From Sphingomonadales bacterium 39-57-19 (GTDB lineage Bacteria > Pseudomonadota > Alphaproteobacteria > Sphingomonadales > Sphingomonadaceae), in contig NCJG01000001.1 of NCBI GenBank assembly GCA_002282385.1, positions 558,001 through 622,000 on the forward strand: a stretch of 64,000 nt of DNA, given 5' to 3'. The position numbers were made by a program, and so were the translations under genes. Of the stretch, positions 1 to 64,000 are shown one piece after another (positions within the stretch are counted from its first letter, which is position 1; each line of letters opens with the position of its first letter). The notes under the pieces are model-generated. The model made no database searches and had not been told where the DNA came from. It was given only the letters and a program-made list of their open reading frames with translations.

Positions 1-191
1 ATGGCGATTGGGCCGTGCGTGAGGCCGCGCCGGATTGCCAAATGCTGCTGCCCGCCCAGCAAAGTCGCCACGGCGTCAATATCGGGGATATTCGCAGCAA
101 TAATCAGCGTGGGCATGGCAAGGCCAGTCCGACGCTTCAACCCCATCTGCCCGATAAGCGCGCCAACAAGGCTATGTGTGAGATTATCCAT
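1..191 (-). CDS. YdjM-type membrane metal-dependent hydrolase, N-terminal 63 residues (runs off the left edge)
   Basis: Translation from the ATG at 191 begins MDNLTHSLVGALIG and continues with the motifs IPDID and RRGLTHGPIA before leaving the window. This is the N-terminal signature of the YdjM family (PF04307, DUF457), inner-membrane proteins described as predicted metal-dependent hydrolases; the H and D residues of LTHS, PDID and LTHGP are the presumed ligands. Only about 63 residues are present, so the membrane helices and C-terminus cannot be judged. It lies downstream of korB on the same strand, separated by about 140 bases containing a long inverted repeat. Biochemical activity of the family is poorly known, so only the family call is firm. 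Confidence 0.8.
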   Translation of the reverse strand, partial: MDNLTHSLVGALIGQMGLKRRTGLAMPTLIIAANIPDIDAVATLLGGQQHLAIRRGLTHGPIA

Positions 192-254
192 GCGGGTTAG
201 CTGGCGTAGCTAAACCGAAATGGCAATACGGCGTTATCGCCATAAACTATTTCG

Positions 255-324
255 TTCACGCAAAGGCGCAGAGTTCGCGGAGCAGAAATTTGGAATCTCT
301 GCGGACTCTGCGCCTCTGCGTGAA
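255..324. repeat. long imperfect inverted repeat downstream of korB
   Basis: Bases 255-282 and 297-324 are inverted copies of each other, 28 bases with three mismatches, around a 14-base centre. The core reads GGCGCAGAGT in the left arm and ACTCTGCGCC in the right arm, and both ends carry TTCACGCA / TGCGTGAA. In RNA from either strand it would fold into a very stable hairpin. It could terminate the korAB transcript or protect its 3' end, but no clear T-run follows on the minus strand. Similar CGCAGAG-rich palindromes occur as dispersed intergenic repeats in many genomes, which is from memory and untested here. Confidence 0.75.
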
Positions 325-330
325 AATCAA

Positions 331-1377
331 TTAAGTCTCGGGATGGCCCTCGGCTACGGTCCAGGTTTGTCCCTTTGCCAGCAGCTTGCCGAGGTCAGGT
401 GCTTTACCTGCACTGGCCGACTCGTTCTGCGCGATGACGGCGTCGTTAAAGGTCGGGCGTGGATCGTCGTACAGGACGCCGAGTGCCATGGGGAATTCGC
501 CAAATGGCATTTCCACAAGCATGTGCGCGAGCGAACGGTTGGTCACGTCATGTACGATGACGCCCGCGCTCTGCCAATCGCCATCGACGACATCGACAAC
601 CTTCAGCGTCAGGCCAACATTGTCGAGCGCGATGCCTTTGGTACCGCCGGACTTTTCGCTGCCGAACAACATCGGCTCACCATTACGCAGCCAGAGTTGA
701 TGGCCGTCGGCTCCCTTTGGCGCAGCGAAGTCTTCAAACACGTCCTTGTTATACACAATGCAGTTCTGGAAGATTTCGATGAACGCCGCGCCGCGATGGG
801 CGTGCGCCGCCTTCAGCACTTCGGGCAGGTTCTTTGAAACGTCAAAGCCGCGTGCCACAAACCGCGCGCCTGAACCCAGCGCAAACGCGCATGGCGTTGC
901 TGGACGGTCAACCGAGCCATAAGGCGTCGATGGGCTGTTGGTGCCGACGCGCGATGTTGGCGAATATTGGCCCTTGGTCAGGCCGTAAATTTCGTTGTTG
1001 AACAGCATGATCTGGCAATCCAGATTGCGGCGCAGCAAATGCATCGTGTGGTTGCCGCCGATCGACAGCGCATCGCCATCGCCCGTGATAATCCACACAT
1101 CAAGATCGGGATTGGCGAGCTTTACACCCGTCGCAACCGCAGGCGCGCGGCCGTGAATAGTGTGGAAGCCATAGGTTTCCATATAATATGGAAAACGCGA
1201 CGAGCAGCCGATGCCGCTGATGAACACGGTGTTTTCAGGCGTGCCGCCGATTTCAGGCATGGTGCGCTGCACCGCCTTCAAAATCGCATAGTCACCGCAG
1301 CCGGGGCACCAGCGAACTTCTTGGTCGGTTTCCCAATCCTTGGGCGTTGTCGCTTTCACGGGGGTCATATCGTTCAT
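331..1377 (-). CDS. korB: 2-oxoacid:ferredoxin oxidoreductase, beta subunit (2-oxoglutarate type)
   Basis: 348 residues, the usual length for KorB/OforB. The beta subunit binds thiamine diphosphate and, with KorA, decarboxylates 2-oxoglutarate (or a related 2-oxoacid) to the acyl-CoA while reducing ferredoxin. Seen here: the N-terminal CPGCGDY motif, typical of the beta chain's cluster/ThDP region, and the ThDP-Mg motif GDGDALSIGGNH followed by LFNNEIYGLTKGQ. The start ATG overlaps the korA stop as TAATG, so the subunits are translationally coupled. Substrate choice between 2-oxoglutarate and other 2-oxoacids cannot be fixed from sequence alone; no delta (2[4Fe-4S]) subunit is adjacent. Confidence 0.93.
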   Translation of the reverse strand: MNDMTPVKATTPKDWETDQEVRWCPGCGDYAILKAVQRTMPEIGGTPENTVFISGIGCSSRFPYYMETYGFHTIHGRAPAVATGVKLANPDLDVWIITGDGDALSIGGNHTMHLLRRNLDCQIMLFNNEIYGLTKGQYSPTSRVGTNSPSTPYGSVDRPATPCAFALGSGARFVARGFDVSKNLPEVLKAAHAHRGAAFIEIFQNCIVYNKDVFEDFAAPKGADGHQLWLRNGEPMLFGSEKSGGTKGIALDNVGLTLKVVDVVDGDWQSAGVIVHDVTNRSLAHMLVEMPFGEFPMALGVLYDDPRPTFNDAVIAQNESASAGKAPDLGKLLAKGQTWTVAEGHPET

Positions 1378-3245
1378 TATAAAGCACTCCCAATCGCGGC
1401 TTCAATTTCGGCGATAGTAAATGGCTGGCCGGACACTTTGTTCACGGGCTGCGCATCCACAAGGAACTGGTCACGCAATATGGTCTTCAACTGGCCCGTG
1501 TTCATTTCGGGCACGATGACCTTGTCAAAGCTCTTCAACAACTCGGCCATGTTTTTGGGCATGGGCCAGATATGGCGAATGTGGATATGCACGACATCGA
1601 CGCCTTCTGCGCGCTTGCGACGCACAGCTTGCTTGATGGGCCCATAAGTTGATCCCCAACCGACAACAGCAAGCTTCGCGCCTGCTGCGCCCTGCTCGAC
1701 GATCTGGTCAGGAATGCTGTCGGCGACATTATTTACCTTGGTCGAACGGATGTCGGTCATCGCCTGGTGGTTGGCAGGTGCATAGTTGATGTGGCCGGTA
1801 TCGACTTCTTTCTCGATACCGCCAATGCGATGCAACAATCCGGGCGTGCCGGGCTTCACCCATGGGCGCTTCAATTTATGGTCGCGCGCATAGGGCTTAA
1901 AGCCATCTTCGGGCACGCTTTCCAGAAACTCGACCGGGAACGGAGTATACTCTTCCAGATCGGGCACCAGCCAAGGCTCAGCTGCGTTGGCGATATAGCC
2001 ATCGGTAAGCAGCATCACTGGCGTCATATACTCAACCGCAATCCGCACAGCTTCCACCGCACAGTCAAAGCAATCAACCGGCGAGCGCGCTGCGATCACG
2101 GGCATCGGTGCATCACCGTTGCGGCCGTACACCGCCTGATACAGATCGGACTGCTCGGTCTTGGTTGGCAGGCCCGTCGAAGGACCGCCACGCTGGCTGT
2201 TGACGATAACCAAAGGAAGCTCGGTCATGATGGCAAGGCCCATAGCCTCACCCTTCAACGCGATGCCGGGGCCTGACGAGCTGGTGACGCCCAACTGACC
2301 CGCATAGCTTGCGCCAATGGCCGAACAAATGGCGGCAATTTCATCTTCTGCCTGGAATGTGGTGATGCCATATTCTTTCAAGCGGCTGAGGTGATGCAAA
2401 ATCGCGGATGCTGGCGTAATCGGATAACCGCCGAAGAACATCTTGAGGCCAGCCAGCTGCGCTCCTGCAACCAAGCCATAAGAAATGGACTCAGCGCCCG
2501 TCACCGTCCGGTACAGACCCGCAGGCGCAGGCGCTGCATCGACATGATATTGCTTCAGCGGGCCAGCCAGTTCAGCTGTCTCACCATAAGCATGACCGGC
2601 ATTCAGCGCCGCGATATTGGCGTCGGCCAAAATCTGATTCTTTGCAAATTTGGCATTCAGCCAATCGATGATCGGCTGACGATCACGGTCAAACATCCAC
2701 AAAGCAAGACCAAGCGTCCACATATTCTTACAACGCAACGCGTCTTTGTTGCCCATGCCAAACGGCTTGACGGCCTCCAGTGTCAGCGCGCTGATGTCGA
2801 ACGCCAGGACTTGCCATTTCGCAAGGCTGCCATCTTCAAACGGGTTGCTGGTATATTTGGCTTTATCGAGGTTGCGTTGGTTAAACTCGCCTGTGTCCGC
2901 GATAATCAAACCGCCTTCGCGCAACGACCCGACATTTGTTTTCAACGCAGCGGGGTTCATCGCGATCAGCACGTCGGGCTGATCACCCGCGGTGTCGATT
3001 GCGGACGAACCAAAGTTAATCTGAAACGCCGAAACACCGAAAAGCGTCCCGATTGGTGCGCGGATTTCTGCGGGAAAATCAGGGAATGTCGCAAAGTCAT
3101 TGCCCGCCAATGCCGACGACAGCGTAAACTGCCCCCCGGTCAACTGCATACCGTCGCCGCTGTCCCCGGCAAAGCGCACAACGACTGCGTCGCTTTGCAC
3201 TGGAGTATGTCCGCTCGTCTGTTCGTCTTTGAATGCCGTAGCCAT
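1377..3245 (-). CDS. korA: 2-oxoacid:ferredoxin oxidoreductase, fused gamma-alpha subunit
   Basis: 622 residues from the chosen ATG at 3245. The N-terminal domain (about 20-200, starting VVRFAGDSGDGMQ) is the gamma/CoA-binding domain, followed by the alpha pyrimidine-binding domain (GGYPITPASAILHHL, then FQAEDEIAAI and SSSGPGIALKGE) and a C-terminal transketolase-like domain, the architecture of two-subunit KorAB enzymes. The frame stays open to 3431, but the extra 62 residues upstream do not look like the family and were rejected. The downstream korB overlaps by one base. Function: CoA-dependent, ferredoxin-linked oxidation of 2-oxoglutarate in the cytoplasm, possibly parallel to the NAD-linked dehydrogenase of the TCA cycle. 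Confidence 0.92.
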   Translation of the reverse strand: MATAFKDEQTSGHTPVQSDAVVVRFAGDSGDGMQLTGGQFTLSSALAGNDFATFPDFPAEIRAPIGTLFGVSAFQINFGSSAIDTAGDQPDVLIAMNPAALKTNVGSLREGGLIIADTGEFNQRNLDKAKYTSNPFEDGSLAKWQVLAFDISALTLEAVKPFGMGNKDALRCKNMWTLGLALWMFDRDRQPIIDWLNAKFAKNQILADANIAALNAGHAYGETAELAGPLKQYHVDAAPAPAGLYRTVTGAESISYGLVAGAQLAGLKMFFGGYPITPASAILHHLSRLKEYGITTFQAEDEIAAICSAIGASYAGQLGVTSSSGPGIALKGEAMGLAIMTELPLVIVNSQRGGPSTGLPTKTEQSDLYQAVYGRNGDAPMPVIAARSPVDCFDCAVEAVRIAVEYMTPVMLLTDGYIANAAEPWLVPDLEEYTPFPVEFLESVPEDGFKPYARDHKLKRPWVKPGTPGLLHRIGGIEKEVDTGHINYAPANHQAMTDIRSTKVNNVADSIPDQIVEQGAAGAKLAVVGWGSTYGPIKQAVRRKRAEGVDVVHIHIRHIWPMPKNMAELLKSFDKVIVPEMNTGQLKTILRDQFLVDAQPVNKVSGQPFTIAEIEAAIGSAL

Positions 3246-3391
3246 GCGTTCTAGCCCGTCTTTAATTGCAACTTTAATGCCTTTTCGCCTAATCCCATTC
3301 GCCGCGCACTGCAATGTTAGAAAAACTATCGGTGGATATGCTGGACGCATTGCCCAAGCCACCCTAGGAAGCGGCAGAAATGGAGAACGCG

Positions 3392-4351
3392 ATGACCGAT
3401 ACCCCACCTTATGTCCGTCCAGACGTGGCATTGTTTCTGCAATTTCTGAACGCGGTACCCGGCCCTAAATTTTGGCAAGTGCCTGTTGATGACGCACGCG
3501 CGATGACCGCTGCGATGCGCGACGTTGCCGATGCACCCGTTGGCGAACTGGCGGTTATCCGTGATTTATCGATTCCCGGACCCGCCGGAGCCATCCCTGC
3601 GCGATTATATGACAGCCGCGAAGAGCGCGAAGCTGGCCCTGTCATGGTGTTTTACCATGGCGGCGGATTCGTTATCGGCAGCCTGTATACCTATGAACCC
3701 TATTGCGCAGAAGTTGCGCGCCTTCTTGATTTGCCGGTCATCTCCATCGATTACCGGCTGTCACCCGAACATCCCTTCCCTGCCCCGGCCGAAGATTGCG
3801 AAGCCGCAACCCGCTGGATTGCCACGAGCCCTGCTGAGCTTGGACGGCAAGTGACCGGGCTCATTCCCTCCGGCGACAGTGCTGGCGGTAACCTAGCGAT
3901 TGTGACCACCATGGCGCTTCGCGACCGTCCGGCGGCCGTGCCTGTGTTGGCGCAACATCCGATTTATCCCGTCGTCACACTCGATGCTGACTGGCCGAGC
4001 ATGCGCGAATTTGCCAACGGCTATTTGCTAACCGACGAGGCAATGGCCTATTTCGGCGAAGGCCACGCAGCAACGCCCGGAGACTATCGTTCCGAGCCGT
4101 TGAATTTCAGCCAGCGCGGCATGCCGCCGAGCCTTGTCACCACCGCAAGCCTTGATCCCTTGCGCGACCAAGGCATCGCTTATGTTGAAAAGTTGAAGCA
4201 GGACGGCGTGCGCGTTGAACATCGCAGTGCCGAGGGCAATATTCACGGGCATATCAACATCCGCCAAGCTATCCCATCGGTCCAATCGGACATACAGGGC
4301 AATATCGCCGCGCTCAAAAACCTGCTCGCAGAAGTGACGGCAACAGCATGA
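3392..4351 (+). CDS. alpha/beta hydrolase, hormone-sensitive-lipase (family IV) esterase
   Basis: 319 residues. The oxyanion-hole motif HGGG (in FYHGGGFVIGS) and the nucleophile elbow GDSAGG are those of bacterial HSL-type esterases; the acid is probably the Asp of LDPLRDQG and the His that of NIHGHI. No signal peptide is seen, so a cytoplasmic carboxylesterase acting on short-chain esters is expected; the natural substrate is unknown. Start: an ATG at 3380 exists, but GGAG lies six bases before the ATG at 3392, which gives MTDTPPYVRP, so that one is preferred. The stop overlaps the rppH start (ATGA), suggesting one transcript. It is divergent from korA. Confidence 0.88.
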   Translation: MTDTPPYVRPDVALFLQFLNAVPGPKFWQVPVDDARAMTAAMRDVADAPVGELAVIRDLSIPGPAGAIPARLYDSREEREAGPVMVFYHGGGFVIGSLYTYEPYCAEVARLLDLPVISIDYRLSPEHPFPAPAEDCEAATRWIATSPAELGRQVTGLIPSGDSAGGNLAIVTTMALRDRPAAVPVLAQHPIYPVVTLDADWPSMREFANGYLLTDEAMAYFGEGHAATPGDYRSEPLNFSQRGMPPSLVTTASLDPLRDQGIAYVEKLKQDGVRVEHRSAEGNIHGHINIRQAIPSVQSDIQGNIAALKNLLAEVTATA

Positions 4352-4833
4352 CCATATCGTTGGAAGATTTACCGTACCGTCCCTGTGCGGGCATCATGCT
4401 CGCCAATATGCAGGGGAAGATATTTGTCGGGCAACGCTTGGACAGCCCCGTCGGAACCGATGCATGGCAAATGCCGCAAGGCGGCATCGACGATGGTGAG
4501 GATGCAGAGGCTGCGGCGCTACGCGAGTTATTCGAAGAAACCGGCGTGCGCGCCGATTTGGTCGATATTCTCGCGCGCAGCCGTGATGAACATTTCTACG
4601 ACCTACCCGATGATATGATTGGCCGCATTTGGAAGGGCAAATATCGCGGGCAACGTCAGCATTGGTTTCTCATGCGCTTCAAAGGCACCGATGCCGATAT
4701 CAACATCGAAACGTCGCATCAGGAATTTAGCAAGTGGCAGTGGATCGATGCACCGCAATTGCCGCAACTGATCGTCCCGTTCAAAAAGCGGCTGTACGAG
4801 AATATTCTCGCGGAGTTTGCGGAACTTATTTGA
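4348..4833 (+). CDS. rppH: RNA pyrophosphohydrolase
   Basis: 161 residues, normal for RppH/NudH. The Nudix box is seen as GGIDDGEDAEAAALRELFEE followed by TGV, preceded by WQMPQ, the usual RppH/IalA pattern. The enzyme removes pyrophosphate from 5'-triphosphate mRNA ends and so opens the way to RNase E decay; the related invasion protein IalA hydrolyses diadenosine polyphosphates. It starts within the stop of the upstream esterase gene (ATGA overlap) and ends convergently to the TPR gene, with a short palindrome between them. Confidence 0.93.
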   Translation: MTISLEDLPYRPCAGIMLANMQGKIFVGQRLDSPVGTDAWQMPQGGIDDGEDAEAAALRELFEETGVRADLVDILARSRDEHFYDLPDDMIGRIWKGKYRGQRQHWFLMRFKGTDADINIETSHQEFSKWQWIDAPQLPQLIVPFKKRLYENILAEFAELI

Positions 4834-4836
4834 CGC

Positions 4837-4854
4837 CGTTCAGCGTGCTGAACG
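4837..4854. repeat. short palindrome between convergent rppH and TPR genes
   Basis: CGTTCAGC, two bases, then GCTGAACG: a perfect 8-bp inverted repeat in the 32-base gap between two convergent genes. Its position suggests a bidirectional 3'-end structure, but no T-run follows on either strand and the two-base loop is too tight for a classic terminator. Confidence 0.45.
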
Positions 4855-4865
4855 CATCCGGGCCC

Positions 4866-5393
4866 TTAATTGGGTTGCGGAACCGGCGCGGTGCCAATGG
4901 TTGGTTTCGTCTTCACTGCGCTCGCCTGCATCTGCTGTTTTTCAGTCGCCTTGCTGGATGCAAGCGCAAGCCGGTCAACAGCGCTGCAGTCCGCGCGGCA
5001 TAATGTTTTCAGCCGCGCGATGTTTTTACCCGCTTGCTCAATTGCGCCCTTGGCAATCATCGCATCTGCCTGCTCGGCCAATGCAACCTGATCATTGGGC
5101 TCAAGCTCCAACGCTTCTGTGTAAAAGCGGATCGCTTTACCATTCAGCCCTTGGGCCTTCACCGCGCGCGCCATCGCAATATATGCAGGGCGATTGCGTG
5201 GGTCGACCGCGAGTGCGGATTCATACCAGCTAATGGCATTGTCGAACCGTCCAGCGGCCGATTCCTGATCACCCGTCTGCATCAGGGCAATGGAGCGAGC
5301 GTCGATATCGTCATCCGCGCGTCCGCCAATGCTCGCGCTCGACATAACCGCTAAGGTGAGTGACAGGGCAATGGCCGCGGGAGAAAAGCGCAT
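4866..5393 (-). CDS. periplasmic TPR protein, function unknown
   Basis: 175 residues from the ATG at 5393. Residues 1-26 (MRFSPAAIALSLTLAVMSSA then SIGGRADD) look like a Sec signal peptide, so the mature protein is probably periplasmic. Residues about 40-110 hold two to three tetratricopeptide repeats (GRFDNAISWYESALAVDPRN, then GKAIRFYTEALELEPND). A C-terminal part has Cys residues (TLCRADCSAVD) that could form a disulfide. A GTG at 5432 overlapping the rsmB stop is also in frame, but it would put 13 residues before the signal peptide. It is the last gene of guaB-rsmB-TPR. TPR domains bind other proteins; the partner is not known. Confidence 0.75.
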   Translation of the reverse strand: MRFSPAAIALSLTLAVMSSASIGGRADDDIDARSIALMQTGDQESAAGRFDNAISWYESALAVDPRNRPAYIAMARAVKAQGLNGKAIRFYTEALELEPNDQVALAEQADAMIAKGAIEQAGKNIARLKTLCRADCSAVDRLALASSKATEKQQMQASAVKTKPTIGTAPVPQPN

Positions 5394-5428
5394 AAATAGT
5401 ATCCATATCCGTTTAGAACGTAACGCTA

Positions 5429-6610
5429 TCACAGCTTTTGGAGCCTCGCGAAGAAGAATCCATCGCTGCCATCATGATGCGGGGTCAACAACACCCCATC
5501 GCCGTCGGCACGGCCCATGGATACGCCAGTATCCGCCGCGCGCCAACCCGCATGCGATTTTAAGAACGCCGCCACTTGGCCCTTGCCTTCGCTTTCAATG
5601 AGCGAGCACACGGCATAAACAAGATAACCGCCACGCACGACCATGTCGGCGCCAATGTCCAACAGCTTCGCCTGTTCATCAACAACGCGCTTCAACCGCG
5701 CTGCATCCAAGCGCCAGCGCGTCTCTGGATTGCGCCGCCATGTCCCGCTTCCTGAACAAGGTGCGTCAATGAGAACGAGGTCGCAGGCACCGACCAATTC
5801 GGACAGCATCTCTTTTTCTTTGCCCGGATTGAGCAAGCGCGTTTCGATTTTGGTGGCACCCGACCGGTTGGCACGTGGCTTCAATTGGTCCAGCCGGTTG
5901 CGGTTGGTATCGGTTGCGATCAACCGCCCCTGATTTCGCATAGCTGCGGCGAGCGCGAGCGTTTTGCCACCAGCGCCAGCGCACAGGTCAAGCACCGTGC
6001 CAGCACCCTTTGCCTGACATGCCTCAACGATCAGCTGGCTTCCCATATCCTGAATCTCAACCTGACCGTCTTCCACGGCGGGGTGGCTGTCGATCGCAGT
6101 CCCACCCGGCAGGCGGAGCGCATATTCGAGATGCGGAAGGACTTCAGCGTCGGGGAACGTCGCCGATACTTCAGCGCGGCTCGCCTTCAACGCATTGACG
6201 CGCAAGTCCATGGGGGCACGGTCAAGCAGGCTTGCTTGCTCGGCCTCGTCAACATGGGCGGAAAACAAAGGCTTGATCCATTTGGGCAGTCCGCCACCCG
6301 TTGATCGCGCTTCGCCGGGCTCAATCGCCGCTGGACCATAATCGGTGCCGTCGAACAATGCCGCCAGTTCCGGATCGGCATCCGCCATTGCGACAAAGGC
6401 AGACCGCGCCGTCGCTGGCCTTTTCCCAAAGCGGCGGATAGCGCCCCACGCCAAATCGCGGACAGCACGGCGGTCTTTCGAACCGGCATAACGCCGCTCG
6501 GCAAAAAAGCGCTTTGCAAGCTGGTCAGCAGAAGCGCCGCCATCACGCGCGGAAAGGATGATTTGGTCAACCAATTCAATGGCTGACTGCAGGCGAGCAG
6601 CAGGTCTCAT
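5429..6610 (-). CDS. rsmB: 16S rRNA m5C967 methyltransferase family protein
   Basis: 393 residues, RsmB/NOL1/NOP2/Sun family. An N-terminal NusB-like helical domain (about 1-130) is followed by a SAM-dependent methyltransferase domain: LDLCAGAGGKTLALAA (SAM loop), DAPCSGSGTWRRNPETRW (motif IV with PC) and YAVCSLIESEG (motif VI with the catalytic Cys). The protein methylates a cytosine of 16S rRNA during small-subunit assembly. It sits three bases downstream of guaB and overlaps a possible GTG start of the TPR gene, so these three are likely co-transcribed. The exact target base is inferred from the family. Confidence 0.88.
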   Translation of the reverse strand: MRPAARLQSAIELVDQIILSARDGGASADQLAKRFFAERRYAGSKDRRAVRDLAWGAIRRFGKRPATARSAFVAMADADPELAALFDGTDYGPAAIEPGEARSTGGGLPKWIKPLFSAHVDEAEQASLLDRAPMDLRVNALKASRAEVSATFPDAEVLPHLEYALRLPGGTAIDSHPAVEDGQVEIQDMGSQLIVEACQAKGAGTVLDLCAGAGGKTLALAAAMRNQGRLIATDTNRNRLDQLKPRANRSGATKIETRLLNPGKEKEMLSELVGACDLVLIDAPCSGSGTWRRNPETRWRLDAARLKRVVDEQAKLLDIGADMVVRGGYLVYAVCSLIESEGKGQVAAFLKSHAGWRAADTGVSMGRADGDGVLLTPHHDGSDGFFFARLQKL

Positions 6611-6613
6611 GCC

Positions 6614-8086
<1,473 letters not shown>

Positions 8087-8128
8087 TTAAGCTTTGATTC
8101 GTGGCGGCCCATGTAAACAGTAAGCGCC

Positions 8129-9613
8129 TTATTCGCCAGCCTTCTTGGATTTATATTTTCTGGCGTCCGCAAAGTAGCGGCCAAGCGCAATGTGCAGGTC
8201 AGCGTCGTCCGCCGCGCCGCCAAGCTCCGTCTTATCCGTAAGCTCATCATCAGGGCCGTGATAATCGTTGCCCAGAAACTTTTGCATCAGTTCCAGATCT
8301 GCAAACGAACCGCCTACCATCAGTGCCGGCACGCCCTTTTGCGCGAGCGCCCAACCGTCCTGCCGTTGGATAAAGGCATTTGCGTCAGTTGAACTTTCAA
8401 TTGCCCTGCCTGTCTTTTTTGCCACCGCCTCAACCGTCGCGTCCAATGGAGTAGTCCCGCGACCGATGATCGCAACTTTTGACCCGCGTGGCGCAATCGC
8501 GATTGTATCAACATTTAGCGAAATCACGATCTGATCAAGCGGCAAAGCCGGTTTGTCAGCGAAAGCATAAGCACCCAATAGGCCGCTTTCTTCCGCGGTT
8601 GTCGCTAGAAAATAAATATCGCGATCATGCTTTTTCTTCGCCAAGCTTTCCGCAATTTCGTTCAACACGGCAATGCCGCTGGCATTGTCGACGGCACCAT
8701 TACAAATCCGGTCAGGCGCACCCTCTGGCGCGCAAATACCCAAATGGTCCCAATGCCCCATAAACAAAACAGCGCCGCTGCCCTTTTTCCGACCAGCAAT
8801 CTTGCCAACAACATTCGAGCTATTGAACCGGTAAATGTCCGTCGTGACTTTGAAATCTGCGTCAATGCCAAGTGGCTCCCCCGCATAATCGCTGGCCTTG
8901 GCATGTGCGCGCAATTTGTCCCAATCTTGCCCGGCGGCGGTTATCATCGCGACCGCAAACTCGGCGCTGATGGCCCCTTCCAACGGCGCTCGCTTTTCGC
9001 GGCTTTCAAGTGCGATGGGACGCGACAGCAACGAACGCCGCAGTGAAGGCCAACTTCCCTGCCCGTCGCCAATGAAGATAACAGCCTCCGCCCCCGCAGC
9101 GATCAGCGCTTCGCGCCGCGCGCGGGGTGACTTCATATTGTTTGGTACATTTTCCGCATCAAACAGCACAAGGGCAGCTTTTCCCGCAACATCGGCCGCA
9201 ACCGAACCATCGGCCTTGACCCCTGCACCGGTAAAGATAAGCGGCAAATCAGTCCGCGCATAATCGGCCTGCTTACCAATCAGGATGATTTCTTGGGAAG
9301 CGATGCGCAGTTTGCGGCCCTTCGCCGCAAATGCATATTCCGCACTGCCCTGCCCGCGCTGGATCAAAGGAACGGCATCAAACCAACCGCCGTCGGTCGC
9401 CGCGGGCTTTAAACCTGATGTCGCCCATTGCTGCGCAATATACTGAACCGTTTTTGCCTCGCCCTCCGTGCCGGGTTTACGGCCTTCAAACGCATCACTC
9501 GCCAAAATTTCGATATGTGCGCGCAGGTCCGCTTCGCTCACGGCTTTGGCGTGCACCGAACCCGCCGCCATTGCTGCAAAGCTGGCGAAGACTGCAAAAT
9601 GGGCAAGACGCAT
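8129..9613 (-). CDS. secreted M28 family zinc aminopeptidase
   Basis: 494 residues from the ATG at 9613. This start is preferred over the one at 9646 because GGAG stands eight bases upstream and the protein then begins with a clean signal peptide (MRLAHFAVFASFAAMAAGSV). The mature enzyme has the two-zinc M28 motifs: GHWDHLG (His), NGAVDNASGIA (bridging Asp), ATTAEESGLLGA (catalytic and ligand Glu pair), then NVDTI and a late His. The insertion between about 110 and 240 is consistent with a protease-associated domain. It should work in the periplasm or outside the cell and release N-terminal residues from peptides. Substrate preference unknown. Confidence 0.87.
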   Translation of the reverse strand: MRLAHFAVFASFAAMAAGSVHAKAVSEADLRAHIEILASDAFEGRKPGTEGEAKTVQYIAQQWATSGLKPAATDGGWFDAVPLIQRGQGSAEYAFAAKGRKLRIASQEIILIGKQADYARTDLPLIFTGAGVKADGSVAADVAGKAALVLFDAENVPNNMKSPRARREALIAAGAEAVIFIGDGQGSWPSLRRSLLSRPIALESREKRAPLEGAISAEFAVAMITAAGQDWDKLRAHAKASDYAGEPLGIDADFKVTTDIYRFNSSNVVGKIAGRKKGSGAVLFMGHWDHLGICAPEGAPDRICNGAVDNASGIAVLNEIAESLAKKKHDRDIYFLATTAEESGLLGAYAFADKPALPLDQIVISLNVDTIAIAPRGSKVAIIGRGTTPLDATVEAVAKKTGRAIESSTDANAFIQRQDGWALAQKGVPALMVGGSFADLELMQKFLGNDYHGPDDELTDKTELGGAADDADLHIALGRYFADARKYKSKKAGE

Positions 9614-9717
9614 AAATGATCGCTCCGGACTACGAAGGAGCGGCACCCGTCCTATATCGGGAACGCTCTATCGTTAATTTCGCTTCATCTACATGCATCG
9701 ATTCAATCATGCGACCC

Positions 9718-10458
9718 TTAAATCGCTGTGCCCCCCCCTCGGCTCGCCGCAATTAATTCCTCCGCCTCAGCCACCGCAGCGGCATCGGCGCCAAAGGCCT
9801 GATTGGCGATCGCGACTTGATTGGGGTGAATGAGCGTTTTGCCCGTGAAACCATAAGTTGCGCCTTGGCGGCATTCGACATCGAAGCCGTCCATGTCATC
9901 CAGCCGATTGCACACGCCGTCAAAACGCGGCTTGCCCGATGCGGATGCGGCGAGCACGATTGTCTGCAGCGCGAGTTCCAGCCCTTCGCGCAGTGGCCCT
10001 GGCCGAATACCCGTTTCCGCCGCAATGTCATTTGTGCCCGCAATCAACCCCGCAACCATGGGGTGCGCCGCTATCTCGCGCGCGGCATATAATCCCTTTG
10101 GCGTTTCGATCATCGCCATTATGGGCTTGCCAGCATCGGGTATGTCGTCAGGACCTTCAACCTTCGGTACAACAATGAAGTTCGCGCGGCTTTGCGCCAA
10201 AGCGGCGATGTCGTCGGCATGATATAAGCTGTCGGCGCCGTTTGCCCGTATGGCGATTATTTTGCCTGCGACCCCGTCTGCGGCATATTGCACAGCCGCC
10301 GCGCGGGCATCCGCCTTTGACTCATGCGGGACGGCATCTTCCAAATCAATGATCAGCATATCGGCATCAAGCGACCGCGCTTTTTCCAAAGCGCGTGCAT
10401 TGGACGCCGGCATATAGAGCGCCGACCGCGTAAATCTCAGTTGCTGCAAGATATCCAT
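9718..10458 (-). CDS. CitE-like CoA-ester lyase/thioesterase (HpcH/HpaI aldolase fold)
   Basis: 246 residues. RSALYMPASNARALEKA at the N-terminus, IIDLEDAVP (Mg-binding Glu/Asp region), MIETPKGL and AGTNDIAAETG mark the CitE/malyl-CoA lyase family. Such enzymes cleave or hydrolyse (3S)-malyl-, citramalyl- or methylmalyl-CoA; free-standing CitE homologues without CitD/CitF, as here, are not citrate lyase subunits. The ATG at 10458 has GGGAG six bases upstream; the ATG at 10470 would place that ribosome site inside the gene. It is divergent from the stomatin-like gene. The substrate cannot be decided from the sequence. Confidence 0.83.
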   Translation of the reverse strand: MDILQQLRFTRSALYMPASNARALEKARSLDADMLIIDLEDAVPHESKADARAAAVQYAADGVAGKIIAIRANGADSLYHADDIAALAQSRANFIVVPKVEGPDDIPDAGKPIMAMIETPKGLYAAREIAAHPMVAGLIAGTNDIAAETGIRPGPLREGLELALQTIVLAASASGKPRFDGVCNRLDDMDGFDVECRQGATYGFTGKTLIHPNQVAIANQAFGADAAAVAEAEELIAASRGGGTAI

Positions 10459-10594
10459 GTTCGCTCCCATATCGTCGGCCTGCGCATGCTCCCTGCGTAA
10501 ACGCGATGAAATGGTAAACCCCCTCGATCGTTTTCATGAAACTATTTGTTAAACCCACAGGTTTACAGCTCACTTTTAAAAGGGAGAGCCTTCA

Positions 10595-11509
10595 ATGGAA
10601 TATTTTTTCGGCTTACTGGCGCTGATCGTCATCATTTTTGTGATGATGGGCGTGACCGTTGTGCAGCAAGGCTTTGTTTTCACAATTGAACGGTTCGGGC
10701 GTTATACCTATTCCGCGCAACCCGGGTTGACCGTCATAATCCCGTTCTTTGATCGCGTTGGCCGCAAGGTAAACGTCATGGAGCAAGTTCTCGATATTCC
10801 CGGACAGGAGATCATCACCAAGGATAACGCCATGGTCGGCGTTGATGCTGTGGTCTTCTTTCAAGTGCTCGACGCAGCCAAAGCCGCATATGAAGTGTCG
10901 GACCTATATGTCGCCATCATGCAAATCACGACAACCAATCTGCGCACCGTGATGGGCAGCATGGACCTTGATGAAACCTTGTCAAAGCGCGACGATATCA
11001 ATGGCCGCCTGCTGTCGGTGGTGGACCACGCTACCAGCCCATGGGGTGTTAAAATCACGCGTGTTGAGGTGAAAGATATTCGCCCGCCGGCTGATATCTC
11101 CAACGCAATGGCGCGGCAGATGAAGGCAGAGCGTGAAAAGCGCGCGCAAATCCTTGAAGCAGAGGGCATGCGTGCCGCAGAAATCCTGCGCGCTGAAGGT
11201 GAAAAGCAAGGCGCAATCCTTCAGGCCGAAGGCCGCAAGGAAGCGGCATTCCGTGACGCCGAAGCCCGCGAACGCGAAGCAGAGGCCGAGGCGAAGGCAA
11301 CAGTCATGGTTTCCGATTCCATCGCGACATCGGGCACGCAGGCGCTTAATTACTTCATCGCGCAGAAATACACAGAAGCCATCAGCCAGTTCGCAACATC
11401 ACCCAATGCAAAAACCATCTTGTTCCCTGTAGAAGCGACGCAGCTGATTGGAACGCTGGGTGGAATTGGTGAATTGGCAAAAGAAGCGCTTGCGACAAAA
11501 GAAAAGTGA
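10595..11509 (+). CDS. SPFH/stomatin-like membrane protein, QmcA type
   Basis: 304 residues. An N-terminal membrane helix (about 3-22) is followed by an SPFH/band-7 domain (about 22-180, with ERFGRYTYSAQPGL and RVEVKDIRPP) and a long charged coiled coil (about 180-240: repeated EAE/RAEGEK patterns). Such proteins form large oligomers at the membrane and are associated with quality control of membrane proteins and with membrane domains. The gene is followed after about 190 bases by an NfeD gene, the usual partner in QmcA/NfeD pairs. GGGAGAG nine bases before the ATG is a strong ribosome site. Confidence 0.88.
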   Translation: MEYFFGLLALIVIIFVMMGVTVVQQGFVFTIERFGRYTYSAQPGLTVIIPFFDRVGRKVNVMEQVLDIPGQEIITKDNAMVGVDAVVFFQVLDAAKAAYEVSDLYVAIMQITTTNLRTVMGSMDLDETLSKRDDINGRLLSVVDHATSPWGVKITRVEVKDIRPPADISNAMARQMKAEREKRAQILEAEGMRAAEILRAEGEKQGAILQAEGRKEAAFRDAEAREREAEAEAKATVMVSDSIATSGTQALNYFIAQKYTEAISQFATSPNAKTILFPVEATQLIGTLGGIGELAKEALATKEK

Positions 11510-11529
11510 GGCGTGGGGCGGAGACAAAG

Positions 11530-11660
11530 CCCGAAGTCCTGAGCAACAATCGCAAGGCGATTGTGCCCGTCGAAGGACGCCTGTAAGACAGACGCTGCGC
11601 TCCACCGACACGCGCCCTTCGACTTTCGTCAGCGCGGACGCACTGACGGCTCAGGGCTAC
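11530..11660. repeat. decayed palindromic repeat element between the qmcA-like gene and nfeD
   Basis: The gap carries two nested imperfect inverted repeats. Outer arms: AGTCCTGAGC near 11535-11544 against GCTCAGGGCT near 11649-11658. Inner arms: GTCGAAGGACGC at 11569-11580 against CGCCCTTCGAC at 11613-11623. The left outer and inner arms are separated by a separate perfect hairpin, ACAATCGC-aag-GCGATTGT at 11546-11564. The words CCTGAGC and GTCGAAGGACG recall a dispersed intergenic repeat common in sphingomonads; that is from memory. A small reading frame across it is not credited as a gene. Confidence 0.6.
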
Positions 11661-11702
11661 GGTAAGATCTGCAGTTTAGACATCGAGATTACGGAGTAAG
11701 AC

Positions 11703-12155
11703 ATGGCAGAATGGCTCGACACAATTTCAACCCACTGGTTCTGGCTCTCGCTGGGGCTAGTGCTCGGCGTTGCCGAAATGGTTGCGCCCGGCTTCTTCCT
11801 GATGTGGCTTGGCCTTGCCGCGTTGATTGTCGGTGGGCTGGATTACTTCCTTCCCATCACCCTCGCATATCAGGTCGCGATGTTTGCGATATTGTCGGTG
11901 TTGACGGTCTTCGCCGGCAAGAAATTCCTGCACGACAACCCCATCGAAACCGAAGACGCAAAGTTGAACGATCGCGGCGCGCGGCTAACGGGTGAAATCG
12001 TGACGGTGGTTGAGGCCATCACAAACGGCAATGGCCGCGTTAAGGTCGGCGACAGCGTCTGGTCCGCCCGCGGCGTCGATGCCGCAATAGGATCCCGTGT
12101 GCGCGTCACAGGCGCTGACGGCGCGGTGTTGTTGGTCGAAGGCGGTCTCGACTAA
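11703..12155 (+). CDS. NfeD-like membrane protein
   Basis: 150 residues. Two or three hydrophobic segments span about 10-75 (LVLGVAEMVAPGFFLMWLGL, LAALIVGGLDYF and YQVAMFAILSVLTVFAG), followed by a soluble OB-fold NfeD domain (about 90-150) with NGNGRVKVGDSVWSA and VRVTGADGAVLLVEGG. This is the short, protease-less NfeD type. It normally pairs with an SPFH protein, here encoded just upstream. GGAG lies eight bases before the ATG. Expected role: accessory to the SPFH oligomer in the inner membrane; no enzymatic activity is expected. Confidence 0.87.
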   Translation: MAEWLDTISTHWFWLSLGLVLGVAEMVAPGFFLMWLGLAALIVGGLDYFLPITLAYQVAMFAILSVLTVFAGKKFLHDNPIETEDAKLNDRGARLTGEIVTVVEAITNGNGRVKVGDSVWSARGVDAAIGSRVRVTGADGAVLLVEGGLD

Positions 12156-12156
12156 T

Positions 12157-12182
12157 CGAAGGACGCAATCGGTCCGTCTTTT
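12157..12182 (+). terminator. possible weak terminator after nfeD
   Basis: GAAGGAC and GTCCGTC can pair imperfectly around a short loop just after the nfeD stop, followed by TTTT. The stem has only four contiguous strong pairs (GGAC/GTCC), so this is a tentative call. Confidence 0.35.
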
Positions 12183-12198
12183 CTGGGCACTACGCTCT

Positions 12199-12651
12199 TT
12201 AAATGAGTTCAAGGCTCTCGCGGTCGGGTTCGATAAATCCCCGCCGCGCGTGCACCGAAAACAGCCGCTCCTTCGAATAAAATTGGAGCGGCAGGTCCCG
12301 GCGTCCCCGGTGGGAAAGCAGCAGCGCGTTCACGGCCTCGTGCAACGGCAGCTGCATCCCGACCTCTGCCAGATGTGCCTTCACGCCCGCAATATACACT
12401 TGCGTAATCGTCTCATGATAGCCTTGCGTATCATCATTCACGCCGCCGACGGCTTCGTTATAGGCCGAAATGATGGCAGGTAGCTCTCGCTCAATCGCGA
12501 TATCCGGCCGATTGCGCACCAGCCAGGTACATGCCGCCAGATGCGCTTCATGCGTCCAATCCGCGCGTGGTAAGCTAAGCGCAAGCAGCCCTTCGCCGAT
12601 CGCGACGATTGCGGCGTCATCTTCAAATAAGCGCATAGAATATTCGGACAT
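12199..12651 (-). CDS. conserved protein of unknown function with WTHEAH and GYHETIT motifs
   Basis: 150 residues, no signal peptide or membrane segment, probably cytoplasmic and helical. Distinctive conserved-looking features are RADWTHEAHLAAC near residue 30, AVGGVNDDTQGYHETIT near residue 70 and a C-terminal stretch ending FIEPDRESLELI. The His/Glu/Asp-rich motifs could bind a metal, but I do not know a characterised homologue. It is convergent with nfeD and upstream of pckA on the same strand, with about 40 bases from the pckA stop. I recognise the sequence pattern as a widespread hypothetical family, without a function. Confidence 0.7.
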   Translation of the reverse strand: MSEYSMRLFEDDAAIVAIGEGLLALSLPRADWTHEAHLAACTWLVRNRPDIAIERELPAIISAYNEAVGGVNDDTQGYHETITQVYIAGVKAHLAEVGMQLPLHEAVNALLLSHRGRRDLPLQFYSKERLFSVHARRGFIEPDRESLELI

Positions 12652-12690
12652 GACCGGACCTTCTGCGTTGTCCGATAATGTCCGGACGGG

Positions 12691-14292
12691 TTAAGCGACC
12701 TTTGGTGCCGACTGCCTTACACCTTCGTCAACATGATCTGCAAATTGCGCGAAGTTGTCGATGAACTGCTGAACAAGTCCGCGGGCCGTCACATCATATT
12801 CTGCCTTGTCTGCCCAAGCTTCGCGCGGATCGAGGATGCCGCTGTCGACACCTGGAACGGCGACCGGGAATTCAAAACCAAAATTCTGGTCCTTACGGAA
12901 TTCTGCATTATTCAGGCTTCCGTCCAGCGCAGCGTTGAGCAAGGCCCGTGTTGCCTTAATTGGCATACGGCTGATGCCGGGCATCGTTGCTTTGCCGCCC
13001 GTCCAGCCGGTGTTGACCAACCAACATTGTACCGCACCCTTGGCGATCCGCTCTTTCAGCAAATTGCCATAGATGCTTGGGTGACGCGGCATGAATGGCG
13101 CGCCAAAGCACGTGGAGAATGTGGCTTCAGGCTCAGTCACGCCGATTTCTGTGCCAGCGACACGTGCCGTGTAACCCGACAGGAAGTGGTACATGGCCTG
13201 ATCCGGCGTGAGGCGCGCGATCGGAGGCAAAACGCCATAAGCGTCGGCGGTCAGGAAGATGATCGTCTTGGGAACTGGCCCCATATTCTTTTCAGATGTG
13301 TTCGGAATGAACTCAATCGGATACGATCCACGGCTGTTTTCCGCGAGGCTATTGTCGTCGAAATCCAGCTCGCGTGTTTCCGGGTCGATAACGACATTTT
13401 CAAGCACCGTTCCGAAGCGCTTTGTCGTCGCAAAGATTTCAGGCTCGGCTTCTTCCGAGAGGCGAATCATCTTTGCGTAGCAACCGCCTTCAAAGTTAAA
13501 GACCGCAGTGTCCGACCAGCCATGTTCATCGTCACCAATCAGTGTGCGGCTTGCGTCTGCAGACAATGTCGTCTTGCCGGTGCCTGACAGCCCAAAGAAT
13601 ACCGCAGTGTCGCCGTCTGGGCCAATATTCGCAGAGCAATGCATTGGCATCACACCCTTCACCGGCAACAGGTAATTGAGGATGCCGAAAACCGACTTCT
13701 TCATTTCACCCGCATATGCAGTGCCGCCGATCAGGATAAGCTTTTCGGTGAAGTTCACGGCGATAACAGTCTCGCTGCGGCAGCCATGACGCGCAGGATC
13801 TGCACGGAAGCTTGGCAAATCGATAATGGTGTATTCCGGCACAAAGCTGGTCACCTCTTCCTGCGTTGGGCGCACCAGCAAGGTGCGGATGAACAGATTG
13901 TGCCATGCCAATTCGTTAATCACGCGCACATTGACGCGGTGCTCTGGCTGCGAACCACCGAACAGGTCAGCGACGTACAATTTGTCCTTGCCACCAAGCG
14001 CGGCAATGAAATCTTCTTTCAGCGCAGCAAAATGCGCGGGGTCCATCGGGACGTTGGTTTTACCCCACCAAATGCTGTTTTCGGTTTCGGCGTCGCGCAC
14101 GATAAACTTGTCTTTGGCAGAGCGCCCTGTGTGTGCACCTGTCTTAACAACGAGCGGACCGTTTTTGGCCAAAATGCCTTCATCATTCGCCAGCGCGGCT
14201 TCCACCAAAGGCGCTGTGCCGAGGTTGCAATGCAACGCCGCCTTTGTGTCAAAACCTTGTTGCGAAAGCGAGATATTTAAAGGTGTCGACAT
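12691..14292 (-). CDS. pckA: phosphoenolpyruvate carboxykinase (ATP)
   Basis: 533 residues, the normal length of ATP-type PEPCK. It converts oxaloacetate plus ATP to phosphoenolpyruvate, the entry to gluconeogenesis. Motifs seen: the kinase-1a P-loop [13 protein letters not shown], kinase-2 region (ETRELDFDD), the arginine-rich GGRS-equivalent RVNVRVINE, and NTGWTGG near the C-terminus. It is divergent from chvI with a 191-base intergenic region containing a 12-bp palindrome; pckA next to chvI is a known alphaproteobacterial arrangement, and in Agrobacterium/Sinorhizobium the two loci share the same neighbourhood. That ChvI controls pckA here is inference. Confidence 0.97.
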
Positions 14293-14323
14293 TGGCTACT
14301 CCAGCAAAAGTTGCGAATCTAGG

Positions 14324-14335
14324 GCATACGTATGC
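14324..14335. promoter_or_regulatory. 12-bp palindrome in the pckA-chvI divergent promoter region
   Basis: GCATACGTATGC is a perfect 12-bp palindrome 32 bases upstream of the pckA start and about 149 bases upstream of chvI. Its length and place fit a dimeric regulator's operator near the pckA promoter, but no specific regulator is recognised from the motif. Confidence 0.4.
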
Positions 14336-14483
14336 ACTGTTTCGCTGGAGCCGGTATACGATGGAGGCAACGAGGTCAAATGTGGTTCATTATTTAGTGG
14401 CGAAAGAGCCTCAATAACCCGTCACATTGGCACCAAGAGAGCAAGTGATTGAACCGAAGCCATTGCCCCCCTATAGTTGGCCG

Positions 14484-15191
14484 ATGAGTGCAACAATCGC
14501 CTTGGTCGACGACGACCGAAACATCCTGACGTCTGTGTCCATCGCTATGCAAGCGGAGGGCTATGTTACCCGGATATATTCGGACGGCGAAACCGCGTTG
14601 AAGGCTATGCTCGAAAATCCTGCTGACCTTGGCATTTTTGATATCAAAATGCCGCGCATGGATGGCCTCGAACTGCTCCGGCGGTTGCGCGAAAAAAGCG
14701 ATATGCCGGTTATCTTTCTGACATCGAAAGATGAAGAGCTGGATGAAGCACTTGGCCTGGCCATGGGTGCCGACGATTATATCACCAAGCCTTTTTCCCA
14801 GCGGCTGTTGGTGGCGCGCGTAAAGGCCATTTTGCGTCGCGCCACTTATGATCGCGGCGTCAGCAGCGGCGACGCTGAGCCCGAGCTTGAGCCAATGGTG
14901 CGCGGCAAACTGCAAATGGACCCAGCGCGGCACCATGTAAAATGGGATGGGAAGTCGCTGACGCTAACAGTGACCGAGTTTATGATATTGGAAGCGCTCG
15001 CCAATCGGCCGGGCGTTGTGCGCACACGTGATCAGCTCATGGACGCCGCATATCAGGATGACGTGTATGTCGACGACCGCACCATCGACAGCCATATCAA
15101 AAGGCTGCGGCGCAAGTTTCGTGAAGTCGATGCCGAATTTGCGGCCATAGATACGCTTTACGGTGCAGGATATCGCTTTGCAGACAGCTGA
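14484..15191 (+). CDS. chvI: response regulator ChvI (OmpR/PhoB type)
   Basis: 235 residues. The receiver domain (about 1-120) has the acidic pair DDD near residue 10, the phospho-acceptor Asp53 in [12 protein letters not shown], the Thr/Ser switch (FLTSKDE) and the conserved Lys (YITKPF). A winged-helix Trans_reg_C domain follows (about 135-232), ending [16 protein letters not shown]. The frame extends to 14427, but [10 protein letters not shown] at 14484 matches the family N-terminus. The gene overlaps chvG and heads a chvI-chvG-hprK-rapZ-manX-ptsH operon. ChvI, with ChvG, controls envelope and acid/stress responses in Alphaproteobacteria. Confidence 0.93.
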
Positions 15192-16740
15192 GCCCGCTGA
15201 TCTTCAGCTGGGATGGAGCCGGGGGCTATCGCTCACCGCCCGCATCCTTGCTGTAAATCTATTTGTTTTGGCGCTGCTGGGCGCAGGGCTGTTTTTCCTC
15301 GACAGCTACCGCGTGCGCCTGATCGCGGAACGCGAAGATGCTGCTCGGCGTCAGGCAACGGTCCTTGCCGAAAGCCTGTCTTTGGTCGCACCGGAAAAGC
15401 GCGCCGCGTATATCTACGAATTTGGCCAAGAGCACCAATCGCGGATTCGGGTCTATGCGCAAAATGGCGCAAAAATCCTGGATAGTTTTGCCGGCCGTCC
15501 GCCGACATATGTCTTCCGCGATCCTGACAAGGAACCGATACCCAAAGTCATCGCGCGCGGCATTGATAAGATGTTCGACTTTTTGGTGGGTGCCGCCGTG
15601 CTGCAACCATTTGCGGAACCGCGCGTCGATACTGCCGATGCTTGGCAAAATTTACTAAAGCCTAAGCCAGCTGACGCAGCGTCTACGGTCGCCTTCGCCC
15701 CAGACCTCACGCATGTGATCAGCGCTGGTTCGCGGTCCCGCGATGGCCGCTTTGCGGTTCTGACAACATCCAATGAACGCGATATTCGCCTATTTGTCCG
15801 GGCTGAGCGGTTCAATGTCGGGATGTTTTTTGTCATCGCGCTTGGCATTGGCATAATGCTCTCAATATTTCTCGCGCGAACCATCGTGCGTCCGCTTCGG
15901 CATCTGTCGCGCGCGGCGGTCAAGGTGCGGCTTGGCCGCGCTCAGGAAGTCACCGTTCCGCGCTTGCCCTCGCGCCGTGATGAAATCGGCATGCTTGCAC
16001 GCGCACTGTCCGACATGAGCATTGCCCTTCGGCAACGTATTGACGCGACAGAAGCATTTGCAGCGGATGTCGCGCATGAGATTAAGAACCCGCTGGCGTC
16101 CTTGCGGTCGGCACTTGATGGTGCAGAGCGCATTCAAGACCCGGCCCTGCGCAAACAGCTTATGGATGTCGCAAAAGCCGATGTGCAACGCATGGACCGA
16201 TTGATCAGCGATATTTCAGACGCAAGCCGCGTGGATTCGCAACTGGCAAAGGCAAAGTTCGAACCCATCGACTTGGGCGATATGATTGAACAATTGCTGC
16301 AGGCGCGCGAAGACCGTGGTAGCGACAAGGATGTGAACATCGCCTTCGCACGGCCACGGCGGACAATCGCCACGGTTATGGGGGAAGATGTGCGCCTCGA
16401 ACGCATGCTCACCAATCTCATCGACAACGCGGTGTCCTTTTCCCCACCGGGCGCAGTCGTTGAAATATCAGCTACGCTGGCCGACGAGGAAGTGATTATT
16501 CGCATCAGCGATGAAGGCCCCGGCGTTCCACCGCAGGAACGAGAAGCCATCTTCCGCCGGTTCCACAGTGAGCGCCCGCCAACGGAGAATTTCGGCAAAC
16601 ATAGCGGGCTCGGGCTGGCCATCGCGCGCACGATTGTTGAAGGCCACCATGGCCGCATCAATGTGCGCGACCGGGTGGACGGTAAAGGCGGGGCCTGTTT
16701 TGAAATCGCCCTTCCCTGCGCAGCGGTGGCAACCCGCTAA
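15163..16740 (+). CDS. chvG: sensor histidine kinase ChvG
   Basis: 525 residues from a GTG at 15163, overlapping chvI by 29 bases; a TTG at 15178 in the same frame is an equal candidate, and no in-frame ATG lies near. Order: membrane helix about 27-46, periplasmic sensor domain about 47-217, second helix about 218-238, HAMP domain, HisKA with the phospho-acceptor His305 in [14 protein letters not shown], and HATPase with [16 protein letters not shown] and GLGLAIA. It is the partner of ChvI. The downstream hprK start overlaps its stop (TAATG), so sensor and PTS genes are translated together. Confidence 0.92.
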
Positions 16741-17213
16741 TGCCACAGATGGTCCATGGCACCGCGATATCGATCGGAGGCCATGCTGTGCTGATTATGG
16801 GCGAATCGGGCAGTGGAAAATCCGATCTCGCGCTCCGGCTGATTGATCGCGGCGCTATTTTGATCAGCGATGATGTCGTCTTTTTGGAAACACGTGACAA
16901 CGCCCCAATACTTACCGTCGCCCCCAATATCGCCGGAAAGATCGAAGTGCGCGGCGTCGGCATCTCTAATGTCGATTTCATAGCGTCTGCGCCGCTTCGC
17001 CTCGTAATAGAGTTCGTGGATGCACCAGACAGATTACCTGAAGACATTGCGCACACCACCATTGGTGATTACGTCATTCCCGTGTCCAAGCTAAATCCAT
17101 TTGAACAAAGCAGCGCGATCAAGGTCGAATATGCGTTGCGGGCAGTTCTCGACCGTGGCGTCCGGCCCGAATTCATATCCGCTAATGCTGTAAAAGAAAG
17201 CTTGCCATCGTGA
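16740..17213 (+). CDS. hprK: HPr kinase/phosphorylase, short alphaproteobacterial form
   Basis: 157 residues, about half of the Gram-positive enzyme because the N-terminal domain is absent, as is usual in Alphaproteobacteria. The P-loop is GESGSGKS (residues 21-28), followed by ISDDVV and the HprK signature region GKIEVRGVGI. The enzyme should phosphorylate HPr on a serine (Ser50 of the HPr encoded three genes downstream) and reverse this with phosphate. It overlaps both chvG and rapZ. Together with EIIA and HPr but without any sugar permease nearby, it points to a regulatory PTS. Confidence 0.92.
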   Translation: MPQMVHGTAISIGGHAVLIMGESGSGKSDLALRLIDRGAILISDDVVFLETRDNAPILTVAPNIAGKIEVRGVGISNVDFIASAPLRLVIEFVDAPDRLPEDIAHTTIGDYVIPVSKLNPFEQSSAIKVEYALRAVLDRGVRPEFISANAVKESLPS

Positions 17214-18175
17214 ACGCCAAAACAGCCTCTATCCCCCAAACAATATTGATTGTGACGGGCGTTTCTGGCGCAGGCAAAACCACCGTTCTTAAAGCGCTTG
17301 AAGACTTAGGCTGGGAGGCCGTCGACAATTTTCCGATCCGCCTTGCCGGCCAGTTACTTGAAATACCCGTGACCGGTCGTCAGGCGAGCCCAGATATCCC
17401 CATCGCCCTTGGCTTTGACAGCCGGACCCGCGGTTTTGACGCCGAAACGCTTATTCAACAGATCAAACAGCTGCAGACCCAGCCCAACCTGACCATCAGG
17501 ACGCTGTTTCTTGACTGCGCAGGCGTTGAAATTGAACGCCGTTATGCAGAAACGCGTCGCCGTCACCCCGCGGCACCTGACCGCCCTGCCATGGACGGCA
17601 TCGCGATTGAACGCACGTTGATGGAGCCATTTCGCCGCTGGGCGGAAACGGTCATCGATACCAGCAAGCTGTCTGCACATGATCTGCAACAGGCGATACG
17701 CGAGCAGTTCAACAACGAAGCATCGCCGCATTCCGTCATTACCATAACCAGCTTTGGCTATTCGCGCGGCATTCCCCACAATGCCGATCTGGTTTTTGAT
17801 CTGCGTTTCCTGCGCAATCCACATTGGGACAATATACTTCGGCCGCTTACAGGGTTGGATGAAGGTGTATCGCGTTATGTCGAAGATGACCCGGCCTATG
17901 ATGCGGCGATGGAAAAGATACGCGACTTGCTCCGCTATCTTTTGCCGCTCTATGACGCGCAAGGTAAGGCTTATGTAAACATAGCCTTTGGCTGCACCGG
18001 CGGACGCCACAGATCGGTTCATGTAGCCGAACAATTTGGGCGTTGGTTACGTGAAGATGGCTTTGCGCCAACGGTTAACCATCGCAACCTGACCTCAAGA
18101 CCGATTGACGCAATTGAAGAGCCTGCTAACGGCGCAAATAAGAATAGCGCACCACAGGGTAACGACATCACATGA
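17210..18175 (+). CDS. rapZ: RNase adapter RapZ / YvcJ family nucleotide-binding protein
   Basis: 321 residues, starting at a GTG inside the hprK stop (GTGA). The N-terminal P-loop is GVSGAGKT (17-24), the middle carries LDC and RRRHPA typical of the family, and the C-terminal domain has GCTGGRHRSVHVAE. In E. coli RapZ binds the small RNA GlmZ and RNase E; in Alphaproteobacteria the family sits in the PTS cluster and its role is less clear. The extreme C-terminus (after about 295) is an unstructured Asn/Glu-rich tail. It overlaps manX (ATGA). Confidence 0.92.
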   Translation: MNAKTASIPQTILIVTGVSGAGKTTVLKALEDLGWEAVDNFPIRLAGQLLEIPVTGRQASPDIPIALGFDSRTRGFDAETLIQQIKQLQTQPNLTIRTLFLDCAGVEIERRYAETRRRHPAAPDRPAMDGIAIERTLMEPFRRWAETVIDTSKLSAHDLQQAIREQFNNEASPHSVITITSFGYSRGIPHNADLVFDLRFLRNPHWDNILRPLTGLDEGVSRYVEDDPAYDAAMEKIRDLLRYLLPLYDAQGKAYVNIAFGCTGGRHRSVHVAEQFGRWLREDGFAPTVNHRNLTSRPIDAIEEPANGANKNSAPQGNDIT

Positions 18176-18576
18176 TCGGTTTGATTTTAGTCACACATGG
18201 CAAGCTTGCCGCCGAGTTTCTCGTCGCGCTCGAGCATGTTGTTGGCCCCCAAAAAGACATCGCCACCATTTGCATTGGTCCGCATGATGACATGGAGGCC
18301 CGCCGCAATGAAATAGCTGCAGCCATTAAGCAGGTTGATTCAGGAAAAGGCGCGATAATCCTCTCCGATCTTTTTGGCGGAACGCCCTCCAATCTGGCCA
18401 TCTCGCTGCTTGAAAGCGGCCGGGTCGAAGTCATCGCCGGCGTAAACCTGCCCATGCTGATCCGCCTCGATAGCGCCCGCAAAAACCTGGATGTGAAAGA
18501 GGCTGTCGCCGCTGCGCGTGAAGCGGGCAGAAAATATATCAGCGTAGCGTCCGAAGTGCTTGAGGCATCGAAATGA
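18172..18576 (+). CDS. manX: PTS system EIIA component, mannose/fructose family
   Basis: 134 residues, a free-standing EIIA-Man domain. The phosphorylated histidine is His9 in LILVTHGKLA, and LSDLFGGTPSNLA is the family signature. No EIIB, EIIC or EIID gene is near, so the protein is expected to act as a regulatory phosphate acceptor from HPr and not in sugar import. It overlaps rapZ upstream (ATGA) and ptsH downstream (ATGA). Confidence 0.93.
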   Translation: MIGLILVTHGKLAAEFLVALEHVVGPQKDIATICIGPHDDMEARRNEIAAAIKQVDSGKGAIILSDLFGGTPSNLAISLLESGRVEVIAGVNLPMLIRLDSARKNLDVKEAVAAAREAGRKYISVASEVLEASK

Positions 18577-18851
18577 CCCGCATCAGCCGGTCTGCAACAA
18601 TCGTGAATGTGAAAGGGCTGCACGCCCGCGCCAGTGCAAAATTTGTCACCTTTGTCAGCCGGTTGCCCGAAGGCATTAAGGTTGAAGTTGAAAAGGACGG
18701 GCAGATCGTCACGGGCACATCCATCATGGGTCTGATGATGCTCGGCGCGGCAAAGGGCAGTGAAATTACCATTCACGTCGAAGGCGACCAGGCAGAGCCA
18801 GCCATTGAAAAACTCATCGGGCTGGTTGTCGATGGTTTTGGCGAAGACTGA
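18573..18851 (+). CDS. ptsH: phosphocarrier protein HPr
   Basis: 92 residues. The EI-dependent site is His17 in KGLHARASAKF and the HprK site is Ser50 in TGTSIMGLMML, so both phosphorylation sites are kept. It transfers phosphate from enzyme I-Ntr (PtsP, not in this window) to EIIA. It starts in the manX stop and ends at the start of the RNA methyltransferase gene (one-base overlap), so it is within a tightly coupled operon. Confidence 0.95.
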   Translation: MTRISRSATIVNVKGLHARASAKFVTFVSRLPEGIKVEVEKDGQIVTGTSIMGLMMLGAAKGSEITIHVEGDQAEPAIEKLIGLVVDGFGED

Positions 18852-19663
18852 TGCGCCGTGAGATTACGGGATTTTCCAATCCGCTTCTGAAGGAAATCCG
18901 CGGACTGCGGGAAAAGAAATTGCGGAAACGCGCGGGGCTGTTTCTTGCCGAAGGCCTCCGCATTATGACGGAAGCCCGCGAAGCTGGTTTTCTCCCCGAA
19001 ATGCTGTTCCGGGTCAAAGACCGGCAAGTCCACGCGCTGGAAATCGCGCTTGAGGACGAGGTGCTACGCAACGGCGGGGACGTCATTGAAACCAGCGCCG
19101 AAATCATGGCAAAATTGTCCGGTAAAGATAACGCACAAGCGGTCGTCGGTGTCTATCGTGACCATGGCACCGCGCTGGCCGATATAGATCGCGGGACCGC
19201 GCCGATCTGGCTCGTGGCGCAAGCGATGCGCGACCCGGGCAATTTGGGGACAATGTTGCGGACCGGCGATGCTGTCGGCGCCGGCGGGCTTATCCTCATT
19301 GATGACTGCACGGACCCGTTTTCGGTTGAGGCCGTCCGCGCGAGCATGGGCGCTATTTTCACGCAAAAAATTGTTCAGTGTCGATGGGACGAGTTTATGA
19401 CCTGGTTGCGCGCGGGCGATGGTCAGCTGGTCGGGACGAGCCTTCAAACTGACACGGATTATCAGGCTGCGCACTACACCAGCCCTTGCTTCATCCTCAC
19501 GGGCAATGAAGCGCAGGGTCTACCCGACGATTATGAAGGTCAGTGCGACCTGCTCGTCAAAATGCCCATGCATGGCAAGGCCGACAGCTTAAACGCGGCG
19601 GTCGCCACTGCGGTTATGGCATATGAAGTGCTGAACCAGTTTCGCCGTCCAGCGCGCGGCTGA
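18851..19663 (+). CDS. TrmH/SpoU family RNA methyltransferase
   Basis: 270 residues. The N-terminal substrate-binding domain (about 1-100) opens RREITGFSNPLLKEIRGLRE, followed by a SPOUT trefoil-knot domain: AQAMRDPGNLGTMLRTGDA (motif 1), and near the C-terminus LTGNEAQGLP (motif 2) and VKMPMHGKADSLNAAVATAV (motif 3). The family methylates the 2'-oxygen of ribose in rRNA or tRNA. Which nucleotide is modified cannot be told. It is the last gene of the chvI operon, convergent with rmuC. Confidence 0.88.
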   Translation: MRREITGFSNPLLKEIRGLREKKLRKRAGLFLAEGLRIMTEAREAGFLPEMLFRVKDRQVHALEIALEDEVLRNGGDVIETSAEIMAKLSGKDNAQAVVGVYRDHGTALADIDRGTAPIWLVAQAMRDPGNLGTMLRTGDAVGAGGLILIDDCTDPFSVEAVRASMGAIFTQKIVQCRWDEFMTWLRAGDGQLVGTSLQTDTDYQAAHYTSPCFILTGNEAQGLPDDYEGQCDLLVKMPMHGKADSLNAAVATAVMAYEVLNQFRRPARG

Positions 19664-19678
19664 GGCCCGCCAGAGATA

Positions 19679-21022
19679 TTACTCCGCCGCTTCACGTCCG
19701 TCGGCAATTTGCGCGTTCATTTCGGCATCACCGTAACGCGGCAGCGCCTCGACCGACGGGATATCTTCCAATTCGCGCTTGCCGGTTTCAACATTTAGGT
19801 CAGCAAATTTCCGACCCGTCGACATGACATTGCGTTCAAAGCTGCCGACGAATTTATTGTAGTTATTCACCGCCGACGACAGCCCGCTGCCCACCGATTT
19901 CAGATGCTGCGCGGCAACGGCAATGCGATCGTACATTTCCTTGCCAAGCGCGCCAATCTGCTTCGCTTCGCGCGCGAGGCCCTCTTGCCGCCAAACGCTG
20001 GAAACGGTGCGCGCAATTGCAACCAAATTGGTCGGCGTCGCCAACAACACCTTCTTATCAAAAGCAAAGTCCCACAATTGCGGTTCATGTTCGAGCGCAG
20101 CCGCCAGAAAATGTTCGCCCGGGACAAACATAATCACGTAATCAGGCGCGTCCTCAAACTGGTCCCAATAGGCTTTACGCGACAGGCCATCGATATGGTT
20201 CTTCATCGACTGTGTGTGCCGGGTCATGGCAACTGCGCGGACGTCGTCATCAACGGAGGCAAATGCGTCTTGGTAATCGTTCAAAGACACCTTGGCGTCG
20301 ATAACCAGCGTCCGCCCGCCCGGCACGTGAATGATCGCGTCGGGCCGCAAGCGAAGGCCATCGCCCGCATCAATGCTGGTTTCCAGGTCGAAATCGACAT
20401 GTTCCGATAAGCCGCAGCTTTCCAAAACATTCTTCAACTGCTGCTCGCCCCATCGGCCCCGCGCCTTTGGCGCATTGCGCAAGGAGTTCATTAGGCCAGA
20501 GGCAACATTGGAAACACGCTCCTGCCCAAGCCGCATTTCGCCAATCAACCCCTTCAGATCGCCATAGGCTTCGGTGCGGTCTTTCTCAATTTTGCCGACT
20601 TGCTCTTCATATGCTTTCAGCTTGTCGCCAACCGGTCCCAAAAGCTGCTTCAACCGCTCTTCATTCTTTTCACCGGCCTGATGAAAACGTTCATCGGCGC
20701 GTTGAAGAAAAGCCGCTTGCGCCTCGCCCAACAGTTTTTGGCCAATCTCGCCAAACTGCGCCGACAAGGTTTCTTTTGCCTGACCCAGCACGGCGATTTG
20801 TTCGTCAAAGCCGCGCTCACGTTCTTCTAGGCTGGTTTCAAGGCGCGCCAAACGGTCCTTTGCACTGTCCCGCTCAACCACGACCTGATCGAGCATGGAA
20901 CGCAGTTGCACGGTGGTCTCCTGCCCTGCCCGGCTTTCACGCCCGCCTGCAAACCAGCCGAGGACAAGCCCGACCAGCAAAGTAAGCACAACAATGACGA
21001 TGACGACTAACGGCTCCAACAC
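19679..21022 (-). CDS. rmuC: RmuC family DNA recombination protein
   Basis: 447 residues. An N-terminal membrane helix (about 5-25) is followed by a long coiled coil (about 35-170) and the RmuC domain (about 180-400) with RGRWGEQQLKNVLESCGL, LRPDAIIHVPGGRTLVIDAK and VIMFVPGEHFLAAALE, a PD-(D/E)xK-like nuclease fold. In E. coli loss of rmuC raises inversion at short repeats; the biochemical activity is not settled. It stands alone between convergent and downstream genes. Confidence 0.9.
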   Translation of the reverse strand: MLEPLVVIVIVVLTLLVGLVLGWFAGGRESRAGQETTVQLRSMLDQVVVERDSAKDRLARLETSLEERERGFDEQIAVLGQAKETLSAQFGEIGQKLLGEAQAAFLQRADERFHQAGEKNEERLKQLLGPVGDKLKAYEEQVGKIEKDRTEAYGDLKGLIGEMRLGQERVSNVASGLMNSLRNAPKARGRWGEQQLKNVLESCGLSEHVDFDLETSIDAGDGLRLRPDAIIHVPGGRTLVIDAKVSLNDYQDAFASVDDDVRAVAMTRHTQSMKNHIDGLSRKAYWDQFEDAPDYVIMFVPGEHFLAAALEHEPQLWDFAFDKKVLLATPTNLVAIARTVSSVWRQEGLAREAKQIGALGKEMYDRIAVAAQHLKSVGSGLSSAVNNYNKFVGSFERNVMSTGRKFADLNVETGKRELEDIPSVEALPRYGDAEMNAQIADGREAAE

Positions 21023-21073
21023 AGCACTCCAAATATAGAACGAATGCGGAACATAGCCGATGGCAGGCTTAGG

Positions 21074-21841
21074 TCAAGCGGCTTCGGTTTGCGCCCGCCG
21101 TGCCTTTTTTACGCGCGCATAGCTTATAGCGCTAAACGGCAGCAGCCCTGCATAAACTATTGTCGCCCCGATCATCGCAACCCAAGGGGCGGCAACCAAG
21201 GTCGCGGTAAACAAGCCAACAGTGGCGAGTGCCATAAAGCGCAGACTGCGACGAACCTTGATCGACGACCAGCTGTAGGTGGCAACATTGGAAACCATCA
21301 AGACAGCACATAGGAGTATCCACGGCCCAAGAAAGCGATAGTCCCGCACCCATTCTGCACCGGTTTCGAACCAAATCATCATCGGCAGCAAGGCCAAAGC
21401 CGCACCCGGCGGCGATGGGACGCCAGTGTTAAATCCGGCCAATTTATGCGGCTGGTTTTCGGTATCGATGCGGGCATTAAAACGCGCAAGCCGCAGCGCT
21501 GCGCACAACACAAAGAATACGGAGATGGTCCAGCCGAAGCGCGGCATATCCTGCAGCACCCACATGTACATGACCAATGCCGGAGTTGCGCCGAAAGCAA
21601 TTACATCCGAAAGTGAATCCAGTTCCGCGCCAAAACGGCTTTCGCCTTTCAACATCCGCGCGACGCGGCCATCCATGACGTCAAGCACACCTGCAATAAC
21701 CATTGCGGCGACAGCGTTTTCCCAGCGGCCCTGCATCGCAAACCATGCCCCCGAGAGGCCAGTGCACAATGCAAGCGCGGTGATCGCATTTGGTGCGAGC
21801 GCCCGTAACGGAATGCCGGGGCGAGAGGGAAAATCGTTCAT
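21074..21841 (-). CDS. pssA: CDP-diacylglycerol-serine O-phosphatidyltransferase
   Basis: 255 residues from the ATG at 21841, which overlaps the psd stop (TAATG); the frame is open further but the extra residues do not fit. The CDP-alcohol phosphotransferase signature is seen as DVMDGRVARMLKGESRFGAE followed by LDSLSDVIAFG. Six to eight hydrophobic segments make it an inner-membrane protein. It makes phosphatidylserine from CDP-diacylglycerol and serine, which the upstream psd product decarboxylates to phosphatidylethanolamine. psd-pssA coupling is the usual alphaproteobacterial order. Confidence 0.94.
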   Translation of the reverse strand: MNDFPSRPGIPLRALAPNAITALALCTGLSGAWFAMQGRWENAVAAMVIAGVLDVMDGRVARMLKGESRFGAELDSLSDVIAFGATPALVMYMWVLQDMPRFGWTISVFFVLCAALRLARFNARIDTENQPHKLAGFNTGVPSPPGAALALLPMMIWFETGAEWVRDYRFLGPWILLCAVLMVSNVATYSWSSIKVRRSLRFMALATVGLFTATLVAAPWVAMIGATIVYAGLLPFSAISYARVKKARRAQTEAA

Positions 21842-22575
21842 TAGTGTGCGACGGCAATCATATCTTGGTCTACACCCAAGTCGGCGATAACCGTTTCGCC
21901 AGCAACGCAACGCTGCCCCTTAATGACGCGCGACGATGTTCCATGCGGTAAATATACATCCACGCGGCTGCCAAAGCGGATAAGGCCGATACGTTGGCCG
22001 TTGGCCACGCTGTCGCCTTCTTTCACAAACGCAACAATACGGCGGGCGACAAGGCCAGCGATTTGCGTAAAGCCGATGCGCACGCCGTCGCTGCGCTCAA
22101 CAAGGAAGTGCTGACGTTCGTTTTCTTCGCTCGCTTTATCCAAGTCAGCGTTCAAAAACTTGCCTGCAATGTACACAACGCGTTTGATCGTGCCGCGGAT
22201 AGGCGTTCGGTTAATATGGACGTCAAAAACGCTCATAAAGATCGAAACCCGGGTCATCGGCTGATCACCCAGACCGTCTGGCCCGCGCAATTCTGCCGGC
22301 GGCAGAACTTGTTCAATCAAGGTGACAAGACCATCTGCTGGCGAAACCACAAAGCGGTCGTCAATGGGTGTTGCACGGACTGGATCGCGAAAGAAAGCGA
22401 GTGTCCATATGGTCACTGCGCCCATGGGCCATGCGAGCGTCTCCCATGCCATAAATGCAAAAAACAGGGTGATACCAGCTGCGATCAGGCCAAATTTACG
22501 GCCTTCAGGGTGAACAGGTGGAAACGACCATTTCGCGACCCCGGTGCCCCGGTTTGTCAGTTCTTGTCTACTCAT
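21841..22575 (-). CDS. psd: phosphatidylserine decarboxylase, short (archaetidylserine-type) form
   Basis: 244 residues. An N-terminal hydrophobic pair (about 28-60) anchors the protein; the catalytic part has [20 protein letters not shown] and, near residue 210, the self-cleavage region [10 protein letters not shown] where the pyruvoyl group forms at the serine. It converts phosphatidylserine to phosphatidylethanolamine at the inner membrane. It precedes pssA with a one-base overlap and is divergent from icd. Confidence 0.94.
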
Positions 22576-22726
22576 AAACTTTAGCTAGGGGATGACGGTG
22601 CATATGACAACCTTTGATGCCGTTTCCGGCAATTTCCGACAATTACGGTAGCCAGTTGAACATATGGCAGACTTTGCTATGGCACCGTTCAATATCAAGT
22701 CTCCCCAATGGAAAGTGTTTTCTGAC

Positions 22727-23947
22727 ATGGCAAAAATTAAGGTCAAAAATCCGGTTGTAGAACTCGATGGCGACGAAATGACTCGCATCATCTGGGAATG
22801 GATCAGGGAACGTCTCATCCTGCCATATCTGGATATTGACCTGAAATATTACGACCTTGGCATGGAATATCGCGACAAGACCAACGACAAGGTCACCGTT
22901 GATTCCGCCAACGCAATCCGTGAATTCGGCGTCGGCGTAAAATGCGCGACCATCACACCCGATGAAGCACGCGTGGAAGAGTTCGGCCTGCAGAAAATGT
23001 GGAAGTCGCCAAACGGCACCATCCGCAATATCTTGGGCGGCGTTGTTTTTCGTGAACCCATCGTCATCGAAAATGTCCCGCGCCTGATTCCAGGTTGGAC
23101 TGACCCAATCGTAATCGGCCGCCATGCCTTTGGTGACCAGTATCGCGCGACCGATTTCCTCGTTCCTGGACCCGGCACATTGCGTCTCGTGTGGGACGGC
23201 GACGATGGCCAAAAAATTGACGAAGAAGTTTTCCGTTATCCATCACCGGGCGTTGCGCTTGCGATGTACAATCTCGACGATTCGATTCGTGATTTTGCCC
23301 GCGCTTCACTGAACTATGGCGTAACCCGCGAATGGCCCGTGTATCTGTCGACCAAGAACACCATCCTGAAATATTATGATGGCCGCTTTAAGGACCTGTT
23401 CCAAGAAGTGTACGAAGCCGAATTTGCCGAAAAGTTCAAACAACTTGGCATTGTGTACGAACATCGCTTGATCGATGACATGGTTGCATCCGCACTGAAG
23501 TGGTCGGGCAAGTTCATCTGGGCGTGCAAAAACTATGATGGCGATGTGCAGTCCGACCAAGTCGCACAAGGATTTGGTTCGCTTGGATTGATGACGTCGA
23601 TTCTGATGACACCAGATGGCAAGACCGTTGAAGCCGAAGCCGCACATGGCACGGTAACGCGCCATTTCCGTCAGCATCAGCAGGGCAAGGCAACATCGAC
23701 CAACCCAATTGCGTCGATCTTTGCATGGACCGGCGGTCTGAAATTCCGTGGCAAGTTTGACGAAACGCCTGAAGTGACGCGCTTTGCCGAAACGCTTGAA
23801 GAAGTGTGCATCCAGACCGTTGAAGACGGCCACATGACAAAGGATCTCGCGATCCTGATTGGTCCAGACCAGGCATGGATGACGACCGAGCAGTTCTTTG
23901 AACAAGTTCGTGCCAACCTAGAAGTCAAAATGGGCAGCTGGCAGTAA
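22727..23947 (+). CDS. icd: isocitrate dehydrogenase (NADP), eukaryote-like class
   Basis: 406 residues from [20 protein letters not shown]; the frame opens 21 codons earlier but that N-terminus is not part of the family. Motifs seen: substrate loop [12 protein letters not shown], metal and isocitrate residues in DDMVA, and the nucleotide site [14 protein letters not shown]. It belongs to the homodimeric class found in Alphaproteobacteria and mitochondria, and oxidises isocitrate to 2-oxoglutarate with NADP in the TCA cycle. A strong terminator follows. 2-Oxoglutarate is also the presumed substrate of KorAB encoded at the left end. Confidence 0.96.
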
Positions 23948-23968
23948 CGCCCAACACATAAGTACATC

Positions 23969-24002
23969 AAAGCGCGGGGGGGCGACCTCCGCGCTTTTTT
24001 TA
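23969..24002 (+). terminator. rho-independent terminator of icd
   Basis: AAAGCGCGG pairs with CCGCGCTTT around a G-rich loop, extending to a 10-bp stem with one mismatch, followed by seven T. It lies about 25 bases after the icd stop and before the antiporter gene. Confidence 0.9.
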
Positions 24003-24049
24003 TTGCCCCGCCCTTTCCTTATCATGCTGCATATGCGAACAAGGCAGAC

Positions 24050-25810
24050 ATGGCAGGCGAACTACACGGCGAAAGCATCAGCGATCTGCTCGTCATTCTG
24101 GGCGCAGCTGGCATCGTCATCCCGGCGTTCGCCCGCTTTCGCATCACACCCATTATCGGTTTCATCTTGGTGGGGATATTGGTCGGCCCCATGGGGCTTG
24201 GCACGTTGGTGGAACGCTACCCATTGCTTGAATGGGTCACCATTACCAATCCAGAGGCCATTCGGCCGATTGGCGAATATGGCATTATCTTATTGCTGTT
24301 CTCGATAGGGCTTGAATTGTCCTTTCGGCGATTGTGGAAGATGCGGCGTCTGGTTTTTGGCGTTGGCGCAGCGCAATTGTTCGTCGCGGGGCTCATCATT
24401 GCCGCGGGGCTTTTGCTATTTGGCTATAACCTGACGGCGGCTATTGGCATCGGCATTGCGCTCGCGCTTTCCTCGACCGCGCTTGTGCTGCCGATATCGG
24501 GGACGCATTCTGCCGTTGGCAAATCGGCGCTTGCGATGTTGCTTTTCGAAGATCTCGCCATCGTCCCGATCATCTTCGTCCTGGGCGCGTTGGCACCACA
24601 AGCCGGTTCGGATTCTTGGGAAGGCATTGTTACTGTGCTCTGGCAGGGCACATTGGTGATCGTCGGCATGCTTGTGCTTGGCCGCTTCTTCCTGCCCCGC
24701 CTGTTCGGACAAGCCGCGCGTACCAAAAGCCCGGAACTATTTGTGTCGGTCAGCCTGCTGGTCGTGATCGTGGCAAGTCTCGCGACCGGTGCGGTTGGCC
24801 TTTCGCCCATTGTTGGTGCAATGATCGCCGGCTTGTTAATCGCCGAGACGGACTATCACACCGAAGTCGCCGTGATGACCGCGCCGTTCAAGGGACTGGC
24901 GCTGGGTGTGTTTTTGATCAGCATCGGCATGCAAGTTGATCTGCGCTTCGTCGCGGCCAATTGGGCAGCGTTGGTTGGCGCGGTGGCGGGGGTCGTGCTC
25001 ATAAAGGCAGCGGTTACCGCGGGCCTGCTGAAGCTGAACGGCGCACGCACGGGGACCGCGACCGAGACCGGCGTTCTCATGGGAAGCCCATCCGAAACCA
25101 CACTCATTGTGCTGGGCGCAGCCGGCGCGGCGCAGATCATTGACGCCGCAACCATCAATTTCTGGCAAGTCGCAACCGCGATTGGCTTGACCATCACACC
25201 CATATTGGCGCGCATCGGCCACGACATGGCGCGCCGAATTGAGCTGCGCGAGACCGACGACGAGGTGCACGAACAAGACCCGACGCAGGAACCGCGCACG
25301 GTCGTTATCGGCTTTGGCCGCGTCGGTCATTTGGTGGCCGGCATGCTCACGACGCATGGGCAGCCTTATGTCGCGGTAGAATCCAATATGGATGCAGTCA
25401 CGGCGGCGCGGCGCGGTGGGTATAAAGTTATCTTTGGCGACATCTCACGGCCCGAAACATTGGATAAACTGAGCCTTGGCCACGCAAAGGCGCTTATCCT
25501 GACCATGGATCAACCGGTGCTGGCCGAACATATCGTTAAGCGCGTCCGCCAATGGTTGCCGGATATTACCATCGTCGCGCGTGCACGCGATGCAGACCAT
25601 GCCGCACGCCTGTATCAGGCCGGGGCAACCGACGCCGTTCCAGAAACGCTGGAAAGCTCGTTACAGCTATCGGAGGCCGTGCTTGTAGACCTCGGCGTGG
25701 CCATGGGCCCCGTGATCGCATCGATCCACGAAAAGCGTGACGAATTCCGGCGGCAGATCAAAGAAGCCGGCGGCCTCGACGAGGCCCCCAAGCTCAAGCT
25801 TACGTCTTAA
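24050..25810 (+). CDS. monovalent cation:proton antiporter, CPA2/KefB type
   Basis: 586 residues. Twelve or so membrane helices fill about 10-395, with the CPA2 features [36 protein letters not shown] and [10 protein letters not shown] (the acidic pair-like ED region). A TrkA-N/Rossmann domain follows (about 410-530, [16 protein letters not shown]), then a short C-terminal tail. The family exchanges K+ or Na+ for protons, and the nucleotide-binding domain gates transport. Which cation is moved is not known; no KefF/KefG partner is adjacent. The stop overlaps the convergent alaS stop by four bases. Confidence 0.88.
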
Positions 25811-28449
25811 CCCGCAATCTTTGCTTTAATGGCATCCAATGCCGCCTGCGCCAGTTCAGCGCCTGCTGGTCCGCCACCTTGAGCCATGTCAGGACGTCCA
25901 CCGCCACCTTGCGCACCCATTGCCTCGGTCGCGGCGCGAACGAGGTCTGGAGCGGTCAGCGTGGAGTGGAGTGCGGGTGAGACCGCGACAACGACGGTGT
26001 TGCTGTTCTCGTTCGCCGCGATGATGGCGACGATGCCGCTGCCAATGGCCTTCATCTGGTCATCGGCCAAACCGCGCAGGGCCTTTGGCTCAATACCGTT
26101 AATGACCTGCCCCATGAATGTGACATCACCGATTGTTTCGGCTTCTGCCTTGGGACCGCTGCCACCGGACAATGCGAGCGCGGTTTTAGCTTCGGAGAGT
26201 TCTTTCTCCATCCGCTTGCGTTCGCTCATCAATGTTTCGATACGCGCGCCGACTTCATCAGGCGCGGTTTTCAGCATCGCGGCTACATTCTTCAACTGTG
26301 TTTCGCGGCCAACCAGCCACAGGCGTGCGGCCTCTCCGGTCAATGCCTCAATCCGGCGGATACCGCTTGCGACGGCACCTTCAGAAATGATCGTAAACAA
26401 AGCAATGTCACCCAATGCGTTGACATGCGTGCCACCGCATAGTTCGAGCGAATAATGCGTGTCATCGGTCTTGCCCATCGTCAGCACGCGGACTTCCTCG
26501 CCATATTTCTCGCCAAATAAAGCAAGCGCACCCGCAGCGACCGCGTCATCGGGGGTCATCAAACGCGTGGTGACGGCCTGGTTACCGCGAATTTGCGCGT
26601 TCACATCGGCTTCAATCATCGCAATTTCATCAGCCGTCACCGCCTGATTATGCGAGAAGTCGAACCGCAGACGATCAGGCGCAACAAGGCTGCCCTTTTG
26701 CGTGACATGGCTGCCCAGTCTTTCACGCAAGGATGCGTGGAGCAAATGGGTTGCGCTATGGTTGGCGCGCAGGGAGTCACGGCGGGTTGTATCGATCTTC
26801 AAGGTGACAAAGTCGCCGACCTTGATATCGCCCGTTCCAATCGTCACCTGATGCGCATGCAAACGCCCAAGCGGCTTTGCAGTGTCGGTGACTTCACCGC
26901 GCATGTTGGTGCTTGAAATAACGCCCGCGTCGCCCATCTGGCCGCCGCTTTCGCCGTAAAATGGCGTCTGGTTGGTGATGACGGTCACAGTGTCGTTTGC
27001 CACAGCGGACTGCACTTCGACGCCGTCATTGACGAGGGCAACGACTTGCCCCTCACCTTCATTGGCTGCGTACCCTGTAAACTCCGTCGAACCAACGCGT
27101 TCGGCGATGTCGAACCAGACGTCGTCCGATGCCTTGGCGCCAGAACCCTTCCATGCGGCACGCGCCATGGCCTTTTGATTGTTCATGGCGGTTTCAAAAC
27201 CGGCCTGATCAATGCCCAAGCCCTGCGCACGCAACGCGTCTTCGGTCAGGTCATATGGAAAGCCATATGTGTCATACAGTTTGAACGCGGTATCGCCGGC
27301 AAGGATATCGCCGGGCTGCATACCCGTGGTGGCTTCATCAAGCAGCTTGATGCCCTTGTCCAGCGTGCGGCGGAACTGGGTTTCTTCCTGCTTCAACGTC
27401 GCTTCAATCATCGGTTGCGCGCGCAGCAATTCGGGATAGGCCGCGCCCATTTCAGCGGCGAGGCTGCCCACCAAACGGTGCATCAACGGCTCTTTTGCGC
27501 CAAGGATGTGCGCATGGCGCATGGCGCGGCGCATGATGCGGCGCAGAACATAACCGCGACCTTCATTCGACGGCATAACGCCATCGGCCAACAGGAAGCT
27601 GGTCGAGCGCAAATGGTCAGCAATCACGCGGTGGCTGGCCATTTGGTCGCCCTGCGCCTTGGTACCGGTCAGCTCTTCCGACGCATTGATCAGCGCCTTG
27701 AACGTGTCGGTGTCGTAATTGTCGTGCACGCCCTGCATGACCGCAGCGATGCGCTCAAGACCCATGCCGGTATCAATCGACGGCTTTGGCAAAGGCACAT
27801 CGGTGCCGTCATCCTGCCGCTCGAACTGCATGAACACGAGGTTCCAGATTTCGACAAAACGGTCGCCATCTTCATCCGGGCTTCCGGGAGGGCCGCCAAA
27901 GATATGGTCGCCATGGTCATAAAAGATTTCGCTGCACGGGCCGCATGGCCCCGTGTCACCCATCGACCAGAAGTTATCGTTCGTCGCGATACGGATGATG
28001 CGCTCTTCGGGAAGGCCCGCAATCTTGCGCCACAGGTCGAACGCCTCATCATCGGTATGGTAAACCGTCGTCGTCAGGTGCGATGGATCAAGCCCCCATT
28101 CCTTGGTCAGCAACGTCCACGCATGGGTAATCGCCTGCTCTTTGAAATAATCGCCGAACGAGAAGTTCCCGAGCATTTCAAAGAATGTGTGGTGGCGCGC
28201 AGTGTATCCGACATTGTCCAGATCATTATGCTTGCCGCCCGCACGCACGCATTTCTGGCTGGAAGCTGCGCGCGGTATTTCGCGGCTTTCAAGGCCCGTA
28301 AATACGTTTTTAAACGGTACCATGCCGGCATTGACGAACATCAATGTCGGGTCATTGTACGGCACGAGTGGCGCGGACGAGACTATGTCGTGCTGAGCAG
28401 CACCAAAATAATCAAGGAACCCGCGGCGAATATCATTGGTCGATGTCAT
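25807..28449 (-). CDS. alaS: alanyl-tRNA synthetase
   Basis: 880 residues, normal length. The class II catalytic core (about 1-240) has RGFLDYF and the motif-2 region [17 protein letters not shown]; the editing domain (about 560-710) carries the zinc/catalytic motifs HSATH and CGGTH; a coiled coil and the C-terminal DHHA1 domain ([13 protein letters not shown]) follow. It charges tRNA-Ala and removes misacylated Ser/Gly. Convergent with the antiporter gene. A very long open frame on the opposite strand is a composition shadow. Confidence 0.97.
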
Positions 28450-28512
28450 AACGAAAGCGACTTAGGGAACGACTCGCCGCCCTGCAAGCCGGATATGCAC
28501 ATTGCCGCTCCA

Positions 28513-29139
28513 TCAGGCATAAGCATAAGGCCCGCCCTTTTCGAGCGCGCGGTGAAATGCGGGCCGCGCGTGGATTGTTTCGACAAATTTGGTGAGGTTC
28601 GGGCGGTTGGCGGCGCGGCCCATTTTAACGGCGGCCTCCGCTGGAAAGCTCAACATGATGTCGGCGCCGCTCATCGTATCGCCCACAAACCATCCGCTGG
28701 CTTTCAATCCGTCCTCCATGAACTGGAAATGGCTTTCCAATTGCTCATGAATGCGCGGGTGCAGCGGCGCAGCGGCTTCGCCTAGACGGGCCGTGTACAG
28801 GTTGAGCAGAATCGGCGTCATCACTGAACCTTCGGCAAAATGCAGCCACTCAAGGTAGCGGATATGTTGATCTGTCCCACGTGGCGGCACCAGATGTGCG
28901 CCATTATGACGTTCACACAGATATTCGACAATGGCACCTGATTCAAAAACGATATTGCCGGCGTCTTCTATCATCGGTGACTTGCCCAAAGGATGTATTT
29001 TCAAAAGCGCCTCGGGCGCAAGATTGGTCACGGCATCGCGTTGGTGGTGCACAATTTCATACGGCACGTTCAATTCTTCTAGGAGCCACAAAATCCGTTG
29101 CGACCGCGAATTGTTCAAATGGTGCACTGTGATGGTCAT
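28513..29139 (-). CDS. glutathione S-transferase family protein
   Basis: 208 residues with a thioredoxin-like N-terminal domain (about 1-80, LNNSRSQRILWLLEELNVPY and the glutathione-gamma-Glu motif FESGAIVEYL) and an all-helical C-terminal domain (about 90-205, with GADIMLSFPAE). The Ser in NNSRSQR is the likely activating residue. The protein starts two bases after the ureohydrolase stop and its ribosome site GGAG lies inside that gene's end, so the two are co-translated. The cellular substrate is not known. Confidence 0.88.
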   Translation of the reverse strand: MTITVHHLNNSRSQRILWLLEELNVPYEIVHHQRDAVTNLAPEALLKIHPLGKSPMIEDAGNIVFESGAIVEYLCERHNGAHLVPPRGTDQHIRYLEWLHFAEGSVMTPILLNLYTARLGEAAAPLHPRIHEQLESHFQFMEDGLKASGWFVGDTMSGADIMLSFPAEAAVKMGRAANRPNLTKFVETIHARPAFHRALEKGGPYAYA

Positions 29140-29141
29140 GG

Positions 29142-29960
29142 TTATTCTCCTGAATGATTTTGATAGATACGCGCGGCGATTTCCCGAACCAGCTTGGCCC
29201 CGACGATTGCCGTAACTTCGTTCACGTCGCGGTCGGGATTAAGTTCCACGACATCCGCGCCGACAATTGCCGCATTTTGTCTGGCAAGTATCGAAAGGAC
29301 TTCGCGCACCGTCAGGCCACCCGGCTCGGGATGCGCCACACCCGGCGCCTCCGACGGGTCAAGGCCATCGAGATCAAAGCTGATGTAAAGCGGCCCTTCA
29401 AGAACGGGAACATGTTCCGGCGAGAAGTTCAGCATCGGGAGTATTTCAACGCCATAACGCTCCGCCTGTTCGCGGCAATGCCGGTTCAGCGTCCGGATAC
29501 CGACTTGAACAATGCGCTTGGCATGGCCCGCTTCCAATATGCGGGCAAATGGCGATGCATGGCTGCGCGGATTGCCTTCAAAATCGGCATAAATGTCGGG
29601 GTGCGCATCGAAATGCAAAATGTTGAGCGGACCATGACGCGCCGCCAGAGTCGCCACCACCGGATATGTTACCGAATGATCGCCGCCCAGCAGCAGAGGA
29701 ACCGCGCCTGCGTCCATCGCGTCAGCCACCGCCTTTATGATGAGCGCGTCATCAGCGGCGGTATCCACGTCCAAAAGCGGTACATCGCCGCGATCTACCA
29801 GCGCAATGTCGGTTCCTATTTCAAGGCCGCACTCGGTCGATAGGTTACCGCGATCGCTAAATAGCGCATGGCGAATTGCGGCCGGTGCCGCCGCTGCGCC
29901 ACGTTCGAACGAACTGTTTTGATCTGTGGGCAAGCCAATCAGGTGAATCTGCAATGTCAT
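29142..29960 (-). CDS. ureohydrolase (arginase/agmatinase family)
   Basis: 272 residues. The binuclear-manganese motifs are present: GGDHSVTYP, HFDAHPDIY and SFDLDGLDP. The family hydrolyses arginine, agmatine or a related guanidino compound to urea; the middle motif DAHPD differs slightly from the classic agmatinase DAHTD, and the N-terminus LIGLPTDQNSSFERG resembles agmatinase-like proteins, so the substrate is left open. It is followed by a GST gene two bases downstream. An arginine succinyltransferase operon exists near 55-58 kb, so this organism may have two ways to break down arginine. Confidence 0.82.
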   Translation of the reverse strand: MTLQIHLIGLPTDQNSSFERGAAAAPAAIRHALFSDRGNLSTECGLEIGTDIALVDRGDVPLLDVDTAADDALIIKAVADAMDAGAVPLLLGGDHSVTYPVVATLAARHGPLNILHFDAHPDIYADFEGNPRSHASPFARILEAGHAKRIVQVGIRTLNRHCREQAERYGVEILPMLNFSPEHVPVLEGPLYISFDLDGLDPSEAPGVAHPEPGGLTVREVLSILARQNAAIVGADVVELNPDRDVNEVTAIVGAKLVREIAARIYQNHSGE

Positions 29961-30048
29961 TGATGCAGTTGTGCCGTAGTCACCCTGCCTGTCAAGAAGT
30001 CAGCGGCCCGCGCGACACTTGATATATCTGTGGGTGGCAAAACAAAGT

Positions 30049-30105
30049 GACCCGCCCCGGGGTGGACCAGGACGGGTCGAAAGCAGCGGCCTCAGGCAAG
30101 GCCGC
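30049..30105 (-). terminator. two hairpins downstream of recA
   Basis: On the minus strand GCGGCCT/AGGCCGC (30105-30086) makes a perfect 7-bp stem, and GACCCG/CGGGTC (30078-30049) makes a second stem around a GC-rich loop, followed by ACTTTGTTTT. Together they fit the 3' end of the recA transcript; the second is the better terminator candidate because of the T-rich tail. Confidence 0.65.
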
Positions 30106-30122
30106 GCTTGTTCGCATATTTT

Positions 30123-31202
30123 TTAAACGTCGTCTTCCGCGTCAGGCCCTGTCATCAGGACTTCAGCGACTTCTTCGGTCTTGCCCCGAATGGCGGCTTC
30201 CAACCGTGCCGCGACTTCAGGATTTTCCGTGAGATAGGTTTTTGAATTCTCACGCCCCTGCCCAATACGGATCGAGTCATAGCTGAACCAGCTGCCGGAC
30301 TTTTCGACAATGCCCGCCTTCACGCCCAGATCCAAAAGTTCACCGGTCTTGGAAATACCTTCGCCATACATGATGTCGAATTCGACCTGTTTGAAAGGTG
30401 GAGCTACCTTGTTTTTGACAACCTTCACGCGGGTTGTGTTGCCCACAATATCTTCGCCAGACTTAATCTGACCCGTGCGACGAATATCCAAACGGACCGA
30501 CGCATAGAATTTCAACGCATTACCGCCCGTGGTCGTTTCGGGCGAACCGTACATCACACCGATTTTCATGCGGATCTGGTTGATGAAAATCACCATGCAG
30601 TTCGACCGGCTGATCGAACCTGTAATTTTGCGAAGCGCCTGGCTCATCAAACGGGCTTGCAAGCCGACATGGCTGTCGCCCATTTCGCCCTCGATTTCGG
30701 CGCGCGGCACAAGTGCAGCAACCGAGTCGATAACCAAAATGTCGACTGCGTTAGAACGCACCAGCGTATCTGCAATCTCAAGTGCTTGCTCACCCGTGTC
30801 GGGCTGCGACACGATGAGGTTATCAATATCGACACCCAATTTCTTCGCATAGCCCGGATCCAGCGCATGCTCTGCATCGATAAATGCGGCCGTACCGCCT
30901 GCCTTCTGCGCCTCTGCAATTGCATGCAGGGTCAGCGTGGTCTTACCCGAGCTTTCTGGTCCATAAATTTCAATGACCCGCCCCTTAGGCAGGCCGCCAA
31001 TGCCAAGCGCAATATCCAGACCAAGCGAGCCTGTAGACACTGCATCAATAGCAATAGCCTCACGGCTACCCAGCTTCATCGCCGAGCCTTTACCAAAAGC
31101 GCGATCAATCTGCGCAAGCGCCGCTTCTAACGCCTTTTCACGTTCCGAACTTTTCATACCGTTTGCCTGATTCCCATCGACCATTTTAAGACTTGCTGCC
31201 AT
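30123..31202 (-). CDS. recA: recombinase RecA
   Basis: 359 residues. The Walker A motif GPESSGKTT is at 81-89, loop and Walker B regions follow ([13 protein letters not shown]), and [20 protein letters not shown] is the L2/monomer-contact region. RecA coats single-stranded DNA, drives strand exchange and triggers LexA self-cleavage. The upstream region contains the alphaproteobacterial SOS box at 31280-31294, so LexA control and self-induction on DNA damage are expected. The C-terminus ends in an acidic tail (GPDAEDDV), as in most RecA proteins. Confidence 0.98.
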
Positions 31203-31279
31203 TTTTCCACTCCTTTAGCGTCATGCCTGTTCCAGATTATCATCCGGAATAACCATTATGTACACCTTCTGTTCCAAAA

Positions 31280-31294
31280 GAACAAGAGCGGAAC
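31280..31294. promoter_or_regulatory. LexA (SOS) box upstream of recA
   Basis: GAAC, seven bases, GAAC on the plus strand, that is GTTC-N7-GTTC on the recA strand, which is the known LexA site of Alphaproteobacteria. It lies 78 bases upstream of the recA start codon. An additional GTTC at 31271-31274 makes an inverted GTTC-N5-GAAC pair with the same site. Confidence 0.88.
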
Positions 31295-31328
31295 AAAATT
31301 ATTTATACGTTTATTTTCAATACCTAAA

Positions 31329-33647
31329 CTAATTAGCCTTCACGAGAGCATCGTGGACCGCTTCCGCAATTTGCTGAACTGAAAATGGCTTAGCAAGGAA
31401 CGACACATTGTCGAGGCTGATCGCCTCGCGCAACTGCTCCTCTGCGTAACCGGACATGAACAACAGCCGGATGTCCCCATATGTCTCACGCAAATTGCGT
31501 GCCATTGTCGGACCATCCATATTGGGCATGACCACGTCCGAGACGATGAGGTCATATCGCTTACCTTCCGCAAAAAGTTCAAGCGCTTGCTCGCCGTCGC
31601 TTGCAGTTTCTACGACATAACCCTGCCGAACCAAAGCGCGCTCTGCGACTGCGCGCACCATGTCTTCGTCTTCAACAATCAAGACCCGCCCGCTGCCCCA
31701 CAAATCCTTGGTCTTGTAAAATTCCTTTTTGCCCGTCCCGGCAACAGTTGCCTCCCCTTGATGAACGGGCAAGAATATGTCGAAGCGTGTGCCTCGGCCG
31801 ACTGTTGAATCGGCAAAGATGAACCCGCCCGATTGTTTAACAATGCCGTAGACTGTGGAGAGACCAAGCCCGGTCCCATGGCCAAGTTCCTTGGTCGTGA
31901 AGAACGGTTCGAATATCTTCGATAGATTTTCCTTGGAAATGCCGACACCGCTGTCTTCAACGGATAATTTTACATAGTCGCCAATGGGTAGAAACTCGCT
32001 ACCCATCGCAGCGACCTCCTGCTGCCCCACCGCCAATGTGCTGATGTGCACCACGCCGCCCTTGGGCATAGCGTCGCGTGCATTCACGCCCAGATTGATA
32101 ATCACCTGCTCCAGTTGCCCCGGGTCAGCGCGCACAGCGCCTACACCGCGCCCGTGATGCACCTCAAGCCGGACAGTCTCGCCAAGCAATCGCTTCAGCA
32201 AGCTGGATACGTCGGCCACAACATTCGCCAGTTGTAATATCTGCGGACGCAATGTCTGCTGACGCGAGAAGGCAAGCAACTGGCGTGTCAGGCTAGCCGC
32301 GCGATTTGAATTGTTCTTGATCTGCTGAATATCGTCATAATCGCCATCGCCAGGCTGATGCCGCAGCAGCATGAGGTCGCAATATCCGATAATCGCGGTC
32401 AGGATGTTGTTGAAATCATGCGCAACACCGCCCGCCAGCTGCCCGATCGATTCCATCTTCGTTTGTTGGGCGAGCTGCCGCTTCAGCGTTATCTCTTCGC
32501 TATTATCCTTAAGTCCAAGCAGCACCGCAGCGCCACCAAGCCCGCGCACGCCAGCGATGGAGAGCGCAATGACTTCATCGGGTCGCTCTTTCAAGCGAAT
32601 GGCGATGTCGCCTGACGTCTTGGGCCCGCTGCCATAACGGCGAATGCTATCCAAGACCACGCCCTTGTCTTCAGAAATGACCAGATCGCCCGGATAAGGT
32701 GGCAATTTGGTTGGTTCTACATCCAGCACGCGTGCAAATGCCTCATTGGCAAACAGGAACCGGCCATCGCGATCAACAAGCGCTAGCCCCAAAGGCAGTG
32801 TGGAGAGCAATTGTTCAACATGTGCCAGCGCGAGGCCGCGATCGACCTTTGCACCGTCTTCGTCCACCGCGAGCAGCAAGGCGGAGCCTTCCACATCATG
32901 TGCGTTCAACGGCACGTGCAAAAGCCGGATAGGCAAGCCGCGACGTCCTTCGCGTTCAAAAAAGACGCTGCCCTTGTCGTCCATCCGCACAAAATCTGCG
33001 AATGAACGGCCCGTGAGGGGAACTTGATCCGTGCCCGTTGCGCGCAAGGCAAAAGCAGCGTTTGCCGCACGAACGCAGCCGTCGGGACCAACGGCGACAG
33101 CCATGACGCCGCTGCCGGACATGGCACGCCCGATACGGCCGGTAATCAGCTCAATCGCAAGGCTTTCAATGGCAATCCGCTCAATGGGCGCGAGCCTCCA
33201 TAAAAGATATTCGTCAGAGGCGCCCGCGCGGGCCACCTTCACGCTATAGGCGCGGTGGTCCTTCGTTATAGTATCGATCTGGGCACTGCCGTCGCGCCAT
33301 GCGGCACGACCTGCCGCAACCATCAACGATTGGCTCGTTTCATCCAACCCCAGATCCGTCGGCGCTTTCAGTCCGGGAAACGCTTTCGAAAAATGGTCAT
33401 TTGCGCATAGCAGCTGACCAGCGCGGTCACTTATGGCGATTGCAGCGTCGTTCAACTGCGTCGCAGCGTGCGCGATGGACCAGTCAGGCGGCGAGATATC
33501 GACAACATCCTCGACCGAGCCCGCATGACGGAAAAAGTGAATGAGCGCGCCGGCCGCAATGATGACGGCGGCGCACGAACCGACAAGAATGATGTTGCCC
33601 GTCGAAAACCACAATATCGCCAGCGACAATAAGGTTGCGAGCGCCAA
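31329..33647 (-). CDS. cckA: cell-cycle hybrid histidine kinase CckA
   Basis: 772 residues as an open frame from a TTG at 33647. Two membrane helices (about 1-40), PAS-like domains (about 60-150, 170-260, 275-385), HisKA with phospho-acceptor His410 in [11 protein letters not shown], HATPase with GVGISKENL and [15 protein letters not shown], and a C-terminal receiver (about 650-770, [11 protein letters not shown]). This is the CckA architecture; CckA phosphorylates CtrA and CpdR through ChpT in Alphaproteobacteria. The natural start seems to be an ATG at 33689 that is in the same frame, but codon 11 there is TAG, so translation must restart at CTG (33656) or TTG (33647), or the base is an error or a mutation. 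Confidence 0.88.
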
Positions 33648-33656
33648 TACCGCCAG

Positions 33657-33725
33657 CTAACGCACATCCAGCTTGGCGGATTGGTCCATGTCCCCGCCAA
33701 ATATCTGGAATTGAGTCGGCGGGGA
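33657..33725 (-). promoter_or_regulatory. cckA leader: hairpin over the ribosome site and a 10-codon frame closed by TAG
   Basis: On the minus strand TCCCCGCC (33725-33718) pairs perfectly with GGCGGGGA (33698-33691). The second arm contains the only Shine-Dalgarno-like run before the ATG at 33689, so the hairpin would hide it. That ATG opens MDQSAKLDVR and then TAG (33659-33657), in frame with the long cckA frame that continues [10 protein letters not shown]. The structure could be a leader peptide/attenuator, or simply a cckA gene with a nonsense change (TGG to TAG would restore it). Confidence 0.55.
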
Positions 33726-33746
33726 TATCTTGTTCAAAGCGGCTCC

Positions 33747-33935
33747 TTACCAGATGCGAACGCGGTCCTCAGACTTGAGGTACAATTGCCCGTCTGCTTT
33801 TGGCTGGAACGCATCGTACCATTTGTCAAGATTGCGCACGACCCACGCGCGTTGTTCCGACGGGCTGTGCGGGTCGGTGATCAAGCGCTGACGCAAATTG
33901 GCCGCACGATAATTGCGGCGCCATAGCTGGTGTGG
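33747..33935 (-). pseudogene. remnant of an M13 (neprilysin-like) metallopeptidase gene, C-terminal end only
   Basis: About 62 codons reading HQLWRRNYRAANLRQRL, ITDPHSPSEQRAWVVRNLD, KWYDAF and ending DRVRIW then stop. This is the standard C-terminus of secreted M13 peptidases (NPHSP-like motif and the terminal R-x-x-IW). The zinc motif HExxH and the other roughly 600 residues are absent; immediately upstream on the same strand lies the DUF2062 stop at 33953. A deletion ending about 33935-33950 therefore seems to have removed the rest. In-frame extension upstream to 34022 only reads through DUF2062 in another frame. No product is expected. Confidence 0.8.
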
Positions 33936-33952
33936 CAAAAGGCTAAAAAAGT

Positions 33953-34519
33953 TTATCCACGAGACGCAATTGACTTTGACCGGCGTCGCCACTTGGCGCT
34001 TATCCGCCAGCGCCAGAACCACGCCGAGAGCACATAACCGATGAGCGCTGCTGCGATGGATATGATCCCAAGCCCTGCGATACCTTGGACAAGCGCCAAA
34101 GGTGCTTCGTTCCAGACATAATCACCCCACGCGGAAAGCGGCGCCGATGTCTCGATAAGTTGATAAAAATGGCCTGAGCCATTGTTCAATCGAAGCACCG
34201 ATTCCCCGACATACACCGACCCAAGCAAAATGAATGGCGTTGTGGCCGGCATGCTCAGGAACGTCATGGCCGCGCCGATCGGGATATTTGCCCGAAATGG
34301 CAGCGCAAGCAGCGCGACACCAGCGATCTGGATACCCGGTATCAAAAGGAAAATCCCGACCAACAGGCCAAGAGCTACGCCCCGGGGGACGGAGCGCCGT
34401 GTAAAGCGCCAGAGGGCGGGATGAAACACGCGCTGCGCAAACGGCCGCAGAAAGCGGCTGCGTTCAAAGCTGTCGCGCGTGGGTGCTTGCCTGTGCAACC
34501 AGGTATCAAACTTACTCAT
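33953..34519 (-). CDS. DUF2062 membrane protein
   Basis: 188 residues. [20 protein letters not shown] and [16 protein letters not shown] are typical of DUF2062 (PF09835), with three predicted membrane helices (about 48-75, 80-105 and 150-172) and a basic C-terminus. The function of the family is unknown. Its start overlaps the smpB stop by four bases (ATGA), as part of dapA-smpB-DUF2062. Confidence 0.87.
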
Positions 34520-34998
34520 CCACGGTCGCGCATAATGCGTCCCTGCTCACGCTTCCAATCCCGTTCTTTCTCGGTCGCACGCTTATCGGGCGCCTTTTTG
34601 CCCTTTGCCAACGCCAATTCCACTTTCGCCCTGCCGCGTCCATTGAAATAAATCGACAGAGGTACAAGCGTCATGCCCTGCCGCATCACCGCGCCGTGCA
34701 GCTTATTTATTTCACGCTCATTCAGCAGCAACTTTCGGGGACGTTTCGGCTCGTGGTTAAACCGGTTCCCGTGGCTGAATTCGGGGATGTTCGCGTTAAT
34801 CAACCAAATCTGATCATCGCGGACTTCGGCATAGCTCTCGGCGATGGAACCTTCACCAAAGCGCAAAGATTTCACTTCGGTTCCGGTCAGGACAATACCA
34901 GCCTCATATTTGTCATCGATATGAAAATCATAACGAGCGCGCCGGTTTTCGGCGACGGTTTTAACTTTGTTGAATGCTTCGGGTTTTGGACGCGTCAT
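34516..34998 (-). CDS. smpB: SsrA-binding protein SmpB
   Basis: 160 residues. The OB-fold core is seen in [36 protein letters not shown] and [17 protein letters not shown], followed by [11 protein letters not shown] and the basic C-terminal tail [20 protein letters not shown], which enters the ribosomal A site. It binds tmRNA and is required for trans-translation; the ssrA gene lies about 24 kb away in this window. The start overlaps the dapA stop by one base. Confidence 0.97.
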
Positions 34999-35873
34999 TA
35001 AATAAGCCCTGCATTCTCCAAGGCGGCATCAACCTGACGTCGGCTCGCCTCGCTTGGCGGGGTCATTGGTAAGCGCAACTCGGTTGGGAAACCGTCGATG
35101 ACGCGTGACAACGCATATTTTATTGGGCCCGGCGATGCGTCAGAAAACAACGCTAAATGAAGTGGATACAGCTTATCATTCAGTTCGCGTGCCAAGTTAT
35201 AATCACCCGACGCACATGCCGCCTGAAATTCTGCGCATAATTTCGGCGCAACATTCGCAGTAACCGAAATGCACCCGCGCCCGCCTGCGGCATTGAACGC
35301 AAGCGACTGTTCGTCGACGCCCGAAAGTAAGCAGAAATCAGGTCCGCAAGCCAGCCGATGGTCCGTGACGCGTGGCATATCACCGCTTGCATCCTTGATA
35401 CCGATCACCGTCGGCAACTGCGCAAGGCGGGCGACCGTTTCTGGCTTGATGTCGGTCACCGTACGCGCAGGCACATTGTACAGCACGATAGGCAGGTCGT
35501 TCTTCTTGGTCATCGCCTCGAAATGCGCATAAATGCCCTCTTGGTTGGGCCGATTATAATAAGGGGCGACAACCAGACCAGCAGCGGCGCCGCTTTTCTT
35601 TGAAAAGTTCAGATGGAGAATGGCGTTATTGGTGTCATTCGACCCACAGCCGGCAATAACGGGTACGCGCCCGGCGGCTTGCTCAATACACACTTCGATC
35701 ACGCGATGATGCTCTGCGTTTGACAGCGTTGACGCCTCACCGGTCGTCCCGGCGGGTACCAGCGCGTTTGATCCTTGGTCGATTTGCCAATCGATCAACG
35801 CACGAAAATGCTTTTCGCTAAACGCTCCGTCGCAAAAAGGAGTCACTAGAGCCGGTATCGATCCCGAAAACAT
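34998..35873 (-). CDS. dapA: 4-hydroxy-tetrahydrodipicolinate synthase
   Basis: 291 residues, normal DapA length. [19 protein letters not shown], the [14 protein letters not shown] motif, [26 protein letters not shown] and the Schiff-base Lys in [10 protein letters not shown] are all present. It condenses pyruvate and aspartate semialdehyde on the lysine/meso-diaminopimelate route. It heads dapA-smpB-DUF2062 and is divergent from the transglycosylase gene across an 87-base region. Confidence 0.95.
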
Positions 35874-35897
35874 AGCATTACACTTTCAATCTGCGCC

Positions 35898-35920
35898 ATA
35901 TAGGCCGCTAAGGGCTATAT
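35898..35920. promoter_or_regulatory. inverted repeat in the dapA/transglycosylase divergent promoter region
   Basis: ATATAGGCC (35898-35906) and GGGCTATAT (35912-35920) are inverted with one mismatch. The TATAT cores could serve as -10 elements for either divergent gene; a regulator is not identified. Confidence 0.3.
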
Positions 35921-35960
35921 AGTCGTTCGTTCAGCACCTGATAAGGATGGGGCACATAAT

Positions 35961-37991
35961 ATGTCCAGCATGGTAAAGCATCTCATTTCGGCATCTATGC
36001 TGATAATTCCGTTTTCGACCGCCGTAGCGGCCCAGCAAAGCGATGGCATAACGTGGCAGCGCGGTACGGGGGTAGCCCCTGCTGCTGCGCCCACTGCGCA
36101 AATGCCTCAGCCCCCATCGGTGCAATATGACCCAAGCGAGGGCCAAGTCCCTGCCGCGTTGCAGCGTTGGAAAATGCTCAGCGCTCCCGGCAATTTCAGT
36201 TTTGGCGAATATGCGTCATTTTTGATGCGCTATCCCGATTGGCCAAATAGCGATGAGATGCGCAAGAACGCAGAACAGGCGATCAATCCCCTGTCCTTGT
36301 CGCCCAGTCAGGTTGTGGCCTTCTTTGATCGCTTGCCTCCCCTCACCAACGCGGGGCGTGCGCGGTTCGCAATTGCACTCCACGCATCGGGCGACACATC
36401 GCGCGCTGAAGCACAAGCGCGCGCGGCATGGCGCGGTGGTGCCCTAAACGATGATGACGAAGCACGTATGTTCCGCATCGCCGGCAACCGTTTTACGTCC
36501 GCTGACCATGACGCCCGCGTTGACCGCTTATTATGGTCGGGCTCAACCCGTGGCGCAGAACGCTGGATAGCCTATACATCTCCGCAACGTCGCCCCGCCT
36601 TTGTTGCGGCGCTTGCAACGCGTCTGAAGGCCGCTGACGCTGATCAAAAGGTTCTGGACGCCGGCGCACTGGCCAATAGTGAAGCGAGCTTAATCGCCGC
36701 CAGAGCAGACTTTATGCGGTCCTCCGGCAACAGCATCGGTGCGCGCGAATTGCTGGCGAACCGTGCCAATCTTGCTGCGCCTGTACCTGTTCTGAAGGAC
36801 TGGTATCAATTGCTGCTGACGCATGCGCAGGCAGCCGCGAAGGACGGCCAATATGACGTCGCGTACCGCATAGCGTCACGCGTTGACGACGCAACGCCGC
36901 GCGGCCTTGTCATGATCGATCAAGATATCGCCACACGCGATCGCTATACCAGCCTGACATGGCTTGCGGGCATGACGGCGATGGAAAGGCTTGGCCGCCC
37001 TGGTGACGCTGTAGCTATGTTTGAACGTTATGCGTCCGCTGCGAAATCGGCGCAAACTCGATCAAAAGGCTTACACTTTGCTGGCAAAGCTGCGGCAAAG
37101 GCCGGAGACCAAGCATCGGCGACACGCTATCATGAACAAGCCGCCGCTTATTATGAAAGCTTTTTTGGCCAGTTGTCGCTTGAACAGCTCCGGCGCCCCC
37201 TGCCCCCAGTACCGCACATCACCCCCGCCGCACCCGTTTTGGCGGAGGGCGATGTACCGGCAGTCTATTTGGCCGCAGCCCTCGCCCCCAAATATGGAAG
37301 TTGGAAGGACCAAAGCAATTTCTTCAGGGCCATTGCCCGAAACGCTAAGGATCCGGATGATTTTGCCATAGCCATTGGCCTTTCCCAAAAATTGGGCCGT
37401 CCCGATCTGGCGGTGATGGCAGGTCGCAGCGCCCGATCGGCAGGCATTCCTGAACTTTTGGGAAACAGCTATCCAACGGTCAATGTTCCCGCCGCGCATC
37501 ACCAGACATGGACGCTTGCCCATGCGATCATGCGGCAGGAAAGCCAGTTTGACCGGGCAGCCGTCAGCCACGCAGGTGCACGCGGCCTGATGCAGCTGAT
37601 GCCCGGCACCGCGCGCGAAACATCGGGCAAAATCGCGATGGCATATCGCCCCGAAGCGCTGACGGTCGACACAGATTACAACATCGCCCTTGGCGCCACA
37701 TATATCGAACGCATGCTGAATTATTTTGGCGGCAGCTACCCCCTCGCAATTGCCGCATATAATGGCGGCCCCGGCAATGTGAACAAATGGCTGAAGGCTT
37801 ATGGTGACCCGCGCACGGGTAGCATCGGCATGATGGAATGGATCGAAAAAATCCCGCTGAGCGAGACACGCGATTATGTTTACCGCGTGCTGGAAAATGC
37901 GGTGATGTACGATCATCTCCACCCCGAACGCGCGCGCGTCCGGTCGGCAACGCCGCTCAGCACATATCTGGGCAAATCAAGCCCGGGGTGA
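35961..37991 (+). CDS. soluble lytic murein transglycosylase (Slt70-like)
   Basis: 676 residues. A signal peptide (about 1-24, LISASMLIIPFSTAVAAQQS) leads into a long helical superhelix of TPR-like repeats (about 60-480) and a C-terminal SLT domain (about 510-650). The catalytic Glu is residue 527 in HAIMRQESQFD; GLMQLMPGTARE and AIAAYNGGPGNVNKW are the flanking lysozyme-fold motifs. It cleaves peptidoglycan glycan strands in the periplasm leaving 1,6-anhydro ends. AAGGA precedes the ATG by about 13 bases; a second ATG at 35970 is possible. Confidence 0.91.
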   Translation: MSSMVKHLISASMLIIPFSTAVAAQQSDGITWQRGTGVAPAAAPTAQMPQPPSVQYDPSEGQVPAALQRWKMLSAPGNFSFGEYASFLMRYPDWPNSDEMRKNAEQAINPLSLSPSQVVAFFDRLPPLTNAGRARFAIALHASGDTSRAEAQARAAWRGGALNDDDEARMFRIAGNRFTSADHDARVDRLLWSGSTRGAERWIAYTSPQRRPAFVAALATRLKAADADQKVLDAGALANSEASLIAARADFMRSSGNSIGARELLANRANLAAPVPVLKDWYQLLLTHAQAAAKDGQYDVAYRIASRVDDATPRGLVMIDQDIATRDRYTSLTWLAGMTAMERLGRPGDAVAMFERYASAAKSAQTRSKGLHFAGKAAAKAGDQASATRYHEQAAAYYESFFGQLSLEQLRRPLPPVPHITPAAPVLAEGDVPAVYLAAALAPKYGSWKDQSNFFRAIARNAKDPDDFAIAIGLSQKLGRPDLAVMAGRSARSAGIPELLGNSYPTVNVPAAHHQTWTLAHAIMRQESQFDRAAVSHAGARGLMQLMPGTARETSGKIAMAYRPEALTVDTDYNIALGATYIERMLNYFGGSYPLAIAAYNGGPGNVNKWLKAYGDPRTGSIGMMEWIEKIPLSETRDYVYRVLENAVMYDHLHPERARVRSATPLSTYLGKSSPG

Positions 37992-38003
37992 CATAGAGGC
38001 GCT

Positions 38004-38489
38004 ATGGAGCGCACAAACCCCATTACCCCTGCCGGATTCGCAGCCTTGCGCGCGCGGTATGAACAATTGTTCGCTGTGGAACGGCCCGCGGTTGTCGAAA
38101 TCGTCCATTGGGCGGCGGGCAATGGCGACCGAAGCGAGAATGGCGACTATATCTACGGCCGGCAGAAGCTGCGCGCAATCGACCGTGAACTCGGCCAGCT
38201 TTCCAAGAAAATGAAAGTTGCAAAGGTCCTCGATCCGTCGAAACAAGAAGACCGAGACCGTGTATTTTTCGGCGCGACGGTTACGTTGGCGGATATCGAC
38301 GACGTGGAGCGCGTCATTACGTTGGTTGGCGACGACGAGGCAGACGCAAGCCATGGCCGCATCGGATGGAACGCACCGCTGGCCCGCGCCCTGCGCGGTG
38401 CGCGTGTGGGCGATGTCAAAACGGTAACCTTGCCAACGGGCCCCAAAGAATGGGAAGTCGTCGGGATTGCCTATCCAATAGGGGAATAG
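38004..38489 (+). CDS. greB: transcription elongation factor GreB
   Basis: 161 residues. N-terminal coiled coil (about 10-80) with the tip acidic region NGDRSENGDYIYGRQKLR, then the FKBP-like C-terminal domain (FFGATVTLADIDD, VGDDEAD, GKxxGD-like GARVGDVKTV). The GDxSENxDY form with R/K-rich YGRQ/KKL pattern is GreB. It rescues backtracked RNA polymerase by stimulating transcript cleavage. Its end overlaps the convergent ppk2 gene by 19 bases. Confidence 0.93.
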   Translation: MERTNPITPAGFAALRARYEQLFAVERPAVVEIVHWAAGNGDRSENGDYIYGRQKLRAIDRELGQLSKKMKVAKVLDPSKQEDRDRVFFGATVTLADIDDVERVITLVGDDEADASHGRIGWNAPLARALRGARVGDVKTVTLPTGPKEWEVVGIAYPIGE

Positions 38490-39256
38490 CCGAACGTCTT
38501 TTCGGCCAGTGCGACAATCTCTGGTTTGGCATCAGGGAAATCTTGCGGAACACTGGCCTCAAGCGATTCCACAACATGCTTTAATGCAGCGATCCGTGCC
38601 GCTTTCTGGTTATTGCCATCGATAACGGTCCATGGGGCCCAGCGCGTATGGGTACGCTTAAACATGTCCGCCAGCGCATCCATATACTCGCTACGCCGTT
38701 CGCGATTTCGAAAGTCCTCTGCAGTCACTTTCCAGCGCTTGGCGGGATCTCCGAGCCGTTCCATCAGCACCTTATCCTGCGTTTCCTGTGTGACGTGGAA
38801 GAACAGCTTGATGATTTTCGTGCCGATTTCGCCCTGTCGCGATTCAAACTCGTTGATCTCGTCATATCCGCGCCGCCATTCTGCCTCGCTGCAGAATTTT
38901 TCGACGCGTTCGACCAGCACACGCCCATAATGGCTGCGGTCCCATATGCTGATTTCTCGGCTGCCGGGCAGCTTGTTCCAAAAGCGCCAAAGGAAGTGCT
39001 TGTCCTTTTCCTCCGCAGTGGGCGCTGAAACGGGATAGACATGATAATAACGCGGATCGAGCGTGGCGGTCATGCGCTTAATCGCGCCGCCCTTGCCAGC
39101 CGCATCCCACCCTTCAATCACGATCAACGTGCGCGCATTGTGCAATATGTGCAGCGACTGCAGCCGCGAAAGACGGTCCTGCAGCGCTTTCAGGTCCTCA
39201 TCATAGGCACCTTCGTATTTTTTACCGGACTCATAGTTTGATAGATCAATCGCCAT
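38471..39256 (-). CDS. ppk2: polyphosphate kinase 2 family protein
   Basis: 261 residues from MAIDLSNYES; the frame opens 15 codons earlier without a better start. The P-loop is EGWDAAGKGG (about 48-57), followed by PTAEEKDKHFLWRFW, the Walker B-like IWDRSHYGRVLVER and the lid region FRNRERRSEY. PPK2 enzymes transfer phosphate between polyphosphate and nucleotides. The class (ADP/GDP or AMP specific) is not assigned. Convergent overlap with greB. Confidence 0.92.
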   Translation of the reverse strand: MAIDLSNYESGKKYEGAYDEDLKALQDRLSRLQSLHILHNARTLIVIEGWDAAGKGGAIKRMTATLDPRYYHVYPVSAPTAEEKDKHFLWRFWNKLPGSREISIWDRSHYGRVLVERVEKFCSEAEWRRGYDEINEFESRQGEIGTKIIKLFFHVTQETQDKVLMERLGDPAKRWKVTAEDFRNRERRSEYMDALADMFKRTHTRWAPWTVIDGNNQKAARIAALKHVVESLEASVPQDFPDAKPEIVALAEKTFGYSPIG

Positions 39257-39303
39257 CGGGCGATTGCAGCAGCTATTCGGCCGATAGACAAGACAAAGCA
39301 AAA

Positions 39304-39336
39304 CGCTGTCCCCAAAAGGGACAGCGTAATGGCGTC
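39304..39336 (-). terminator. rho-independent terminator of aspS
   Basis: ACGCTGTCCC and GGGACAGCGT form a perfect 10-bp stem with a 5-base loop (39304-39328). On the minus strand it is followed by TTTTGCTTTG. It lies 19 bases after the aspS stop. Confidence 0.88.
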
Positions 39337-39346
39337 GGCTTATGCT

Positions 39347-41137
39347 TTACGATTGCGCTTTGGGCGGCTGTTCCACAACGCGAATGTTCAGCTCGCGCAA
39401 CTGCTTATGCTCGGCAGGTGACGGTGCGCCCATCAGCAAATCTTCCGCGCGCTGGTTCATCGGGAACAAGGTGATTTCACGCAGATTCTGCACACCGCAC
39501 AACAACATGACCATCCGGTCGACGCCAGCTGCCATACCGCCATGTGGTGGGGCACCATATTGGAATGCCCGGTACATGCCGCCAAAACGATCCTCAACGT
39601 CAGCTTGAGTAAGGCCAGTCAGTTCAAACGCCTTCACCATCAGATCGGGATGCTGGTTCCGGATCGAGCCCGAGGCGAGCTCATAGCCGTTACAGACCAT
39701 ATCATATTGATAGGCTTTGATGGTAAGCGGATCCTGCGTCTGCAGAGCCTCTAGGCCACCTTGTGGCATCGAAAACGGGTTGTGGGCAAAATCGACCTTC
39801 TTGTCTTCCTCGCTCCATTCGTAAAACGGGAAGTCGATGATCCAGCAAAACCGGAATGCGTCTTTTTCAATGAGATCAAGCTGCTCACCCGTGCGTGTGC
39901 GCGCGGCACCGGCCAGCTTGGCGGCTTGCTCTTCCTTGCCCGCAGCAAAGAAGCAACCATCGTCGGGACCAAGGCCAATGGCGTCGTACAGCGCCTGCAT
40001 ACCTTCGTCGCCATGGTTCTTGGCAATGGGGCCGCCAAATTCGCCCGCCTTGCGGGTGACGTAGCCCAAGCCAGCATGGCCTTCGCTGCGTGCCCATTCG
40101 TTCATATCGTCAAAGAATTTGCGGCTCTTTTCCGCCGTCTTTGGCGCAGGGATAGCGCGGACAACGCCGCCGCCTTCGACGATGCGTTCAAACAGGCCAA
40201 AGCCCGATTTTGTGAAATGGCTGGTCACGTCATGAATGATCAGCGGGTTGCGCAAATCGGGCTTGTCCGTGCCGTAATCCAGCATTGCCTTAGCATGTGG
40301 AATACGCGGGAATTGGCCAGCAGGCGTGACGGTTTTGCCATCAGCAAATTTTTCAAACACGCCAGCCATAACTGGCTCCATCGTGTCCCAAACTTCTTCC
40401 TGCGTGACGAAGCTCATTTCCAGATCGAGCTGATAAAATTCGCCCGGCAAACGGTCCGCACGCGGGTCTTCATCGCGGAAGCATGGTGCGATTTGGAAAT
40501 AGCGGTCAAAGCCGGCGACCATCAGCAACTGCTTATACTGCTGCGGCGCCTGTGGCAGCGCGAAGAATTTGCCCGGGTGAATGCGGCTCGGCACGAGGAA
40601 ATCGCGCGCGCCTTCGGGGCTGGATGCCGTCAGGATGGGCGTTGAATATTCGGTAAAGCCGATATCTTCCATACGGCGGCGCGTTTCGCGAATGATCTGC
40701 GTGCGCTTGACGATATTGGCGTGCAGCGTTTCGCGGCGCAAATCGAGGAAGCGGAATTTCAGGCGGGTTTCTTCTGGATATTCCTGTTCACCAGCAACGG
40801 GCAATGGCAGCTCTTCAGACTTGCTGAGTACAACGACATTGCGCGCGAAAACTTCGATCTGACCCGTGGGCAGATTTGCGTTCACGGTGGCGGCACTGCG
40901 CGCCTTTACATCGCCATCGATGGTGACAACGCTTTCAAGGCGCAATGCTTCGAGGATTGGCAAGGCGGGGCTGTCGCTATCGGCAACAATCTGCGTCATG
41001 CCGTAATGGTCGCGCAAATCGACGAACAAAACGCCGCCATGGTCGCGCTTACGATGGACCCAGCCAGATAGGCGTACGGTTTCCCCCACGTGGGAATCGC
41101 GAAGTTCGGCGCATTTGTGCGTGCGATAAGCGTGCAT
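39347..41137 (-). CDS. aspS: aspartyl-tRNA synthetase
   Basis: 596 residues, the bacterial-type length with an insertion domain. An anticodon-binding OB fold (about 1-110, [20 protein letters not shown]), class II motif 1 to motif 3 ([19 protein letters not shown] and [14 protein letters not shown]) and a GAD domain (about 290-420) are visible. In many Alphaproteobacteria the enzyme charges both tRNA-Asp and tRNA-Asn and works with GatCAB; whether that is so here cannot be told. Divergent from rnd. Confidence 0.97.
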
Positions 41138-41231
41138 TGTTCACTCAATTCAAAAAATCTGTGGAAAGGCCGCCTAACAACCGTGCAGGGGCACTTTGTC
41201 AAGTCGGGAATGGGTGCTACGGCGATGCGCA

Positions 41232-42416
41232 ATGCAGATTCATCCACTCATCTCCGACAGCAAACGTCTCGCAGAATTGTGCGCACGCCTTGCAAAATCC
41301 CCATTTGTTGCGGTTGATACCGAATTTATGCGGGAAAACACGTATTATCCGGATCTGTGCCTCGTGCAGCTGGCGGACACGCATGAGGCGGCGGCGATTG
41401 ACCCAAAGGCCGAGGGGCTGGACCTCACGCCAATGCTCGATCTGCTCTGCGCGAATGACGAGGTCCTGAAAGTCTTTCATGCCGGTGGGCAGGACATTGA
41501 AATATTCTTCAACCTGACGGGCAAAACGCCTTACCCCATGTTCGACACCCAAATCGCGGCCATGGCGCTGGGTCAGGGTGAACAAATCGGCTATTCGAAT
41601 TTGGTCGATCTATGGATGGGCATTCAACTCGACAAAGGCGCGCGATTTACAGATTGGTCGCGCCGTCCGCTCGACAAACGGCAAATCGATTATGCGATTG
41701 CCGACGTCACGCATTTATCAGCGATATTTCCGATGATGTTGGAAAAGCTGAAGGTCACGGGCCGTGGCGCTTGGTTGAATGACGAAATGGAGCGCATTTC
41801 AGACGCGGCCAACTATCGCAGTGATCCCGAAAATGCGTGGTCCCGGATAAAGGTGCAATCGCGTAAGCCCGACGTTTTGGGCCGGCTTCAGGCCATGGCG
41901 GCATGGCGCGAAAAGGAAGCGCAGCGTAAGAATATCCCCCGCGGGCGCATCATGAAAGACGAAACGCTTGCCGATATTGCGGCGCATCCGCCCAAGACGC
42001 AGGCTGATTTGCCCAAGGTGCGTGGACTATCGCCTGCTTGGCGCGACAATGACATTGGCGCGCGGTTGATCGCCGTTATCGAAGCAAGCCAGCCCATGGC
42101 GCGCGATGATATGCCTGACCGCGGCAGATCGTCGCCCGGCGGCGGCAAAGACGGATCACTGGTCGCGGACTTGTTGAAGCTGCTGCTCAAAATCCGTTCG
42201 CGCGAAATCAATGTCGCGCCGCGCCTGATCGTCCGGACCGAAGAACTGGAACGGTTGGCTGCGGGTGAGCGCGAAGACCTAGAAGTCTTGACCGGATGGC
42301 GGTTTGAACAGTTCGGCCGCGATGCGCTTGATCTGGTCGAAGGCAGGCTGGCGTTCGCAGTGGTGAACGGGAAACTGAAAATGACCCACACCCAAGAAGA
42401 AGAGATGGTCCGCTAA
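41232..42416 (+). CDS. rnd: ribonuclease D
   Basis: 394 residues. The DEDDy 3'-5' exonuclease domain (about 1-185) has FVAVDTEFMRE (motif I), KVFHAGGQDIE (motif II) and IDYAIADVTHL (motif III with Tyr), followed by HRDC domains (about 205-290 and perhaps a second to 390). RNase D trims the 3' ends of tRNA and other stable RNAs. The frame is open upstream without a better start; the ATG at 41232 gives MQIHPLISDS. Ribosome site weak. Confidence 0.93.
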   Translation: MQIHPLISDSKRLAELCARLAKSPFVAVDTEFMRENTYYPDLCLVQLADTHEAAAIDPKAEGLDLTPMLDLLCANDEVLKVFHAGGQDIEIFFNLTGKTPYPMFDTQIAAMALGQGEQIGYSNLVDLWMGIQLDKGARFTDWSRRPLDKRQIDYAIADVTHLSAIFPMMLEKLKVTGRGAWLNDEMERISDAANYRSDPENAWSRIKVQSRKPDVLGRLQAMAAWREKEAQRKNIPRGRIMKDETLADIAAHPPKTQADLPKVRGLSPAWRDNDIGARLIAVIEASQPMARDDMPDRGRSSPGGGKDGSLVADLLKLLLKIRSREINVAPRLIVRTEELERLAAGEREDLEVLTGWRFEQFGRDALDLVEGRLAFAVVNGKLKMTHTQEEEMVR

Positions 42417-42446
42417 TAGGGCGATCTACAACGCCGTAGGTTGGAA

Positions 42447-43031
42447 TTAGCTTTCGAGTATCTTCTTTACCAAGCTGAGATTGACCGGGGCATTTTCCGC
42501 CAGCGCCAGCGCATTTGCGGACCGTGCAAATTTTTCGATTGCGCCATAGCTCCGTTCAATCCGGCGCTTTACATAGCTTAACGCATCGATGCTGATTGCA
42601 GCCCCGCGATCAGCGAGCTGTTTTTGAATCAATTGCTCAATCATTTCATCGTCGGGCGGCCCAATGTCGAGCAACAACGCAGAGCCCAGACGCGATTGCA
42701 GGTCAGGCAGCGTAATGTTCCACTCCGCAGGCTGCCAACGCGAGATAAGCAACAATGGGACGCCGCTTTCCTGCGACCGGTTCCATGCGTTAAACAAGGT
42801 TTCAGCCGGACTGGCCTCTGCGTCGTCAATGACTGTGCCGTTCTGCCCCGAAAAATAGCGCGCCATGAGCGATTTGCCCGAGCGCGCAGGCCCCGTTAGA
42901 ATGGCACAGCGTTTGGCCCAGCCAGCGGCGCTCGAAAGCCCCGCAAAAGCGGTCGCATTGGATTGCGTAATGATCAGGCTGGACGATGCGCCGCTGCGCA
43001 GTTCGTCCAATGGCAAAGCAATTTGGCGCAT
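42447..43031 (-). CDS. hdaA: HdaA, DnaA-related regulator of replication initiation
   Basis: 194 residues, a single AAA+ DnaA-like module without the DNA-binding domain. MRQIALPLD at the N-terminus is the kind of QL/QxxL-like clamp-binding motif found in Hda proteins; the P-loop is GPARSGKS and VIDDAE is the Walker B-like element. Hda with the beta clamp stimulates ATP hydrolysis on DnaA so as to prevent over-initiation. It follows the DUF2066 gene on the same strand (19-base gap); hda near purM/purN is a recurrent alphaproteobacterial order. Confidence 0.88.
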   Translation of the reverse strand: MRQIALPLDELRSGASSSLIITQSNATAFAGLSSAAGWAKRCAILTGPARSGKSLMARYFSGQNGTVIDDAEASPAETLFNAWNRSQESGVPLLLISRWQPAEWNITLPDLQSRLGSALLLDIGPPDDEMIEQLIQKQLADRGAAISIDALSYVKRRIERSYGAIEKFARSANALALAENAPVNLSLVKKILES

Positions 43032-43049
43032 AATGTCAGATGCTGGCGC

Positions 43050-44108
43050 TCATGGCCGTGGTGACGGCGGCGTGGGCGCACCAGAATTGCGCGCAGGTTC
43101 TGCTTCTTGCAACACCGACTTTACCACATCATCCAAAGACTGGCGCGCAGGCTCCGCCCCATCGACAACCGACAGGTCTTCCACTTCGCCTTCCAATTCC
43201 TCTTCCTCAACCACTTCGGGTTCAAGGACGAGCGAGGCATCTGCCCGCAATCGGCCAGAGGCGAGCGCGGACTGGAACAGTTGGTCCATCTTAATCACCG
43301 CCTGATCCATCATGCCCGGAATACCGGCGCTGTTGGCAACACGCAGGGTAAACGACCCAAGATATTTGTTATCCGGCCCGTATCGCGCAGAAAACCGGCC
43401 AATAATCGGACCGCCGGGCCATTGCCGTTCGATACGTGCTATCGGGATGATCACGTCAGCAGCACCGAACTGGTCGAGGATTGTGCGCCACCAAATGCGG
43501 CTGCGACGGTCTTTCTGACCCGCGTTCAGCAGCAATGATTCGCCGCCTGCCCCGCTTGGACGCACATAATCTATCGTGCTGTCAGCCGTGCGATATTTGG
43601 CCCAGCTGCGCTGCCATGATGTGCGCTGTTCAAATACCGTCGGCGCACCTGCCGAATAGGTAACGGGCAACAATAATAACGGCGCAGAACGGCGCGTCAC
43701 GCCGCTGACGCCCAGCAATTGGCCAGCGCGGGCGCGGTCAAACAATACGCCAAGCTTGGCCACATAACGGCGTGGGCCAATCTGTTCCTGCTCCACCACG
43801 ATCGCGGCGACGATGCCGTCCAGCGTCGAATCGGACAGGCCAGCGCCAACCGTTCCATGGGTTTTGCGCCACAGTGCCGACCAGGCAATCCGCTGCGCCT
43901 GTTCCCAACCCTTTTGCCGTGCATCAAACGCGTTGTTGCCGACGACATTCACAGAGACACCGGTCACTTCAAAATCACCAGCGCTTGCGATTGGCGCAAT
44001 GCCGCGCTTTGGCCCTTCGATTTGCGCGGCAACGATTCCGCCACCGATCAGCGCCAAAGGCAAGCCAATCGCTGCAATCTGAAACCATTTTCCGCGAGAA
44101 TTTGTCAT
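43050..44108 (-). CDS. DUF2066-type exported protein upstream of hdaA
   Basis: 352 residues from the ATG at 44108, preferred over an ATG at 44129 because AAAGG precedes it. A single N-terminal hydrophobic segment (about 9-27, signal peptide or anchor) is followed by a region matching my memory of DUF2066 (EVTGVSVNVVGNNAFDARQK, then GVLFDRARAGQLLG) and a middle domain with ASLVLEPE. The C-terminus is low complexity and very acidic (EPEVVEEEELEGEVEDLSVV) then Ser/Pro-rich. Function unknown; likely periplasmic or membrane-attached. It is divergent from purM. Confidence 0.72.
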   Translation of the reverse strand: MTNSRGKWFQIAAIGLPLALIGGGIVAAQIEGPKRGIAPIASAGDFEVTGVSVNVVGNNAFDARQKGWEQAQRIAWSALWRKTHGTVGAGLSDSTLDGIVAAIVVEQEQIGPRRYVAKLGVLFDRARAGQLLGVSGVTRRSAPLLLLPVTYSAGAPTVFEQRTSWQRSWAKYRTADSTIDYVRPSGAGGESLLLNAGQKDRRSRIWWRTILDQFGAADVIIPIARIERQWPGGPIIGRFSARYGPDNKYLGSFTLRVANSAGIPGMMDQAVIKMDQLFQSALASGRLRADASLVLEPEVVEEEELEGEVEDLSVVDGAEPARQSLDDVVKSVLQEAEPARNSGAPTPPSPRP

Positions 44109-44169
44109 TAACGCACCTTTAGGCGACATAGACGTGGAATTCCAACCCTGTTCTCGCTAACGGCGACAA

Positions 44170-45276
44170 ATGGACGCAAAAGAACAGAAGCCCGAATCTT
44201 ACACCTATGCCAAGGCGGGTGTTTCCATTGAAACCGGTAACGCGCTCGTGCGCGCGATTGCGCCGCTGGCGAAATCGACCCGGCGCGCTGGCGCGGATGC
44301 CGATCTTGGCGGATTTGGCGGGTTTTTCGACCTCAAGGCCGCTGGCTTTAACGACCCACTTCTGGTCGCCGCGAATGACGGTGTCGGAACGAAGCTGAAA
44401 CTGGCCATCGAATCCGGTCGCCATGACGGCGTCGGCATTGATCTTGTCGCGATGTGCGCAAATGACTTGATCGTGCAAGGCGCAGAGCCGCTTTTCTTCC
44501 TTGATTATTATGCCACCGGCAAACTCGACAACGCGGTGGCCACATCTGTTGTCGCCAGCATTGCCGAAGGCTGCAAACAAGCCGGATGCGCGCTGATTGG
44601 CGGGGAAACGGCGGAAATGCCGGGCATGTATTCCGAAGGCGACTATGACCTTGCCGGTTTCTGCGTTGGCGCGGTGGAGCGCGACCAGGTGCTGACGGCA
44701 GATAAGGTCGCGGCGGGCGACGTCATTCTGGGCCTTGCATCATCCGGCGTGCATTCCAACGGTTTCTCGCTTGTTCGGCGGCTTGCCGCAGACAAGGGCT
44801 GGAAACTCGACCGTCCGGCCATTTTCGACCAGAATGTCATTCTTATCGACGCACTCATGGCGCCGACCCGCATCTACGTAAAATCGCTGCTGCCGATGGT
44901 CCGCACCGGTAAGATTCACGCGATGGCGCATATCACCGGCGGTGGCTTGCTTGAGAATATCCCGCGTATCCTGCCGGACGGTTTGCACGCACATGTCGAT
45001 GCAGACACATGGCAACAACCGCGCTTGATGGCATTCTTGCAAGCGCAAGGTCATATCGAGCCAGAGGAAATGGCACGCACATTCAACTGCGGCATTGGCA
45101 TGGCGGTGGTTGTCGATGCAACCGAAGTCGCGGACGTAACCGCCGCACTTGAGGCAGCTGGAGAAACCGTGTTCCGCATTGGACATATTGCAGCCGGTGA
45201 AAAAGGCTGCACGGTTACAGGCAGCATCGAAACCTGGAGCGCTCAAGCCGATTGGACTGCGACCCATCATGGCTAA
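44170..45276 (+). CDS. purM: phosphoribosylformylglycinamidine cyclo-ligase
   Basis: 368 residues, normal for AIR synthetase. [47 protein letters not shown] and [13 protein letters not shown] are present, and [14 protein letters not shown] in the second half. It makes aminoimidazole ribotide from FGAM with ATP in purine synthesis. It overlaps the purN start by eight bases, forming a purMN unit as in most bacteria, although the two steps are not consecutive. Confidence 0.97.
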
Positions 45277-46219
45277 GGCGCGTGTTGCGGTCCTTATTTC
45301 CGGCGGCGGCACCAATATGGCGGCGTTGTTATATGCCGCAAAACGCCCCGACAGCCCATATGAAGTTGTTCTGGTCGCCAGCAACAATCCCGACGCCCAA
45401 GGGTTAAAGCTGGCCCAAGCCGAAGGCGTCGCCACGTTCGCACAATCGCACGTTGGTCTTAAGCGGGCCGACCATGACGAAATAATGCATAATCACATTG
45501 TCGAAGCGGGTGCGGCTTATGTCGCGCTTGCGGGGTATATGCGGATATTGAGCGAAAACTTCGTCGGAAAATGGGACGGCAGGATGCTGAATATCCACCC
45601 ATCCCTATTGCCCAAATATACGGGACTACACACCCATCAGCGCGCGATTGATGCGGGTGACAGGGTCGCTGGCTGCAGCGTGCACCTTGTCACGGCCGAC
45701 CTTGATGAAGGCCCCCTTCTTGGCCAGATGGAAGTCGCCGTTTTGCCTAATGACACCGCCGATTCATTGGCGGAGCGCGTCAAGATAGCAGAGCATCAAT
45801 TATATCCGCGGACGCTGGCCGACTATGTTTCGCGGGCAACGAACCCGGATTATCTGACATCAAAAGTGCGCGAAATCGCGCTAACCCAGCCAGAGGCCGA
45901 TGAAGTGGTGTCACATGGAATGCCCTGCTTTGGCATCGTCGGTGGCAAGAAATTCGCTTATGTTTCCGTCGACCATCATGGCGACGGGAAAATCGCACTC
46001 TTGGTCAAAATCAGCGGCGTCGAAGAACAGGCAATGCTGATCGATAGCGATGATGCAAGATATTACCGCCCCGCTTATTTCGGCGATGGCTGGGTGGGCA
46101 TCAGGCTCGACCTGGGCGATACCGATTGGGATCATATCGGCGAATGGATCGCCAAAAGCTGGCGCGCCGTTGCGCCAAAAAAGCTTACCAAGCTTATGGA
46201 TATACTCGGCTCGGCCTAA
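45269..46219 (+). CDS. purN: phosphoribosylglycinamide formyltransferase fused to a C-terminal YjbR/MmcQ domain
   Basis: 316 residues; ordinary PurN is about 190-220. Residues 1-190 are a complete GART domain: [12 protein letters not shown] at the N-terminus, and the catalytic Asn108, His110 ([10 protein letters not shown]) and Asp146 ([10 protein letters not shown]). Residues about 195-316 match the MmcQ/YjbR (DUF419) pattern: [50 protein letters not shown] and APKKLTKL. The two parts are joined in one continuous frame, with no stop or frameshift between them. The GART part transfers formyl from N10-formyl-THF to GAR. The YjbR domain is a CyaY-like fold of unknown role, sometimes called DNA-binding. 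The ATG lies eight bases before the purM stop. Confidence 0.9.
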
Positions 46220-46300
46220 TCGATTGCTGGCGTCTTAAGCTTTTTCGAAGTCGATCTCGACTTTTCAGAAAAATTGCAACTGCGCCAAGATAGGAACATT

Positions 46301-46331
46301 GACACCAAGCGCGCGCTTCGCGCTTGGTGTC
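46301..46331. terminator. bidirectional terminator between purN and ndk
   Basis: GACACCAAGCGCG (46301-46313) and CGCGCTTGGTGTC (46319-46331) form a perfect 13-bp stem with a five-base loop between convergent genes. No long T-run follows on either side, so termination efficiency is uncertain, but the stem is very stable. Confidence 0.75.
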
Positions 46332-46354
46332 AGATAATCTTCGATTGATCGGGT

Positions 46355-46777
46355 TTAGCCGACGATTTCTTCTGGCTTGAAGAAGTACGCAATTTCAATC
46401 GCTGCGTTTTCGTCGCTGTCCGAACCGTGGACGCTGTTCGCTTCGATGCTTTCCGCCAGTTCCTTGCGGATCGTGCCGGGTTCAGCATTGGCAGGGTTCG
46501 TCGCGCCCATGATGTCGCGGTTACGCTGCATGGCGTTTTCGCCTTCAAGAACCTGAACAACAACTGGGCCGCTGATCATGAAGTCAACGAGTTCACCAAA
46601 GAATGGGCGCTCACGGTGCACCGCGTAGAAGCCTTCGGCCTGTTCGCGGGTCATGTGGATACGCTTTGAAGCAACGACGCGCAGGCCGGCTTCTTCAAGC
46701 ATCTTGGTGACTGCACCAGTCAGGTTGCGACGCGTTGCGTCAGGCTTTATGATCGAAAAAGTGCGGGTAACCGACAT
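46355..46777 (-). CDS. ndk: nucleoside diphosphate kinase
   Basis: 140 residues from [14 protein letters not shown], with GGAGC about seven bases upstream; the frame is open four codons earlier. The phospho-histidine is His117 in [10 protein letters not shown], and [11 protein letters not shown] and [18 protein letters not shown] are family motifs. It balances nucleoside triphosphate pools using ATP. Single gene with its own start region; the convergent purN lies downstream. Confidence 0.97.
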
Positions 46778-46844
46778 GAAAAGCTCCATATTTGTAGGGG
46801 GAATTTGGCGCGCATCTAACGTCGCTGCACGTTGAGTGCAAGCT

Positions 46845-47276
46845 TTATGGGCCTTGGACCCATTTGCCGCCGTCCTGTTTCCAATAGCGGCGCTCTACCC
46901 CATCGCCCAATGTCCGCCATGCCGACCGCGCATTGTCGGTCTGTTCCGGTGGAAAAAGATAAAAGATCCGCTCAAAATCTTCGGTAACCGCACGCCAATT
47001 ACCGTCAGCCAGCGCAACAAATTTGGCGCCATTTGGTGCATCCGTATCTTGCGACAACAATATCGGTTGAAGTGCATCATCGCCCTCCCCCGATTTTGCG
47101 TGCGCTAAAAAGCTGTCCGCCCTTGCGGTCCACAACGCGCCAGAGATCGCATCCAGCTGGCCCGCATCATCACTGATGATCAGCAACCGCCCTTTATTGT
47201 CCAAGATTCGCTGGGCAATGGCAGGCAATACTTTTTCAGCAGGATCGCGCGTGAGTTGATAAAAATCGACCTGCAT
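46845..47276 (-). CDS. holC: DNA polymerase III chi subunit
   Basis: 143 residues. [20 protein letters not shown] and the region [20 protein letters not shown] are characteristic of HolC. The chi subunit links the clamp loader to SSB. It begins 12 bases after the pepA stop, an arrangement (pepA-holC) that is conserved in many proteobacteria, so one transcript is likely. Confidence 0.91.
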
Positions 47277-47288
47277 GTCGCGGCAACA

Positions 47289-48746
47289 TCAACCTTCGAA
47301 ATTATCCGCGACAAACCGGTCAAGCAAACGCACGCCAAAGCCGGTTGCGCCCTTGTCCCACACAGGCCCCGCTTTATCGGCCCATACGGTCCCAGCGATG
47401 TCCAAATGTGCCCATTTTACGCCGTCCTTGATGAAACGACCCAAGAATTGTGCCGCGGTGATGGAACCAGCGCCCTTGCCGCCGATATTCTTCATGTCGG
47501 CGATCGGGCTGTCGATCATTTTGTCATAGGCCTTCGAAAGCGGGAAGCGCCACAGCGGGTCGCCAGAGGCCTTGCCAGCAGCGGTCAACTTGTCGGCGAG
47601 TTCATCGCTGTTCGAGAATAGGCCTGCATATTCACTGCCCAGCGATACGATAATCGCGCCGGTCAATGTTGCGAGATCGACAATATATTCAGGGTTATAC
47701 TTTTCCTGAACCCAATGCAGCGCATCACACAGCACCAGGCGCCCTTCTGCGTCCGTATTCAACACCTCAATGGTTTGGCCCGACATGGATGTCACAATGT
47801 CGCCGGGGCGTTGTGCATTGCCGTCAGGCATGTTCTCCACAAGGCCACAGACGCCGACGACATAGGCCTTTGCCTTCCGTCCAGCGAGCGCCTTCATCGC
47901 GCCTGCAACAGCGCCTGCGCCGCCCATATCCCACTTCATATCTTCCATGCCCGCGGCTGGCTTGATGGAAATGCCGCCAGTATCGAAAGTCACGCCCTTG
48001 CCGACCAAAGCAACAGGCCGTTCTTGCGAACCGCCGGTACCGTCCCACTTCATCACCAGCAAACGGGCCGGACGACGTGAGCCTTGCGCGACGCCAAGCA
48101 GCGCGCCCATGCCGAGCGCAGCCATGTCCTTGTCATCCAGCACGCTGATTTCGACGCCAAGCTCCGCAAGATGCTTACAGCGTTCAACAAAGCTTTCCGG
48201 ATAAATGATGTTGGCGGGTTCGGTGACCAGTTCCTTGGTCAAGGCAACGCCTTCAGCGATTGCATGATAGCTTGGCCACAGGGTGCTTGCGTCTGCAGGC
48301 GCGCTTGCGACCGTCAATGTTTCCACCGTCGGCTTTGACGTTTCCGCCAATTTCGTGCGGTACTTGTCCATACGCCAGTTACGCAATGTTGCACCATAAG
48401 CCGCTTCTGCGGCTGCCTTCGCGCTCAGGTTCGCGCCATGAATGGCAATATGTTTGGCGCCCGATGTCTGAACCTTGGCAACAATGTCGCCGCCCGCCTT
48501 TTGATAATCACCGGCTTCACCGTCCGCGACACCGACCAAAATGATCCGAACAAGCTTGCCACCCTCTTCGTTGATGAGCAGAAAGCTTTGCCCCGCCGCA
48601 CCTTCAAAACGCGCCAATTTTGCGGTCGCGTGCACGATGTCGCTATTTTCCAAAGGAAATGTGAAGTCGGCGAAGGTAGTTTTTGTTACGATGAACGCGA
48701 GAACGTCGGCATCTTGAGGGCGTGCATCGGAAAAATTGATCTTCAT
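47289..48746 (-). CDS. pepA: leucyl aminopeptidase, M17 family
   Basis: 485 residues, normal M17 length. The active-site region NTDAEGRLVLCDAL, VGKGVTFDTGGISIKPAAGM with the catalytic Lys, and WDMGGAGAVAG are seen. It is a two-metal cytoplasmic hexamer that removes N-terminal residues; E. coli PepA also binds DNA in Xer recombination and carAB control. It is divergent from lptD and precedes holC. Confidence 0.95.
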   Translation of the reverse strand: MKINFSDARPQDADVLAFIVTKTTFADFTFPLENSDIVHATAKLARFEGAAGQSFLLINEEGGKLVRIILVGVADGEAGDYQKAGGDIVAKVQTSGAKHIAIHGANLSAKAAAEAAYGATLRNWRMDKYRTKLAETSKPTVETLTVASAPADASTLWPSYHAIAEGVALTKELVTEPANIIYPESFVERCKHLAELGVEISVLDDKDMAALGMGALLGVAQGSRRPARLLVMKWDGTGGSQERPVALVGKGVTFDTGGISIKPAAGMEDMKWDMGGAGAVAGAMKALAGRKAKAYVVGVCGLVENMPDGNAQRPGDIVTSMSGQTIEVLNTDAEGRLVLCDALHWVQEKYNPEYIVDLATLTGAIIVSLGSEYAGLFSNSDELADKLTAAGKASGDPLWRFPLSKAYDKMIDSPIADMKNIGGKGAGSITAAQFLGRFIKDGVKWAHLDIAGTVWADKAGPVWDKGATGFGVRLLDRFVADNFEG

Positions 48747-48923
48747 GGAAATGATATGCCTTTTTTGCGGATAACGGGTTTTACAGTTCTATAGGCCTAA
48801 TTCACCCTTGGATTAAAGCAAAAGATAGGGGATAAATTCCCACGGTTAATCGCAAATACAGCGTTAAATGGGATGATGGGTGGACCCAATGCGATAGCGG
48901 CGATAAAGGACTGCACGGTTTTT

Positions 48924-51155
48924 ATGAACATCCCCGCCACCCGCACCTTTTTATCGCGCTTTTTGCTTGTTCCGATTTTCATCGGATGCGGGGCTGTGTC
49001 GTCTGTCGCATTGGCCCAAACGGGGGCCTCAGCGGCAGCCGCACAAAAGGCCAGCGACCAAATCGATTTCGATGCTGCTGTTGTTGAATATGACTCCAAC
49101 ACAGAAACCGTCACCGCAAAAGGCAACGTAATTGTCAGTCGCGATGGATATACGGTGCGCGCAGACAATATCATCTGGGACCGCAAAAGCGGGCGTGTTT
49201 TCGCTGAAGGCGCGATCCGCGCCATCGGCCCAGAGGGCGACGTCGCATATGGTGACAAAATTGAACTCTCCGATGCACTGAAAGACGGTGTCATCGACAA
49301 TCTGCTTGTCGTTTTGGCGGACGAAAGCCGGCTTGCCGCCAAACGCGGTGGACGGAAAGATGGCATATATACGCTAGATTATGCGGCATATACGGCGTGT
49401 AAAGTTATAGGCACTGACGGCTGTCCCAAAAAACCGAGCTGGGAAGTCAAAGCGGTTAAGGTCGTCTATGATCCCAGCAAAAAACGCGTCGTTTACAAAG
49501 GCGCACGGATCGAACTGTTTGGCCTGCCGGTCATTCCGCTGCCCTTTCTGTCGCACCCGGTAGATGCCAAAGCTGGCAGCGGCTTTCTTGTGCCCAGCAT
49601 CGGCTTTTCGCGGAATAACGGCGCTGAGCTTGAGCAATCCTATTATTGGCGAATATCCGAAAATCGGGATGCGACCGCAGCGATAACCGCTTTTACCGGC
49701 GCGGCACCCTTGGGCAGACTAAATTTCCGGACACTCGAAAAAAATGGCGCTATCGAGCTGAGCGCATACGGGACCTATAGCAATCGTATCAATACAAGCG
49801 GCACTTCGACACCTGTCGGCGCAGATGTTTTCCGCGGCTATCTCGAAGGCGCAGGCAAGTTCCAGCTCGACCCCAACTGGTCGATTTCGGCATCCGGCCG
49901 TTATGCGTCGGACCGCACGTTTTTGCGGCGTTATGACATCAGCCGGGATGACAGGCTCCGCTCTACCTTTGCTGCCGAACGGATCGGTGACAACAGCTAC
50001 TTCTCGCTCGCAGGCTGGGCAGTTCAGACCCTGCGCGTCAGCGATCGCCAAGGTCTAACACCAATCGCGCTGCCCGAAATTGATTACCGCCTGCGCATGG
50101 ATGCCCCCATTGTCGGCGGTACGATTCAGCTTCAAGCCAACAGCCTGGCGATCAGCCGGACCGAGGGCCAGGACACGCAGCGCGCATTTTCGTCCGCCAA
50201 ATGGGATCTGCGCAAAATAACCGCGCTTAGGCAGGAACTAACGCTCACCGCGCTCGCGCGCGGGGATGTGTACCATAGCGACGAAAATGCCAGCACACTG
50301 ACCGCGATATACCGCGGAGATTCAGGGTGGCAGCACCGCGCCATTTTCGCCACTGCGGCTGATATTAAATGGCCTTTTGTCGGTGAAGCCTTTGGCGGCA
50401 CACAAATTCTTACGCCCCGCGTTCAAATGGTCGCAGCGCCGTCGATTTCCAATTTGAACATTCCAAATGAAGATTCGCGCGCCGTGGATTTGGAAGACAG
50501 CAACCTGTTCGCGCTAAACCGATTCCCCGGCTACGACCGTTTTGAAGACGACCTGCGCATTACATACGGGTTCGACTGGGCATTACGCAAATCAGACTTT
50601 ACCGCTAACATCAACCTGGGTCAAAGTTACCGCCTGTCTGACCGAGGGTCGATTTTCCCTGATGGAACGGGCCTATCTGACAAAGCATCGGATATTGTCG
50701 GCAGGTCCGAATTTCGTTTCAAAGACTTGGTGAAACTCACACACCGCTTCCGTCTCGATAAGGACAATCTGTCGATACGCCGCAATGAGGTCGATGCCAC
50801 AATAGGATCACGCGGCACATATGTGCAGGCGGGTTACCTGAAGCTCAATCGCAATATCGGCCCGACCCTGGAAGACCTCACTGACCGTGAAGAAATTCGT
50901 TTGGCAGGACGCGTGCGTGTTGCCCGATTCTGGTCGGTATTTGGCTCAACAATTGTTGATCTGACGGACACTGCAGAGGATCCAACAAGCATTTCCGATG
51001 GCTTCGATCCTATCCGGCACCGTCTTGGCATTGCCTATGACGACGACTGCTTGTCGTTAAGTCTGGCGTGGCGACGCGACTATCAGCCTGTCGGAGACTC
51101 GCAGCGTGGAAACAGCTTTCTGTTCCGTCTGGCATTTCGCAATCTCGGTGTGTAA
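48924..51155 (+). CDS. lptD: LPS-assembly protein LptD
   Basis: 743 residues from MNIPATRTFL; the frame is open to 48873, but this start gives a signal peptide (about 1-32, ending VALAQ). An LptA-like/OstA N-terminal domain (about 45-150, AAVVEYDSNTETVTAKGNVI) is followed by a long beta-barrel domain to the C-terminus, ending SFLFRLAFRNLGV. The CKVIGTDGC and YDDDCLSL cysteines fit the LptD disulfide pattern. It inserts lipopolysaccharide in the outer membrane with LptE. It heads lptD-surA-pdxA-rsmA and is divergent from pepA. Confidence 0.95.
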   Translation: MNIPATRTFLSRFLLVPIFIGCGAVSSVALAQTGASAAAAQKASDQIDFDAAVVEYDSNTETVTAKGNVIVSRDGYTVRADNIIWDRKSGRVFAEGAIRAIGPEGDVAYGDKIELSDALKDGVIDNLLVVLADESRLAAKRGGRKDGIYTLDYAAYTACKVIGTDGCPKKPSWEVKAVKVVYDPSKKRVVYKGARIELFGLPVIPLPFLSHPVDAKAGSGFLVPSIGFSRNNGAELEQSYYWRISENRDATAAITAFTGAAPLGRLNFRTLEKNGAIELSAYGTYSNRINTSGTSTPVGADVFRGYLEGAGKFQLDPNWSISASGRYASDRTFLRRYDISRDDRLRSTFAAERIGDNSYFSLAGWAVQTLRVSDRQGLTPIALPEIDYRLRMDAPIVGGTIQLQANSLAISRTEGQDTQRAFSSAKWDLRKITALRQELTLTALARGDVYHSDENASTLTAIYRGDSGWQHRAIFATAADIKWPFVGEAFGGTQILTPRVQMVAAPSISNLNIPNEDSRAVDLEDSNLFALNRFPGYDRFEDDLRITYGFDWALRKSDFTANINLGQSYRLSDRGSIFPDGTGLSDKASDIVGRSEFRFKDLVKLTHRFRLDKDNLSIRRNEVDATIGSRGTYVQAGYLKLNRNIGPTLEDLTDREEIRLAGRVRVARFWSVFGSTIVDLTDTAEDPTSISDGFDPIRHRLGIAYDDDCLSLSLAWRRDYQPVGDSQRGNSFLFRLAFRNLGV

Positions 51156-51260
51156 AGCATCCGGAATAAATTCGCGGAGAAGGATGATACTGCTCATCTG
51201 CTGTTCAGCAGTGCCTGTTTATCCGTCCCCTCGAACTGTCTGTGTACTGGATGTAAATCA

Positions 51261-52601
51261 ATGAAGTTATTCAAGCGCCTGTCCCTCGCCGCCATGCTCG
51301 TTTCCGCAACGGCGCTGACACCGCTGATCGCACAAACTATCGGCGATGATGCATCTCCAGAAGCCACATTGGCCATTCCAGATGGACAACAACTATTTGG
51401 CAAGAACGACCCGAATGTGCGCCGTGCGACGGCTCAGGTGAATGGCGAAATTATTACAGGCACCGACATTGATCATCGGCTCGCGCTGATCATTGCTGCG
51501 AATGACAACAAGCTGCCACCGGAAGAACTCGCGCGTTTCCGTGCACAGATTTTGACGAACTTGATTGATGAAACGCTTCAAATTCAGGAAGCGGCCGCCA
51601 ATGAGATTGAAGTCACCGACGCTGAAGTGAATCAGTATTTCAATCGCGTGGCGCAACAGAATTTCAATCGGCCTGCGAATGAAGTTGAAAAATATCTGAT
51701 CTCGATCGGTTCATCCGTAGCGACGTTGAAGCGCCAGATTAAAGGCGAGCTTTCCTGGAGCCGCTTATTGTCGCGCAATGTGCGGCCATCGGCCAATGTC
51801 AGCGACGATGAAGTGAATGCCATTATCGAGCGGATCAAGGCAACCAAGGGGACCACGGAATATCGTTTGGGCGAGATATATCTGTCCGCAACGCCGGAAA
51901 CGATGCCAGCGGTCACCGAGAACGCGAAGAAAATCATCGACCAGCTGCGTCAGGGCGGTAACTTTGTCGCATATGCGCGTCAGTTTTCTGAAGCCTCAAC
52001 CGCGTCGGTGGGCGGCGACCTTGGTTGGTTAGGTTTGGCGCAGCTGCCCCAATCGCTCGCAAATGCCGCCGCCAACATGAGCGCGAACGAGGTGCAGGCT
52101 GTTGCGTCGCCCGGCGGGATTTCGATATTGCTGTTGATCGACAAGCGTCAGGTCGCAACATCCGATCCACGCGATTCCGTGCTCAGCTTGAAACAGATTG
52201 CGATCAGCTTTCCAAAAGGCACGGCGGAAGCCGAAGTTGCGCCGCTGGTAAAACAATTTAGCGAAGAAACGCAGCAAATCACGGGCTGTGGTGCCGCTGA
52301 CGAAATGGCGCGCAAACTGGGCGCCGATGTGGTCAACCGCGACGGCATTAAAATCCGCGAGCTTCCTGCCCCGTTGCAGCAAGTCATGTTGGATCTGCAG
52401 ATTGGACAATCGACACCGCCTTATGGCTCGCTGCAAGACGGCGTTCGCGTTTTCGTCTTATGTGGTCGTGATGCCCCGCAGGAAACGTCATCTGAAAGCT
52501 TCGACGAAATCATGTCACGGCTGGAAGAAGAACGCGTAAACAAGCGCGCCCGCATTTACCTACGCGATTTGCGCCGCGACGCTGTTATCGAATATAACTG
52601 A
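51261..52601 (+). CDS. surA: periplasmic chaperone and peptidyl-prolyl isomerase SurA
   Basis: 446 residues. Signal peptide about 1-25 (LSLAAMLVSATALTPLIAQ), SurA N-terminal chaperone domain (about 45-180, ATAQVNGEIITGTDIDHRLA), first parvulin domain (about 190-290, GEIYLSATPETM and GGDLGWLGLAQLPQ) and a second, diverged parvulin-like domain (about 300-410). It helps outer membrane proteins such as LptD to fold. It lies 105 bases after lptD and one base from pdxA (TGATG overlap), the classic lptD-surA-pdxA-ksgA order. Confidence 0.95.
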   Translation: MKLFKRLSLAAMLVSATALTPLIAQTIGDDASPEATLAIPDGQQLFGKNDPNVRRATAQVNGEIITGTDIDHRLALIIAANDNKLPPEELARFRAQILTNLIDETLQIQEAAANEIEVTDAEVNQYFNRVAQQNFNRPANEVEKYLISIGSSVATLKRQIKGELSWSRLLSRNVRPSANVSDDEVNAIIERIKATKGTTEYRLGEIYLSATPETMPAVTENAKKIIDQLRQGGNFVAYARQFSEASTASVGGDLGWLGLAQLPQSLANAAANMSANEVQAVASPGGISILLLIDKRQVATSDPRDSVLSLKQIAISFPKGTAEAEVAPLVKQFSEETQQITGCGAADEMARKLGADVVNRDGIKIRELPAPLQQVMLDLQIGQSTPPYGSLQDGVRVFVLCGRDAPQETSSESFDEIMSRLEEERVNKRARIYLRDLRRDAVIEYN

Positions 52602-53620
52602 TGTCGGTTGGCCGACTGGAACTGCCACTGGCCGTTTCGGTCGGTGACCCGGCGGGCATAGGGCCGGAGATAATCGGCAAAGCGTGGGAGGCCCGCCACG
52701 CGGCTGGCTTGGCGCCTTTCTTCGCAATTGGTGATATCGCCAGCTTCGTGCCGCACTGGAATGGTCCGGTCGTCCGCATCGAAGATCCGGCCGAAACCTT
52801 TGCGCATTTTGATACGGCTCTTCCGGTCATCCAAGTGCATAATTGCATTTCGATTGTTCCGGGCATTCCGGATCTTGATGGCGCCCATTGCGCATATCAG
52901 GCGCTTGAAATGGCGATTGGTTTTGCCCGTGCAGGCAGTGCCGCCGCGTTGGTCACGGGCCCTGTATCTAAGGCGCAATTATACGCGGTGGGCTTCACGC
53001 ATCCAGGGCAAACAGAGTTTATTGCGGAGCGTTGCGGCGTTTCCAAAAACAATGCCGTGATGATGCTCGCCGGCCCTGACCTGCGCGTTGTCCCAATGAC
53101 GACGCATATCCCGCTCGCGTCCGTCGCCGAGCAGCTTGACGGTCGGCTCATCCGCCAACGCCTGCGTGCGACAGCCAAGGGCCTGCAGCGTAATTTTGGC
53201 ATAGCAAATCCACGTCTGGCCGTTGCTGGGTTTAATCCGCACGCTGGCGAATCGGGCAATATGGGCCGCGAAGAACTGGACATATTTGAACCCGCCATCG
53301 AACAAATTCGTGGTGAAGGCATCGACGTTGTTGGCCCCTTGCCTGCCGACACGATGTTTCATGCCGAAGCACGCTCGCATTATGACGCGGCCTTGTGCGC
53401 TTATCATGATCAGGCCCTCATTCCTTTGAAAACGCTGTATTTTCATGATGCGGTAAACATTACGCTGGGGCTGCCCGTTGTCCGCACCTCGCCAGACCAT
53501 GGCACGGCGTTCGGGATTGCTGGTAAGAATATAGCGCTTCCGCTGTCGATGATTGCGGCGATTAAGATGGCTGAATCTGCGGCGCTGCATCGCCTTGCTG
53601 CGGCCGATCTTGGCGGATGA
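52601..53620 (+). CDS. pdxA: 4-hydroxythreonine-4-phosphate dehydrogenase
   Basis: 339 residues. The start of the protein LAVSVGDPAGIGPEI, the region NPHAGESGNMGREEL with metal-binding His, the HDQALIPLKTLYF motif and the substrate region HPGQTEF identify PdxA. It oxidises 4-phosphohydroxy-L-threonine in vitamin B6 synthesis. It overlaps surA by one base and rsmA by four. Confidence 0.95.
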   Translation: MSVGRLELPLAVSVGDPAGIGPEIIGKAWEARHAAGLAPFFAIGDIASFVPHWNGPVVRIEDPAETFAHFDTALPVIQVHNCISIVPGIPDLDGAHCAYQALEMAIGFARAGSAAALVTGPVSKAQLYAVGFTHPGQTEFIAERCGVSKNNAVMMLAGPDLRVVPMTTHIPLASVAEQLDGRLIRQRLRATAKGLQRNFGIANPRLAVAGFNPHAGESGNMGREELDIFEPAIEQIRGEGIDVVGPLPADTMFHAEARSHYDAALCAYHDQALIPLKTLYFHDAVNITLGLPVVRTSPDHGTAFGIAGKNIALPLSMIAAIKMAESAALHRLAAADLGG

Positions 53621-54438
53621 CGGTGTCGCTCCCTCCGCTTAGAGACGTCATTGCGCGACATGGTTTGTCCGCAAGTAAGGCGCTTGGCCAAAATTTCCTG
53701 TTCGATGAAAAGCTGCTCGATCGCATTGCCGCAATTCCCGGCAGCTTGGCGGGCGAGCATGTATATGAAGTTGGTCCCGGCCCCGGCGGCCTCACCAGAG
53801 CCCTCCTGCGTGCAGGCGCGCAGGTGCTGGCCGTTGAGCGCGACCACCGTTGCCTTCCTGCCCTGGCGGAACTGTCAGAGGCGTTTCCCGGGCAGCTTCG
53901 CGTGATTGAAGGCGATGCCCTAAAAATCGATCCGTTCGCTGAAATTGGTGCACCGTTTCACGTTGTTTCAAACCTGCCGTACAATGTCGGCACGGCGCTT
54001 GCGGTCGGCTGGCTGGGCGGTAACGAATGGCCGCCGCGTTGGAAAAGCCTGACCTTGATGTTCCAACGTGAAGTCGCAGACCGAATTATCGCAGCGCCGG
54101 GCACGGGGGCATTTGGCCGGCTCGCGATATTGGCGCAATGGCGGTCAAATGCCGCAATTGCGATGCCCGTTCACCGTTCCGCATTTACGCCCCCGCCAAA
54201 GGTGATGTCGGCGGTGGTGCACATCACGCCCAAGGATGCGCCCGCAGATGTTAAGATGTCTGTGCTCGAAAATCTGACAGGCGCCGCCTTTGGCCAGCGC
54301 CGCAAAATGTTGCGCCAGAGCCTAAAGGGCGTCGCAGGCGCATTAGAAGCGTTGAGCGCGGCTGGAATAGCCGAAGATCGCCGGCCCGAAACCGTAACTA
54401 TTTCGGAATGGTGCGCTCTGGCAAAGGAAGTGGGTTAA
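53617..54438 (+). CDS. rsmA: 16S rRNA dimethyladenosine transferase (KsgA)
   Basis: 273 residues. GQNFLFDEKLLDRI, the SAM-binding motif VYEVGPGPGGLTRALL, and VSNLPYNVGT (catalytic motif IV) define the KsgA/Dim1 family. It dimethylates two adjacent adenines in the 3' hairpin of 16S rRNA and serves as a checkpoint in small-subunit assembly. The start lies within the pdxA stop (ATGA). Confidence 0.96.
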   Translation: MTVSLPPLRDVIARHGLSASKALGQNFLFDEKLLDRIAAIPGSLAGEHVYEVGPGPGGLTRALLRAGAQVLAVERDHRCLPALAELSEAFPGQLRVIEGDALKIDPFAEIGAPFHVVSNLPYNVGTALAVGWLGGNEWPPRWKSLTLMFQREVADRIIAAPGTGAFGRLAILAQWRSNAAIAMPVHRSAFTPPPKVMSAVVHITPKDAPADVKMSVLENLTGAAFGQRRKMLRQSLKGVAGALEALSAAGIAEDRRPETVTISEWCALAKEVG

Positions 54439-54488
54439 CGCATATAGCAGGGGTGGCTCTTTGGAATATCCAAGGCTAAGAATGCGAT

Positions 54489-55697
54489 ATGCACACGCTA
54501 TCTGCCAGCGAACGACAGGCGCTTGAAACCATAGAGCAACCACCTATGCTTGGCCAAGTCCAGAACTGGGCCGCGATCAACAGCGGCTCGGGCAATCTTG
54601 ACGGCCTTGCCACCATTGCCGGTTTGCTCGCGGACGCATTCTCGGCCCTGCCTGGCGAAGTAACACTGGTTGAGCCCGAACCTGTGGATCGCGTACTATC
54701 CGACGGAACGGTGACCACAGTGGCGCATGGGCGGCATTTGCTGATGACGGTTCGCCCGGAATGTCGGGCACAATTGCTGTTTACCGGACATATGGACACC
54801 GTGTTTCCGGCAGACCACAGTTTTCAGACATTGCGCTGGCTTGACGATGGCACGCTAAATGGCCCCGGTGTGGCCGACATGAAGGGCGGCATTGCCGTGA
54901 TGCTCGCCGCTTTGAAGGCGGCGGAATCGTCGGGAAAACTCGCACAAACGGGATACCAGATACTCATCAACAGCGATGAAGAGGTTGGCTCGCCATCATC
55001 CGCAAAATTGATCGCACAGCTTGCGCAGAATAAGCTTGCTGCGCTCACTTATGAACCCGCATTGCCCGACGGTACGCTGGCGGGTGAGCGTGGTGGCAGC
55101 GGTAATTTCTCCATCATCATTTCGGGCAAATCGGCGCATGCGGGCCGGAACCCCGACGATGGACGCAACGCGCTTTTGGCGGCGGCCGACCTTGCGCTGC
55201 GGCTCAAGCAACTGTCGCGCGAAGGCCTGTCGGTGAACCCCGCCAAAATTGACGGTGGCGGTCCCAATAATGTTGTGCCCGATCGTGCGATATTGCGGGT
55301 AAACTTTCGGCCGCGCACGCCAGAGATTGTGCAGCAGACTGACGTAGACCTCCGCAGGGTTATTGCCGACATAGAACATGAACATGATGTGCGTGCACAT
55401 CTGCACGGCAGTTTCGGTCGCCCGCCAAAGCCCATTGATGACGAGGCCGCGAAGCTTTTCGGCTTGGTTAAGCAATGCGGGGCTGATCTGGGCATCCCAG
55501 TCGCATGGCGTTCAAGCGGCGGCGTATGTGACGGCAACAATATCGCCGCCTGCGGCGTCCCCGTTGTCGATACGATGGGCGTACGCGGGGGCAGCATCCA
55601 CAGTTCCGATGAATTCCTCATCGTCGAAAGTTTGGTCGAACGCGCCCAATTATCGGCGCTGACGATTATGCGCTTATCAGAAAAAGGGACTTTATGA
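54489..55697 (+). CDS. M20 family amidohydrolase, carboxypeptidase G2-like, in operon with astA-astB
   Basis: 402 residues. The two-zinc M20 motifs are present: LLFTGHMDTVFPADH (His101, Asp103), GPGVADMKGG (Asp130), NSDEEVGSP (catalytic Glu164 and ligand Glu165), YEPALP and a late GGSIHSSDEF His. A lid/dimer domain fills about 205-315 (SGKSAHAGRNPDDGRNALL). Closest character is the CPG2/ArgE group, which splits N-acyl amino acids, notably N-acylglutamates. No signal peptide. Its stop overlaps astA (ATGA) and astB follows two bases after astA. An enzyme releasing succinate from N2-succinylglutamate is needed at the end of that pathway, and AstE is not seen here, so it may do that job; this is inference. 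Confidence 0.83.
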   Translation: MHTLSASERQALETIEQPPMLGQVQNWAAINSGSGNLDGLATIAGLLADAFSALPGEVTLVEPEPVDRVLSDGTVTTVAHGRHLLMTVRPECRAQLLFTGHMDTVFPADHSFQTLRWLDDGTLNGPGVADMKGGIAVMLAALKAAESSGKLAQTGYQILINSDEEVGSPSSAKLIAQLAQNKLAALTYEPALPDGTLAGERGGSGNFSIIISGKSAHAGRNPDDGRNALLAAADLALRLKQLSREGLSVNPAKIDGGGPNNVVPDRAILRVNFRPRTPEIVQQTDVDLRRVIADIEHEHDVRAHLHGSFGRPPKPIDDEAAKLFGLVKQCGADLGIPVAWRSSGGVCDGNNIAACGVPVVDTMGVRGGSIHSSDEFLIVESLVERAQLSALTIMRLSEKGTL

Positions 55698-56725
55698 CCT
55701 TCATCATCCGTCCGGCAAATATGGACGATCTTCAGCCAATATATGAAATGGCCAAAAGGACAGGCGGCGGGTTCACCAATCTGCCACCTGACCGGAAGGC
55801 TCTGACCCAAAAGCTGGAGCGGTCAGCCGCTGGCTTTGACCGCGTGGGTGAGGAAGTCGCCGACGATTTATATGTTTTCGTTCTGCAAAATACCGCGACA
55901 GGCGAAGTGCGCGGCACATGCCAGATATTTGGCAAAGTTGGCCAAAAATGGCCGTTCTACAGCTATCGCATTGGCGCGCTGACGCAGCATAGCGTTGAAC
56001 TTGAGAGGACATTTCGGGCGGACATCCTTAACCTGTCAACGGACCTGGAAGGCGCGACCGAAGTCGGTGGATTGTTCCTGCATCCCGGCGAGCGGGCTGG
56101 CGGGCTTGGCATGCTGATTGCGCGCAGCCGATATTTGTTCATTCGCAACCACCGTGCGAGATTTGCCGACCGTACAATCGCAGAATTGCGTGGCGTCATC
56201 GACGAAGCTGGCGGATCGCCGTTTTGGGACGGTGTCGCTGGCCGCTTTTTCGGCATGAGCTTTCAGGAAGCAGATGAATTTAACGCTAAATTCGGCAACC
56301 AGTTTATCGCAGATCTCATGCCGAAGCATCCTGTTTACATTGCCATGCTTCCCGACAGTGCAAAGACCGTCATCGGCGTGCCGCATCCTTCAGGCCGCGC
56401 TGCCATGCGTATGCTTGAGAACGAAGGATTTGCATGGGAAAATTACATCGATATCTTTGACGGCGGCCCGACGATGACCGCGCGTACAGATCAAATCCGC
56501 AGCATCCGTGACGCGAAAGACGTCATAATAACTGCCGTCAGCGATGACGTTGGCGAACATAAATCAGGTCATAAAAAACTGATAACGCTGGGCCGTCTAC
56601 ATGCGTTTAAAGCCGCCTATGGCTGGATCGATGATCAAGGCGATAACGTCATTATCGACAGCAATTGTGCGCGTGCCTTGGGTATTTCAGCAAGCGATGC
56701 TGTAACCTATGTCGAGCGCGCTTGA
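55694..56725 (+). CDS. astA: arginine N-succinyltransferase
   Basis: 343 residues. FIIRPANMDDLQPIYEMAKR and TGGGFTNLPPDR at the N-terminus, the acetyltransferase-like middle with GGLFLHPGERAGGLGMLIAR, and ELRGVIDEAGGSPFWDGVAGRF are typical of AstA (PF04958). It makes N2-succinylarginine from arginine and succinyl-CoA, the first step of the AST pathway. It overlaps the M20 gene and precedes astB. In the AST pathway the next genes astC, astD and astE are not in this window. Confidence 0.94.
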   Translation: MTFIIRPANMDDLQPIYEMAKRTGGGFTNLPPDRKALTQKLERSAAGFDRVGEEVADDLYVFVLQNTATGEVRGTCQIFGKVGQKWPFYSYRIGALTQHSVELERTFRADILNLSTDLEGATEVGGLFLHPGERAGGLGMLIARSRYLFIRNHRARFADRTIAELRGVIDEAGGSPFWDGVAGRFFGMSFQEADEFNAKFGNQFIADLMPKHPVYIAMLPDSAKTVIGVPHPSGRAAMRMLENEGFAWENYIDIFDGGPTMTARTDQIRSIRDAKDVIITAVSDDVGEHKSGHKKLITLGRLHAFKAAYGWIDDQGDNVIIDSNCARALGISASDAVTYVERA

Positions 56726-56727
56726 TC

Positions 56728-57981
56728 ATGGCTTTGATCGAAATAAACTTTGATGGCATTATTGGGCCAAGCCATAATTACGCAGGATTGAGCGTTGGCA
56801 ACCTGGCATCATCACACAATGCCGGCGCCCCGTCTTATCCAAAGGCTGCTGCCCTGCAGGGCATCGAAAAAATGCGCGCGAACCTGCGCCTTGGATTGGC
56901 GCAGGGTTTCTTCATGCCGCTCGACCGGCCGAACCAAAATTGGCTTTCCGGACTTTCGACCGACATGCAATCGGCGGAACCGCATATCCGCGCCGCCGCT
57001 TTTTCGGCGTCGGCCATGTGGGCAGCCAATGCAGCGACCGTCTCGCCAGCGCCCGATACGGCTGATGGCAGATGTCATCTGTCTGCGGCGAACCTGCTGA
57101 CGATGGCGCACCGCAGCCATGAATGGACCGGAACGCTTGCGCAGTTAAAACTGGCATTTGCCGATGACGCACATTTTGCCGTGCACGGGCCCGTTCCTGC
57201 GCCGTTTGGCGACGAAGGTGCGGCAAACTTCATGCGCCTGTGCCGAACGCACGGGGACGCTGGCATTGAGATATTTGTCTATGGCAAGTCAGGCGGTCCA
57301 TTCCCTGCCCGTCAGCATATTGAGGCATCGAAAGCCATTGCGCGGGCACATCGGCTAGATGCAGCCAAAACATTGTTCGTTCAACAATCCGAGATCGCGA
57401 TTGCCGCTGGCGCGTTCCACAATGACGTCGTTGCCGTGGCCAATGAACATGTGCTCTTCACCCATGAGCAGGCGTTTGAACATCCCGAGCAAACCTACGC
57501 CGATATCAAGCGGCTGTTGCCCGAGGCGGAGATCATCATTGTGCCTGCCGACCGGGTCAGCCTTGCCGATGCGATCCAAAGCTATTTGTTCAATGCGCAG
57601 TTGGTGACGCTACCCGACGGCGGCATGGCGCTTATCTTGCCGAGCGAAGCACAGGACAATGCGCGCGTTTGGGGCTGGCTTAGCGAGATGGTCGCGGGCA
57701 ATGGCCCCATTCGCAAGCTCGTCCCCGTGGATGTGCGCCAATCGATGGCCAATGGCGGCGGCCCTGCCTGTTTGCGGCTGCGCGTGGTTGCAGATCCCGC
57801 CACAGTCGATCCGCGCTTCATCGCCAATGAGGCAAAGCTCGACCAGATTGCGCACGTGGTTGCTACATATTGGCCAGAATCGATTGTGCCGGACCAATTG
57901 GGCGATGTGTCACTGATTGATCAGGTACGCGCGGCGCGCATGGCACTGTTAACCACGTGCGATCTAACCGTGCTCGTATAA
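56728..57981 (+). CDS. astB: N-succinylarginine dihydrolase
   Basis: 417 residues from the ATG two bases after the astA stop; the frame is open earlier inside astA. The fold is a guanidino-modifying enzyme. Characteristic segments: NFDGIIGPSHNYAGLSVGN, the Glu region GDEGAANFMRL, the catalytic His in GAFHNDVVAV and the nucleophile Cys in NGGGPACLRLRV. It hydrolyses succinylarginine to succinylornithine, ammonia and CO2. Operon M20-astA-astB. Confidence 0.95.
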   Translation: MALIEINFDGIIGPSHNYAGLSVGNLASSHNAGAPSYPKAAALQGIEKMRANLRLGLAQGFFMPLDRPNQNWLSGLSTDMQSAEPHIRAAAFSASAMWAANAATVSPAPDTADGRCHLSAANLLTMAHRSHEWTGTLAQLKLAFADDAHFAVHGPVPAPFGDEGAANFMRLCRTHGDAGIEIFVYGKSGGPFPARQHIEASKAIARAHRLDAAKTLFVQQSEIAIAAGAFHNDVVAVANEHVLFTHEQAFEHPEQTYADIKRLLPEAEIIIVPADRVSLADAIQSYLFNAQLVTLPDGGMALILPSEAQDNARVWGWLSEMVAGNGPIRKLVPVDVRQSMANGGGPACLRLRVVADPATVDPRFIANEAKLDQIAHVVATYWPESIVPDQLGDVSLIDQVRAARMALLTTCDLTVLV

Positions 57982-58075
57982 GCGTCGGTTTTTCTTACAA
58001 TCCGCGCGTCCGTTAACCATCGTCACCGCTGCAAATGCTGATTTGGCACGGGCATTGCTTTATATTCAGTTAACT

Positions 58076-58300
58076 ATGAAACGCATCCTACGCCTGTTCA
58101 CGATCAAAACGAAGCTGGAGGTCTTTATGATCACCTTCGCGCTTGGCCTGGGTGCAGTGAAGCGTGGGCAGGAGTATATGATCCAATATCCCGGCAACAT
58201 CGGGAAAGTGTTCTTTCTGCTGTGCACGGGCGCCGTTTTTATCGCTGCCGCCAAAATGCTTCAGGCGGTTGAATTGGATGCAGCCTTCGGCGAGGATTAA
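58076..58300 (+). CDS. small membrane protein of unknown function
   Basis: 74 residues from the ATG at 58076; an upstream frame to 58043 lacks a good start. LFTIKTKLEVFMITFALGLG and VKRGQEYMIQYPGNIG lead to a clear membrane helix at about 45-66 (VFFLLCTGAVFIAAAKML). I recall similar short proteins in other sphingomonads next to this locus, but no function. It is 94 bases from astB and carries its own weak start region. Confidence 0.62.
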   Translation: MKRILRLFTIKTKLEVFMITFALGLGAVKRGQEYMIQYPGNIGKVFFLLCTGAVFIAAAKMLQAVELDAAFGED

Positions 58301-58335
58301 CGCTCAGCATCAGTAAATAAGGAAAAGTCCCGGGA

Positions 58336-58476
58336 TTCTGTTGCTCGGCGATTCAATAGCTCGCGCATTTTTTAACCGGAAAACCGGTTCCCACTTTTCC
58401 TGAAAATGCTGGATTAGGTGGGGGGTTTCTGTTGCTCGGCACCCCCCGGGCCGCCGTAACCTTTCTGTTGCCCGGC
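58336..58476. repeat. three copies of a 14-base motif at the 3' side of ssrA
   Basis: TTCTGTTGCTCGGC at 58336-58349 and 58427-58440, and TTCTGTTGCCCGGC (one change) at 58463-58476; on the ssrA strand each reads G-C-C-G-R-G-CAACAGAA. The second and third copies sit in hairpins of the tmRNA coding piece: GGGGGGT/ACCCCCC around the second and GGCCG/CGGCC around the third. The first copy is 91 bases beyond the second and lies past the probable RNA end. Confidence 0.7.
58374..58389. repeat. inverted repeat with AACCGG arms
   Basis: AACCGG, four A, CCGGTT: a perfect 6-bp inverted repeat followed by CCCACTTTTCC and TGAAAATGCT. The same kind of phrase (accggtt-ccactttt-ggaaatgct) is a common intergenic repeat in other Alphaproteobacteria; recalled and not checked. 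It lies between the small membrane gene and the ssrA coding piece. Confidence 0.45.
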
Positions 58477-58758
58477 CGGTCCGGCCGCGTTCTTTTAGTA
58501 TAAGTTCAGACCGTGAGGCCCAAAATTATGCTGCGAGAGCAAGTGCTTCGTTATCGTTTGCACCTATTGGTTATGAACCATTTCACGGCTTATTCATGCC
58601 GGGCAAAAACAATGCTTTTCAACGCACGTCGATCCTAGTTCAGCCCCTCCAAGACCTCTGGCGAACAGAGATTTTGGTGGAGCTGCCGGGTACCGCCCCC
58701 GGGTCCGCTGCATCTATTGCACACCGCAATTTATCACCATAGCCGAGCGAACCCGGCA
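58417..58758 (-). ncRNA. ssrA: transfer-messenger RNA, circularly permuted two-piece form, tag ANDNEALALAA
   Basis: On the minus strand the acceptor piece comes first and ends CAGCTCCACCA at 58685-58675. After a 27-base intervening stretch (58674-58648) the coding piece begins GGGGCTG at 58647-58641, which pairs perfectly (one G-U) with CAGCTCC to make the 7-bp acceptor stem. The T-arm (CCCGGGGGCGGTACCCGG with flanks) precedes the CCA end. The tag frame starts at the GCA resume codon at 58561-58559 and reads ANDNEALALAA then TAA (58528-58526). This is the alphaproteobacterial split tmRNA: acceptor and coding RNAs are cut apart and pair. It rescues stalled ribosomes with SmpB, also in this window. 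Outer ends are estimates. Confidence 0.93.
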
Positions 58759-58764
58759 CCGACC

Positions 58765-58792
58765 TATATAGGCGCTTTTTCGTGAATGGGAA
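58765..58792 (-). promoter_or_regulatory. probable ssrA promoter
   Basis: On the minus strand TTCCCA (58792-58787), 16 bases, TATATA (58770-58765), about seven bases before the estimated start of the acceptor piece, and just after the ferredoxin gene stop at 58803. The -35 match to TTGACA is partial. Confidence 0.45.
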
Positions 58793-58802
58793 GTGAAGGC
58801 GG

Positions 58803-59135
58803 TTAAAGACCCTGCATATTTCGGCTCTCCGCCGGAATATGGACCACCAGTCCGTCGAGATCCGGTGTCAGCACGATTTGGCAAGACAGACGACTGGTGC
58901 GCCGCGCACCGGTAGCAAGGTCGAGCATGTCTTCCTCGTCCTCAACCGATCGGGGGAGCTTGTCGAACCAAAGCTTGTCAATGATCACATGGCAGGTTGA
59001 ACAGGCCATTTGCCCCTCGCACGTGCCTTCCAGCGGTTGTCCTGCGGCTTGGGCAATCTCCAACAGGCGTTGGCCTTCCAAGGCTTCCACGTCCTGGACA
59101 GTGCCATCGGCAGTGATGAACGTGACTTTGATCAT
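58803..59135 (-). CDS. fdx: 2Fe-2S ferredoxin, Isc/adrenodoxin type
   Basis: 110 residues. The cluster cysteines are C39, C45, C48 and C85 (CEGQMACSTCH and SRLSCQ), the spacing of the adrenodoxin-type [2Fe-2S] ferredoxins that donate electrons in Fe-S cluster assembly or to P450-like enzymes. It overlaps the upstream cysteine desulfurase gene by four bases (ATGA), so a role with that enzyme is likely. It is immediately upstream of ssrA. Confidence 0.92.
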   Translation of the reverse strand: MIKVTFITADGTVQDVEALEGQRLLEIAQAAGQPLEGTCEGQMACSTCHVIIDKLWFDKLPRSVEDEEDMLDLATGARRTSRLSCQIVLTPDLDGLVVHIPAESRNMQGL

Positions 59136-60196
59136 AGCATCGCCTCTGCTGACCGGTTGATTGCATCTGCGGCCATATCAATCTCTTCCTCCGTCGTATA
59201 GCGGCCAAAACCCAAACGGATGGATGATTTCGCCTGTGCGTCAGTAAGGCCAAGCGCGCGCAACACATGGCTGGGGCGGCCAGAACCACTGGCGCAAGCC
59301 GATCCAGCGGAAAAGGCGATGTTCCGGCACTCCGATATCAACCGCGCGGCATCGACGCCGTCGCGGCGGATGTTGAGATTGCCTTTGTAGCGTTGTGCCG
59401 TCGAACCATTGATGGTCCAGTTCGCAAATGCACTGGCGGCGCGGTCCCATAAGGCAGAAACATGCATGGCGTCCGCGTCCATGCGCTCTGCCGCCAACTT
59501 GGCGGCTGCACCAAATCCAGCGCACAAAGCGGGCGACAATGTGCCCGATCGCATGCCTTGTTCCTGACCACCGCCAAGCATTTGCGGGGTGAGCGCGATG
59601 TCGTCGCGCACCCACAAGGCGCCAATGCCCTTTGGACCGTGGATTTTATGCGCGGATATGGCGATCATATCCGGACCATCGGGGATCGGCATGCGTCCAA
59701 ATGCCTGAACTGCGTCGCATAGGAACAGATTGCCTTGGGCGTGTGCGGCCCCTGCCAGCTCAGCGATAGGCTGGATGGTCCCAATCTCATTATTGACCAG
59801 CATGGTGGCAGTTAACGCCTGCCCGCAAACGGAACCAGCCGATTGCATTTCGGGACGAATTAAGCCCGAAGCGTCGACGGGGAAAGTCCGCCCATTTCGA
59901 AATTCCACAACGTCCAAAACCGCAGCATGTTCCGTGGCCGCAGCGGTGACGGTTAACCCGCATCCCATGATGGCCAGATTGATCGCCTCGGTCGCGCCAG
60001 AGGTAAAGATCACGCGCCCGCCCTTCGGCAGCAGCGCCGCGATTTGATCGCGGGCAACCTCAACAGCCGCAGCTGCCGCCCTGCCCGCTGCATGCGCGCT
60101 ATGCGGGTTGGCAAATCCATCCTTCAGCCAAGGCTCCATCGCGGCAAATGCCTCTGGGGCCAGCGGCGTTGTGGCTTGGTAATCGAGGTAGATCAT
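59132..60196 (-). CDS. cysteine desulfurase, NifS/IscS-like (first copy)
   Basis: 354 residues from MIYLDYQATTPLAPEA; the frame extends 56 codons further into the upstream gene and was rejected. PLP-binding Lys184 in SAHKIHGPKG, His in ATEHAAVL and catalytic Cys301 in SAGSACASGSGRPSHV are all present. It takes sulfur from cysteine as an enzyme-bound persulfide. The start overlaps the stop of a second, related desulfurase gene. The lack of IscU/IscA/HscAB genes around it sets it apart from standard isc operons; the SUF route could use these enzymes. Its partner is probably the ferredoxin downstream. Confidence 0.9.
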   Translation of the reverse strand: MIYLDYQATTPLAPEAFAAMEPWLKDGFANPHSAHAAGRAAAAAVEVARDQIAALLPKGGRVIFTSGATEAINLAIMGCGLTVTAAATEHAAVLDVVEFRNGRTFPVDASGLIRPEMQSAGSVCGQALTATMLVNNEIGTIQPIAELAGAAHAQGNLFLCDAVQAFGRMPIPDGPDMIAISAHKIHGPKGIGALWVRDDIALTPQMLGGGQEQGMRSGTLSPALCAGFGAAAKLAAERMDADAMHVSALWDRAASAFANWTINGSTAQRYKGNLNIRRDGVDAARLISECRNIAFSAGSACASGSGRPSHVLRALGLTDAQAKSSIRLGFGRYTTEEEIDMAADAINRSAEAML

Positions 60197-61233
60197 GCAG
60201 CTTTGGCGCGGATGACGATATTGCGCCAGACGTCTAAAAACCGTGCGACATCTTTTTCGCTGGTATCCGCGCTGAAACTGACACGGACGACTTCCGAGGC
60301 GGATCGTTCGTCCCAACCCATTGCGCCAAGCACATGGCTGGTTTTCAGCGTTCCTGATGAACACGCGCTTCCTGCAGAGACCGCAATGCCCGCCATATCA
60401 AAGTTGATAAGCTGACTTGAGGCCGCAACGCCGGGCATGCGGTAGCTGGCGATGGTCGCAAGGCGGCTGCTTGCTTCTGCAACCACGATGCCGCCGCTGG
60501 CAGTGATTTCGGCATCCAACATGTCGCGCAGCCGAGCGGCTTTTTCCATCCACGCAAAACCAGCATCGAGGGCAGTCGCAAATCCGAGTGCAGCGGGCAA
60601 GTTTTCGGTGCCGCGCCGGTACCCTTGTTCCTGCCCACCTGTCGGCGTCAGCAGCCCAAGGTTGCGGACGAGCAAAGCGCCCATTCCCGGCGGCCCGCCC
60701 AATTTATGCGCTGACACGCACATCAAATCAGCATCGGGCAATGGCAATTTGCCCGCGCTTTGCGAACAATCGGCAAACAATAGTCCGCCATTGGCCCGCA
60801 CAATATCGGCGATCTCCGCCATCGGTTGCATAACGCCGGTTTCGTTGTTCACGGACTGCACCGCATAGCGGGCAGCGCCTTTAATCGCGTTCAGGTCAAC
60901 ATAACCGTCTGGACCGACGGGCAAGCGGGTTGCACCAGCTACAGCCAAAACCGCATCATGTTCAACGGCGCTTGCCATCACATCATGGCCTCGCAGCGCA
61001 ATCGCAATCGCCTCGCTTGCGCCGCTGGTAAAAATGACTTCACCATCCCAATTCAGCGCAGCCGCAACGCGCGTGCGGGCGTTCTCCAACGCCGCGCGGG
61101 CGGAGCGGCCTTCGCTATGCGGAGAGGATGGATTGGCCCATCGCGCCATCGCGTCGGCCATCGCTTCGCGCGCCGCCGGAATGACCGGCGTCGTCGCTGC
61201 GTGATCCAAATATATGCGGGCTTGGTCGGGCAT
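60193..61233 (-). CDS. cysteine desulfurase, NifS/IscS-like (second copy)
   Basis: 346 residues from MPDQARIYLDHAATTPV; ATG codons at 61242 and 61263 are also in frame and cannot be excluded. PLP-Lys177 in SAHKLGGPPG, His92 in AVEHDAV and Cys291 in SAGSACSSGTLKTSHV are kept, so it looks active. It overlaps the next desulfurase gene (ATGA) and is thus in one operon with it and with fdx. The two copies share fold and motifs but differ in most of the sequence, so they are an old duplication or different subfamilies, not a recent tandem copy. It is divergent from the alpha/beta hydrolase gene. Confidence 0.88.
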   Translation of the reverse strand: MPDQARIYLDHAATTPVIPAAREAMADAMARWANPSSPHSEGRSARAALENARTRVAAALNWDGEVIFTSGASEAIAIALRGHDVMASAVEHDAVLAVAGATRLPVGPDGYVDLNAIKGAARYAVQSVNNETGVMQPMAEIADIVRANGGLLFADCSQSAGKLPLPDADLMCVSAHKLGGPPGMGALLVRNLGLLTPTGGQEQGYRRGTENLPAALGFATALDAGFAWMEKAARLRDMLDAEITASGGIVVAEASSRLATIASYRMPGVAASSQLINFDMAGIAVSAGSACSSGTLKTSHVLGAMGWDERSASEVVRVSFSADTSEKDVARFLDVWRNIVIRAKAA

Positions 61234-61346
61234 AATTTCCATGACAGTTGCGAAAATCGTCACTGCTTCTATATAGCTCTACGAAATCCTGCAAAGCCCG
61301 AACCGTCGGGCAAAGCTCGGCACCCATCTAAGAATCGAACAATAAT

Positions 61347-62003
61347 ATGCCTGCTATTGCTATTCCCGGTCCTGAAGGCCGCCTCGAAGCCCGCTTTTCT
61401 CCGCCACCGCGCCCACGTGCGCCGATTGCAATGATTTTGCATCCGCACCCCCAAGCCGGCGGAACAATGAATGACCGGATTACGCAGCAGCTGTACAAAA
61501 CATTTGTAGCGCGCGGATTTGGCGTGCTGCGTTTCAACTTTCGCGGCGTTGGCCGAAGCGAAGGCGAATTCGATAATGGCATCGGCGAATTGTCTGACGC
61601 CGCATCGGCGCTCGATTGGGTACAAAGCTTCCACCCCGAAGCGTCAACGACCTGGATTGCAGGCTTCAGCTTTGGCGCATGGATTGGCATGCAGCTTTTG
61701 ATGCGTCGTCCCGAAATCCGCGGTTTCATCTCGGTATCGCCACCTGCAAACATGTATGATTTCAGCTTTTTGGCGCCTTGCCCATCATCGGGCATCATCA
61801 TTCAGGGTGTGAATGATGAGGTCGTCAATCCCAACGCCGTTCAAAAACTGGTCGATAAACTGCGCACGCAGCGCCACATCACCATTCACCACGACGAAAT
61901 CCCGCGCGCGAACCATTTCTTTGAAAATGAAATGGATATGCTGATGGCGTCCGTGAACAAATATCTCGATTTCCGGTTGGACCCGAACTCACCGATTAAG
62001 TGA
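61347..62003 (+). CDS. alpha/beta hydrolase, dienelactone/X-Pro dipeptidase-like fold
   Basis: 218 residues. ILHPHPQAGGTMNDRITQQL and FNFRGVGRSEGEFDNGIGE, with the nucleophile elbow GFSFGAW, Asp in GVNDEVVNP and His in PRANHFFENE, form the catalytic triad of a small cytoplasmic hydrolase family very common in Proteobacteria. No signal peptide. The substrate is unknown. The gene is divergent from the desulfurase operon across 113 bases. Confidence 0.85.
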   Translation: MPAIAIPGPEGRLEARFSPPPRPRAPIAMILHPHPQAGGTMNDRITQQLYKTFVARGFGVLRFNFRGVGRSEGEFDNGIGELSDAASALDWVQSFHPEASTTWIAGFSFGAWIGMQLLMRRPEIRGFISVSPPANMYDFSFLAPCPSSGIIIQGVNDEVVNPNAVQKLVDKLRTQRHITIHHDEIPRANHFFENEMDMLMASVNKYLDFRLDPNSPIK

Positions 62004-62004
62004 G

Positions 62005-62202
62005 TTACTGCGCTTCGGTAACAAGGCTTTTGCCTTGTTGGTCGGGCACAACCCAAATCGCAACATTGGCGAAAATAACGAGAGCTGCAGCGATCATCAG
62101 CCACATTTGCTGACTTGCGCCATCACGACTCCAACGTTTCCATGCGCCATAGAGAAGCAGGAACGCAGACAGCATGGCGACGGATAAAACGGCGTTTAAC
62201 AT
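62005..62202 (-). CDS. small two-helix membrane protein of unknown function
   Basis: 65 residues. Two hydrophobic helices (about 3-22 AVLSVAMLSAFLLLYGAW and 34-53 LMIAAALVIFANVAIWVV) are separated by a short polar stretch and followed by a hydrophilic tail. Similar short proteins are frequent in sphingomonads, to my memory; no function is known. GAGAGGC before the ATG is a good ribosome site. Convergent with the hydrolase gene. Confidence 0.62.
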   Translation of the reverse strand: MLNAVLSVAMLSAFLLLYGAWKRWSRDGASQQMWLMIAAALVIFANVAIWVVPDQQGKSLVTEAQ

Positions 62203-62318
62203 TTTGCCTCTCTAAAGCCGGTGGATAAGCCACGCAATCGGGCAAATACCGCATAGCCTTTTGCCGCGCTCTGCCATAGGGGGAGCGTATTCCGACTCAT
62301 GCTGCTACAGGATGTGCT

Positions 62319-62771
62319 ATGCGTATCGCTATCGCCTCAGACCACGCTGCCCTTGCGCTGAAATCAGCGCTCGTCGAATATCTGCTGTCGGCAGGGCATG
62401 ATGTCAGCGATCTCGGCCCGCATGATGAAAGCTCGGTCGACTATCCCGATTATGGCTATAAGCTTGCCGCCGCTGTTGCCGACGGAACCGCAGAACGCGG
62501 TGTTGCCTTATGTGGATCAGGCATTGGCATTTCGATTGCGGTGAACCGCAATCCCGCCGCACGCGCCGCTTTGGTGTCCGAACCATTGTCAGCGCGGCTT
62601 GCCCGCGAACATAATGACGCAAATGTTATTGCCATGGGCGCGCGCCTGATTGGCATTGAAATGGCCAAGGCCTGCCTTGATGCCTTTTTAACAACGGAAT
62701 TTGGCGGCGATCGCCACCAACGCCGCGTTGATAAACTATCCAACCCAAACACGACCAAGGAACCATCATGA
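62319..62771 (+). CDS. rpiB: ribose-5-phosphate isomerase B
   Basis: 150 residues, RpiB/LacAB family. [20 protein letters not shown] at the N-terminus, [37 protein letters not shown] with the catalytic Cys, and [17 protein letters not shown] are present. It interconverts ribose 5-phosphate and ribulose 5-phosphate. It overlaps glyA by four bases (ATGA), so both are on one transcript. Confidence 0.95.
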
Positions 62772-64000
62772 GCAGTGCAGCCGTCAATGACATCCAAAAT
62801 TCTGGATTTTTTACGCAAAGCCTGACGGAACGCGACCCCGAAATCGCGGGCTGGATAGCGAAGGAACTGGGCCGCCAGAAGGACAAGATCGAATTGATCG
62901 CGTCGGAAAATATAACGTCGCGCGCCGTGCTCGAAGCCACAGGTTCGATCCTCACCAACAAATATGCCGAAGGCTATCCCGGCAAACGTTATTATGGCGG
63001 CTGCGAATATGTCGATGAAATCGAAACCATCGCCATTGAGCGCGCGAAGCAATTGTTCGGCTGTGAATTTGCAAATGTGCAACCCAATAGCGGCAGCCAG
63101 ATGAATCAGGCGGTGTTCCTCGCGCTTCTGCAGCCCGGCGACACGTTCATGGGCCTAGATCTGAACGCAGGCGGGCATTTGACCCATGGATCGCCGGTTA
63201 ACATGTCCGGCAAATGGTTCAATCCAATCGGATATGGCGTCCGCCGTGATGACCACCGGATCGACATGGACGAAGTCGCGCGCATCGCCAGAGAAAACAA
63301 ACCAAAGCTGATCATCTGCGGCGGCACCGCTTATTCGCGGGGCTGGGACTGGGCGCGATTCCGGGAAATTGCGGATGAAGTCGGCGCGTACCTTCTGGCC
63401 GATATGTCGCATATCTCTGGGCTGGTTGCAGGCGGCGCGCATAGCTCGCCTGTGCCGCACGCGCACGTCACGACAAGCACAACGCACAAATCGTTACGCG
63501 GCCCGCGCTCCGGCATCATATTGACCAATGACGAGGTACTGGCCAAAAAATTCAACTCGGCAATTTTCCCGGGGCTGCAGGGTGGGCCATTGGTCCATGT
63601 GATCGCAGCAAAGGCTGTGTGCTTTGCCGATGCGATGAAGCCAGAATTCAAAAGCTACGCCGCCAATGTCGTCGAAAATGCGAAGGCACTTGCATCTTCA
63701 TTGCAGGAACAAGGGCTCGATATCGTGTCCGGCGGCACCGACAACCACTCGATGCTGGTCGATCTGCGGCCCAAAGAAGCCAAGGGCAAGCATGCCGAAC
63801 ATGCGCTCGACCGTGCTTCGATTACGTGTAACAAAAACTCGATCCCGTTCGATCCAGAAAAGCCGTTTGTCACGTCCGGCCTCCGCTTGGGCACGCCAGC
63901 TGGCACCACCCGTGGCTTCGGTCCGGCGGAATTCCGTCAGATCGGCAGGATGATCGCCGATGTCGTCGAAGGCCTTCGTCACAATGGCGAGGCTGGCGAC
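62768..64000 (+). CDS. glyA: serine hydroxymethyltransferase, 5' 411 codons (runs off the right edge)
   Basis: 411 residues lie inside the window and the frame is still open at 64000; the normal length is about 430-440. The protein starts [15 protein letters not shown], then [27 protein letters not shown], the PLP-Lys in [13 protein letters not shown] and [20 protein letters not shown]. It interconverts serine and glycine with tetrahydrofolate, feeding one-carbon units to the purine pathway encoded upstream. rpiB-glyA is a common alphaproteobacterial pair. Confidence 0.97.

Follow-up and report, generated by a model that had tools for sequence, protein, structure and literature searches.

A conserved M20 amidohydrolase next to astA as the probable replacement of AstE in the arginine succinyltransferase pathway of Sphingomonadaceae

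The window analyzed here is a stretch of 64,000 nt from Sphingomonadales bacterium 39-57-19 (contig NCJG01000001.1). It contains a gene coding for an M20 amidohydrolase, followed by astA and astB, all of them on the same strand (Table 1). Reading of the sequence confirms the arrangement given in the preliminary description of this locus, an ATGA overlap between the first two genes and a start of astB two bases downstream. The TGA of the M20 gene and the ATG of astA at 55694 share the ATGA, while the stop codon of astA (TGA, 56723–56725) is followed by TC and then by the ATG of astB at 56728.

Table 1. Genes and predicted active site codons of the M20-astA-astB locus (positions in the window).
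Feature	Position	Strand	Remarks
M20 amidohydrolase gene (P0001), PRK07338/NF005602	54489..55697	+	402 aa; NF005602 571 bits, Pfam M20 and M20_dimer
His101 codon, predicted zinc ligand, motif GHMDTV	54789..54791	+	invariant; aligned to carboxypeptidase G2
Asp130 codon, predicted bridging zinc ligand, motif GPGVADMKGG	54876..54878	+	invariant; aligned to carboxypeptidase G2
Glu164 (predicted general base) and Glu165 (predicted zinc ligand) codons, motif DEE	54978..54983	+	invariant; aligned to carboxypeptidase G2
Glu189 codon, predicted zinc ligand, motif YEP	55053..55055	+	invariant; aligned to carboxypeptidase G2
His371 codon, predicted zinc ligand, motif IHS	55599..55601	+	invariant; aligned to carboxypeptidase G2
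astA (P0002), arginine N-succinyltransferase, AOST subfamily	55694..56725	+	Pfam AstA, TIGR03243; ATGA overlap
astB (P0003), N-succinylarginine dihydrolase	56728..57981	+	Pfam AstB, PRK13281

The product of astA matches the Pfam AstA model (423 bits) and the AOST subfamily model TIGR03243 (347 bits, cut-off 284), and stays under the cut-off of the stricter AstA equivalog TIGR03244 (301.5 against 391). The same situation is found in the product of astB, which matches Pfam AstB (565 bits) and PRK13281 (526 bits, cut-off 452) and stays under TIGR03241 (413 against 538). These two equivalog models are trained on classical AstA and AstB members.

The M20 protein belongs to the NF005602/PRK07338 family. 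Its 571 bits exceed the cut-off of 357, residues 4–399 cover positions 3–402 of a profile of 409, and both the Peptidase_M20 and the M20_dimer domains of Pfam are matched. This family is annotated just as "hydrolase" in NCBIfam and carries no functional name. The runner-up NCBIfam model is glutamate carboxypeptidase PRK06133, with 207 bits. The ArgE and DapE models are far under their cut-offs: The subfamily model gives 92 bits against 218, AcOrn-deacetyl 62 against 298 and dapE_proteo 63 against 362. Homology to the M14-type AstE was not found among the family matches, which are of the M20 type, plus a weak M28 match.

The closest solved relative in a profile search is carboxypeptidase G2 (E 3e-45). 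The AlphaFold2 model of the protein (pLDDT 94.8) gives the same enzyme as its top fold match in the PDB, with a TM-score of about 0.8 and about 26% identity; tripeptidases, DapE and ArgE appear further down, with lower TM-scores. The residues in Table 1 do not vary among 40 family members from Sphingomonadales, nor among 20 diverse members of the family. H101, D130, E164, E165, E189 and H371 are all present, together with the dimerisation domain, as is characteristic of the dinuclear-zinc M20 clan. The zinc ligands are conserved and carboxypeptidase G2 is nearest both by sequence and by fold; the preliminary description had called the protein two-zinc and CPG2/ArgE-like. Five basic residues (R201, R220, R274, R311 and K314) are also invariant in the 20 diverse members. 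Our guess is that they might bind the three carboxylates of N2-succinylglutamate.

The genome which contains the window has 2.31 Mb in 20 contigs and is 99.99% complete. It was searched for AstC, AstD and AstE. Searches with PF04952 and TIGR03242 give no match in it, which rules out an AstE hidden elsewhere in this genome. This absence is what a replacement of AstE requires; AstC and AstD are also below their cut-offs.

In order to place this genome in a wider context, AstA, AstE and PRK07338 were searched for in 397 genomes of Pseudomonadota. AstA is found in 133 of them: 88 also have AstE, 42 have PRK07338, none has both and three have neither (G094, G534 and G599). With G099, the AstA genomes lacking both desuccinylases are four in total, therefore the last step of the pathway can be absent or done otherwise. 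No genome among the 397 has PRK07338 without AstA, as all 42 PRK07338 genomes contain AstA and lack AstE. AstE without AstA is found in a single genome (G481). An independent draw of 144 Alphaproteobacteria contains seven genomes with AstA, none with AstE over the cut-off and five with PRK07338 adjoining astA. The PRK07338 scores in this draw are bimodal: Members have more than 550 bits, all others less than 260. In Caulobacter vibrioides, which served as a control, AstA, AstD and PRK07338 are present and AstE is absent.

The exclusion between AstE and PRK07338 among AstA genomes gives a Fisher p of 2e-31, a value which overstates independence, because these genomes share ancestry and the AstA tree shows few independent switches: In a tree of 67 sequences, the desuccinylase labels need at least four changes. 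The AstE sequences form a nearly pure clade with PRK07338 genomes all around it, and G486, which has PRK07338, is nested in this clade with moderate support (83/79). The exclusion is the result of a handful of switches, each of them held over long spans.

The pairing of the M20 gene with astA is found in many genomes. Among GTDB representatives we detected 80 loci in other genomes whose products are closely related to the M20 protein, nearly all labelled as Sphingomonadales. The astA gene comes directly after the M20 gene in all 80 loci, and astB is also present in 70. Of the ten loci without astB, one lies at a contig edge and nine are Sphingomonas-like, with astB away from astA. This comparison of astA neighbourhoods across Sphingomonadales, which the preliminary description had proposed, indicates that the pairing is neither due to chance nor specific to a strain.

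Longer operons are also found. Outside the family of the window, two genomes have astC-M20-astA-astD-astB operons and lack AstE (G141/L057 and G419/L196). The order M20-astA-astD-astB is found in five loci (L056, L193, L198, L202 and L211), while some Sphingomonadaceae have astD-M20-astA-astB or similar orders. In the nested genome of the AstA tree the operon is astC-M20-astD-astB, with astA elsewhere (G486/L194). For comparison, a genome of the AstE type has astC-astA-astD-astB-astE (G398/L209). In Sphingomonadaceae the operon is mostly just M20-astA-astB, and astD is unlinked in many genomes, in a conserved selO-astD-cobA-cysI neighbourhood. Among 120 genomes of this family, the M20 gene is present in 109 and AstD in 114: 108 genomes have both, five have neither, six have AstD alone and one, that of the window, has M20 alone.

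Since in the 397 genomes PRK07338 is found only alongside the AST pathway and never with AstE, it very probably performs the last step of this pathway. Specifically, we consider it highly probable that the M20 enzyme is a dinuclear-zinc N2-succinylglutamate desuccinylase which takes the place of the M14-type AstE. The exclusion of AstE and the position in the operon both point to this substrate and this reaction. Genomes with AstD and either AstC or ArgD deliver N2-succinylglutamate, and no other enzyme known to act on it is found there. The lack of AstE in the genome of the window, the distribution among Pseudomonadota and the full operons of other genomes all support the replacement of AstE, which had been suggested from the sequence of the window.

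In the proposed pathway, AstA would convert arginine and succinyl-CoA into N2-succinylarginine, and AstB would convert this product into N2-succinylornithine, two NH3 and CO2. A transaminase, AstC or ArgD, followed by the dehydrogenase AstD, would then give N2-succinylglutamate, which the M20 enzyme would split into succinate and L-glutamate. What is known of the M20 clan, together with the conserved residues, suggests a mechanism for this last reaction. Two zinc ions with a bridging water would be held by His101, Asp130, Glu165, Glu189 and His371. Glu164 would activate the bridging water for its attack on the succinyl amide, and His217 from the partner subunit would assist catalysis.

The genome of the window presents a particular case, as it does not contain the complete AST set (AstA, AstB, AstC or ArgD, AstD and a desuccinylase): AstD is missing. 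The best match to AstD reaches 232 bits, where the cut-off is 579. There are eight matches to the AstD model in this genome, all of them aldehyde dehydrogenases, and the ones covered by family scans belong elsewhere in the superfamily or are generic members of it. No AstC is found over the cut-off. A single ArgD-like transaminase close to AstC is present, encoded in an argD-argF pair (L051/L061), and might act as AstC. In contig C16, selO and cobA are about 175 bases apart, at the site which astD occupies in relatives, and this junction keeps just the surroundings of the astD stop codon. Since the junction is assembled without astD, the gene has been deleted, and an assembly gap is ruled out. 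AstD gives no match in the closest relatives (L063, L064 and L066) nor in L068; it is matched in two other relatives (L065 and L067). As a consequence of this loss, judging by recognisable genes, the genome cannot form N2-succinylglutamate via AstD. Nevertheless, the three genes of the locus are still under purifying selection: Values of dN/dS between the window and L063 are 0.056 for the M20 gene, 0.033 for astA and 0.086 for astB, with 0.028 for ksgA as a control. In this lineage, either the AstD step has passed to a different dehydrogenase, for which the SSADH-like dehydrogenases encoded at C18:114346–115680 and C18:75071–76384 would be candidates, or the M20 enzyme also desuccinylates N2-succinylornithine, giving ornithine.

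The latter possibility leads to a different reading of the whole family. The M20 protein might be an ArgE-like N2-succinylornithine desuccinylase, which together with AstA and AstB would complete the conversion of arginine into ornithine, two NH3 and CO2, without AstC, AstD or AstE. We initially favoured this as a family-wide function, on account of the lack of AstC and AstD in the genome of the window. The usual operon of Sphingomonadaceae, limited to M20-astA-astB, would agree with it, as would the clean deletion of astD in a lineage where the three remaining genes are under selection; moreover, ArgE, whose substrate is an acylated ornithine, is itself an M20 enzyme. We dropped it because AstD is present in 114 of the 120 genomes of the family, usually with M20. 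AstD, and sometimes AstC, is part of the same operon in many lineages, where it would be superfluous, and genomes with AstD would be left without an enzyme for N2-succinylglutamate. In sequence and fold, ArgE and DapE are also more distant from the M20 protein than glutamate carboxypeptidase is. We thus regard this reading as quite unlikely. It may hold only in the lineage without astD, or be a secondary activity of an enzyme which otherwise works like AstE. The preliminary description had left room for another acyl arginine intermediate as the substrate. As a family-wide role this is quite unlikely, as all but one of the 109 M20 genomes have AstD; it may apply in the lineage without astD, with N2-succinylornithine as the candidate. 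In this small-genome, Sphingorhabdus-like lineage, M20-astA-astB could conceivably form a self-sufficient arginine-to-ornithine shunt, with the M20 enzyme acting on N2-succinylornithine, but we consider this rather improbable. To our knowledge, such a succinylated shunt has not been previously described. If it exists, it would amount to the combined action of arginase and urease.

Two other explanations place the M20 enzyme away from the last step. M20 enzymes are diverse and the PRK07338 family has no functional name, so the enzyme might work outside the AST pathway, as ArgE in arginine biosynthesis, as a peptidase or as a hydrolase of folate or N-acylglutamates, its place in the operon being incidental. 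This is very unlikely: The family never appears without AstA among the 397 genomes and adjoins astA in every one of the 80 loci, and a general peptidase or an ArgE would neither track AstA nor exclude AstE. The scores of the ArgE and DapE models, far under their cut-offs, also led us to reject ArgE itself. On the other hand, the M20 enzyme might salvage misdirected acyl products, for instance by removing succinyl groups from amino acids succinylated in error, with the AstE step left to a hidden enzyme. The four AstA genomes without AstE or PRK07338 suggest that a further enzyme may exist, but a hidden substitute of AstE would be needed in all 42 PRK07338 genomes, and the mutual exclusion of AstE and PRK07338 would be left unexplained. 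We find this explanation hardly credible.

The assignment of PRK07338 as the N2-succinylglutamate desuccinylase would give a testable function to an unnamed family which nearly all Sphingomonadaceae carry (109 of 120 genomes) and which also occurs in Caulobacter. It would close the apparent AstE gap in the arginine catabolism of these bacteria, and the change from AstE to PRK07338 would be a non-orthologous replacement by a protein with a different fold. The lineage which has lost astD and keeps M20-astA-astB provides a natural experiment on the substrate range of the M20 enzyme. We have found no description of PRK07338, or of a replacement of AstE by an M20 enzyme, in open-access full texts; it may be described elsewhere, for instance in supplements with fitness data. 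Gaps in catabolic and biosynthetic pathways have been filled by means of mutant fitness (PMC9007349, PMC7311316). The main texts of both papers make no mention of PRK07338 or of an M20 replacement of AstE. What we propose as new is a known pathway, AST, with a non-orthologous last enzyme; PRK07338 itself was already catalogued, with its function unnamed.

Several known enzymes may be compared with PRK07338. Carboxypeptidase G2, also an M20 enzyme (PDB 1cg2, 6xj5), has its zinc ligands in common with the M20 protein. It acts on folates and methotrexate and releases glutamate from N-acylglutamates. The bond it splits, acyl-NH-glutamate, is the one that the AST pathway would require the M20 enzyme to split; unlike PRK07338, it is found outside any ast operon. 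ArgE and DapE share the clan and the zinc site with the M20 protein, while their position in metabolism is different. ArgE, the N-acetylornithine deacetylase, is an M20 enzyme which strips an acyl group from ornithine; DapE, the succinyl-diaminopimelate desuccinylase, strips a succinyl group. AstE, or AruE (TIGR03242), is the known N2-succinylglutamate desuccinylase of the last AST step, an M14-type enzyme. It performs the same step and the same reaction that we propose for PRK07338, and it is also found in ast operons, but its fold and family are unrelated to those of PRK07338, an M20 protein with a dimerisation domain.

The AstA of one surveyed genome, G486 (locus L194), is placed inside the AstE-type clade of the AstA tree, with a support of 83/79. 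AstE has possibly been replaced recently in this genome by the M20 enzyme (the PRK07338 amidohydrolase). Its PRK07338 gene is part of an astC-M20-astD-astB operon, astA is found about 0.6 Mb away from it.

Neither AstE nor PRK07338 was found in four other genomes which contain AstA: G094 (L059), G599 (L204), G534 (L203) and G099 (L060). In these genomes the last step of the AST pathway, the hydrolysis of N2-succinylglutamate, is either absent or carried out by a third enzyme. The ast gene order is astC-astA in the first two, astA-astD in G534 and astA-astD-astB in G099.

Among the genes adjoining M20-astA, astB is missing in nine Sphingomonas-like loci (L079, L084, L085, L088, L090, L095, L120, L122 and L129).

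The two aminotransferase genes listed below overlap each other, and a 2Fe-2S ferredoxin gene, also recognized by eye from its translation, lies downstream of both.

Other genes in the window, with translations read by eye only
Feature	Position	Strand
Tandem pair of genes for class-V aminotransferases resembling cysteine desulfurase	58803-61263	minus

The genome of the window presents a clean deletion of astD between selO and cobA, outside the window (contig C16, L247:16446-19050); its relatives L229, L230 and L231 retain the order selO-astD-cobA-cysI. M20-astA-astB is conserved despite this deletion.
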